DNA of 33,639 nt from Oceanospirillaceae bacterium. GTDB taxonomy: Bacteria > Pseudomonadota > Gammaproteobacteria > Pseudomonadales > Oceanobacteraceae. The stretch lies in contig PAJK01000044.1 of the NCBI GenBank assembly GCA_002706025.1, positions 1 to 33,639 on the forward strand, read 5' to 3'. Made by a program: the position numbers and the translations under genes. Under the pieces are notes generated by a model, which was not told where the DNA came from, searched no databases, and saw only the letters and a list, made by a program, of their open reading frames with translations. Positions 1-33,639 of this stretch are shown one piece after another. The stretch's first letter is position 1. Every line of letters begins with the position of its first letter.

Positions 1-163
1 CCAAAAAGCGAAAAGCTGGGGGGCGCCATGCCGGCCCGGGGGATAAGTTCCCCCAGGAGGCATATGGCTTATCGGCATTAAAAGCCGTTTATAAAAAAAA
101 TCCGTTTTAAACTGTGGGACGGCAGTGGCCATGATGGCAGCCCTTTTTTTTAATAAATCATCC
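1..163. other. Window edge downstream of the nicotinamidase gene
   Basis: No gene is supported. There is a GC-rich hairpin (GGGGG 38-42 / CCCCC 50-54) and a second short one (CGGC/GCCG at about 72-86) followed by an A-rich tract. A ribosome-site-like AGGAGG and ATG at 55-66 lead to only five codons. Confidence 0.35.
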
Positions 164-892
164 TTATCCAATAATATCCTCCGACTGCAGTCGTTTTACA
201 CCCGCTTCCGTCATCATCTTCCAGGCATTTTGCAGCGAGCCGTTCAAATCAATGGCACGGCAGGCATCTTCGATCACGGCCGTTTTAAATCCGGCTTTGG
301 CTGCGTCAACAGCGGTCCAGGCGACACAGAAGTCGGTTGCCAGCCCAACGATGTATACATTTTTAATACCGCGTTCACGTAAGTAGCCGACTAAGCCTGT
401 TGGGGTTTTATGGTCTGCTTCGTAAAAAGCGGAGTAGCTGTCGATGTGCTGATGGAAGCCTTTGCGGATGATCATTTCAGCGTGAGGAATATCGAGCCCG
501 GCTACCAGGCTGGCATCGTCGGTACCCTGTACGCAATGATCCGGCCACAGCACCTGAGTGCCATAACTCAGCTCGGTGGTCTCGAACGGCTTTTTGCCGT
601 CGTACGTGGAGGCAAAAGACGCGTGTTCTTTGGTGTGCCAGTCCTGGGTCATTACCACATTAAGAAACTGTGTACTCAGCTGATTAATGACAGGTACGAC
701 TTCTGCACCGTTCTTCACCGGCAGGGTACCGCCATCAATGAAGCAATTCTGTACATCGACAACGATCAGTGCACTTTTTTCGTCCTTTGTTGCCATGGCG
801 GCCAGCGCGTTAACGGTAGAGGAGGACAGCGCCAGACCGGCGGCCCCCTGCAGCAGGTAACGCAGAGACTGGCGGCGGGTAATACCTTTCAT
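164..892 (-). CDS. pncA: Tat-exported nicotinamidase / isochorismatase-family hydrolase
   Basis: The predicted 242-residue protein belongs to the cysteine hydrolase (isochorismatase) family and looks like a nicotinamidase, which converts nicotinamide to nicotinate plus ammonia for NAD salvage. Visible active-site residues are Asp46 (VVDVQNCF), Lys144 (IRKGF) and Cys189 (ATDFCVAWT); the metal site is Asp84-x-His86 (QDWH) with His90 and/or His119 (WPDHC). The N-terminus has a twin-arginine motif (TRRQSL, residues 5-10), a hydrophobic stretch and a small-residue cleavage region near 30-32, so a Tat-exported periplasmic enzyme is inferred. The ATG at 892 is chosen because AGGAG lies 7 bases upstream; a longer frame to 919 has no such site. 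It is divergent from puuB. Most nicotinamidases are cytoplasmic, so export is the unusual point. Substrate is inferred from family motifs only. Confidence 0.85.
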   Translation of the reverse strand: MKGITRRQSLRYLLQGAAGLALSSSTVNALAAMATKDEKSALIVVDVQNCFIDGGTLPVKNGAEVVPVINQLSTQFLNVVMTQDWHTKEHASFASTYDGKKPFETTELSYGTQVLWPDHCVQGTDDASLVAGLDIPHAEMIIRKGFHQHIDSYSAFYEADHKTPTGLVGYLRERGIKNVYIVGLATDFCVAWTAVDAAKAGFKTAVIEDACRAIDLNGSLQNAWKMMTEAGVKRLQSEDIIG

Positions 893-1018
893 AACAAGCT
901 CCTGATTCTGATAAATCAAACATCAGTGAGGGATGAGCAATGCATGTGCCAGCCGCTGTAACGGAAGCTTTGGCGCAAAAGATCCGGGCTTAAGCCGGTT
1001 GTTCCAATAAGCGTATAA

Positions 1019-1064
1019 ATATCTCCCTGTGGGTATGGAGGAAGGTGGGCATCAGGTCTATTGT
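1019..1064 (+). promoter_or_regulatory. Candidate LuxR/NarL-type operator plus -10 for puuB
   Basis: The 19-mer ATATCTCCCTGTGGGTATG (1019-1037) is an imperfect dyad that reads as two heptamers around a 2-bp spacer (TATCTCC-CT-GTGGGTA). After exactly 21 bp comes TATTGT (1059-1064), a -10-like hexamer. No good -35 box sits at the usual place, as expected of an activator-dependent promoter. The same arrangement occurs before potA, potF and potG. The pattern is seen in the sequence; function is inferred. Confidence 0.55.
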
Positions 1065-1105
1065 GCTGGTTATACCAACCCTCATTTTTACGACGGTAAT
1101 ACGCT

Positions 1106-2395
1106 ATGAACAGCAGCTATCCTTCTTCTTATTACGCGGCGTCAGCAAACCGCAAAACAGCGCGCCCGGCTCTGGCAGAGTCGCTGGAAGCGGATGTCTG
1201 TGTGATCGGTGCCGGTTTTACCGGTCTGTCGTCGGCGCTGCATCTGGCTGAGCGTGGCTACTCTGTGGTGGTACTGGAAGGCAGCCGTATCGGTTTTGGT
1301 GCCTCCGGCCGTAACGGTGGCCAGATTGTGCACAGCTACAGCCGCGATATGGATTTTATTGAAAATCACTACGGCACAGATACCGCCAACGCAATGGGTT
1401 CCATGGCGTTTGAGGGCGGCAAAATTATCCGTCGTCTGGTGAAGCAGTACGATATTCAGTGTGACCTGAAAGACGGTGGTATTTTCGCATCCTGTAACCA
1501 GAAGCAGTTCCGTGGGCTGCAGCATCATAAAGCGCTGTGGGAAAAACACGGCAACGATCAGCTGGAACTGCTGGATGCCAAACAGGTGCAGGATTACATC
1601 GGCACCAGCCGCTACACAGGTGCACTGCTGGATAAATCCGGCGGTCATATTCACCCGCTGAACCTGACGCTGGGCGAAGCGGATGCGATTGAATCTCTGG
1701 GTGGCAAAATCTTTGAAGATTCTCCGGTGACCTTTGTTGAGCAGGGCGAAAACCCGCTGGTGAAAACCGCCAAAGGCCAGGTGCGCTGCAAGTACGTGAT
1801 GATTGCCACCAACGCTTATGTGGAAGGCATTGGTAATATCTTCCCGCAGCTGACCAGCAAATCCATGCCGTGCGGTACTCAGGTGATTACCACTGAGCCA
1901 CTCAGTGAAGCGCAACAGAAAGAACTGCTGCCACAGGATTACTGTGTGGAAGACAGCAATTACCTGCTCGATTATTACCGCTTAAGCGGTGAAGGCCGTC
2001 TGATTTACGGTGGCGGTGTGACCTACGGTGCCCGTGAGCCAGGTAAGATTGAAAGCCTGATCCGTCCGAAAATGCTGAAGACTTTCCCGCAGCTGAAAGA
2101 TGTAAAAATCGATTACGCCTGGACCGGTAACTTCCTGCTGACGCTGATGCGTCTGCCGCAGTTCGGTCGTGTGGGTAACAATATTTTCTATGCTCAGGGC
2201 TACAGCGGTCATGGTGTGACCTCTACCCATCTGGCCGGCGAACTGGTGGCCAGTGCTATTCAGGGGCACGCCGAGCGCTTCGATGTGTTTGCTGGCCTGC
2301 CACAGTATCCGTTCCCGGGTGGCCGCATGCTGCGCGTGCCTTACACCGCCATCGGTGCTTTCTATTACGATCTGCGTGACAAGCTGGGTATCTGA
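1106..2395 (+). CDS. puuB: Gamma-glutamylputrescine oxidase (FAD-dependent)
   Basis: The protein has 429 residues, typical of the family, and resembles Escherichia coli PuuB along its whole length, including SYYAASAN near the N-terminus and the C-terminal HYPFPGG-like segment (QYPFPGG). It should oxidise gamma-glutamylputrescine to gamma-glutamyl-aminobutyraldehyde with release of ammonia and hydrogen peroxide, the second step of the Puu pathway. The dinucleotide-binding motif GAGFTG is at 35-40 and the FAD-contacting ASGRNGGQ at 66-73. The partner synthetase puuA lies about 26 kb away in this window, and no aldehyde dehydrogenase (PuuC) is nearby. The ribosome site is weak (ACGG region). A candidate LuxR-type operator (1019-1037) and -10 hexamer (1059-1064) lie upstream. 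Confidence 0.93.
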   Translation: MNSSYPSSYYAASANRKTARPALAESLEADVCVIGAGFTGLSSALHLAERGYSVVVLEGSRIGFGASGRNGGQIVHSYSRDMDFIENHYGTDTANAMGSMAFEGGKIIRRLVKQYDIQCDLKDGGIFASCNQKQFRGLQHHKALWEKHGNDQLELLDAKQVQDYIGTSRYTGALLDKSGGHIHPLNLTLGEADAIESLGGKIFEDSPVTFVEQGENPLVKTAKGQVRCKYVMIATNAYVEGIGNIFPQLTSKSMPCGTQVITTEPLSEAQQKELLPQDYCVEDSNYLLDYYRLSGEGRLIYGGGVTYGAREPGKIESLIRPKMLKTFPQLKDVKIDYAWTGNFLLTLMRLPQFGRVGNNIFYAQGYSGHGVTSTHLAGELVASAIQGHAERFDVFAGLPQYPFPGGRMLRVPYTAIGAFYYDLRDKLGI

Positions 2396-2548
2396 TTCCG
2401 GTCTGATTCCGGTTTGATCTCAGTAGTGCCACGCATTTCCCGGTTCCGTCTTGCGCATCAGTCGTCAGTTAACGGTCAGCTCCTGGCTGTTTAAGTTGTC
2501 GGCGGCTGGTGTGCTTTTTTCTTTTGATTGCAGTCCCGGCGCACGTTA
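2396..2548. other. Convergent intergenic region between puuB and a LysR gene
   Basis: An 11-bp direct repeat (TCTGATTCCGG, two copies and a partial third) spans the puuB stop codon at about 2392-2416. No hairpin with a T-tract was recognised for either converging gene. Confidence 0.4.
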
Positions 2549-3511
2549 TCACAGCAGCGTATCGCGGATATGCAGAATCCTCTCTTTCAGCCAGATCAGC
2601 CCGGCGTCCATGGCAAACCGCGGATGCCAGCCCAATACCAGTTTTAATCTCAGATCGCTGTTCACCGGCTGGGCATACAGACCATGATCGCGGGCGTAGC
2701 GCTCGGCAATCCAGGTGGGTAATACACAGACCAGATCGGTGGCCTGCAGCACGATGGGGACCGACTGAAAGTCCGGTAACTGCAGCGGAATATGGCGCTC
2801 AATGCCGATGCTGTTAAGCCAGCGGTCGGTGAGTAACTGGCTGTGCCCCCATTCGGATGGATACACATAAGACTGTGCGGCCAGAAACTGCGCATCAATG
2901 TGTTCGGGCAGAGGATTGCGGCTTAACAGCGAAAACGCATCGCTGACCAGATCCTGAGTCTGCAGGCGCGCGGACAGCTGATCCGGCTCGGCAAAGCCGA
3001 TCACCAGATCGTATTCGCCTTTTTCCATTTCTTCTTCATAACCCGAACTGGTCAGGCTCTTGATACTGAGGCGGATGCCCGGCGCATCGCGGGTAATTTC
3101 CTGCATCAGATGGGGCAGCATCACCATATCGAAATAGACCCCGGTAGCGAGGCGGAAGGTGCGCAGCGAGCTGGCCGGGTCGAACAGCGGGGTTTCCTGC
3201 AGGGCCTGCTCCACGGTAGCCAGCGCCTGACTGAACGCCGGGGTCAGCGCCAGCGCTCTGGGGGTGGGCATCATGCCTTCGGAGCCGGCGACGAACAGAG
3301 GATCGTTGAGCTGCTCACGGGCGCGGGCCAGAGCATGGGAGACCGTCGACTGGGACAGATGCAGCTGACGTGCGGCGGCGGAGACCGAGCGGCATTCCAT
3401 CAGAGTATCCAGTATCCGCAGCAGGTTCATATCAAAGCGCTGGGATGACGGTCTGGCTGGTATGGCGCTGTTGTTGTTGTTACTGCTGTTGCTGCTGTCG
3501 GATTTTTCCAT
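2549..3511 (-). CDS. LysR-family transcriptional regulator
   Basis: The 320-residue protein has the LysR layout: a winged helix-turn-helix (recognition part AARQLHLSQSTVSHAL, about 46-61) and a substrate-binding-like effector domain from about residue 110. The first 27 residues form an unusual low-complexity Ser/Asn-rich extension (SNSSNNNNS) encoded by a trinucleotide-repeat-like tract at 3470-3500; LysR proteins normally begin close to the FDxNLL motif found here at 26-31. A shorter start at Met28 is possible but would clip the domain. The gene is divergent from an EamA permease gene, so that gene is the likely target. The effector is not predictable. Confidence 0.9.
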   Translation of the reverse strand: MEKSDSSNSSNNNNSAIPARPSSQRFDMNLLRILDTLMECRSVSAAARQLHLSQSTVSHALARAREQLNDPLFVAGSEGMMPTPRALALTPAFSQALATVEQALQETPLFDPASSLRTFRLATGVYFDMVMLPHLMQEITRDAPGIRLSIKSLTSSGYEEEMEKGEYDLVIGFAEPDQLSARLQTQDLVSDAFSLLSRNPLPEHIDAQFLAAQSYVYPSEWGHSQLLTDRWLNSIGIERHIPLQLPDFQSVPIVLQATDLVCVLPTWIAERYARDHGLYAQPVNSDLRLKLVLGWHPRFAMDAGLIWLKERILHIRDTLL

Positions 3512-3627
3512 AGGTATCTGGTCACCGGAGGATGGCTATCGATATCAGCCATGGGCTTATGTTAATAATTCATTTTAACCATAGGTGCGGAGTCCCTAAA
3601 ATGCCTTTCTTCTTCAGGAGAGTATTT

Positions 3628-4539
3628 ATGGTTAAAAATTATCTGCTGCTGGCCTCCATCGGCGTGATCTGGGGCTCGCAGTTTGTCTTTCAGGAACGGG
3701 CGCTGGCCGACCTGCCTCCGATGCTGGTCAGTACAGGCCGGGCGGTGATGGCACTGGTGTTTGTGCTGTTGTTATGTCGCCTGCTGAAACTGAACGACAA
3801 GCCAAAATACTCGTGGAAAATCTATCATCTGGTGGGCTTTCTGGAAGCGTCGCTGCCGTTTATTTTTCTCGCCTGGGGGCAGCAGTATCTGAAGACCGCA
3901 GAGGTCGCCATTCTGATGGGGTCGACGCCGTTTTTCGCCATTATGCTCAGCCCGTTTATCGTCGCCGGGGCACGTATTCATCTGATGGGGCTGCTGTCGG
4001 TACTGGTGGGCTTCGCCGGCTTACTGGTTTTGTTTGCGCCACAGATAGAAGCCGGGCTGAATATCGGCCTGGCAGGGGCTGTGGCCATTCTGTCTGCGGC
4101 GGGCTGCTTCGCCGTGGCGGTGTTGATTCTGAAGCGTCTGAGTGATGAGCATCCGCTGATGCTGGCGCGCAATATTATGGGCGCTGCTGCACTGCAACTG
4201 GTGGTGATGTCGCTGATCTGGTTGCCGTTTAATGAGCGCCCGATGCATTTCAACGCAGTATCCATCGGCTGTATCGTATTTATTGGTATGACGGCGTCCG
4301 GGCTGGGTTACTTCCTGTTTGCCATGCTCACCCGCTCAGCCGGCCCGGTGTTCGCGTCATTGTCGAATTATCTGGTGCCTTTGGTGGGTGTTCTGGTCGC
4401 CACGGTATTTAATGGCGAAAACATTGCAGCCACTACCTGGGTGGCGCTGTTTACGATTATGGCGGCGATTGGCATTAATCAGATGACCACCATCCGTCAG
4501 CTGCTGAAGCGGCCGAAAAAAACCGCCGGAGCGGCATAA
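3628..4539 (+). CDS. EamA-family (DMT superfamily) permease
   Basis: The 303-residue membrane protein has about ten hydrophobic segments in two EamA repeats and a basic C-terminal tail (KRPKK). It opens with VIWGSQFVFQERAL, typical of the family. The ATG at 3628 is preferred because AGGAG lies at 3616-3620, 7 bases upstream; the frame also extends back to 3532 without such a site. Proteins of this family export or import small metabolites, often amino acids or their derivatives, in the inner membrane. Divergence from a LysR gene is a common arrangement for an inducible exporter. The substrate is unknown; setting among polyamine genes makes an amine or amino acid plausible but is no proof. It converges on the next gene with 8 bp between stops. 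Confidence 0.88.
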   Translation: MVKNYLLLASIGVIWGSQFVFQERALADLPPMLVSTGRAVMALVFVLLLCRLLKLNDKPKYSWKIYHLVGFLEASLPFIFLAWGQQYLKTAEVAILMGSTPFFAIMLSPFIVAGARIHLMGLLSVLVGFAGLLVLFAPQIEAGLNIGLAGAVAILSAAGCFAVAVLILKRLSDEHPLMLARNIMGAAALQLVVMSLIWLPFNERPMHFNAVSIGCIVFIGMTASGLGYFLFAMLTRSAGPVFASLSNYLVPLVGVLVATVFNGENIAATTWVALFTIMAAIGINQMTTIRQLLKRPKKTAGAA

Positions 4540-4547
4540 TCGCAGTT

Positions 4548-5378
4548 TTATAATCCTGAAAAAATCGGCATCAGCAGAGCAAACAGCTCTGCCTGAGAGC
4601 TGATATTGCATTTGCTGTACAGCTGGCGGCGGAAGACTTTCACCGTCTCGCGGCTGATATCCAGATTCAGTGAAATCGACAGCGACGAATGACCCTGCAG
4701 AATATACATGGCTACTTCCGCCTGACGCGGACTGAGGCTGATCTTCTGCTGTTCCTGCAATGCTTCGCGCAGTCGTTCGGTGACCGGCGCCAGGGTGATA
4801 TCGCCCTGACTGCCCGGTGAATAATCCTTCCAGTGCATCTGCAATAAACTGCTCAGCGTGTGTTCGTGGGCTTTGATGGCGGCAAAATCCTGCTTGCTGA
4901 ATTGCAGGTCGCTGCTGCGGTCGCGGCCAAAGCAGGCGTTGATGGTGGTCTCCGCTGACAGCGGTGCGAACACGGTAATCTCATCCACCAGAGTGGTGCG
5001 CTGATAGTATTCCTGAAAGTAACTGGTTTGGCGGAACTGATCCGGTGCCAGATCGAACAGGCGGTGGGCGCCGCGCTGTAAACCCTGGCGGTGCGCGTGA
5101 TAGTAAGGGTCGAGCAGATACGCGGCCTTCAGGTAATGGGAATCCATGGTCTGATACACCACCGGGTCGCGGCATTCACGGTAAAAAGACACCGGGTTAT
5201 GGTCTTTGTGGTAGGCGATGATAATCAGGTTATCGAATGCCATCAGCTGGCGTACGCAATGGGCAAAGGCGTCGGCAAAATCTTTCTGTAACAGGGCGCG
5301 GATGCAGCTCGCCTGGGCTTTGTCGTAAGCACTTGCCTTGCTACTGACGGCCTTTTTTGACTGGCTGTTTTTTACCAT
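4548..5378 (-). CDS. LuxR-type regulator, paralogue of the one at 25067-25858
   Basis: The protein has 276 residues from Met at 5378. A C-terminal GerE/LuxR helix-turn-helix occupies about 214-272 (LSPRQAEVAMYILQGHSS...ETVKVFRRQLYSKC). The N-terminal 200 residues form a ligand-sensing-like region without a recognisable receiver phospho-acceptor motif. Residues 87-134 (YLLDPYYHAHR...FDLAPDQF...LVDEI) match the second LuxR protein in this window closely, so the two are paralogues. The start is uncertain: the frame reaches 5453, but the extra residues are Gly-rich and atypical, and no clear ribosome site supports either choice. It is divergent from potA and is a candidate activator of polyamine genes through the dyad at 5445-5463. 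No LuxI synthase is present. Confidence 0.85.
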   Translation of the reverse strand: MVKNSQSKKAVSSKASAYDKAQASCIRALLQKDFADAFAHCVRQLMAFDNLIIIAYHKDHNPVSFYRECRDPVVYQTMDSHYLKAAYLLDPYYHAHRQGLQRGAHRLFDLAPDQFRQTSYFQEYYQRTTLVDEITVFAPLSAETTINACFGRDRSSDLQFSKQDFAAIKAHEHTLSSLLQMHWKDYSPGSQGDITLAPVTERLREALQEQQKISLSPRQAEVAMYILQGHSSLSISLNLDISRETVKVFRRQLYSKCNISSQAELFALLMPIFSGL

Positions 5379-5444
5379 CTCTCTAATACCACCCTCTGTT
5401 CCCCGTTCACCATCACCACCCCTATCACCACAACCAGCTGCGGC

Positions 5445-5490
5445 ATACCACACCAGGGTTATATACCCCTCAGAATAACATTTTTACACT
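5445..5490 (+). promoter_or_regulatory. Candidate LuxR/NarL-type operator plus -10 for potABCD
   Basis: The 19-mer ATACCACACCAGGGTTATA (5445-5463) reads as heptamers TACCACA and AGGGTTA around CC. After 21 bp lies TACACT (5485-5490), a -10-like hexamer. The site is in the luxR-potA divergent region. A separate 10-bp inverted repeat in the same region pairs AATACCACCC (5385-5394) with GGGTGGTATT (5505-5514). The right half of the dyad is the least conserved of the four copies. Confidence 0.5.
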
Positions 5491-5613
5491 GTATTGCATG
5501 ATTTGGGTGGTATTGATTGATGGGTCAGCGATGCAGCTCCTCAGACCTGCCCGCAGAACCCGGGCCACCGCTTACAGCGTTAGCGGTATTGGCTTAAGAG
5601 TGGAGAACAAGAC

Positions 5614-6720
5614 GTGCAGAACATAGCTATCTCAGTGCAGCAGGTTGCGAAAGATTACGGCGACTTCCGTGCACTGAAGACGGTATCGCTGGATATCCGC
5701 GAAGGTGAATTTTTTACCCTGCTGGGACCGTCCGGTTGCGGCAAAACCACACTGCTGAAACTGCTGGGCGGCTTTGAGCAGACCACGGCTGGCAGTATTC
5801 ATCTGTTTGGTGAAGAGATCGAAAAGCTGCCGGCTAACCGCCGCCCGATTAATACCGTATTCCAGCAGTACGCGCTGTTCCCGCACATGACGATTCACGA
5901 AAACGTGCAGTTCGGCATGAAAATGCTGGGCGTGGGTAAAGCGGAACGTGAGCAGCGCGCCACGGAAATGCTGGCCATGGTTCAGCTGGAAAAATTCGCG
6001 CACCGCCGCCCAGCGGAGTTATCTGGTGGCCAGCAGCAGCGGGTGGCACTGGCCCGTGCGCTGGCACCACGTCCGAGAGTGTTACTGTTGGATGAGCCGC
6101 TGTCAGCGCTGGATTTAAAACTGCGTCAGGCGATGCGCTCAGAACTGAAGCAGATTCAGCAGCAAACCGGCATTACCTTTGTGTTTGTTACCCATGATCA
6201 GGAAGAAGCCCTGACCATGTCTGACCGCATCGCTGTTATGTCGGCGGGTGTGCTGCAGCAGGTGGGCGCGCCGCGGGATATTTACGAAGAACCGGCTAAC
6301 CGCTTTGTTGCTGATTTTATCGGCGAAACCAATCTGCTCGATGTGGATGTTAAGAACATTGCTGACGGCACCGCGCAAGTGGTGCTGCATGCTGATAACA
6401 GTCACGCCGATGCGATCACTCTGCATTGCCCGGCGGGCAGCGCGGATTCCACCTCAGCATTTGAAAACTGCAAAGCCTGGTTATCCATTCGCCCGGAACG
6501 TCTGGCGGTGAGTGCAGAAATATCAGCCGACAGCCTGCAGGGTGTGGTGCAGCAAATGATTTATATGGGCACAGATACTCAGTACGTGGTGCAGCTGCCG
6601 ACCGGTCAGGAAGTTGTGGCGCGGATGCAGAACTTCGCCAGCGATGCTGCTGAAATCCGCCAGGGGCAGAGTGTTGCCCTGCAGTTCGACAGTCAGGCTG
6701 CACGCCTGCTGGCTGATTAA
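5614..6720 (+). CDS. potA: Polyamine ABC transporter ATP-binding protein PotA
   Basis: The 368-residue ATPase energises polyamine import. Walker A is GPSGCGKT (38-45), the signature LSGGQQQR begins at 136, and Walker B is VLLLDEP ending at the Asp160-Glu161 pair. After the nucleotide domain (about 1-240, ending in [11 protein letters not shown]) comes a C-terminal TOBE-type regulatory domain, as in E. coli PotA (378 residues). The start is GTG at 5614, supported by GGAGA at 5602-5606, 7 bases upstream. It is first in an operon with potB, potC, potD and an amidase gene, and is divergent from a LuxR-type regulator. Confidence 0.94.
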
Positions 6721-6733
6721 GCGGAGGTCTGTG

Positions 6734-7708
6734 ATGTCTGCAACACACAAACCAACGCTGCTGGAAAACGACGGCGTACGGCGCAGCCTGCTGTTATCAC
6801 CTGCGGTGATTATGATCGGCATTTTCCTGATTATGCCGTTGCTGATGGTTCTGGTGTTTTCCTTCCTGCAGCCGGGTACTTATGGCGGTGTGATCTGGGA
6901 ATTCAGCACTGACGCTTATCGGCAGTTCTTTTTTGAAGAAGATTTCTTAACCGAAGAAATGGTGTTTACACCGGCGTATCTGGAAATTTTTGGTGCGTCA
7001 TTTACCAATGCGGTGATCGCCGTGTTCTTCTGCTTTTTGGTCGGTTTTCCGACAGCCTATTTTATTGCCACGCGTCCGGCGCGCACTCAGGGGTTATGGC
7101 TATTCGCCATTACCATTCCGTATTGGGTGAACCTGCTGATCCGCACGGTTTCCATGTTGTTTATTATCCGTGATCAGGGGCCACTGAATGAATTTCTGCT
7201 GAACCTCGGGATCATCGATAAGCCGCTGAGCATTGCCTACACCCAATACGCTGTGGTGCTCGGTCTTTTTTATTCCTATCTGCCGTTTATGGTATTGCCA
7301 CTGTATGCCGCTATTGAACGCTTTGATTTTTCTCTGCTGAACGCCGCCCATGATCTTTACGCCAGCCGCTGGAAAGCGCTGCGTTACGTGCTGTTTCCGT
7401 CGGTACGTAACGGCATTATTGCCGGTTGTCTGCTGGTGTTTATTCCATCGTTAGGCGCCTTTATCGCACCGGACGTACTGGGTGGCGGTAAGCAGCTGAT
7501 GATCGGCAATATGATTGCGCTGCAGTTTCAGGGCTCGCGGAACTGGCCATTTGGCGCGGCGGCGGCGGTGATCCTGCTGACCTTTGTCCTATGCCTGTTG
7601 ATGTTTTTCGCCTGGCGTGCCTCGAAAAGCAGTCAGAGCGCTCAACAAAAAGCACAACATAAAGCGCAGCAGAAAGTGCAACAGACAAATGAAGGAGGCA
7701 GCCACTGA
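6734..7708 (+). CDS. potB: Polyamine ABC transporter permease PotB
   Basis: This is a 324-residue inner-membrane permease with about six transmembrane helices and the EAA-type loop that contacts the ATPase (AAHDLYASRWKALRYVLFP). The start at 6734 follows GGAGG (6723-6727) by 6 bases; the open frame extends upstream into potA but that part is not protein-like. The stop overlaps the potC start by one base (TGATG), which implies translational coupling. The C-terminus carries a Gln/Lys-rich tail built from a 12-bp repeat (QQKA-QHKA-QQKV-QQTN), which E. coli PotB does not have. Confidence 0.93.
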   Translation: MSATHKPTLLENDGVRRSLLLSPAVIMIGIFLIMPLLMVLVFSFLQPGTYGGVIWEFSTDAYRQFFFEEDFLTEEMVFTPAYLEIFGASFTNAVIAVFFCFLVGFPTAYFIATRPARTQGLWLFAITIPYWVNLLIRTVSMLFIIRDQGPLNEFLLNLGIIDKPLSIAYTQYAVVLGLFYSYLPFMVLPLYAAIERFDFSLLNAAHDLYASRWKALRYVLFPSVRNGIIAGCLLVFIPSLGAFIAPDVLGGGKQLMIGNMIALQFQGSRNWPFGAAAAVILLTFVLCLLMFFAWRASKSSQSAQQKAQHKAQQKVQQTNEGGSH

Positions 7709-8508
7709 TGAACATGGATATTAAACATTATCCGGGGACCCGGGCGATCACCATATTCTGTCTGCTGGTGCTGTATTCACCCATGCTGGTGGTGGCTGTG
7801 TATTCCTTTAATTCACTGCGCTCGATCAGTAACTGGGGTGGCTTTACCTTCGATTGGTATATCAAAGCGTTTAACAACCCGGCGATTCAAAGTGCCGCGC
7901 TGAATTCGCTGAGCATCGCCTTTACCGCTTCTTTAATTGCCACCGCTATTGCCGTGTGTGCATCGCTGGCGTTATTGCGCGGTAAAAAATTCAAAGGGCA
8001 GGGGGCTTTCGCCGGTTTACTCAGTCTGCCACTGATGATCCCGGAAATTATTACCGCGGTGGCCAGTCTGGTGTTCTTTGTGGCGATCCATCTGACACTG
8101 GGGCTCGGCACCATTCTGCTGGCGCACATTGTGTTCTGTATTCCGTTTGCCTATTTGCCGATTTCTGCCCGTATGAAAGGCATCAGCGCGGATTACGATC
8201 AGGCGGCGATGGATTTATACGCCAGCCGCTGGGCCTGCTTCCACTATGTGACTTTACCCATGCTGATGCCGGGTATTGCCTCGGGCATGATGCTGGCCTT
8301 TATCGTATCGCTGGACGATTTTATCGTCGCCAATATGGTGGCCGGCCCGGGCGCCAGCACCTTACCGATGACCATTTACAGCATGGTGCGTATTGGCTTT
8401 ACCCCAGAAATTAATGCGGTATCCACCCTGTTGTTACTGACGTCGACACTGTTCGTTGGTGGCTCATGGTTGCTGAACCGTGGTGATAAACAACAACGCT
8501 CTGAATAA
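7708..8508 (+). CDS. potC: Polyamine ABC transporter permease PotC
   Basis: The 266-residue inner-membrane permease pairs with PotB to form the channel. It has about six hydrophobic helices and the EAA loop QAAMDLYASRWACFHYVTLP. GAAGGAGG just upstream of 7708 is the ribosome site, inside the end of potB. An alternative ATG two codons later (7714) cannot be excluded. The conserved SLDDFIVANMVAGPG and TLPMTIYSMVRIGFTPEINA segments are typical of PotC/PotI. Confidence 0.93.
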   Translation: MNMDIKHYPGTRAITIFCLLVLYSPMLVVAVYSFNSLRSISNWGGFTFDWYIKAFNNPAIQSAALNSLSIAFTASLIATAIAVCASLALLRGKKFKGQGAFAGLLSLPLMIPEIITAVASLVFFVAIHLTLGLGTILLAHIVFCIPFAYLPISARMKGISADYDQAAMDLYASRWACFHYVTLPMLMPGIASGMMLAFIVSLDDFIVANMVAGPGASTLPMTIYSMVRIGFTPEINAVSTLLLLTSTLFVGGSWLLNRGDKQQRSE

Positions 8509-8580
8509 AAAACACGATTAAAACCAAGATTAAAACCAACTTCTGCTTTTACATATAAATGGGAATATCCGGAGACTGCT

Positions 8581-9633
8581 ATGAAAAAAACTCAAGGCTT
8601 TAAACGTTTAACTCAGGGGCTGAGCGCACTGGCGGGTGGCCTGCTGTTGTCCTCTGCGGTACAGGCTGAAGGCGAACTGCATCTGTATAACTGGTCCGAC
8701 TATATGCCACAGGCGCTGCTGGACAAGTTTGCTGAACAGTACGATGTGAAAGTAACCCAGGACACCTACGACAGTAACGAAACCCTGCTGGCCAAACTGA
8801 AGTCCGGCGTTAAGGGTTATGACGTGGCAGTACCGGGTGACTATATGGTTGCCATCATGGTGAAAGAAGGGCTGCTGGAAAATATCCACGCCAATAAGCT
8901 GTCGAATTTCAGCAAAGTGAAAAAAGACCTGATCAACGTTTATTTCGATGAAGGTCGTGAATATTCCGTGCCTTACCAGTTCGGTACTACGGCGTTTATG
9001 GTGGATACGGCTGTATACGGTGGCGATATCAATACCCTGGATATTCTGTTTAATCCGCCGGCAGAGCTGAAAGGCAAAATTAACATGTTCCGCGATGTCA
9101 ACGACGTGATTAATGCGGCGCTGCGTTACAAAGGTTATGAAACCTGTAATGCCAACCGTAAGGAACTGAAAGAGGTTAATGACATGCTGAAAACTGCCAG
9201 CGAAAACTGGCTCAGTATTCAGTCAGACGGTGCCCGCGAAATGCTGGTATCCGGCGATGCAGCAGTCTCTATGGTGTGGAACGGCATGGCACTGCGCGCC
9301 CGTCAGGAAAAAGCCAGCCTGCAATACGCTTACCCGAAAGAAGGTCTGACTGCCTGGGCAGATAACCTGGTGGTGTTAAAAGATGCGCCAAACCTGGAAA
9401 ACGCCAAACTCTTCCTGAACTTTATGATGGAGCCGGAAAACGCTGCCACTCTGACCAACTTTGCCGGTTACACCGCAGGTGTGGAAGGTACCGATCCGTA
9501 TCTGGATGAAAAATTCAAAGGTGCGCTGGAACTGAACCCACCGGCAGGTGCACCAGTGGCTGAATTTGTTCCGCCTTGTGACCCTGAAGTGGTGCGTCTT
9601 TATGACCGCATCTGGACCAACCTGCTGAAATAA
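8581..9633 (+). CDS. potD: Periplasmic polyamine-binding protein (PotD/PotF family)
   Basis: The 350-residue protein has a signal peptide (basic start MKKTQGFKR, hydrophobic LSALAGGLLLSS, cleavage probably after Ala29 in SAVQA). The mature part begins with ELHLYNWSDYMPQALL, the hallmark of bacterial polyamine receptors. It delivers putrescine or spermidine to PotABC. The NWSDY form is shared with the second binding protein in this window (12724-13815) and with E. coli PotF; ligand preference cannot be read reliably. CGGAGA lies upstream of the ATG. The 72-bp gap after potC holds a direct repeat (GATTAAAACCAA) and a TATAAA (8554-8559), which could be an internal promoter giving extra receptor. 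Confidence 0.93.
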   Translation: MKKTQGFKRLTQGLSALAGGLLLSSAVQAEGELHLYNWSDYMPQALLDKFAEQYDVKVTQDTYDSNETLLAKLKSGVKGYDVAVPGDYMVAIMVKEGLLENIHANKLSNFSKVKKDLINVYFDEGREYSVPYQFGTTAFMVDTAVYGGDINTLDILFNPPAELKGKINMFRDVNDVINAALRYKGYETCNANRKELKEVNDMLKTASENWLSIQSDGAREMLVSGDAAVSMVWNGMALRARQEKASLQYAYPKEGLTAWADNLVVLKDAPNLENAKLFLNFMMEPENAATLTNFAGYTAGVEGTDPYLDEKFKGALELNPPAGAPVAEFVPPCDPEVVRLYDRIWTNLLK

Positions 9634-9663
9634 CACCGCATTCCCTTTACGGGAGAGGTATGT

Positions 9664-9699
9664 GGTTAAGACGGGTGGTAGTTAATACCGCCCGCAACC
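9664..9699 (+). other. Stem-loop between potD and the amidase gene
   Basis: GGGTGGTA (9673-9680) pairs with TACCGCCC (9686-9693) with one G-U pair around a GTTAA loop, and outer GGTT (9664-9667) can pair with AACC (9696-9699). There is no T-tract, so it is not a standard terminator. It ends just before the ribosome site (AGGA, 9701-9704) of the next gene and could tune its expression. Confidence 0.4.
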
Positions 9700-9711
9700 G
9701 AGGATTTTCAT

Positions 9712-10497
9712 TTGAAATTAGCAATGTATCAGGGATCTGCCCTGCCAGCAGACAAGCAGGGTAATCTGTGCACTATCGAACGGGTAGTCGCGTCGGTTAA
9801 ATCTCTGGATGTGGATATTGTGGTTTTTCCTGAGCTGTTTACCACCGGCTACAACCAGGGGGAACGGCTGAAAGATATGGCTGAGCCTGTGAACGGTAAA
9901 AGTGTGCAGGCCTTGCGCGATATTGCCATTAAATACGATACCGCACTGATTTGCGGCTTTGCCGAAGACGATAACGGCACTCTGTATAACAGTGCCATTG
10001 TGCTGGATAAAAACGGTGAGCAGCTGGCGTTGCATCGCAAAGTGTTTTTATTTGGTTATAAAGAGCGGCAGATGTTTAAACCCGGCGAAAGCTTCCCGGC
10101 GTTTACCTTTGAAGGGGTGCGTTGTGGTCTGTCGATCTGTTACGACATCGAATTTCCGGAAACCGGGCGGGCGCTGGCGGCCCACGATGTGCAGGTGATT
10201 TTTAATCCGACTGCCAATATGGAGCCTTATGATCAGGCGCCGTTGATTCTGGCACCGGCGCGCGCACTGGAGAACAATGCCGTTGTGGTGTACGCCAATT
10301 ATTGTGGTGTGGATGACGATCTGGAGTACACAGGTTTAAGTGCGGTGATCGGTCCGGACGGCAAAGACATTGCCCGCGCCGGCCGTGGTGACTGCGTACT
10401 GATTGCCGATCTGATGCCTGCATTAACCGCGGCGCAGAAAAAGCCGCTGTCGACGCAGTTAACCGATCTCGGCCGCGTGCGTACGGATTTGCTTTAA
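9712..10497 (+). CDS. Nitrilase-superfamily carbon-nitrogen hydrolase (amidase)
   Basis: The 261-residue enzyme has the full catalytic triad of the family: Glu41 (FPELF), Lys110 (HRKVFL) and Cys143 (SICYDIEFPE). The start is TTG at 9712, because AGGA lies 7 bases upstream and the frame then opens with the usual first strand (MKLAMYQG); an ATG at 9724 would delete part of that strand. It is the last gene of the potABCD operon. Its size and form resemble short amidases (for example R-stereoselective amidase or omega-amidase types) more than N-carbamoylputrescine amidohydrolase, which is about 290 residues. An amide formed in polyamine or arginine breakdown, such as 4-guanidinobutyramide, is a possible substrate, but this is a guess from context. 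Confidence 0.88.
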   Translation: MKLAMYQGSALPADKQGNLCTIERVVASVKSLDVDIVVFPELFTTGYNQGERLKDMAEPVNGKSVQALRDIAIKYDTALICGFAEDDNGTLYNSAIVLDKNGEQLALHRKVFLFGYKERQMFKPGESFPAFTFEGVRCGLSICYDIEFPETGRALAAHDVQVIFNPTANMEPYDQAPLILAPARALENNAVVVYANYCGVDDDLEYTGLSAVIGPDGKDIARAGRGDCVLIADLMPALTAAQKKPLSTQLTDLGRVRTDLL

Positions 10498-11376
10498 CAG
10501 CCACTGCACGCCACTGTCCTGTTGCTGTAATGGATGCAGGACCATGGTCATTTCCCAATCGGGTAATTCTGCCGGTGCGGCGACAATACGTACCGGCAGC
10601 CATTCACTGAACAGCTCTGCCATTTTGTGCGGCAGGGTTACCACCGCATCACGCTGACTGACCAGGCGCGCAGCAGCCAGATAATTAATCATCTGCGCGC
10701 TGTGCTGGCGGCGCAGCTTCTGGGCCGCTAACCAGCGGTCGACGGTGGTGGTGGTGCTGTCGGTCTGATCCAGCATTAATACATGGGGCAGTGACAGGTA
10801 TTTTTTCAGCGTCAGGCGCTGCGGAATATCGGCCATATTTTCCCCGACCAGACACACGGGCTTTTCCTTCACCCACGGCAGGCGGATCAGATGCGCGGCG
10901 ATACTGGCGCTGCCATCCAGCCCGACCACCATATCCACTGTGCCGTCTTCCAGATCCTGCAGCGACGCCTGTGGGCCAATCATCTGCAGATCAATACGAA
11001 TGCCCGGTGCTTCCTGCGCCAGCTGCCACATTAAGCGTGGAAAGATCAGAGCTTCAAAATAATCCGTGACGGCCAGGGTAAAAGTGCGCGTACTGTTGGC
11101 CGCATCAAAGGCCTCCGGCGGTGTCAGAGTATGTTCCAGCCGTTTCAGGATTTCGCGCACTTCCGTCAGCATGGCAGCAGCCCGCAGCGTTGGCTGCAGA
11201 CCGTTACCGCTGCGTACTAACACCGGGTCACCAAGTTGTTCGCGCAGGCGGTTGAGGGCATGGCTGGTGGCGGACTGACTGAGAAACAGCTTTTCCGCCG
11301 CACGGGTCACATGGGCTTCACTGACCAGGGCTTCAAATACCCGTAACAGGTTCAGATCAAAATGATTCAGCGACAT
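10459..11376 (-). CDS. LysR-family regulator, probably of speB
   Basis: This is a 305-residue LysR protein of usual length. It starts MSLNHFDLNLLRVFEALV; the helix-turn-helix is at about 24-42 (TRAAEKLFLSQSATSHALN), followed by the effector domain from about residue 90. It is divergent from speB, the typical arrangement for control of the neighbour. Its 3' end overlaps the amidase gene by 39 bp on the opposite strand. The agmatine pathway makes agmatine or a derivative a plausible effector, but nothing in the sequence shows this. Confidence 0.91.
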   Translation of the reverse strand: MSLNHFDLNLLRVFEALVSEAHVTRAAEKLFLSQSATSHALNRLREQLGDPVLVRSGNGLQPTLRAAAMLTEVREILKRLEHTLTPPEAFDAANSTRTFTLAVTDYFEALIFPRLMWQLAQEAPGIRIDLQMIGPQASLQDLEDGTVDMVVGLDGSASIAAHLIRLPWVKEKPVCLVGENMADIPQRLTLKKYLSLPHVLMLDQTDSTTTTVDRWLAAQKLRRQHSAQMINYLAAARLVSQRDAVVTLPHKMAELFSEWLPVRIVAAPAELPDWEMTMVLHPLQQQDSGVQWLLKQIRTHAAEIG

Positions 11377-11400
11377 GGCAGCCGTTCCGGTAATTTCAGG

Positions 11401-11438
11401 TTATGCATACTGTGCATACTGCCTTATAAATTATGCAT
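11401..11438. promoter_or_regulatory. Candidate LysR operator region between lysR and speB
   Basis: Two adjacent copies of TGCATACTG (11404-11412 and 11413-11421) are followed by TTATAAATTATGCAT. The palindrome ATGCAT occurs at 11403-11408 and 11433-11438, 30 bp apart. TATAAA at 11425-11430 may be a -10 box for speB. The setting between divergent genes fits a LysR binding region. Confidence 0.45.
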
Positions 11439-11543
11439 TTCAAACATTTCATGTCATTGGCTAGTCTGATGGCAGAATGCAGTAACCGCTGTAAGCTTTT
11501 TATTCCGGCTGCGATTTCTGCGCCGACAAACAGGGAGATCATC

Positions 11544-12476
11544 GTGAACCCAACCGATTCTGTAACCACCGCCAACGCGGATATGCCGTTATACGCCAAT
11601 CTGGGCATGACCTTTATGCAGTGCCCGTACGTGACGGATATTGCTAACAGTAAGGCCGACGTTATTGTCGCCGGTGTGCCGTTTGATATGGCTACCTCCG
11701 GTCGCCCGGGCGCGCGTTTCGGGCCTGCTGGTGTACGTGCAGCATCTGCCAACCTGATCTGGGAAGGCGCACGCTGGCCATGGGATTTCGCCCTGGATGA
11801 GCGTCTGAAAATTGAAGATGCCGGTAATGTGGTGTTCAAGCACGGTGAGCCGCAAACCATGGTGGATAACCTGCAGGCGATGATTAAAGCCATCGTCAGC
11901 AGTGGCAAGAAAACCCTGGTATTCGGTGGCGATCACTTTATTGCTCTGCCGGTGATCCGCGAAGTAGCCGCGCAGCATGGCCCGGTGGCGCTGGTGCATT
12001 TTGATGCGCATACCGACACTTATGACGGTGGCAGCAAATACGACCACGGCACACTGTTCCACCATGCGGTGCAGGAAGGACTGCTGCACTCGGATAATTC
12101 TATCCAGGTCGGGATCCGTACTGCCTATGAAAAAGAAGGCCACCCGTTCGAAGTGATTGATGCGGCAGAAGCTAACGATCTCGGCTGGGCCGGTACGCTG
12201 GAACGCATTAAACAGCGCGTGGGCGATAAGCCTGTGTATATCAGCTTTGATATCGATGGTCTGGACCCGGCCTTTGCACCGGGTACCGGTACACCGGTGA
12301 TTGCGGGTTTAACCAGTGATTTTGCCCTGAAAGTGATTCGCGGTATGCAGGGGCTCAACCTGATCGGTATGGACGTCGTGGAAGTCGCACCGGCCTATGA
12401 CCATGCGGATATTACCTCTCTGGCGGGAGCAACTCTGGCACTGGAATTTTTATATTCTCTGGCGGCCAGTAAGTAA
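11544..12476 (+). CDS. speB: Agmatinase (agmatine ureohydrolase)
   Basis: The 310-residue enzyme converts agmatine to putrescine and urea with a binuclear manganese site. It matches E. coli SpeB (306 residues) closely, including GVPFDMATSGRPGARFGP and the WPWDF segment. Metal ligands are visible: His131 (GGDH), Asp154, His156 and Asp158 (FDAHTD), Asp236 and Asp238 (FDIDGLDPAF). The GTG at 11544 is chosen over the upstream frame start at 11433 because GGGAGA (11533-11538) precedes it and the sequence upstream is not protein-like. Guanidinobutyrase is a related alternative, but the match is distinctly to SpeB. The potF-like gene follows in the same direction after 247 bp. Confidence 0.93.
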   Translation: MNPTDSVTTANADMPLYANLGMTFMQCPYVTDIANSKADVIVAGVPFDMATSGRPGARFGPAGVRAASANLIWEGARWPWDFALDERLKIEDAGNVVFKHGEPQTMVDNLQAMIKAIVSSGKKTLVFGGDHFIALPVIREVAAQHGPVALVHFDAHTDTYDGGSKYDHGTLFHHAVQEGLLHSDNSIQVGIRTAYEKEGHPFEVIDAAEANDLGWAGTLERIKQRVGDKPVYISFDIDGLDPAFAPGTGTPVIAGLTSDFALKVIRGMQGLNLIGMDVVEVAPAYDHADITSLAGATLALEFLYSLAASK

Positions 12477-12517
12477 CGCTTTCGGAGGAATGCCTGCGGC
12501 ATAAACCCGCTCAGTTG

Positions 12518-12569
12518 CTGTAGTTAATTACTGTAGTTACTTACTTTAGCTACTTACTGTAGCTACTGC
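12518..12569. repeat. 13-bp degenerate tandem repeat, four units
   Basis: The units are CTGTAGTTAATTA, CTGTAGTTACTTA, CTTTAGCTACTTA and CTGTAGCTACTGC, head to tail without gaps. They lie between speB and the potF-like gene. No protein is encoded here. Confidence 0.8.
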
Positions 12570-12591
12570 AGCTGCTGAAAAAGTGATCAGT

Positions 12592-12623
12592 CGTGCCCTG
12601 TCGGTGGAAAAGTGCAGGGCACG
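12592..12623 (+). other. Perfect 9-bp hairpin between speB and potF
   Basis: CGTGCCCTG (12592-12600) is an exact inverted repeat of CAGGGCACG (12615-12623) with a 14-base spacer. It is followed by GCAAAAAACTG rather than a T-tract, so it is not a standard terminator for speB. It could limit read-through, protect the speB 3' end or bind a protein. Confidence 0.5.
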
Positions 12624-12639
12624 GCAAAAAACTGAATAA

Positions 12640-12685
12640 ATATCCCTGCGGAAGTATGTCAGGAATCTTCGTTGCGCATTAGAAT
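12640..12685 (+). promoter_or_regulatory. Candidate LuxR/NarL-type operator plus -10 for potF
   Basis: The 19-mer ATATCCCTGCGGAAGTATG (12640-12658) reads as heptamers TATCCCT and GGAAGTA around GC. After 21 bp comes TAGAAT (12680-12685), a one-mismatch -10 box. The preceding ATAAATATC (12636-12644) also matches the puuB promoter (1015-1023), and the distance to the start codon (65 bp) is close to that at puuB (68 bp). Confidence 0.6.
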
Positions 12686-12723
12686 CGCGCCGCCCAATCA
12701 GGGTATGTACCAGGAATACTTAA

Positions 12724-13815
12724 ATGACTTTGCTGAAAACTATCAAAACTTCTGCTCTGCTGGCAGCGTTGGCGGTTTCTTCTGCCCACGCAGAACAGGA
12801 ACTGAACATCTTTAACTGGTCCGATTACATGTCTCCGGATGCCATTCCGGCATTCGAAAAACAGACCGGCCTTAAAGTGAACTACGATGTGTACGATTCC
12901 AACGAAATGCTGGAAGCGAAACTGATGACTGGCAGCTCCGGTTACGACATCGTGGTACCAACCGGTTCTTTCCTTGAGCGTCAGATCAAAGCGGGCATTT
13001 ACGCAGAGATTGATAAAAGCAAACTGAAAAACTACGGCAACCTGGATAAAGAGCTGCTGGCCAAAGTAGAAGCTCACGATCCTGGTAATAAATATGGCGT
13101 GCCATACGCATGGGGTACCATTGGTATTGGTTACAACGTTGACGCGGTGAAGAAGCGCTTAGGCGACCAGCCGGTTGATTCATTGGATATCCTGTTCAAA
13201 CCGGAACTGTCAGCCAAGCTGAAAGACTGTGGCGTGGTAATGCTGGATTCGCCTGCGGAAATTATGTCTGTTGCGCTGAACTACCTGGGTCTGGACCCTA
13301 ACTCAGAAAACAAAGCGGATCTGGCGAAAGCCGAAGAACTGCTGAAAGCGAACCGCGACAACTATCGTTATTTCCACTCCAGCCGTTATATCGACGAACT
13401 GGCAAATGGTGAAATCTGTGTGGCGCTGGGTTACAACGGTGACGTACTGATCGCTCAGGGCCGTGCCGCCGAAGCCGAAAATGGCGTGAACGTGGACTAC
13501 GCCATTCCGTCTGAAGGCACCATGATCTGGTTTGACCTGATGGCCATTCCAGCGGATGCGCCACACAAAGAAGCGGCGTATCAGTTTATTGATTACGTGC
13601 TGAGTGCAGACGTTGCGGCAGGTATTTCTAACTATGTGTATTACGCCGTACCCAATACAGCGGCAGAACCTCTGTTAGAAGACGAAGTGAAAAACCATCC
13701 TGGTATTTACCCGTCTGCTGCTGTGAAAGCAAAACTGTTCAGTCAGAAAGCACACAGCGCTAAGTTTGACCGTATCCTCAACCGTGCGTGGACCAATGTC
13801 CGTACCGGACGTTAA
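12724..13815 (+). CDS. potF: Periplasmic putrescine/polyamine-binding protein (PotF/SpuD-like)
   Basis: The 363-residue protein has a signal peptide (KTIKTSALLAALAVSSAHA, cleavage probably after residue 23) and then ELNIFNWSDYMSPDAIPAFEKQTG, the start of the PotF/SpuD/SpuE receptor family. The mature length agrees with E. coli PotF. AGGA (12712-12715) lies 8 bases before the ATG. It is encoded alone, far from any permease: potG-potH-potI (29763-32704) lack a receptor gene, so this is the probable partner, although it could also serve PotABC. Its promoter shares the dyad seen before potG. A strong terminator follows. Confidence 0.92.
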   Translation: MTLLKTIKTSALLAALAVSSAHAEQELNIFNWSDYMSPDAIPAFEKQTGLKVNYDVYDSNEMLEAKLMTGSSGYDIVVPTGSFLERQIKAGIYAEIDKSKLKNYGNLDKELLAKVEAHDPGNKYGVPYAWGTIGIGYNVDAVKKRLGDQPVDSLDILFKPELSAKLKDCGVVMLDSPAEIMSVALNYLGLDPNSENKADLAKAEELLKANRDNYRYFHSSRYIDELANGEICVALGYNGDVLIAQGRAAEAENGVNVDYAIPSEGTMIWFDLMAIPADAPHKEAAYQFIDYVLSADVAAGISNYVYYAVPNTAAEPLLEDEVKNHPGIYPSAAVKAKLFSQKAHSAKFDRILNRAWTNVRTGR

Positions 13816-13856
13816 GGTCTGACGCGGTTATCCTTAAAAGGATAGCAGGATTAAGA

Positions 13857-13889
13857 AAAGGGTTAAGGCATTGCCTTAGCCCTTTTTTT
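13857..13889 (+). terminator. Rho-independent terminator after potF
   Basis: AAAGGGTTAAGGC pairs with GCCTTAGCCCTTT (one G-U pair) around a 3-base loop, followed by a run of seven T. It closes the potF-like transcript. Confidence 0.9.
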
Positions 13890-14125
13890 ATTGCACGAAA
13901 TTGCTGTCTGTTCGATGCAGGGTGCGCACCACGCGCCAGTGACTGTCAGATATGCGTAGGGAATTCGGTGATTCATCCGTCATAGGGTGCGCACTGGTGG
14001 CATCAGCTAAGCGCACCAGTCCAGCGCACCAGTCCAGCGCACCAGTCCAGCGCATCAGTCCAGCACACCAATCCGACATAAGCCTTTCCAGCGTGACAGC
14101 CGCTGCAAATGTTAAGACGCCAGAA
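13890..14125. other. Non-coding gap between potF and dadX terminators
   Basis: This stretch lies between two converging terminators. It holds the 13-bp repeat array (14011-14075) and a short inverted repeat ACTGGTG (13993-13999) / CACCAGT (14014-14020). The open frames that cross it consist largely of repeat translation and have no ribosome sites, so no gene is called. Confidence 0.6.
14011..14075. repeat. 13-bp tandem repeat, five units
   Basis: Three exact units of GCGCACCAGTCCA are followed by one with a single change (GCGCATCAGTCCA) and one with three changes (GCACACCAATCCG). The period is 13, the same as in the unrelated array at 12518-12569. Confidence 0.88.
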
Positions 14126-14160
14126 AAGAAAAAAGCTCCATCACCGGGGAGGGATGGAGC
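14126..14160 (-). terminator. Rho-independent terminator after dadX
   Basis: On the minus strand GCTCCATC (14153-14160) pairs with GATGGAGC (14135-14142), followed by TTTTTTCTTTTC. It ends the dadA-ridA-dadX transcript. Confidence 0.88.
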
Positions 14161-14219
14161 AAAGGACGAACGTTGATCTGTCTTGAGGAGGAGGTCCCGA
14201 AGCGTTCGTCAGGGAGGTA

Positions 14220-15299
14220 TCAGCCAATATATTTCCGGTGCACCCGTGCGGTAATGCAGGAGAACAGGGTATAGGAAATGGTGCCGCAGCAAGGTGCGAC
14301 TTCATTGGCCAGCAAATTTTCGCCCCAGAGTTCAACCGTTGAGCCGAGGTTGGCATCAATGTCGGTTAAATCCACGGTGAGCATATCCATGGAGACGCGG
14401 CCAATAATTTTGGTGCGCTGTCCGTTAACAATCACCGGCGTGCCATTGACTGCCTGACGTGGATAACCGTCGGCATAACCCACGGCAATGGTGCCGACGC
14501 GGGTTGGTTTTTCGCACACCCAGGTACCGGAATAACCAATGGCTTCGCCTGGTTCGAGATCGTGTATGGCGATCACTTCTGAAGTCAGCGTCATGGCCGG
14601 TTTCAGCTGGCGGTCGATTTCCGGGTTATCGGTAAATGGTGATGAGCCGTACAGCATAATGCCAGGGCGCTGCCAGTTACGGCGGGCATCGGCATGCATC
14701 AGTGTGGCGGCGGAGTTAGCAATGCTGACGTCGGCATCCAGTTCGCGGGTAGCGGCATCGAATACTTCGATCTGCTTCTGCGTCATTGGGCTGGACATAT
14801 CGTCTGCTGAGGTAAAGTGACTCATCAGAATCACGTCTTTTACCTGCGGCAGTGCTTTCAGCTCGTGATAGACCGCAGCGTACTCTTCCGGGGCAAAGCC
14901 CAGACGATGCATACCACTGTCCATTTTCAGCAGCACGGTGATCGGCTGTGACAGCTGAGCGTTTTTGATATCGTTCAGCTGGCGCTGGTTGTGGACACCG
15001 GTCCAGAGATTATTGGCGCTGATGTAATCGAGTTCGTCAGCGGTGAAAAAACCTTCCAGCAACAGAATCGGCTGGCCTTCAATGCCTGCTTCACGCAGTT
15101 CGACCGCTTCTTCGATGCAGGCAACGGCAAAAGCATCCGCTTCCGGCGCCAGTTTTTTCGCCACGGCGACAGCGCCGTGACCATAGGCGTTGGCTTTTAC
15201 GACGGCAACGGCTTTCTGCTCCGGTGCCATGGATTTCGCCAGACGGTAATTATGAAGTACGTTATCCAGATTAACGGTAACTGTGGTTGCTCTTGCCAT
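14220..15299 (-). CDS. dadX: Alanine racemase, catabolic type
   Basis: The 359-residue PLP enzyme interconverts L- and D-alanine. The PLP lysine is Lys35 in VVKANAYGHG and the opposite catalytic base is Tyr256 in IGYSGTW; the length is standard. It is third in the dadA-ridA-dadX operon, which points to the catabolic role: it supplies D-alanine to the dehydrogenase DadA. A biosynthetic role in cell-wall D-alanine supply cannot be ruled out if no other alr exists in the genome. Position 17 bases downstream of ridA and the strong terminator that follows define the operon end. Confidence 0.94.
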   Translation of the reverse strand: MARATTVTVNLDNVLHNYRLAKSMAPEQKAVAVVKANAYGHGAVAVAKKLAPEADAFAVACIEEAVELREAGIEGQPILLLEGFFTADELDYISANNLWTGVHNQRQLNDIKNAQLSQPITVLLKMDSGMHRLGFAPEEYAAVYHELKALPQVKDVILMSHFTSADDMSSPMTQKQIEVFDAATRELDADVSIANSAATLMHADARRNWQRPGIMLYGSSPFTDNPEIDRQLKPAMTLTSEVIAIHDLEPGEAIGYSGTWVCEKPTRVGTIAVGYADGYPRQAVNGTPVIVNGQRTKIIGRVSMDMLTVDLTDIDANLGSTVELWGENLLANEVAPCCGTISYTLFSCITARVHRKYIG

Positions 15300-15316
15300 G
15301 GTTAATCACCAGCCTC

Positions 15317-15700
15317 TTACAGAACCATCACAGCTTCAACTTCGATATCCGCATCTTTCGGCAGAGCTTTAACGGCGAAAGCCGCACGTGCCGGATACGG
15401 TGCAGAGAAGTAACGTTCCATCACTTCGTTGACCTGAGCGAAGTATTTCAGGTCGGACAGCAGTACGGTAATTTTCACGAATTCGCTCAGTGAACCGTCT
15501 GCCGCTTCGGCGATGGCTTTCAGGTTGTCAAATACCTGAACGGCCTGAGCTTCAAAAGATTCAGTAACCATTTCCATGGTTTTTGGATTCAGTGGAATCT
15601 GGCCGGAGATGTAAACTGTGTTGCCGGCTTTTACTGCCTGAGAATATGTACCGATGGCAGAAGGGGCGTTTTCAGTGGAGATGATGGTTTTTTCAGTCAT
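15317..15700 (-). CDS. ridA: Reactive imine/enamine deaminase RidA
   Basis: The 127-residue RidA/YjgF protein hydrolyses reactive enamine and imine intermediates. The catalytic Arg105 is in YPARAAF and Glu120 is in DIEVEAVMVL; IGTYSQAVKAGNTVYISGQIP at 16-36 is typical. Placement between dadA and dadX suggests it clears 2-iminopropanoate released by DadA. The order dadA, ridA-type gene, dadX is the same as in Pseudomonas aeruginosa. Confidence 0.94.
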   Translation of the reverse strand: MTEKTIISTENAPSAIGTYSQAVKAGNTVYISGQIPLNPKTMEMVTESFEAQAVQVFDNLKAIAEAADGSLSEFVKITVLLSDLKYFAQVNEVMERYFSAPYPARAAFAVKALPKDADIEVEAVMVL

Positions 15701-15829
15701 GGGAGTACCTTAATCTGCGTTGTCTGTTTGCTTATGGTGTTGCGTTAAAAATTATCGTGTTGTGCGTTGTTTGTTACGTTGTTTCTTGCTTTGTTCTTTC
15801 AGGCTTTTTCGATTCTTTTTCGGTGAGAC

Positions 15830-15850
15830 AGCGCCGGCTTACCCGGCGCT
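15830..15850 (-). other. Intercistronic hairpin between dadA and ridA
   Basis: AGCGCCGG (15830-15837) is a perfect inverted repeat of CCGGCGCT (15843-15850) with a 5-base loop, just after the dadA stop. No T-tract follows on the minus strand, so it may stabilise the dadA message or reduce expression of the two downstream genes. The gap from dadA to ridA is 172 bp. Confidence 0.5.
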
Positions 15851-15872
15851 TTCAGCATCTGACCGGTTCTGA

Positions 15873-17126
15873 TCAGTAACGATCAATCGACAGGCCATCC
15901 GGGTTGATATCGGTTGGCTTACCGGAAACCACGTCGGCAACAAACTTGGCGGTACCCAGTGACATGGTCCAGCCCAGTGTGCCGTGGCCAGTGTTCAGTA
16001 CCAGGTTATCGTATTTGGTGTTACCGATAATTGGCACGCTGTCCGGGGTCATCGGACGCAGGCCGGTCCAGAATTCTGCCGCTTCCACATCGCCGCCGCC
16101 GGGGAACAGATCCTTCACACTGAACTCAATGGCCGCGCGGCGTTTCTGCACCAGATCTTTATTGAAGTTAGCGATCTCAGCGATACCACCAACACGGATA
16201 CGGTCTTCAAAGCGGGTGACCGCCACTTTGTATTTCTGGTCCATAACGGTGGATACCGGCGCTTTGCTTTCGTCGGTAATTGGCATGGTCAGCGAGTAGC
16301 CTTTGAGCGGGTAAATCGGAGCATTGATGCCGATTTTGCCCAGCAGGAAAGGTGAGTAGCTGCCCAGCGATACCACGTATTTGTCCGCAGTCAGTTTACC
16401 GGCAGAAGTCTGTACACCTGTGATGGAACCACCGGCAGTTTCGATCGCGGTGATTTCGGTTTCCATCATAAAGGTCACGCCCAGCTTTTTGCACTCTTCG
16501 GCCAGACCGTTGGTGAACTTGTAGCAGTCACCGGTACCGTCACCGGGCAGATACAGACCGCCAACGATTTTTTCTTTGACGTTAGCCAGTGCCGGTTCGT
16601 GCTTGATACAGGTGGCAACGTCGACCATTTCATGCGGTACGTTACATTTTTTCAGCACATCGACGTCGCCCTGAGCACCGTCCATTTCTTTCTGGCTGCG
16701 GAAAACTTCCAGGGTGCCTTTCATGCGTACATCGTAGTCGATGGTGATTTCGTTATTCAGTTCGTGGAAGCACTCGGCACTGTAGCGGGCGACGCGCAGC
16801 ATACGCTCTTTGTTCACATCGAAAGCTTCCTGTGAACACTGGCCCAGCATCTTCATCATCCAGCCGATGGTCTTGGCATCGAAGTCTTTCAGGCTGAAGT
16901 ACAGCGGGGATATGTCCTGCATCATCCACTTGATGGCTTTGAACGGTACGCCCGGAGCGCCCCATGGGGTGGAGTAGTCGAATGACAGCATACCAGCGTT
17001 GGCATAGCTGGTTTCAGTGGCTGGTGTATCGAGACGGTCAACCACAGTGACTTCATGTCCAGCCTTGGCCAGATACCAGGCGACGGTTACACCGGTAACA
17101 CCACTGCCTAAGACTAAAACTTTCAT
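15873..17126 (-). CDS. dadA: D-amino-acid dehydrogenase small subunit DadA
   Basis: The 417-residue FAD enzyme oxidises D-alanine (and other D-amino acids) to the imino acid and so to pyruvate, passing electrons to the respiratory chain at the inner membrane. The FAD motif GSGVTG is at 7-12, and the C-terminal GLRPMTPDSVPIIG and LNTGHGTLGWTMS motifs are those of DadA. The start at 17126 is chosen for GGGAGG just upstream; an ATG at 17138 overlaps that site. It is first in its operon and divergent from an Lrp-family regulator. It can return alanine formed by the pyruvate-dependent SpuC to pyruvate. Confidence 0.94.
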   Translation of the reverse strand: MKVLVLGSGVTGVTVAWYLAKAGHEVTVVDRLDTPATETSYANAGMLSFDYSTPWGAPGVPFKAIKWMMQDISPLYFSLKDFDAKTIGWMMKMLGQCSQEAFDVNKERMLRVARYSAECFHELNNEITIDYDVRMKGTLEVFRSQKEMDGAQGDVDVLKKCNVPHEMVDVATCIKHEPALANVKEKIVGGLYLPGDGTGDCYKFTNGLAEECKKLGVTFMMETEITAIETAGGSITGVQTSAGKLTADKYVVSLGSYSPFLLGKIGINAPIYPLKGYSLTMPITDESKAPVSTVMDQKYKVAVTRFEDRIRVGGIAEIANFNKDLVQKRRAAIEFSVKDLFPGGGDVEAAEFWTGLRPMTPDSVPIIGNTKYDNLVLNTGHGTLGWTMSLGTAKFVADVVSGKPTDINPDGLSIDRY

Positions 17127-17266
17127 AAAACCTCCCAAACGGGCCGAATCTTCAAAATTGATATCACCCAGTGTATGCCTTTTATTCCAGCGAAAAACTT
17201 TGAATTTTTGATCTAAAAAGGTTAAAAAACTGGAATGTATTCATTTAATAGCGGATTAAACTTCTG
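17127..17266. promoter_or_regulatory. dadA / Lrp-type regulator divergent promoter region
   Basis: The 140-bp region is AT-rich toward the regulator gene and holds TTTTTGATCTAAAAA (17205-17219), an inverted repeat in the AT-rich style of Lrp sites. ATATCACCCAGTGTATG (17161-17177) resembles the polyamine-promoter dyad but is 2 bp shorter. Confidence 0.45.
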
Positions 17267-17758
17267 ATGGATGACGTTAAAAAGCGCACGCTGGACAAAC
17301 TTGACATTAGCATACTGCGGGCGCTTCAGAAGGACGGTCGTATCAGTTATGTCGATCTGGCCGATAAGGTCGGTTTAAGTTCCACGCCCTGCATCGAACG
17401 TGTGCGCCGTCTGGAGAAAGAAGGCTATATCACCGGCTACCATGCTCATCTCGACCCTGAAATGCTGGGCTATAACATGCTGGTGTTCGTTGAGATCTCG
17501 CTGTCGTATCAGTCACCAGATTCCTTCCAGAAGTTCAGCAAAGCCGTACAGGCTCTGCCTTACATCCTCGAATGCCATCTGGTGTCCGGTGATTCCGACT
17601 ACCTGATCAAAGCCCGTATCAGCGGTATGTCTGAGTACCGTGCCCTGCTCGGCGATATGCTGCTGACCCTGCCCGGTGTTAAGAACTCCAAAAGCTACAT
17701 CGTGATGGAAGAGGTGAAAGAAAGCCTGGAGCTGCCACTGGATTACCGCAAGAAGTAA
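17267..17758 (+). CDS. dadR: Lrp/AsnC-family regulator of alanine catabolism
   Basis: The 163-residue protein closely resembles E. coli Lrp: winged helix-turn-helix at about 13-60 (LQKDGRISYVDLADKVGLSS, TPCIERVRRLEKEGYI) and the ligand-sensing RAM domain at about 70-150 (ECHLVSGDSDYLIKARI, SYIVMEEVKES). It is divergent from dadA, so local control by L-alanine, as for P. aeruginosa DadR, is likely. It could also be the global Lrp of the organism, given the high similarity. The ribosome site before the ATG at 17267 is poor. Confidence 0.9.
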   Translation: MDDVKKRTLDKLDISILRALQKDGRISYVDLADKVGLSSTPCIERVRRLEKEGYITGYHAHLDPEMLGYNMLVFVEISLSYQSPDSFQKFSKAVQALPYILECHLVSGDSDYLIKARISGMSEYRALLGDMLLTLPGVKNSKSYIVMEEVKESLELPLDYRKK

Positions 17759-17805
17759 ACTGCCGCAGCGGCGCAAATGTGTGCCGCTTAATATACATTC
17801 TGTTT

Positions 17806-17834
17806 AAGGGGGATTATGGTGGATTCCCCTTTGC
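17806..17834 (+). terminator. Possible terminator after the Lrp-type gene
   Basis: AAGGGGGAT (17806-17814) pairs with ATTCCCCTT (17823-17831) with one G-U pair and an 8-base loop, followed by only three T. A smaller GCGGC/GCCGC hairpin lies upstream. The call is weak. Confidence 0.4.
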
Positions 17835-17855
17835 AATGCCTGAGAGCCAGTTGAT

Positions 17856-18251
17856 ATGTCTAAAGCGTTAAAAGCCCTGCTGTTGTCCGCCCTGATCTTC
17901 CCGGGCCTTGGTCATCTGGTGATCAACCGCCCCATGCGCACTATCGTCTTCGCCGGTATTTCCATGGTGTGTATCTTTAATGTAGTCGCTTTTATCTCTG
18001 CTATTTCAGAAAAGGTGCTGGGTGAAGTGGAAAGCGGTGCTATGCCTGCCGACCCGAACCTGATCAGTGAGCGTATTCATGCCGAGATGGCTGCAGGCGG
18101 TGATACAGCATCGATGATACTGGTGCTGTTTGGCGTGGTCTGGCTGATTGCGCTGGTGGATGCTTACCGTCAGGGTAAAAAGCTGGATAAAGAGCTGGCT
18201 GAAGAGCACAGCCAGGACCAGAAGAGCAGAGAACCGGGCAGCGCAGAATAA
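17856..18251 (+). CDS. Small membrane protein of unknown function
   Basis: I do not recognise the family. The 131-residue protein has three probable transmembrane segments (about 4-24, 29-51 and 84-103). It has a PGLGH motif at 16-20 and DAYRQGK near 102-108, in the manner of small TM2-like proteins, and a charged C-terminal tail (KKLDKELAEEHSQDQKS). The loop between helices 2 and 3 is acidic. The next gene starts 7 bp after its stop, so the two are probably co-transcribed. Confidence 0.72.
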   Translation: MSKALKALLLSALIFPGLGHLVINRPMRTIVFAGISMVCIFNVVAFISAISEKVLGEVESGAMPADPNLISERIHAEMAAGGDTASMILVLFGVVWLIALVDAYRQGKKLDKELAEEHSQDQKSREPGSAE

Positions 18252-18258
18252 CTGCTTC

Positions 18259-18693
18259 ATGCAGGATTTCGTATTTTACGGCGTCAGCGGGCTGATCATC
18301 GGCTTATTGATATCTCTGCGTTGGCATATGAACTGGCCTGCGGTATTGCTTATATGGGCCGTGTCTTTAATCCCCGGCTGGTTTATTACAGTAGGTGCTC
18401 ATAAACATGAAGAGAAAGTGCTGGCTGAAGCTGTCACCTTATCCATTACCGGCACCGTCACTGATTATTTCGGGGGTAACGCCCTATACGGCTTTCGTCT
18501 GGCAGGTAAGAGCTTCAGAGTATTTAAAAAGAGCCGCTGTGATCCCGGCGTGAAAATAGCGGACGGCTACCGAGTGTCGGTGGCTTATGCTTTTAACGAG
18601 GAAGAAGAGGTCGAGTGTATTCAGTCGCTGCGTATTATCGCCATACCTGAAGCATTGATTCACGGTGGCCTGCATAACCAGAAACATAAATAA
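18259..18693 (+). CDS. Small membrane-anchored protein of unknown function
   Basis: The 144-residue product is not recognised. Two hydrophobic segments (about 5-20 and 26-46) are followed by a soluble C-terminal part (50-135) that looks like a small beta domain (AVTLSITGTVTDYFGG, YGFRLAGKSFRVFK, GYRVSVAYAF). The frame is open upstream from 18148 but overlaps the previous gene, so the ATG at 18259, 7 bp after that gene, is preferred. No ribosome site is visible and coupling is likely. Confidence 0.65.
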   Translation: MQDFVFYGVSGLIIGLLISLRWHMNWPAVLLIWAVSLIPGWFITVGAHKHEEKVLAEAVTLSITGTVTDYFGGNALYGFRLAGKSFRVFKKSRCDPGVKIADGYRVSVAYAFNEEEEVECIQSLRIIAIPEALIHGGLHNQKHK

Positions 18694-18809
18694 TTGGCAG
18701 CTTTCACAGCTCAGCCGGTTGTAAAAAGTTGCCACCTTAACCCGTATCATTTTATTCCCCTGCCCCTGTGTTACTTTGTTTTGATCAAGGACTGACACAG
18801 GGATCGGTT

Positions 18810-19364
18810 ATGGCTTCCGTACGTACCAGTACCACTCATCCTCTGCAAATCGCTGAAGTGCCCGCCGGGCCTGGTTACGGCACCATAGGTATTACTTTCT
18901 GCCCCGGTAAGCACGACCGCATGGCGCATACCGGTGCCTGGGCGCGGGATCTGGGGACGGATCTCGATGTGATTAAAAACTGGGGCGCAGCGCTGGTGCT
19001 GACGCTGGTTGAAAGCGACGAACTGGTGATGCTGAAAGTGCCCGATATGGGTATCGAGGTTGAACGCCGGGGTATGCAATGGTGCCATCTGCCGATCCGC
19101 GATTATTCCATTACCACCGATGAATTTGAGCAGCAGTGGCTGACGGCAGGCAAGCATATCCGCAGCCTGCTTCGCGATGGCCAGAATATTCTGGTGCACT
19201 GCAAAGGTGGTCTGGGCCGTACCGGGATGATGGCCGCACGTCTGTTAGCCGAGCTGGGCACTGATCCTGATGAAGCCATTAAAGCGGTGCGCAAGGCACG
19301 CAGTGGCGCCATTGAAACACCGGCCCAGGTGGGGCTGATCCGGCGCACGCTGGCCATTGACTGA
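18810..19364 (+). CDS. Dual-specificity-type protein phosphatase (CDKN3-like)
   Basis: The 184-residue protein has the cysteine phosphatase P-loop HCKGGLGRTG (His130, Cys131, Arg137, Thr138) and a likely general acid Asp98 in PIRDYS. The following ARSGAIETPAQ motif is typical of the cyclin-dependent-kinase-inhibitor-3-like bacterial branch. No signal peptide is seen, so it should be cytoplasmic. The frame extends to a GTG at 18768; the ATG at 18810 is preferred. An inverted repeat CCTGTGT (18765-18771) / ACACAGG (18795-18801) covers the ribosome region. The next gene, a kinase-fold protein, overlaps its end, which suggests the two act on one target. Confidence 0.88.
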   Translation: MASVRTSTTHPLQIAEVPAGPGYGTIGITFCPGKHDRMAHTGAWARDLGTDLDVIKNWGAALVLTLVESDELVMLKVPDMGIEVERRGMQWCHLPIRDYSITTDEFEQQWLTAGKHIRSLLRDGQNILVHCKGGLGRTGMMAARLLAELGTDPDEAIKAVRKARSGAIETPAQVGLIRRTLAID

Positions 19365-20052
19365 TGGCCGGTTGTTAGTGGATCGCCTGTCAGTGGATCT
19401 TTCTGCCCTGACGCGTATCGGCGGACGTTTAGGCAGTAACCCCGCTGGCGTGTACGAAGATGCGGCGGGTCAGCGTTATTACGTTAAAGAAACCGAATCC
19501 GTCGCCCACGCCCGCAATGAATATCTGGCCGCCATGCTTTACCAGCTGGCCGGGGCTCCCACACTTTGTTATCTGCACAGCAGCGATCCCTGCTGTATCG
19601 TCACGCGCTGGTGCGAACTGGCGAAGAAGAACGTTCAGCATTTTTCCGCTAGAGAGCGTGCTCAGGCGCAGCATTGGTTTGCGCTGCATTGCTGGCTGGC
19701 CAACTGGGATGCTGCGGGCTTTCACGGCGATAATCAGGCAGTGGCCGTCGCCGATGGCCGGGTGTTAACCCTCGACAGCGGCGGTGCACTGAACTTCCGC
19801 GCTCAGGGGGACCCAAAAGGAAAGGCGTTCGGGAAAGAGGTACATGAGCTGAATACGCTGCGGCAGGATGCAGATAATCCGTTTGCCGTGCAGCTGTTTG
19901 GTGCGATGGATGATACTGAGGTCAGGCGTTCGCTTGCGGTGGTTACCGGGCTGGCAGACCGGGCAATTGAAGCGGTGATTCTGCAGCATCACGGCAGTGA
20001 AAAGCTGGTGGCAAAAATGCTGGCGCGTAAAGCCTTTATGCTGGAATGGTAG
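19357..20052 (+). CDS. PI3K/HipA-like kinase-fold protein, partner of the phosphatase
   Basis: The 231-residue protein is not a named family to me but carries kinase-like features: a Gly-rich N-terminal loop (IGGRLGSNPAGVYED), a Lys in YYVKE (Lys44) as the possible ATP-contacting lysine, Glu55, a catalytic-loop-like NWDAAGFHGDN (Asp118, Asp125, Asn126) and a metal-site-like LDSGGAL (Asp140). This order resembles the PI3K/HipA-type fold. The start is TTG at 19357, overlapping the phosphatase stop by 8 bases; GTG at 19378 is an alternative. No ATG is available nearby. The overlap implies coupled translation of a phosphatase and a putative kinase. Confidence 0.75.
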   Translation: MTDGRLLVDRLSVDLSALTRIGGRLGSNPAGVYEDAAGQRYYVKETESVAHARNEYLAAMLYQLAGAPTLCYLHSSDPCCIVTRWCELAKKNVQHFSARERAQAQHWFALHCWLANWDAAGFHGDNQAVAVADGRVLTLDSGGALNFRAQGDPKGKAFGKEVHELNTLRQDADNPFAVQLFGAMDDTEVRRSLAVVTGLADRAIEAVILQHHGSEKLVAKMLARKAFMLEW

Positions 20053-20330
20053 CTCGCCGGCCTGTTCATTTATCTGTAAGGCTCATAGGCCTTATCCATT
20101 AACGATTATCTCTGCGCTTGTGAGGTAGTTTCCGTTATATTCGCGCGCCGTGCGGGTAATCCCGGACAGGGAAATGCTGGTCTGCTGACCGGAACAGTTC
20201 GTTAGTGCTGGTCACGGCGTGAATCTCTGGACGCTGACGGGCGGTGCTCTAAAATATCGCTACCGGTTAAGGTCTTTTCCAGTCTGCTTTTTTCCGCGTT
20301 ATTGCTTTCTTTTTCATTTGGTTTTTTTGC
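20053..20330. other. Long leader region before mdlA
   Basis: This 278-bp gap holds a short hairpin after the kinase-like gene (TAAGGC 20077-20082 / GCCTTA 20089-20094), the structured element above, and a pyrimidine-rich tract with several runs of T (about 20276-20328) immediately before the mdlA ATG. No Shine-Dalgarno sequence is visible. Confidence 0.5.
20144..20221 (+). ncRNA. Candidate structured RNA upstream of mdlA
   Basis: CGCGCCGTG (20144-20152) pairs with CACGGCGTG (20213-20221) over 9 bp with one G-U. Inside are a hairpin CGGG-TAAT-CCCG (20153-20164) stacked on the outer stem, a 6-bp hairpin (20177-20182 with 20187-20192, loop TGCT) and a weaker CAG/CTG arm. The result is a compact four-way shape. 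It is not a tRNA because no anticodon or T-loop of correct size is present, and I do not recognise a riboswitch class. It lies 110 bp before mdlA, so a leader element is possible. Confidence 0.35.
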
Positions 20331-22065
20331 ATGCAGTTATTCCGACACCTGAGTTGGTTCTTCCGCCGTTATTGGTACACCTACAGTCTGGCGCTGGTGA
20401 TGCTGTTTATCGTCGCACTGGTCAATATGGCGGTGCCGCAGCTGATCGGGCGGGCCATCGACCGTCTGTTAGCCACCGGAGAGCAGGCCTCAGTTGAGCC
20501 GTTCCTGCTGGGGCTGGTGGCGGCCGGTGTGGTTGTCTATCTGCTGCGTTACGGCTGGCGGCGTATGCTGTTCGGTACATCGTACAAATTGGGGAATTAC
20601 CTGCGCCGCGATTTTTATCAGCGTCTTACCCGTCAGGGGCAGGCGTTTTACAACGGTCATTCCACCGGCGATCTGATGGCGCGCCACCAATGATATTGAT
20701 GCGGTGGAAATTGCCGCCGGCGAAGGCATTCTGTCCGGCTTTGATGGTCTGCTGACCTTTATTCTGGTCATCATCATGATGTTCGTGTTTATCGACTGGC
20801 GCCTCGCGGCCCTGGCGGTACTGCCGTTTCCGTTTATGGCGGTGGGTTTTTATAAACTGTCGAACCGCATTCACGATCAGTTCGGTGACAGTCTGGATCG
20901 ATTCTCGGCGCTGAACGATCACACCCAGCAGTCGATTACCGGCATCCGTATGATCAAATCCATGGGGCGCGAGCGTATTGAAACCGCGCAGTTTGATGAT
21001 ATTGCCGCCCATGCTGCCAGCAGTACTTATAACGTGCAGCGTTCGGAAGCCATGTTTCAGCCGATTATTCAGCTCAGTTTGGGCGCGGCCATGCTGATTG
21101 TACTGCTCACCGGTGGCTGGCTGATTCATAACGATGAACTGACCGTCGGGCAGCTGACCAGTTTTACCCTGTATTTATCAGAACTGATCTGGCCGATGTA
21201 CGCGTTCGGCTGGCTGATGAATATTCTGCAGCGCGGCAGTGCCGCCATGACACGCCTGAATCAGACCCTGAGTCTGCCGGATACCATCACAGATGCGGGT
21301 ACCACGCTGCCATACCACCATACCATCCGGGTGGAGCAGCTGACGTTCCATTATCCACAGGCGCAGCGCGTCGCCGTGCACGATGTCTCTTTTACCCTGC
21401 GCGAACATCAGGTGTTGGGCATTGCCGGCGCTACCGGCTCGGGTAAATCCACACTGCTGCAATTGCTGATGCGTTATTGGGAAGCGGAAAACGGCATGAT
21501 CCGCATCGGCGATGTGCCGCTGGCGAACATTCCGCTGGCCGAGCTGCGGGCGCAGTATGCTTATGTGCCGCAGGACGGCTTTCTGTTCAGCACCAGTATT
21601 CTGGAAAATATCCGTATGGGGCGTCCGGACGCCACCGATGAGGATGTGTATGAAGCCGCCAGACTGGCCGCCGTACACGATGATATTGCCCGTTTCCCGG
21701 ATGCTTATAACACCCTGGTCGGTGAACGCGGTGTGACCCTGTCCGGTGGCCAGCGCCAGCGTGTATCCATCGCCCGCGCGCTGATCAGTCACGCGCCTGT
21801 ACTGATTCTTGATGATGCGCTGTCAGCAGTGGATGTGGAAACTGAAAAGCAGATCATTGGTCATCTGAAGCAACGTAAAGAGCAGACTTTAATTATTGTG
21901 ACGCACCGTTTATCCGCCATTGAAGACGCCGATGAAATTCTGGTCATGGCCCATGGCGATGTAATGGAGCGCGGTGATCATCAGCAACTGCTGACCGCGG
22001 ATGGCTGGTACAGCCGCATGTTTGCCTATCAGCAGATGGAACAGAATCTGGAGGCGGCCTCCTGA
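20331..22065 (+). pseudogene. mdlA: mdlA-type ABC exporter gene with a frameshift
   Basis: Two frames together encode one MdlA-like half-transporter. The first (20331-20693, 120 residues) ends GHSTGDLMARHQ-stop. The second continues with NDIDAVEIAAGEG, where the family has LMARATNDIDxV. Adding GC to the run GGCGCGCC at 20678-20685 restores GDLMARATNDIDAVEIAAGEG and a protein of about 578 residues. So 2 bases appear to be missing from a GC-dinucleotide repeat. The downstream part is intact, with the remaining membrane helices, Walker A GATGSGKST, signature LSGGQRQR and Walker B LILDDALSAVD, and it overlaps mdlB by one base. Walker B has Asp instead of the catalytic Glu, as in E. coli MdlA. Sequencing error, recent inactivation and reversible slippage are all possible. 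Confidence 0.85.
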
Positions 22066-23939
22066 TGAGCTCTTCTGTCGAAAAAAACAACAGTGCTGAA
22101 AACAGCGCCAAAAACAGCGAAACCGCTCAGCAGGAAAAAGATAACGGTTCCCTGCGCCTGCTGCTCAGTTATGTCTTCGCCGATAAGAAACTGTTTATCA
22201 AAACCCTGCTGCTGGTGGTGGTTGCCACGGCATTTGATGTCGCCGGACCAATGTTAAGCAAGGTATTTATCGACGATTTTATTATGCAGGACCAGTATCC
22301 GCTGTGGCCGGTGGCTGGCATTGTTTCGCTGTTTATCGTGTCCGTGATTCTGGCGACGCTGCTGAAATATCAGCAGAACCTGAGGTTTCTCGACATTGCC
22401 TTAAACGCCGTGCTGGATATCCGCAAGCGGGTTTACCACCACGTGTTAACGCTGCCGATGTCGTTCTTTGATTTTGCCCGTACCGGCCAGCTGGTCAGCC
22501 GCATCACCAACGATACCGAGTCCATCAAAGATATTTACGTACAGTTTCTGTCCAGCGTGCTGACCAACTTTATTATGCTGGCTGGTATTCTGATCGCCAT
22601 GGCGATTCTTGATGTGCAGCTGATGGTGATTGCGCTGGTGCTGATACCAACCGTGATCGGGCTGATTTATCTGTATCAGAAATTCAGTCTGAAACAGGTC
22701 ACCGAAAGCCGCCAGCTGCGTTCCGATATCAACGGTACCCTGAGCGAGTCGATCAGTGGTATGGCGGTTATTCAGGCGACCAATCAACAGCAGCATAAGC
22801 TGGATCAGTTCGACCGTATTAACGATGGTTATTATTCCACCCGCTTAAAAGCCGTGACCATGTCATCGCTGTTGCTGCGCCCGGCGATTAACCTGCTGAG
22901 TATTCTGATTCTGGCGGCGCTGGTGTGGTTTTTCGGTCTGAAGGTGGTGGAAGGTGTGGCAGAGATCGGTGTGCTCTACGCCTATCTGAATTACCTTGGC
23001 CGTTTCACTGAGCCTTTGGTGGAAATCACGCAGAAGTTCAGCCTTTACCAGCAGGCGATTGTGGCCGGTAACCGCGTGTACGAACTGCTTCAGGAGCCAT
23101 CGGTGCAGGACGGTCAGGGCACCTTGTCGCGCATTGAGTCCGGCGAGCTGTCGCTGCAGCATATCCGTTTCGGTTATCAGGCTGATAAGCCGGTACTGGC
23201 GGATATTGATGTGACCATTCCGGCCGGTCATTTTTTCGCCGTGGTCGGTCATACCGGCAGTGGCAAAAGTACGCTGTTAAATCTGCTGCTGAATTTTTAT
23301 CAGCCACAGAGTGGCAGTGTAAAAATTGATGGTCACGCACTCAGTGATTATTCCCAAGATGCCCTGCATCAGGGGATTGGGTTTATTCCCCAGGAGCCGT
23401 TTATTCTGGCCAGCACCATTTTCGACAACATCGATATGGGTCGTGGTCTGAATCAGCAGGCGGTGGAAGAAGCTGCGCGTCAGGCGCATCTGCACGAGGT
23501 GATTGCGGAAATGGAAGACGGCTACCAGACCCATCTCGGGGAAGGTGGTCTGCGCTTATCCACAGGTCAGCGTCAGCAGCTGATTATTGCCCGGGCACTG
23601 GCCGGTTCACCGAAAGTCCTGTTGCTGGATGAAGCGACCGCCAACGTCGACAGTGAAACCGAGCAGGTAGTGCAGCGGGCGCTGCATCAGTTGCAGGGCA
23701 AAGTGACCATGATTGTGGTGGCACACAGGTTATCAACCATCCGCAATGCCGACAGCATTCTGGTACTGAGCAAAGGTGTATTGGCTGAGCAGGGCAGTCA
23801 TCAGCAACTGATGACCATAGAAGGTGGCCGCTACCGTTCTATGTACGAACTGCAGCAGCAGGAACAGAAAGTGGCGCAGGCGGAGCAGGCGTCTGATGTG
23901 ATGGCCAGCGCTGAGCTGTCATCACCGGCAGGCAGCTGA
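22065..23939 (+). CDS. mdlB: MdlB-type ABC exporter half-transporter
   Basis: The 624-residue protein has a transmembrane domain (about 40-330, six helices) and a nucleotide-binding domain (about 355-600) with Walker A GHTGSGKST, Walker B LLLDEATANVD and His in VVAHRLST. The signature motif is LSTGQ rather than LSGGQ. It pairs with MdlA as a heterodimeric inner-membrane exporter of unknown substrate. The start ATG overlaps the mdlA stop, and GGAGG lies upstream. A Ser/Asn/Glu-rich N-terminal tail of about 28 residues precedes the first helix. Without full-length MdlA the exporter may be inactive or may act as a homodimer. Confidence 0.92.
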   Translation: MSSSVEKNNSAENSAKNSETAQQEKDNGSLRLLLSYVFADKKLFIKTLLLVVVATAFDVAGPMLSKVFIDDFIMQDQYPLWPVAGIVSLFIVSVILATLLKYQQNLRFLDIALNAVLDIRKRVYHHVLTLPMSFFDFARTGQLVSRITNDTESIKDIYVQFLSSVLTNFIMLAGILIAMAILDVQLMVIALVLIPTVIGLIYLYQKFSLKQVTESRQLRSDINGTLSESISGMAVIQATNQQQHKLDQFDRINDGYYSTRLKAVTMSSLLLRPAINLLSILILAALVWFFGLKVVEGVAEIGVLYAYLNYLGRFTEPLVEITQKFSLYQQAIVAGNRVYELLQEPSVQDGQGTLSRIESGELSLQHIRFGYQADKPVLADIDVTIPAGHFFAVVGHTGSGKSTLLNLLLNFYQPQSGSVKIDGHALSDYSQDALHQGIGFIPQEPFILASTIFDNIDMGRGLNQQAVEEAARQAHLHEVIAEMEDGYQTHLGEGGLRLSTGQRQQLIIARALAGSPKVLLLDEATANVDSETEQVVQRALHQLQGKVTMIVVAHRLSTIRNADSILVLSKGVLAEQGSHQQLMTIEGGRYRSMYELQQQEQKVAQAEQASDVMASAELSSPAGS

Positions 23940-23952
23940 TACAGCCGCTGCT

Positions 23953-24867
23953 TCAGGAAATACAGTTGCGGCCGTGGTCTTTGGCTTTGTACAGATTACG
24001 GTCGGCCTGATTCAGCAGGTCGTCCAGCGTGGTCACTGCCGGTAACTCGGTACAGGTAGTACCAAAGCTGGCGGTGCAGTGCAGGGCCTGATTATTAAAG
24101 CTGGCGGGTGTCTGATCCAGACGGGCACGCAGCCGCTCGGCCAGTTGTGTTGCCTGGCTGAGGCGGGTTTGCGGCAACAGCAGCACAAATTCTTCGCCGC
24201 CCATGCGCGCGGCAATATCCGCTTCTCTGACCGTGGCCAGCATAAGGCGGCTGACGTGGGTCAGTACCGCGTCGCCGGCAGCATGGCCATACTGATCATT
24301 GATGCGTTTGAAATGATCCAGATCGAGCATAATCAGCGACACGGGTTGATTAAACCGGGTGGCTTCGCGCAGCAGCTGTTCGCCCAGAGTAAAAAACGCC
24401 CGGCGGTTGCGCAGGCCAGTCAGCATATCGGTGGTGGCCAGCTGTTCGGCTTTCAGGCGTTCCTGTTCCAGCTGGTGTTCCATTTCTTTGCGCAGGGAAA
24501 TATCGGTAGCGATTTCAATGCGTACCATACGGCCGTCATTCCAGCGGATGGCTTTGTCGATGCACTGAAACCACTGTTCAGTGACGGTATTCTGGAATTC
24601 CCAGGTATAAACGCCGGTACTGTTTCCTTCATCATCCACCAGGCGTGGGTTGGTGCAGAAAGAACACGGTCCGGTCTGATCTTTCTGTAATACTTCCCAG
24701 CAACGTTTTCCGGCGGCTGGTGTGTATTTTTCCCGGCCGTACTTATTCATGTACAGCAGTTCGTTGGATTCAATATCGGCGACGTAAATCAGTGCTTCGA
24801 CATTATCCAGAATAATGTCGTGCGGTAGTCCGTCGGGGACATCTTCGGACGAGGTGGGTATATCCAT
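23953..24867 (-). CDS. PAS-GGDEF diguanylate cyclase
   Basis: The 304-residue protein has an N-terminal PAS-like sensor (about 17-125), a short coiled linker (126-145) and a C-terminal GGDEF domain (about 146-304). The active site is GGEEF (223-227) with an inhibitory RxxD site (READ, 214-217) five residues upstream, so it should make cyclic di-GMP and be product-inhibited. No membrane segment is present. The PAS part carries Cys56, Cys68 and Cys71 (RCWEVL and GPCSFCTN), which could bind a metal or sense redox state. It converges on mdlB with 13 bp between stops. AGG lies upstream of the ATG at 24867; the ribosome site is modest. Confidence 0.92.
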   Translation of the reverse strand: MDIPTSSEDVPDGLPHDIILDNVEALIYVADIESNELLYMNKYGREKYTPAAGKRCWEVLQKDQTGPCSFCTNPRLVDDEGNSTGVYTWEFQNTVTEQWFQCIDKAIRWNDGRMVRIEIATDISLRKEMEHQLEQERLKAEQLATTDMLTGLRNRRAFFTLGEQLLREATRFNQPVSLIMLDLDHFKRINDQYGHAAGDAVLTHVSRLMLATVREADIAARMGGEEFVLLLPQTRLSQATQLAERLRARLDQTPASFNNQALHCTASFGTTCTELPAVTTLDDLLNQADRNLYKAKDHGRNCIS

Positions 24868-25066
24868 ATTTCACAGACCTGAGTGTTAGTCAGTGTTGAC
24901 CAGCTTTCACATATGAAAAGATTAGCGCTGTTTATTCAATAGTACAAATGTTGATCAGAAGCATGGAAAGTAGCAGGAGGTTTCCAGGCATGTCCTTTGC
25001 CCGGAGATATTCCCCATGAATGCGGGGATTTAAGACATAACTGATGCTGTTTGGACGCCGGATGTA
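24868..25066. other. Gap between the second LuxR gene and the cyclase gene
   Basis: It contains the upstream region of the cyclase and a small inverted repeat (ATTCCCC, 25009-25015, and GGGGAT) without T-tract. No clear terminator for the LuxR/spuC operon was seen. Confidence 0.35.
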
Positions 25067-25858
25067 TCAGGCGACGACACGCATCTCCATCTCACTCAGA
25101 TGGTTGAGGAACAGGGTGAAGATTTCACTCTGTTGCGAGGTGTTCAGACGGCTGTGAATATTCTTGCGGTGCACCTTAACGGTACAAACGCTGATATTCA
25201 GCTGATCGGCAATGGACTGCGAGCTGTGGCCCTGCAGAATCAGAGCAGTAATTTCCTGTTCGCGGCGGGTCAGTACGCCCTGGCCGAAGGTGCGCAGCGC
25301 CTGTTCCAGCGTGCTGCGGCTTCTGCTCTGTGGCAGGTATTCATCACTGTTAGACAGCCAGAACTGACGGATCAGTGACGATAAAATGGCCTGCTGTTCC
25401 TGCAGTCGATTCATCTCAGTACGGGTGATGCAGCCCAGTGTGGACTTACGGCCCAGCGAAATCGCCATCACGCTGTGCTCATCTAACTGCACGGTGAGGT
25501 TGATTTCATCCACCAGATCAAAGGCGTTGTAGCAGGTCTGGTAGTACTCGCTCTGGGTAAAGGAGTCCGGTGCCAGGTTGCTGATGCGACTGATCACCGG
25601 AGCTTCGTTTTTACGCACAGCGTTGTAAACCGGATCCAGCAGATAGCAGCGCTTCAGATACAGACTCAGCGCCGGGCTGATCTCATCTGTTTCTGTGTGA
25701 ACCAGTGCCGGACGGTTGCCGTGCTGGTAAACCAGCATCAGGCAGGTGTCGAAGTGGCAGAGTTTCTTCAGGTACTTTTCCAGCTCGCCGGGGAAACTGG
25801 TTAACCGGATATGGTCAACCAGGCTCGCCAACTGCTTACAATCTGCTGAATCGGCCAT
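25067..25858 (-). CDS. LuxR-type regulator co-transcribed with spuC
   Basis: The 263-residue protein has a GerE/LuxR helix-turn-helix at about 194-252 (LTRREQEITALILQGHSSQSIADQLNI, TVKVHRKNIHSRL) and an N-terminal sensing-like domain. It is a paralogue of the regulator at 4548-5378: YLLDPVYNAVR, SNLAPDSFTQSEYYQ and LVDEIN align with that protein. The start at 25858 has GGAG 9 bases upstream and lies just after the spuC stop, so the two genes form one transcript; the longer frame to 25933 overlaps spuC. No LuxI or histidine kinase is nearby and no receiver domain is evident, so it probably binds a small molecule. A polyamine-pathway metabolite is plausible. Confidence 0.88.
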   Translation of the reverse strand: MADSADCKQLASLVDHIRLTSFPGELEKYLKKLCHFDTCLMLVYQHGNRPALVHTETDEISPALSLYLKRCYLLDPVYNAVRKNEAPVISRISNLAPDSFTQSEYYQTCYNAFDLVDEINLTVQLDEHSVMAISLGRKSTLGCITRTEMNRLQEQQAILSSLIRQFWLSNSDEYLPQSRSRSTLEQALRTFGQGVLTRREQEITALILQGHSSQSIADQLNISVCTVKVHRKNIHSRLNTSQQSEIFTLFLNHLSEMEMRVVA

Positions 25859-25859
25859 G

Positions 25860-27230
25860 TTACAGGGCTCCTGCGGCTTTCGCGCTTTCCAGAGTAAGGT
25901 CGAGACAATGCACCGCTTTCTCACACAGTTCATCGATTTCGGCTTTGGTAATCACCAGTGGTGGTGACAGGATCATACGGCTGCCAGTGGCGCGCATAAT
26001 CAGGCCATTGTTAAAGCAGTGTTCACGGCAGACCATGCCGATGTCGTAATCGGATGGGAAGGCTTCCTTGTTGGCTTTGTCTTTCATCAGCGCCATACCG
26101 GCAACCAGACCCAGACCATCAATATGACCAACCAGCGGATGCTGACCGACGGTTTCACGCAGCGTTTTCTGGAAGTAAGGGGCAATCTCTTCCTGCAGGC
26201 GTTCAACGATCTTCTCTTCTTTCATGATTTCGATGGTTTTCAGTGCTACCGCTGCGGACACCGGGTGACCTGAGTAGGTGTAACCATGGTTGAAATCATC
26301 GTCGTGTTCGATCAGGGCATTGGCTACGCGATCACCAACCGCCACGGCAGCGATTGGCAGGTAACCGGAAGACAGGCCTTTGGCCATGGAAATCATGTCC
26401 GGCTTAATGTCGAAAGTCTGACTGCCGAACCAGTTGCCGGTACGGCCATAACCACAGATCACTTCGTCAGCAACCAGCAGGATGTCGTACTTTTTACAGA
26501 TGCGCTGAATTTCCGGCCAGTAAGTTGCTGGTGGCACGATCACGCCGCCGGCACCCTGAATCGGTTCGCCAACGAAGGCGGCAACGTTGTCCGGGCCGAC
26601 TTCAAGAATCTTTTCTTCCAGTGCGCGGGCGCAGACCAGACCGAACTCGTCTTCGCTCATGTCGCCGCCTTCACCGTACCAGTAAGGCTGACGGATGTGT
26701 TCGATGTTAGGAACCAGTGGGCCGCCCTGTTTGTGCATGCCACTCATGCCACCGAGGCTGGTGCCACCGATGGTAGAGCCGTGGTAAGCGTTTTCACGGG
26801 CAATCAGGATGTTGCGGTAAGGCTTACCTTTAATCGCCCAGTAGTGACGGGTCAGGCGGATCACAGTATCGATGGCTTCAGAACCGGAACCGGCAAAGAA
26901 AATATGATTCAGGTCGCCCGGCGTTACGCTGGCAATGGCTTCCGCCAGTTTTGCCGCTGGTGTGTGGGTGGTCTGGAAGAAGGTGTTGTAGTACGGCAGC
27001 TCGTTCATCTGTGCTGCAGCAACTTCGGCCAGTTCTTTACGGCCGTAGCCCAGGTTTACACACCACAGGCCAGACATACCGTCGAGCAGTTTGTTGCCAT
27101 CTTCGTCCCAGACGTAAACGCCTTCACCACGGGCAATAACACGGGCACCTTTCTTGTTCAGTGCGCCGGTGTTGGTGAAAGGATGCAGGTGGTGGCCGGC
27201 GTCCTGTTGCTGGATATCTGACTGGCTCAT
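25860..27230 (-). CDS. spuC: Putrescine-pyruvate aminotransferase (class III, SpuC-like)
   Basis: The 456-residue PLP enzyme matches P. aeruginosa SpuC throughout (LWCVNLGYGRKEL, QPYWYGEGGDMSEDEFG, GEPIQGAGGVIVPP, CREHCFNNGLIMRA). It transfers the amino group of putrescine to pyruvate, giving 4-aminobutyraldehyde and alanine. PLP contacts are GSGSEA (114-119), Asp255 (VADEV) and Lys284 (SMAKGLSSGY). GGGAG lies 8 bases before the ATG. The promoter region contains two perfect GntR-type palindromes (27263-27289). The alanine produced can be recycled by dadX-dadA in this window. Other omega-amino acid or polyamine donors are possible. Confidence 0.93.
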   Translation of the reverse strand: MSQSDIQQQDAGHHLHPFTNTGALNKKGARVIARGEGVYVWDEDGNKLLDGMSGLWCVNLGYGRKELAEVAAAQMNELPYYNTFFQTTHTPAAKLAEAIASVTPGDLNHIFFAGSGSEAIDTVIRLTRHYWAIKGKPYRNILIARENAYHGSTIGGTSLGGMSGMHKQGGPLVPNIEHIRQPYWYGEGGDMSEDEFGLVCARALEEKILEVGPDNVAAFVGEPIQGAGGVIVPPATYWPEIQRICKKYDILLVADEVICGYGRTGNWFGSQTFDIKPDMISMAKGLSSGYLPIAAVAVGDRVANALIEHDDDFNHGYTYSGHPVSAAVALKTIEIMKEEKIVERLQEEIAPYFQKTLRETVGQHPLVGHIDGLGLVAGMALMKDKANKEAFPSDYDIGMVCREHCFNNGLIMRATGSRMILSPPLVITKAEIDELCEKAVHCLDLTLESAKAAGAL

Positions 27231-27262
27231 TGTGTAACTCCCGCTATGGGTTTGAGTAAAAA

Positions 27263-27289
27263 TGTGATCACAATTTTGTGATCACAAAA
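27263..27289. promoter_or_regulatory. Two adjacent GntR-type operators upstream of spuC
   Basis: TGTGATCACA (27263-27272) and the 16-bp perfect palindrome TTTTGTGATCACAAAA (27274-27289) lie 14 bp apart centre to centre, 33 to 59 bp before the spuC start codon. A third copy is found between gntR and puuA. The spacing would place two dimers on one promoter, in a position suited to repression. Confidence 0.75.
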
Positions 27290-27382
27290 TAAAAGATGCA
27301 AGCGCAGTGTTTTCGGTGGGATGATTGTCACCTTTGACACTCAGGCCGCGCTGACCTCGCACTGACCTGTTAGCCAGCAATA

Positions 27383-28078
27383 TCAGTTGAGAAGTTTCTG
27401 CAATTTGCTTGGAATTTTGGCGAAGGCGCAGCCGTCGCGGATGTCGGCGGCAATGGCCATCTGCAGGGCCAAAGGGTCCTGTTTTTCGATGGCTGTAAGG
27501 GCCTCATGGTGACGGTCAATCTGGTAATACTCGTCCAGACTCTCCGCCGATAAACGCATAAATGGCCCCAGCTGCAGCCACAGGCTTTCAATCAAAGGCT
27601 GGGTGACCTGATGCGGATGGGCAGTATAAATCGTGCGGTGAAAGGCCTGATTCAGGCGCGTCACATTCTCCGGATCGCTGTTGGCTTCAGCCTCGTCAAT
27701 CTGTTCGTCGATGGCCTGCAACTGCTGATAAATCGTGGCATTGATGTAGGGCAGAGCACGTACTGCGGCGTGCGATTCGATGGCTATGCGGGCCTCGACC
27801 AGCTCGTTGAATTTCATCGCTGTCATCTTCGGCACCATTACCCGGCGGTTGCCCTGGATCTCCAGTGCGCCTTCAGCGGACAGCTGGCGCAGCGCCTCGC
27901 GCACCGGCATCGGCGAAACGATCAGCAGGCTGGCCAGTTCACGGATGGTCAGAGCGCGTCCCGGCGGTATCTGACCCAGCAGCACGGCGTTGTGTAAGGT
28001 GTCATATACCCATCGGGTGATAGTTACAGCCTCGTCGCGCTGGGCTAGTGTGATGCTGATGGGTGAGTGCTTGTCCAT
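27383..28078 (-). CDS. GntR-family regulator with FCD-type domain
   Basis: The 231-residue protein has a winged helix-turn-helix at about 20-85 (GRALTIRELASLLIVSPMPVREALRQLSAEGALEI) and an all-helical effector domain (about 90-220), as in the FadR/FCD subfamily. The open frame starts at 28180, but that would put the operator palindrome (28128-28139) inside the gene; the ATG at 28078 gives a normal N-terminus. It sits between spuC and puuA, and matching palindromes occur in front of both, so it is the likely local repressor. The E. coli counterpart PuuR belongs to a different family. Confidence 0.87.
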   Translation of the reverse strand: MDKHSPISITLAQRDEAVTITRWVYDTLHNAVLLGQIPPGRALTIRELASLLIVSPMPVREALRQLSAEGALEIQGNRRVMVPKMTAMKFNELVEARIAIESHAAVRALPYINATIYQQLQAIDEQIDEAEANSDPENVTRLNQAFHRTIYTAHPHQVTQPLIESLWLQLGPFMRLSAESLDEYYQIDRHHEALTAIEKQDPLALQMAIAADIRDGCAFAKIPSKLQKLLN

Positions 28079-28127
28079 GTCGCAAACGGTGTCTCTTAGC
28101 TGTTTCGGGGATTGCCAGTGGCTGATT

Positions 28128-28139
28128 TTGTGATCACAA
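28128..28139. promoter_or_regulatory. GntR-type operator between gntR and puuA
   Basis: TTGTGATCACAA is a perfect palindrome and shares its core with the pair upstream of spuC. It lies 50 bp upstream of gntR and 67 bp upstream of puuA, so one site could serve autoregulation and puuA. Confidence 0.72.
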
Positions 28140-28145
28140 TCAAGC

Positions 28146-28191
28146 ATATAGTGTTTCGGGTATCGACTGCCAGTCGTCACCCTCTAATAAT
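28146..28191 (+). promoter_or_regulatory. Weaker LuxR-type operator match and hairpin before puuA
   Basis: ATATAGTGTTTCGGGTATC (28146-28164) matches the dyad seen before puuB/potA/potF/potG except at two positions, and AATAAT (28186-28191) follows after 21 bp. If this is the -10, the leader is under 10 bases. Alternatively TATAGT (28147-28152) is the -10 box and the message begins near a stem-loop (GGGT/ACCC and CGACT/AGTCG, 28158-28182). Confidence 0.35.
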
Positions 28192-28205
28192 GATCCGGTG
28201 TTCCA

Positions 28206-29531
28206 ATGGAAAATGATTTTGACCTCTTTGTCGTCGATCTGAACGGCAACCTGCGTGGTAAGCGCCTGCTGGGCGACTCCCTTGAAAAAGTAATGGATGA
28301 GGGCATCAAGCTGCCGCTGTCTGTTGCTGGCCTCGACTTCTGGGGAGACGACGTACCTGATAACGGACTGGTGTTCGAAACCGGCGATAACGACGGTTTC
28401 TGTATGCCTATCCAGAAAAAGCCGGTACCTGTGCCCTGGACCAAAAAGCAGCGTCACCAGTTGCATGCCATGATGGAAAACCCGGACGGCTCGCCGTTCC
28501 TTGTGGACCCGCGTCAGGCGCTGAAAAACGTCGTGGAAAAATTCCATGCCCGTGGCTGGTATCCGGTGATGGCTACCGAGCTGGAGTTCTACCTGATGGA
28601 CGGTTCAGCGGAAGAGCTGCAGCGTCCTAAGCCACCGATTCTGGATAAGAGCCATGGTCGTCGTCTGAATACCAGCGATGCCTATTCCATCGAAGATGTG
28701 GATGGTCTGGAAGATTTCTTCGCCGAGATGCGCGAGTGCTGTGAAATTCAGGGCGTAATGGCGGATACCATTATTTCTGAACTTGGCCCCGGCCAGTTTG
28801 AAATGAACCTAAAGCATGTGAAAGATCCATTGAATGCCGCTGACCAGGCCATCTGGTTCAAACGCATGGTGAAAGGTATTTCACGTAAATACGATTACAG
28901 CTCCACCTTTATGGCCAAGCCATACGCTGATCATTCCGGCAGTGGTTTCCACGTGCATTTTTCTCTGGTGGATAAAGACGGCAACAATTTATTCGATAAT
29001 GGCGGCGATGAAGGTACTGACATGCTGCGCATGGCCATTGCCGGGATGATTGAAATCATGCCGGAATGCATGCTGATGTTCGCTCCGCATCTGAATTCTT
29101 ATCACCGCTTCCAGGACGGTTCCCATGCACCGGTTTATGCCTGCTGGGGTTATGAAAACCGTACTGCTGCAGTGCGTGTACCGGAAAGCGATCCGGAAGC
29201 ACGTCGTATCGAACACCGTGTTTCCGGCGCCGATGCTAACCCTTATCTGGTTTTAGCGGCAGTATTGACCGGAGCACTGTGGGGGATTGAAAATCAGCTG
29301 GACGCGCCACCGGATATTGAAGGTGATGCATACGCGATTGCTGATGAATCCATTCGTCTGCCATCCAGCTGGAGAGTAGCCATCGACCGTCTTGAGGGCA
29401 GCCGCGCTCTGCGTCATTATCTGGGTGACCAGTTTGTTGATGTACTGTGTGCCGTTAAACGTCACGAGCATTCAATTCTGAGTAAAAAGATTTCAGATAT
29501 TGAATACGAGTCTTACCTGGGACTGCTGTAA
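28206..29531 (+). CDS. puuA: Gamma-glutamylputrescine synthetase (glutamine synthetase family)
   Basis: The 441-residue protein is a glutamine-synthetase-fold ligase that joins glutamate to putrescine with ATP, the first step of the Puu pathway. Catalytic elements are Glu125 and Glu127 (TELEFYL), Glu192 and Glu199 (SELGPGQFEMNL) and His249/His251 (SGSGFHVHFSL). ENRTAAVRVP and RVSGADANPYL are typical of the PuuA/PauA group. It starts at VVDLNGNLRGKR and so lacks the N-terminal helix of about 38 residues found in E. coli PuuA. The ribosome site is weak (GGTG, 5 bases upstream). It is divergent from gntR and followed by potGHI. The amine accepted (putrescine, spermidine or other) is not certain. 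Confidence 0.91.
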   Translation: MENDFDLFVVDLNGNLRGKRLLGDSLEKVMDEGIKLPLSVAGLDFWGDDVPDNGLVFETGDNDGFCMPIQKKPVPVPWTKKQRHQLHAMMENPDGSPFLVDPRQALKNVVEKFHARGWYPVMATELEFYLMDGSAEELQRPKPPILDKSHGRRLNTSDAYSIEDVDGLEDFFAEMRECCEIQGVMADTIISELGPGQFEMNLKHVKDPLNAADQAIWFKRMVKGISRKYDYSSTFMAKPYADHSGSGFHVHFSLVDKDGNNLFDNGGDEGTDMLRMAIAGMIEIMPECMLMFAPHLNSYHRFQDGSHAPVYACWGYENRTAAVRVPESDPEARRIEHRVSGADANPYLVLAAVLTGALWGIENQLDAPPDIEGDAYAIADESIRLPSSWRVAIDRLEGSRALRHYLGDQFVDVLCAVKRHEHSILSKKISDIEYESYLGLL

Positions 29532-29564
29532 AACCTCTCTGTAAAGTCAGTGTCAACAGCGCAG

Positions 29565-29609
29565 CGGAGAATGAACACTTTGTCGTACAGGTGAAGTGTT
29601 TATTCTCCG
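29565..29609 (+). other. 16-bp stem-loop between puuA and potG
   Basis: CGGAGAATGAACACTT (29565-29580) pairs with AAGTGTTTATTCTCCG (29594-29609), 16 bp with a single G-U, around a 13-base loop. No T-tract follows on either strand. It ends 11 bp before the potG operator dyad. It may protect the puuA 3' end or be a protein site. Confidence 0.6.
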
Positions 29610-29620
29610 ATACAGGGATA

Positions 29621-29666
29621 ATACCCTCGCAGGGGTATGGGTTGAGATACACCGCTCAGCTATTTT
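29621..29666 (+). promoter_or_regulatory. Candidate LuxR/NarL-type operator plus -10 for potGHI
   Basis: ATACCCTCGCAGGGGTATG (29621-29639) is the best dyad of the set, with arms ATACCC and GGGTAT and 7-2-7 heptamers TACCCTC-GC-AGGGGTA. TATTTT (29661-29666) follows after 21 bp. The start codon is 123 bp from the site. Confidence 0.62.
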
Positions 29667-29762
29667 CATCGACATAGCAAAAGACCGGTACATGATCCTT
29701 GTCAGTACATCTGGCAGTAATTTCTGACAGCCAGCCCAGCGCAGGCCTTAGGTAGTTTTTTT

Positions 29763-30938
29763 ATGACAACAGAAGAAAAATCCAAGAAGATCATTTCTGC
29801 AGTGAACCCGCTGACGGCACCGTCGCCTGACTTATGGCGCGATCCGGATGCAAAGCCGTTCGTAGAAATTGAGAACGTGACAAAAAACTTCGGTGATTTT
29901 ACCGCCGTAGATAATGTCAGTCTGAAAATCTACAAGCGCGAACTCTTCTGTCTCTTAGGTGGTTCCGGCTCTGGTAAAAGTACTCTGTTGCGTATGCTGG
30001 CCGGTTTTGAAGCGCCGACTTCCGGTCGTATTCTGATCGATGGTGTGGACATGGCTGGTATTCAGCCGTGGAACCGTCCGGTCAATATGATGTTCCAGTC
30101 TTACGCTCTGTTTCCGCATTTAAGCGTTGAAAAGAACGTTGGCTTTGGCCTGCGCCGTGACGGCCTGGCGGATGAAGACGTTAAACGCCGGGTAAAAGAA
30201 ATGCTGGATATGGTGCAGCTTGGTCACCTGGCCAAACGTAAACCGCACCAGTTATCAGGCGGGCAGCGTCAGCGTGTGGCGTTAGCCCGCTCTTTGGTTA
30301 AGCGCCCTAAATTACTGCTGCTGGATGAGCCTCTGGGTGCACTGGATAAAAAACTGCGGGAAGAAACTCAGTTTGAACTGATCAACCTGCAGGAAGAACT
30401 GGGTGTTACCTTTATCGTGGTAACCCACGACCAGGAAGAAGCCATGACGTTATCCACCCGTATTGGTGTGATGAACCATGGTGAAATCGTTCAGGTCGGT
30501 GAACCACACGAAATCTACGAATACCCGAACAGCCGTTTCGTGGCGCAGTTTATCGGTTCAGTAAACCTGATCTCCGGTAAAGTGACCGTCGACGAAGTGG
30601 ATCATGTGGAAGTGGAATCCGCCGAAGCGGGCTGCACATTACGCATCGATCACGGCATCAACTGCGCACCGAATCAGGAAGTGCACGTTGCTCTGCGTCC
30701 GGAAAAAATTAACATCGCTCACGACAAGCCTGATCAGGATGTGAACTGCATGAAAGGCCGGATCGAAGAGATCGCCTACATGGGCAGCCTGTCAGTGTTC
30801 CGTGTGCGTCTGGCCAGCGGTAAGGAAATCCGCGTTACTCAGCCGAACTATGCCCGTGATATGGGAGCGCGCTTCACCTGGGAAGATGAAGTGTACCTGT
30901 ACTGGGATGTCGACAGCAGCGTGGTACTGACTGTATGA
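29763..30938 (+). CDS. potG: Putrescine/polyamine ABC transporter ATP-binding protein PotG
   Basis: The 391-residue ATPase has Walker A GGSGSGKST (66-74), signature LSGGQRQRVALARSL and Walker B LLLLDEPLGALDKK, then a C-terminal TOBE-type domain. About 30 residues precede the core (PDLWRDPDAKPFVEIENVT), as in E. coli PotG and pseudomonad SpuF, and unlike PotA. It overlaps potH by 4 bases. No binding-protein gene is adjacent; the likely receptor is encoded at 12724-13815. Confidence 0.93.
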   Translation: MTTEEKSKKIISAVNPLTAPSPDLWRDPDAKPFVEIENVTKNFGDFTAVDNVSLKIYKRELFCLLGGSGSGKSTLLRMLAGFEAPTSGRILIDGVDMAGIQPWNRPVNMMFQSYALFPHLSVEKNVGFGLRRDGLADEDVKRRVKEMLDMVQLGHLAKRKPHQLSGGQRQRVALARSLVKRPKLLLLDEPLGALDKKLREETQFELINLQEELGVTFIVVTHDQEEAMTLSTRIGVMNHGEIVQVGEPHEIYEYPNSRFVAQFIGSVNLISGKVTVDEVDHVEVESAEAGCTLRIDHGINCAPNQEVHVALRPEKINIAHDKPDQDVNCMKGRIEEIAYMGSLSVFRVRLASGKEIRVTQPNYARDMGARFTWEDEVYLYWDVDSSVVLTV

Positions 30939-31888
30939 GTAAATTAAGCGAACTGACCGCGACAGGTCCGCTGGCAAAAATTAAATTGCCGGCGTTTCTG
31001 CAGAAAGTGAACTGGGGTCGCCAGCTGGTGATCTCGATTCCATTCTTCTGGCTGGCGATTTTCTTCTTCATTCCGTTTATCGTTGTTCTGAAGATTTCTT
31101 TCTCAGAAGCGGCGATTGCTATCCCGCCGTTTACTGATCTGTGGGAATGGGATGCCGATGAGGCCTTCGCCACACTGAAGCTGAATCTGGGTAATTTCCT
31201 CTTCCTGCTGGAAGATACCTTTTATCTGGATGCTTATTTAAGCTCCATGAAGATTGCTGCCATTTCCACGATACTGACTCTGATCGTGGGTTTCCCGATG
31301 GCTTATCTGATTGCCCGGGCCGAACCTAACCGTCGTCTGTTTCTGCTGGCGCTGGTGATTCTGCCGTTCTGGACGTCTTTCCTGCTGCGGGTTTATGCCT
31401 GGATGGCGCTGCTGAAAATGGGTGGCCCGGTAAACAGCATTCTGATTGCGCTGGGGATTACCGACGAGCCGATCCGTATGCTGCAGACTGATTTTGCGGT
31501 GTATATTGGTATTGTTTACACCTATCTGCCCTTTATGATTCTGCCGCTTTATTCAGTACTGGAAAAACTCGATGGCACGCTGCTGGAGGCTGCCGAAGAT
31601 CTGGGCTGTCGTCCGTTCCAGAGTTTCTTCCTGGTAACCGTGCCGCTGGTAATGCCGGGCATTATCGCTGGTTGTCTGCTGGTCTTTATTCCGGCGGTGG
31701 GTGAGTACGTTATTCCATCACTGTTGGGTGGTTCCGACACCCTGATGATCGGTCGGGTATTGTGGGATGAGTTCTCGGTTAACCGCGACTGGCCAATGGC
31801 CTCGGCGGTAGCGATTGTGATGCTGATGGTTCTGGTACTGCCAATTATGTTTGTGCGTAACCGCATTGGTAACAAGGAGGAGGTATAA
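30935..31888 (+). CDS. potH: Putrescine/polyamine ABC transporter permease PotH
   Basis: The 317-residue inner-membrane permease has a long N-terminal cytoplasmic stretch, about six helices and the EAA loop EAAEDLGCRPFQSFFLVTVPLVMPG. It starts inside the potG stop (ATGA overlap), consistent with coupled translation. GEYVIPSLLGGSDTLMIGRVLWDEF is typical of PotH. Confidence 0.93.
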   Translation: MSKLSELTATGPLAKIKLPAFLQKVNWGRQLVISIPFFWLAIFFFIPFIVVLKISFSEAAIAIPPFTDLWEWDADEAFATLKLNLGNFLFLLEDTFYLDAYLSSMKIAAISTILTLIVGFPMAYLIARAEPNRRLFLLALVILPFWTSFLLRVYAWMALLKMGGPVNSILIALGITDEPIRMLQTDFAVYIGIVYTYLPFMILPLYSVLEKLDGTLLEAAEDLGCRPFQSFFLVTVPLVMPGIIAGCLLVFIPAVGEYVIPSLLGGSDTLMIGRVLWDEFSVNRDWPMASAVAIVMLMVLVLPIMFVRNRIGNKEEV

Positions 31889-32704
31889 ATGAAACGCAGA
31901 TCTTACTTCCTCAGTATTGCGGCACTGCTCGGGTTTATTTTCCTGTATGTGCCTATGATCTCGCTGGTGATCTACAGCTTCAACAAGTCCAAACTGGTGG
32001 GCGTGTGGGGCGGCTGGTCAATGAAATGGTACGGTGAGCTGTTCCAGAATGATCAGATCATCGACGCCGCACTGCTGAGCTTTAACATCGCCTTTATCAC
32101 CTCCTGTCTGTCGGTGGTACTGGGTACTATGGCTGGTTTTGCACTGACCCGTATGGGGCGTTTTAAAGGCAAAATGTTGCTGTCTGGCTGGATCACTGCA
32201 CCTCTGGTGATGCCGGAAGTAATTACCGGTCTGTCATTGCTGCTGTTGTTTGTGACCATGGAAAGCCTGTTTGGCTGGCCAGCGGAACGTGGCACTCTGA
32301 CCATTATTATTGCTCACACCACCTTCTGTATGGCGTATGTGGCGGTGATCGTGCAGTCACGACTGAGTGACATGGATGAATCGCTGGAAGAAGCAGCTAT
32401 GGACCTTGGTGCAAAACCATCGTCGCTGTTTTTCCTGGTGACGCTGCCGCTGATCGCACCGGCGATTATTTCCGGCTGGCTGCTGTCTTTTACTCTGTCG
32501 CTGGACGATCTGGTTATTGCCAGCTTCGTGTCCGGACCGGGTAACAGTACACTGCCGATGGTGATTTTCTCCAAAGTGCGTCTGGGTGTAACGCCTGAAG
32601 TGAATGCGCTGGCAACCCTGATGATTCTGATTGTTGCGGTTGGTGTCGTGGTAGCTATGCTGCAGATGCGTCGTAAACAGAAACAGGATGAAGCCGAAGC
32701 CTGA
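31889..32704 (+). CDS. potI: Putrescine/polyamine ABC transporter permease PotI
   Basis: The 271-residue permease starts directly after the potH stop, with GGAGGAGG upstream. It has about six transmembrane helices, the EAA loop EEAAMDLGAKPSSLFFLVTLP and the SLDDLVIASFVSGPGNSTLPM segment shared with PotC. With PotH it forms the membrane channel of the second polyamine importer. A strong terminator follows. Confidence 0.93.
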   Translation: MKRRSYFLSIAALLGFIFLYVPMISLVIYSFNKSKLVGVWGGWSMKWYGELFQNDQIIDAALLSFNIAFITSCLSVVLGTMAGFALTRMGRFKGKMLLSGWITAPLVMPEVITGLSLLLLFVTMESLFGWPAERGTLTIIIAHTTFCMAYVAVIVQSRLSDMDESLEEAAMDLGAKPSSLFFLVTLPLIAPAIISGWLLSFTLSLDDLVIASFVSGPGNSTLPMVIFSKVRLGVTPEVNALATLMILIVAVGVVVAMLQMRRKQKQDEAEA

Positions 32705-32729
32705 TTGGCGGCGGTGATATAACTCTTCT

Positions 32730-32759
32730 GCCTGCACGGGTCCGTGCAGGCTTTTCTCT
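32730..32759 (+). terminator. Rho-independent terminator after potI
   Basis: GCCTGCAC (32730-32737) pairs with GTGCAGGC (32744-32751) around GGGTCC, followed by TTTTCTCTT. It ends the potGHI transcript, so the downstream amidotransferase gene probably has its own promoter. Confidence 0.9.
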
Positions 32760-32828
32760 TGCTCCCTTCAACGGCCGCCGGCTTTGAACTCAGCAACAGA
32801 TTCAACTGCTATTTCGACAGGTATTAAC

Positions 32829-33548
32829 ATGAAAATAGGTATTCTCGCTGCCGGTACAACACCGGATGAACTCACTGACCGCTACGACAGCTATGCGCAG
32901 ATGTTTATCAACCTGTTCGGCAAAGCCGGAGCAGAATTTGAATACGCGGTATTCGATGTGCGTGACGACATTTTCCCGCAGTCGGCAGCAGAATGTGACG
33001 GCTGGATTATTTCCGGTTCTAAGTTCAACGTGTATCAGAAACTGCCATGGATGCTGAAGCTGGAAGCGCTGATCCGTGACATCAACGATCTCGGCAAGCC
33101 GCTGATCGGTATCTGTTTTGGCCATCAGATCATTGCTGAAGCACTGGGCGGTAAGGTCGATAAATACGAAGGCGGCTGGGGTGTGGGTCTGCACACTTAT
33201 CGTCTTACCGGTGATGCCGCCGAGCTGACGGATATGCCGGAATTCACCATTAATGCGATGCATCAGGATCAGGTCATTGTTAAGCCTGAGAGCGCCCGTG
33301 TATTTGCCGAATCGGATTTCTGCCAGTATGCCGGTCTGCTATACGGCGACAACATTATGACCTTCCAGGCGCACCCTGAATTTACCATTCCGTTTGAGCA
33401 GGATCTGGTTGCCGCGCGCAAAGGCAGTGTGGTGCCGGATGATGTGGCCGAAGCTGGTCTGGAAACCGTTCATGCTGAAGGTGCTGCGACGGATTCCGTG
33501 GCGGTGGGCAAATGGATGGCGGCTTTCCTTAACAAAGCAGCACAGTAA
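32829..33548 (+). CDS. Class I glutamine amidotransferase, candidate gamma-glutamyl-GABA hydrolase
   Basis: The 239-residue protein has a complete class I triad: Cys96 in GICFGHQ, His182 and Glu184 in QAHPEF. Its form (SGSKFNVYQKLPWMLKLEALIRD) is that of stand-alone GMP-synthase-like amidotransferases, not of the PuuD/PauD peptidase family. Next to puuA and potGHI it could replace PuuD and release GABA from gamma-glutamyl-GABA. This role is inferred from context. The ATG at 32829 (weak AGG upstream) is preferred to the frame start at 32784, since the sequence MKIGILAAGTTPDEL is the normal start. Its own terminator follows. Confidence 0.88.
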   Translation: MKIGILAAGTTPDELTDRYDSYAQMFINLFGKAGAEFEYAVFDVRDDIFPQSAAECDGWIISGSKFNVYQKLPWMLKLEALIRDINDLGKPLIGICFGHQIIAEALGGKVDKYEGGWGVGLHTYRLTGDAAELTDMPEFTINAMHQDQVIVKPESARVFAESDFCQYAGLLYGDNIMTFQAHPEFTIPFEQDLVAARKGSVVPDDVAEAGLETVHAEGAATDSVAVGKWMAAFLNKAAQ

Positions 33549-33588
33549 TCTGCTTCAGCGGTAGCTGTGCGGGTTTATTGCAGTTAAC

Positions 33589-33616
33589 AGCCCTGGCCCT
33601 GAGCCGGGGCTTTTTA
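33589..33616 (+). terminator. Rho-independent terminator after the amidotransferase gene
   Basis: AGCCCTGGC (33589-33597) pairs with GCCGGGGCT (33603-33611) with one G-U pair and a 5-base loop, followed by TTTT. Confidence 0.88.
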
Positions 33617-33639
33617 CATATAAAAGCGGAACGCTGTGA

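What the first reader, a model, noticed from the sequence alone, without database searches (positions are those of the whole stretch)
18810..20052. Coupled phosphatase and kinase-fold pair of unknown target
A CDKN3-like phosphatase gene overlaps by 8 bases the TTG start of a protein with lysine, NWD...DN and DSGGAL motifs in the order of PI3K/HipA-like kinases. Opposed activities made from one transcript suggest a reversible phosphorylation switch on a protein, lipid or small molecule. I know of no characterised system of this composition.
Basis: partly seen in the sequence, partly recalled or inferred. Interest (0 to 1): 0.62.

Follow-up and report, generated by a model that had tools for sequence, protein, structure and literature searches.

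The report
Phosphatase-kinase pair tied to nitrogenase switch
This two-gene kinase and phosphatase unit is found in nitrogen-fixing bacteria that shut nitrogenase off by ADP-ribosylation, its kinase looks borrowed from phage proteins, and it may be an undescribed extra layer of that shut-off switch.

Summary
A CDKN3-like phosphatase gene (18810-19364) overlaps by 8 bases a TTG-started gene (19357-20052) whose confident model (pLDDT 94) has a CtkA/HipA-type kinase fold with invariant catalytic residues. The phosphatase lies beside or fused to the kinase in 80 of 80 related genomic loci. Of 49 genomes that carry the pair, 47 carry DraT, which switches nitrogenase off by ADP-ribosylation (18 of 368 in a class sample), and 48 carry nifH. 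draT was found in the fetched DNA of 14 of 80 loci; in Rhodobacter capsulatus the fused gene lies tail to tail with draTG. The kinase clade nests inside a large phage family, where the domain sits in big proteins, many with ADP-ribosyltransferase or NUDIX domains. Some relatives of the phosphatase sit with DraG-like hydrolases. I conclude that it is an accessory, reversible phosphorylation module of the DraT/DraG switch. Activity and target are not shown, and most DraT genomes do without it. A bold reading is that it phosphorylates the ADP-ribose mark itself. My literature searches listed no description of it.

The parts
18810..19364 (+). CDKN3-like dual-specificity/PTP-fold phosphatase gene (called PTP here), 184 aa; catalytic H-C-x5-R with Cys131 at 19200-19202 and Arg137 at 19218-19220
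   Evidence: the fold of the fused R. capsulatus relative matches KAP/CDKN3 1fpz with Z 20.0, 2.5 A, 169 aligned
19357..20052 (+). CtkA/HipA-type kinase-fold gene (called KIN here), 231 aa, TTG start, 8-base overlap with PTP; K44 (19486-19488), E55, D118 (19708-19710), N126, D140 (19774-19776)
19357..19364 (+). 8-base overlap of the two reading frames, consistent with translational coupling
   Evidence: about 22 of 80 relatives have the two genes fused in one frame

Best explanation
The pair is an accessory reversible-phosphorylation module of the DraT/DraG system, which switches nitrogenase off and on by ADP-ribosylating dinitrogenase reductase (NifH). KIN is an active CtkA/HipA-type kinase that was taken over from phage proteins; PTP is its opposing Cys-dependent phosphatase, made in a fixed ratio by coupling or fusion. 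Together they set the phosphorylation state of a component of the ADP-ribosylation cycle (candidates: DraT, DraG, NifH or a PII protein; the ADP-ribose mark itself; or KIN itself), so that the cell can hold or release the switch. Shown: predicted folds, catalytic residues, coupling, tight co-occurrence with DraT and nifH, occasional linkage to draT, draG and a flavodoxin gene, and nesting within a phage family. Inferred: enzymatic activity, functional link to DraT, and target.
For: PTP lies beside or fused to KIN in 80 of 80 loci. DraT in 47 of 49 KIN genomes against 18 of 368 in a class sample without the own genome (Fisher p about 1e-44, treating genomes as independent, which related ones are not). 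nifH over cut-off in 48 of 49. In 44 family genomes the sets nest: nifH 10, DraT 6, KIN 4, each inside the last. In the class and phylum draws the other KIN-clade genomes are all DraT positive: 2 of 2 and 2 of 2 (p 0.002 and 0.007). draT in the fetched DNA of 14 of 80 loci and draG of 13 of 80; draT-PTP-KIN-flavodoxin order in L004; fused PTP-KIN beside draG-draT in Rhodobacter. Rhodoblastus acidophilus DSM 142 has two KIN loci and two DraTs. The window's own genome has draT, draG, a flavodoxin gene and nifH elsewhere. Phage KIN copies sit with ART or NUDIX domains in many cases, and some PTP relatives pair with ADP-ribosylglycohydrolases.
Against: No activity was measured. The pair is present in only 3 of 19 DraT genomes of the class draw and 3 of 28 of the phylum draw, so DraT works without it. 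In the window and in 66 of 80 loci draT was not found in the fetched DNA (some loci are short). Two of 49 KIN genomes lack DraT and one lacks nifH, all MAGs by title. One genome with two DraTs (G068, L045) has only one KIN locus in my list. Upstream sites: TGGC-N7-TTGC in 2 of 81 (0.44 expected), a loose sigma-54 form in 38 of 81 (24.8 expected), NifA-type UAS in 5 of 81 (4.1 expected); with plain letter shuffles as control I do not count this as support. Of 21 PTP relatives outside KIN pairs, 17 have no hydrolase in the fetched DNA, and one plasmid relative lies in an arsenic operon.
Confidence: 0.62

Rival explanations
1. Protein-switch version: KIN phosphorylates DraT, DraG, NifH or a PII protein on Ser/Thr, and PTP removes that phosphate. 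The ADP-ribose is not touched. (This and the next are sub-forms of the best explanation or close to it, so the odds do not add to one.)
For: The nearest solved folds are annotated as protein kinases: CtkA, HipT, HipA, actin-fragmin kinase. KAP/CDKN3, the nearest phosphatase fold, is solved with phospho-CDK2 (1fq1). DraT and DraG are already controlled by PII proteins (PMC6490700 passages).
Against: A single protein target does not explain why the same domain occurs in phage proteins with ART or NUDIX domains and why some PTP relatives travel with ADP-ribosylglycohydrolases without KIN.
Confidence: 0.4
2. Self-control version: KIN autophosphorylates in its glycine-rich loop (the GSNPGG segment) as HipA-type kinases do, and PTP reactivates it, much as KAP acts on CDK2. 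PTP has no other substrate.
For: Coupling and fusion; KAP is the best fold match of PTP; position 27 of the loop is Ser in 12 and Thr in 1 of 13 rows. Loop autophosphorylation of HipA is recalled, from no call.
Against: PTP relatives without KIN are common (21 of 24 class matches), and phage KIN domains have no PTP in the fetched DNA (0 of 80 viral loci).
Confidence: 0.2
3. Phage-derived defence or addiction module that merely hitchhikes with diazotroph genomes and has no role in nitrogenase control.
For: The KIN clade nests among phage sequences; ARG plus phosphatase systems are proposed anti-phage systems (PMC9503650 section 3.8); the pair is patchy, as defence genes are.
Against: PADLOC lists neither protein. 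A hitchhiker would not be expected to track DraT in 47 of 49 genomes, nor to sit in a draT-PTP-KIN-flavodoxin cluster.
Confidence: 0.12

Closest known systems
DraT/DraG reversible ADP-ribosylation of dinitrogenase reductase (Rhodospirillum rubrum, Azospirillum brasilense, Rhodobacter capsulatus)
   Same: Same genomes (47 of 49 with DraT) and sometimes the same cluster (14 of 80).
   Different: The described system has a transferase, a hydrolase and PII proteins (PMC6490700 passages); the passages I read describe no kinase or PTP-type phosphatase acting in it.
CtkA of Helicobacter pylori and the HipA/HipT and actin-fragmin kinases
   Same: Same fold by model comparison (CtkA Z 15.2, HipT 11.5, actin-fragmin kinase 11.4, HipA 10.9); the order of catalytic residues is judged the same from recalled kinase motifs.
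   Different: 9-15 per cent identity, no sequence-profile match; the partner gene is a phosphatase.
KAP/CDKN3 and other small PTP-fold phosphatases (SsoPTP, TkPTP)
   Same: Pfam CDKN3 and DSPc over cut-off; fused relative matches KAP with Z 20.0.
   Different: Bacterial, coupled to a kinase-fold partner and found in DraT genomes.
ARG plus rhodanese-phosphatase (R-P) systems proposed to undo phage ADP-ribosylation (Iyer et al. 2022, PMC9503650)
   Same: The phosphatase is of the same broad kind; some relatives of this PTP lie beside or fused to ADP-ribosylglycohydrolases, with WYL regulators in two plasmids.
   Different: Here the direct partner is a kinase; the hydrolase (draG) is at another locus in the window genome and there is a cognate transferase. 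The passages and the section I read name no kinase partner of this kind.
Phage polyvalent and MuF/portal-fused proteins with ART domains (Iyer et al. 2017, PMC5512222)
   Same: The KIN domain itself occurs in such phage proteins: of 34 scanned, 15 match ADPrib_exo_Tox, 16 NUDIX, 9 a portal family, 3 Mu F.
   Different: The kinase described there is another group that lacks the C-terminal subdomain (passages); KIN keeps a helical C-terminal part.

Membership tests
CDKN3-like/DSP phosphatase (PTP) | Sequence profile over curated cut-off | tested here: met
   CDKN3 26.5 against 20.7, DSPc 36.1 against 33.5, PTP-SAK 42.6 and Tc-R-P 47.3 against 27 bits
CDKN3-like/DSP phosphatase (PTP) | Catalytic H-C-x5-R loop | tested here: met
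   79 of 80 loci; in the exception, L097, the PTP match falls in two frames
CtkA/HipA/PI3K-like kinase fold (KIN) | Kinase fold | tested here: met
   predicted model, not a solved structure
CtkA/HipA/PI3K-like kinase fold (KIN) | Catalytic Lys, Glu, Asp, Asn, Asp | tested here: met
   K44, E55, D118, N126, D140 invariant in 72 rows; NWD-N and DxGG patterns in 80 of 80 loci, a Lys pattern in 77 of 80. Roles assigned from recalled kinase motifs.
HipA family proper | HipA sequence profile | tested here: not met
   no HipA match listed in Pfam or NCBIfam at E up to 10
CtkA family proper | Sequence relationship to CtkA | tested here: inconclusive
   fold match only; no PDB sequence match by phmmer or profile
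PI3/4-kinase family | PI3/4-kinase sequence profile | tested here: not met
   no such match listed at E up to 10 in Pfam; fold-level similarity only, Z about 9
DraT/DraG nitrogenase regulation | Co-occurrence with DraT and nifH | tested here: met
   47 of 49 and 48 of 49 genomes; L063 was not held, L071-L100 were not searched
DraT/DraG nitrogenase regulation | Physical linkage to draT or draG | tested here: inconclusive
   14 and 13 of 80 loci; not in the window, where draT and draG are on another contig
DraT/DraG nitrogenase regulation | Effect on NifH modification | not testable with these tools
   needs deletion and assay
ARG plus R-P phosphatase systems | Phosphatase coupled to an ADP-ribosylglycohydrolase in the operon or protein | tested here: not met
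   KIN, not ARG, is the direct partner in the window and in 80 of 80 loci; some relatives of PTP do meet it
Polyvalent-protein kinases of Iyer 2017 | Loss of the C-terminal subdomain | tested here: not met
   the model has C-terminal helices at 164-229 (description from passages)

The most novel reading that the evidence does not exclude
A phospho-ADP-ribose lock. KIN phosphorylates the ADP-ribose attached to arginine, which makes the mark resistant to DraG-type hydrolases, and PTP removes the phosphate so that DraG can act. Phages would use the same kinase domain, delivered with an ADP-ribosyltransferase, to protect their marks on host proteins; hosts would answer with paired phosphatase and hydrolase; and diazotrophs would have domesticated both halves to lock nitrogenase off reversibly. 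A related, testable claim is that this module underlies the DraT/DraG-independent switch-off reported in Rhodobacter capsulatus.
Probability: 0.2. Interest if true: 0.93.

Novelty: new variant of a known kind. Interest (0 to 1): 0.74.

Why it matters
DraT/DraG is a textbook case of regulated protein ADP-ribosylation and a target for engineering ammonia-excreting nitrogen fixers (PMC6490700 passages). A kinase and phosphatase that track it across Proteobacteria would be an undescribed layer of that control. [quoted passage not shown]), carries the fused gene tail to tail with draTG (L061), so an old question becomes testable with one deletion. The phage side suggests that phosphorylation and ADP-ribosylation may be linked more widely in phage-host conflict.

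Tried and rejected
Plain toxin-antitoxin or defence reading: PADLOC lists no match for either protein, and the genome distribution tracks DraT, so I kept it only as a low rival. Lipid (PI3/4) kinase reading: no Pfam match listed and only fold-level similarity. NifA/sigma-54 regulon: 350 bases upstream of 81 PTP genes (80 loci and the window) were scanned against letter shuffles; TGGC-N7-TTGC in 2 of 81 (0.44 expected), a loose form in 38 of 81 (24.8 expected), the UAS in 5 of 81 (4.1 expected). The loose excess is not controlled for dinucleotides, so I leave it open. Other conserved neighbours: clustering of ORFs in the 80 loci (clusters of 6 or more loci only) was confused by antisense ORFs in GC-rich DNA; besides the pair it gave draG (7 loci) and one cluster of 11 loci whose representative is a GGDEF-EAL protein. 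My own motif scan for ART and NUDIX in phage proteins missed most domains that Pfam finds, so I used Pfam. A profile search of the PDB gave only a sub-threshold match to the N-terminus of a protein named Effector protein B (E 0.47), not pursued. Whether R. rubrum or Azospirillum lack the pair was not tested; they are not among the 80 loci kept of 90 confirmed, which is no test. Absence of a family from the structure rows is not used as evidence.

Limits: the 80 loci were found with an alignment of five pair members, so they favour close relatives, and nearby species count more than once (for example several Methylomonas). The 49 genomes are those of the 50 best-scoring loci (L021-L070; L063 not held), not of all 80. 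The class and phylum draws share some genomes. Linkage counts depend on the length of DNA fetched. The tree is midpoint-rooted, and the fork that joins the diazotroph clade to its nearest phage group is weak (89/70) though deeper forks are strong. The 34 phage ORFs scanned were my choice among closed ORFs of the 80 viral loci. No control tells how often phage polyvalent proteins without KIN carry ART or NUDIX.

Full report
What is in the window. Two genes on the + strand overlap by 8 bases: a 184-aa phosphatase (ATG 18810 to 19364) and a 231-aa protein (TTG 19357 to 20052) in another frame. The phosphatase (PTP) is over the Pfam cut-offs of Tc-R-P, PTP-SAK, DSPc and CDKN3. The second protein (KIN) has no match over cut-off in Pfam, no listed match in NCBIfam, PADLOC or PHROGs and no significant sequence match in the PDB.

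Fold. An AlphaFold2 model of KIN from a 72-row alignment (A4) has mean pLDDT 94.1 and pTM 0.90. Foldseek and VIA-align 2 give H. pylori CtkA first (Z 15.2, 3.4 A, 203 aligned), then HipT 11.5, actin-fragmin kinase 11.4 and HipA 10.9. K44, E55, D118, N126 and D140 are invariant in all 72 rows. A model of the natural fusion of R. capsulatus (22-row alignment, pLDDT 86.8, pTM 0.83) matches KAP/CDKN3 over its first domain (Z 20.0, 2.5 A, 169 aligned) and CtkA over its second (Z 14.1, 3.9 A, 210 aligned).

Conservation of the pair. A scan of genome contigs with an alignment of five pair members found 90 relatives and kept 80 loci. All 80 have PTP immediately upstream of or fused to KIN. A script scored 23 of 80 as fused in one frame; one of these, L097, has its PTP match in two frames, which leaves 22. 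H-C-x5-R is intact in 79 of 80 PTPs, and the NWD-N and DxGG patterns occur in 80 of 80 KINs. The four further KIN-clade genomes from the class and phylum draws also have PTP next to KIN.

Link to DraT and nitrogenase. The loci come from Methylomonas, Allochromatium, Rhodobacter, Rhodoblastus, Rubrivivax, Zoogloea, Derxia and similar genera. Of 49 genomes searched (those of the 50 best loci; L063 not held), 47 have DraT (PF07357) and 48 have nifH over the TIGR01287 cut-off. The two without DraT are MAGs titled Sunxiuqinia (L023) and Desulfovibrionales (L047), both with nifH; the one without nifH is a 2.3-Mb Gallionellaceae MAG (L066) that has DraT. Background: DraT is in 19 of 369 genomes of the class draw and 28 of 329 of the phylum draw, own genome included; without it 18 of 368 and 27 of 328. 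The difference from 47 of 49 has p about 1e-44 and 5e-38 if genomes are taken as independent, which related genomes are not. In these draws the only other genomes with clade-level KIN matches (2 and 2) are all DraT positive; two weak class matches lie in long ORFs and have no PTP in the fetched DNA. Within the family of the window (44 genomes) nifH, DraT and KIN occur in 10, 6 and 4 genomes, each set inside the last.

Physical linkage. draT was found in the fetched DNA of 14 of 80 loci and draG of 13 of 80. In one family genome the order is draT, PTP, KIN, flavodoxin (L004). In Rhodobacter sp. CZR27 the fused gene faces draG-draT, and the same holds for R. capsulatus (L061). Rhodoblastus acidophilus DSM 142 has two KIN loci (L031, L094) and two DraTs, and one locus has draT and a nifH-like gene near by; on the other hand the genome of L045 has two DraTs and only one KIN locus in my list. 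In the window's genome draT, draG and a flavodoxin gene lie together on another contig and nifH on a third.

Phage family. In 79 of 80 the KIN domain is part of an ORF of 384 aa or more, several of them cut by the end of the locus. Of 34 closed ORFs that I chose and scanned against Pfam, 16 match NUDIX, 15 ADPrib_exo_Tox, 9 Phage_portal_3, 5 DUF2213, 5 ART, 4 NUDIX_4, 3 Phage_Mu_F and 2 Acb1 (the classes can overlap). None of the 80 viral loci has a PTP match in the fetched DNA. In a maximum-likelihood tree of 80 rows the 28 diazotroph KINs form one clade (100/99) nested among phage sequences; the nearest fork is weak (89/70), deeper ones are strong (98/90, 100/98), and the root is a midpoint. 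I infer that a phage kinase domain was domesticated and paired with PTP.

Phosphatase relatives. In the class draw 24 PTP matches were found in 21 genomes; 3 belong to KIN pairs, and 4 of the other 21 have an ADP-ribosylglycohydrolase beside or fused in the fetched DNA. Three of those hydrolases are 51-54 per cent identical to the window genome's DraG. Plasmid records show an overlapping ARG-PTP gene pair in Roseomonas and PTP-ARG fusions with WYL regulators in Leisingera and Fuscovulum. This is the ARG plus R-P arrangement that Iyer et al. proposed to undo phage ADP-ribosylation (PMC9503650, passages and section 3.8 read). Of the two other plasmid contexts that I opened, one is an arsenic operon and one lies beside transposase genes.

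Interpretation. Three contexts share ADP-ribosylation: phage KIN with ART or NUDIX, some PTP relatives with hydrolases, and KIN plus PTP with DraT and DraG. The most economical reading is that KIN and PTP write and erase a phosphate within the ADP-ribosylation cycle. Whether the acceptor is ADP-ribose, the modified protein, DraT, DraG or KIN itself is not shown. The closest folds favour protein phosphorylation; the shared context favours the ADP-ribose. A review states that R. [quoted passage not shown]), which makes the fused gene there a good test case.

Against. The pair is optional (3 of 19 and 3 of 28 DraT genomes in the draws), mostly not seen next to draT (66 of 80 loci), and shows no convincing nif promoter signature. 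ARTs are a known theme of phage polyvalent proteins (PMC5512222 passages), and I have no control for that. No biochemistry supports activity.

Literature. Ten searches (draT/draG with kinase and phosphatase; HipA-like kinase with ADP-ribosyltransferase; dinitrogenase reductase with tyrosine phosphatase; CtkA/HipA kinase families; R. capsulatus nitrogenase; CDKN3 with nitrogen fixation; phosphorylated ADP-ribose; draTG distribution; R. capsulatus switch-off; dinitrogenase reductase with HipA, CtkA or CDKN3) listed no title on this pair. Several matched far more papers than were listed (for example 2,707 with 8 shown; 995 with 15 shown), they cover open-licence papers only, and I read passages, not whole papers, apart from the one section named.

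Noticed in passing
window 20331-20693 and 20704-22065: An MdlA-like ABC transporter gene is split into two ORFs in different frames (first part ABC_membrane, second part rest of membrane domain plus ATPase); it may be a real lesion or an assembly error. The name MdlA is recalled.
   Followed up: partly
window 23953-24867 (-); L002 2170-3165 (-): A GGDEF diguanylate cyclase gene lies downstream of the pair in the window, and in genome G041 one directly faces the kinase gene. A cluster in 11 of 80 loci, with a GGDEF-EAL representative (L079), also lies within reach of the pair; it may be chance.
   Followed up: partly
L031 and L094 (Rhodoblastus acidophilus DSM 142): Two PTP-KIN copies and two DraTs in one genome; one copy lies near draT and a nifH-like gene, as if the module was duplicated with an extra nitrogenase system.
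   Followed up: partly
L020 12219-13166; L220, L222, L237: The DraG of the window's genome is 51-54 per cent identical to hydrolases that sit beside PTP in class-draw genomes not listed with DraT, but only 30-33 per cent identical to the Rhodobacter DraG, so two DraG lineages seem to serve DraT.
   Followed up: partly
L012 72-5699: A Streptomyces plasmid ORF of 1875 aa ends in a KIN domain and has a weak glutamine-deamidase match, suggestive of a polymorphic toxin-like protein.
   Followed up: no
BFVD match R4T6E8: A protein of the archaeal virus Haloarcula hispanica tailed virus 1 has a KIN-like predicted fold (TM 0.64 by query length), so the family may extend to archaeal viruses.
   Followed up: no
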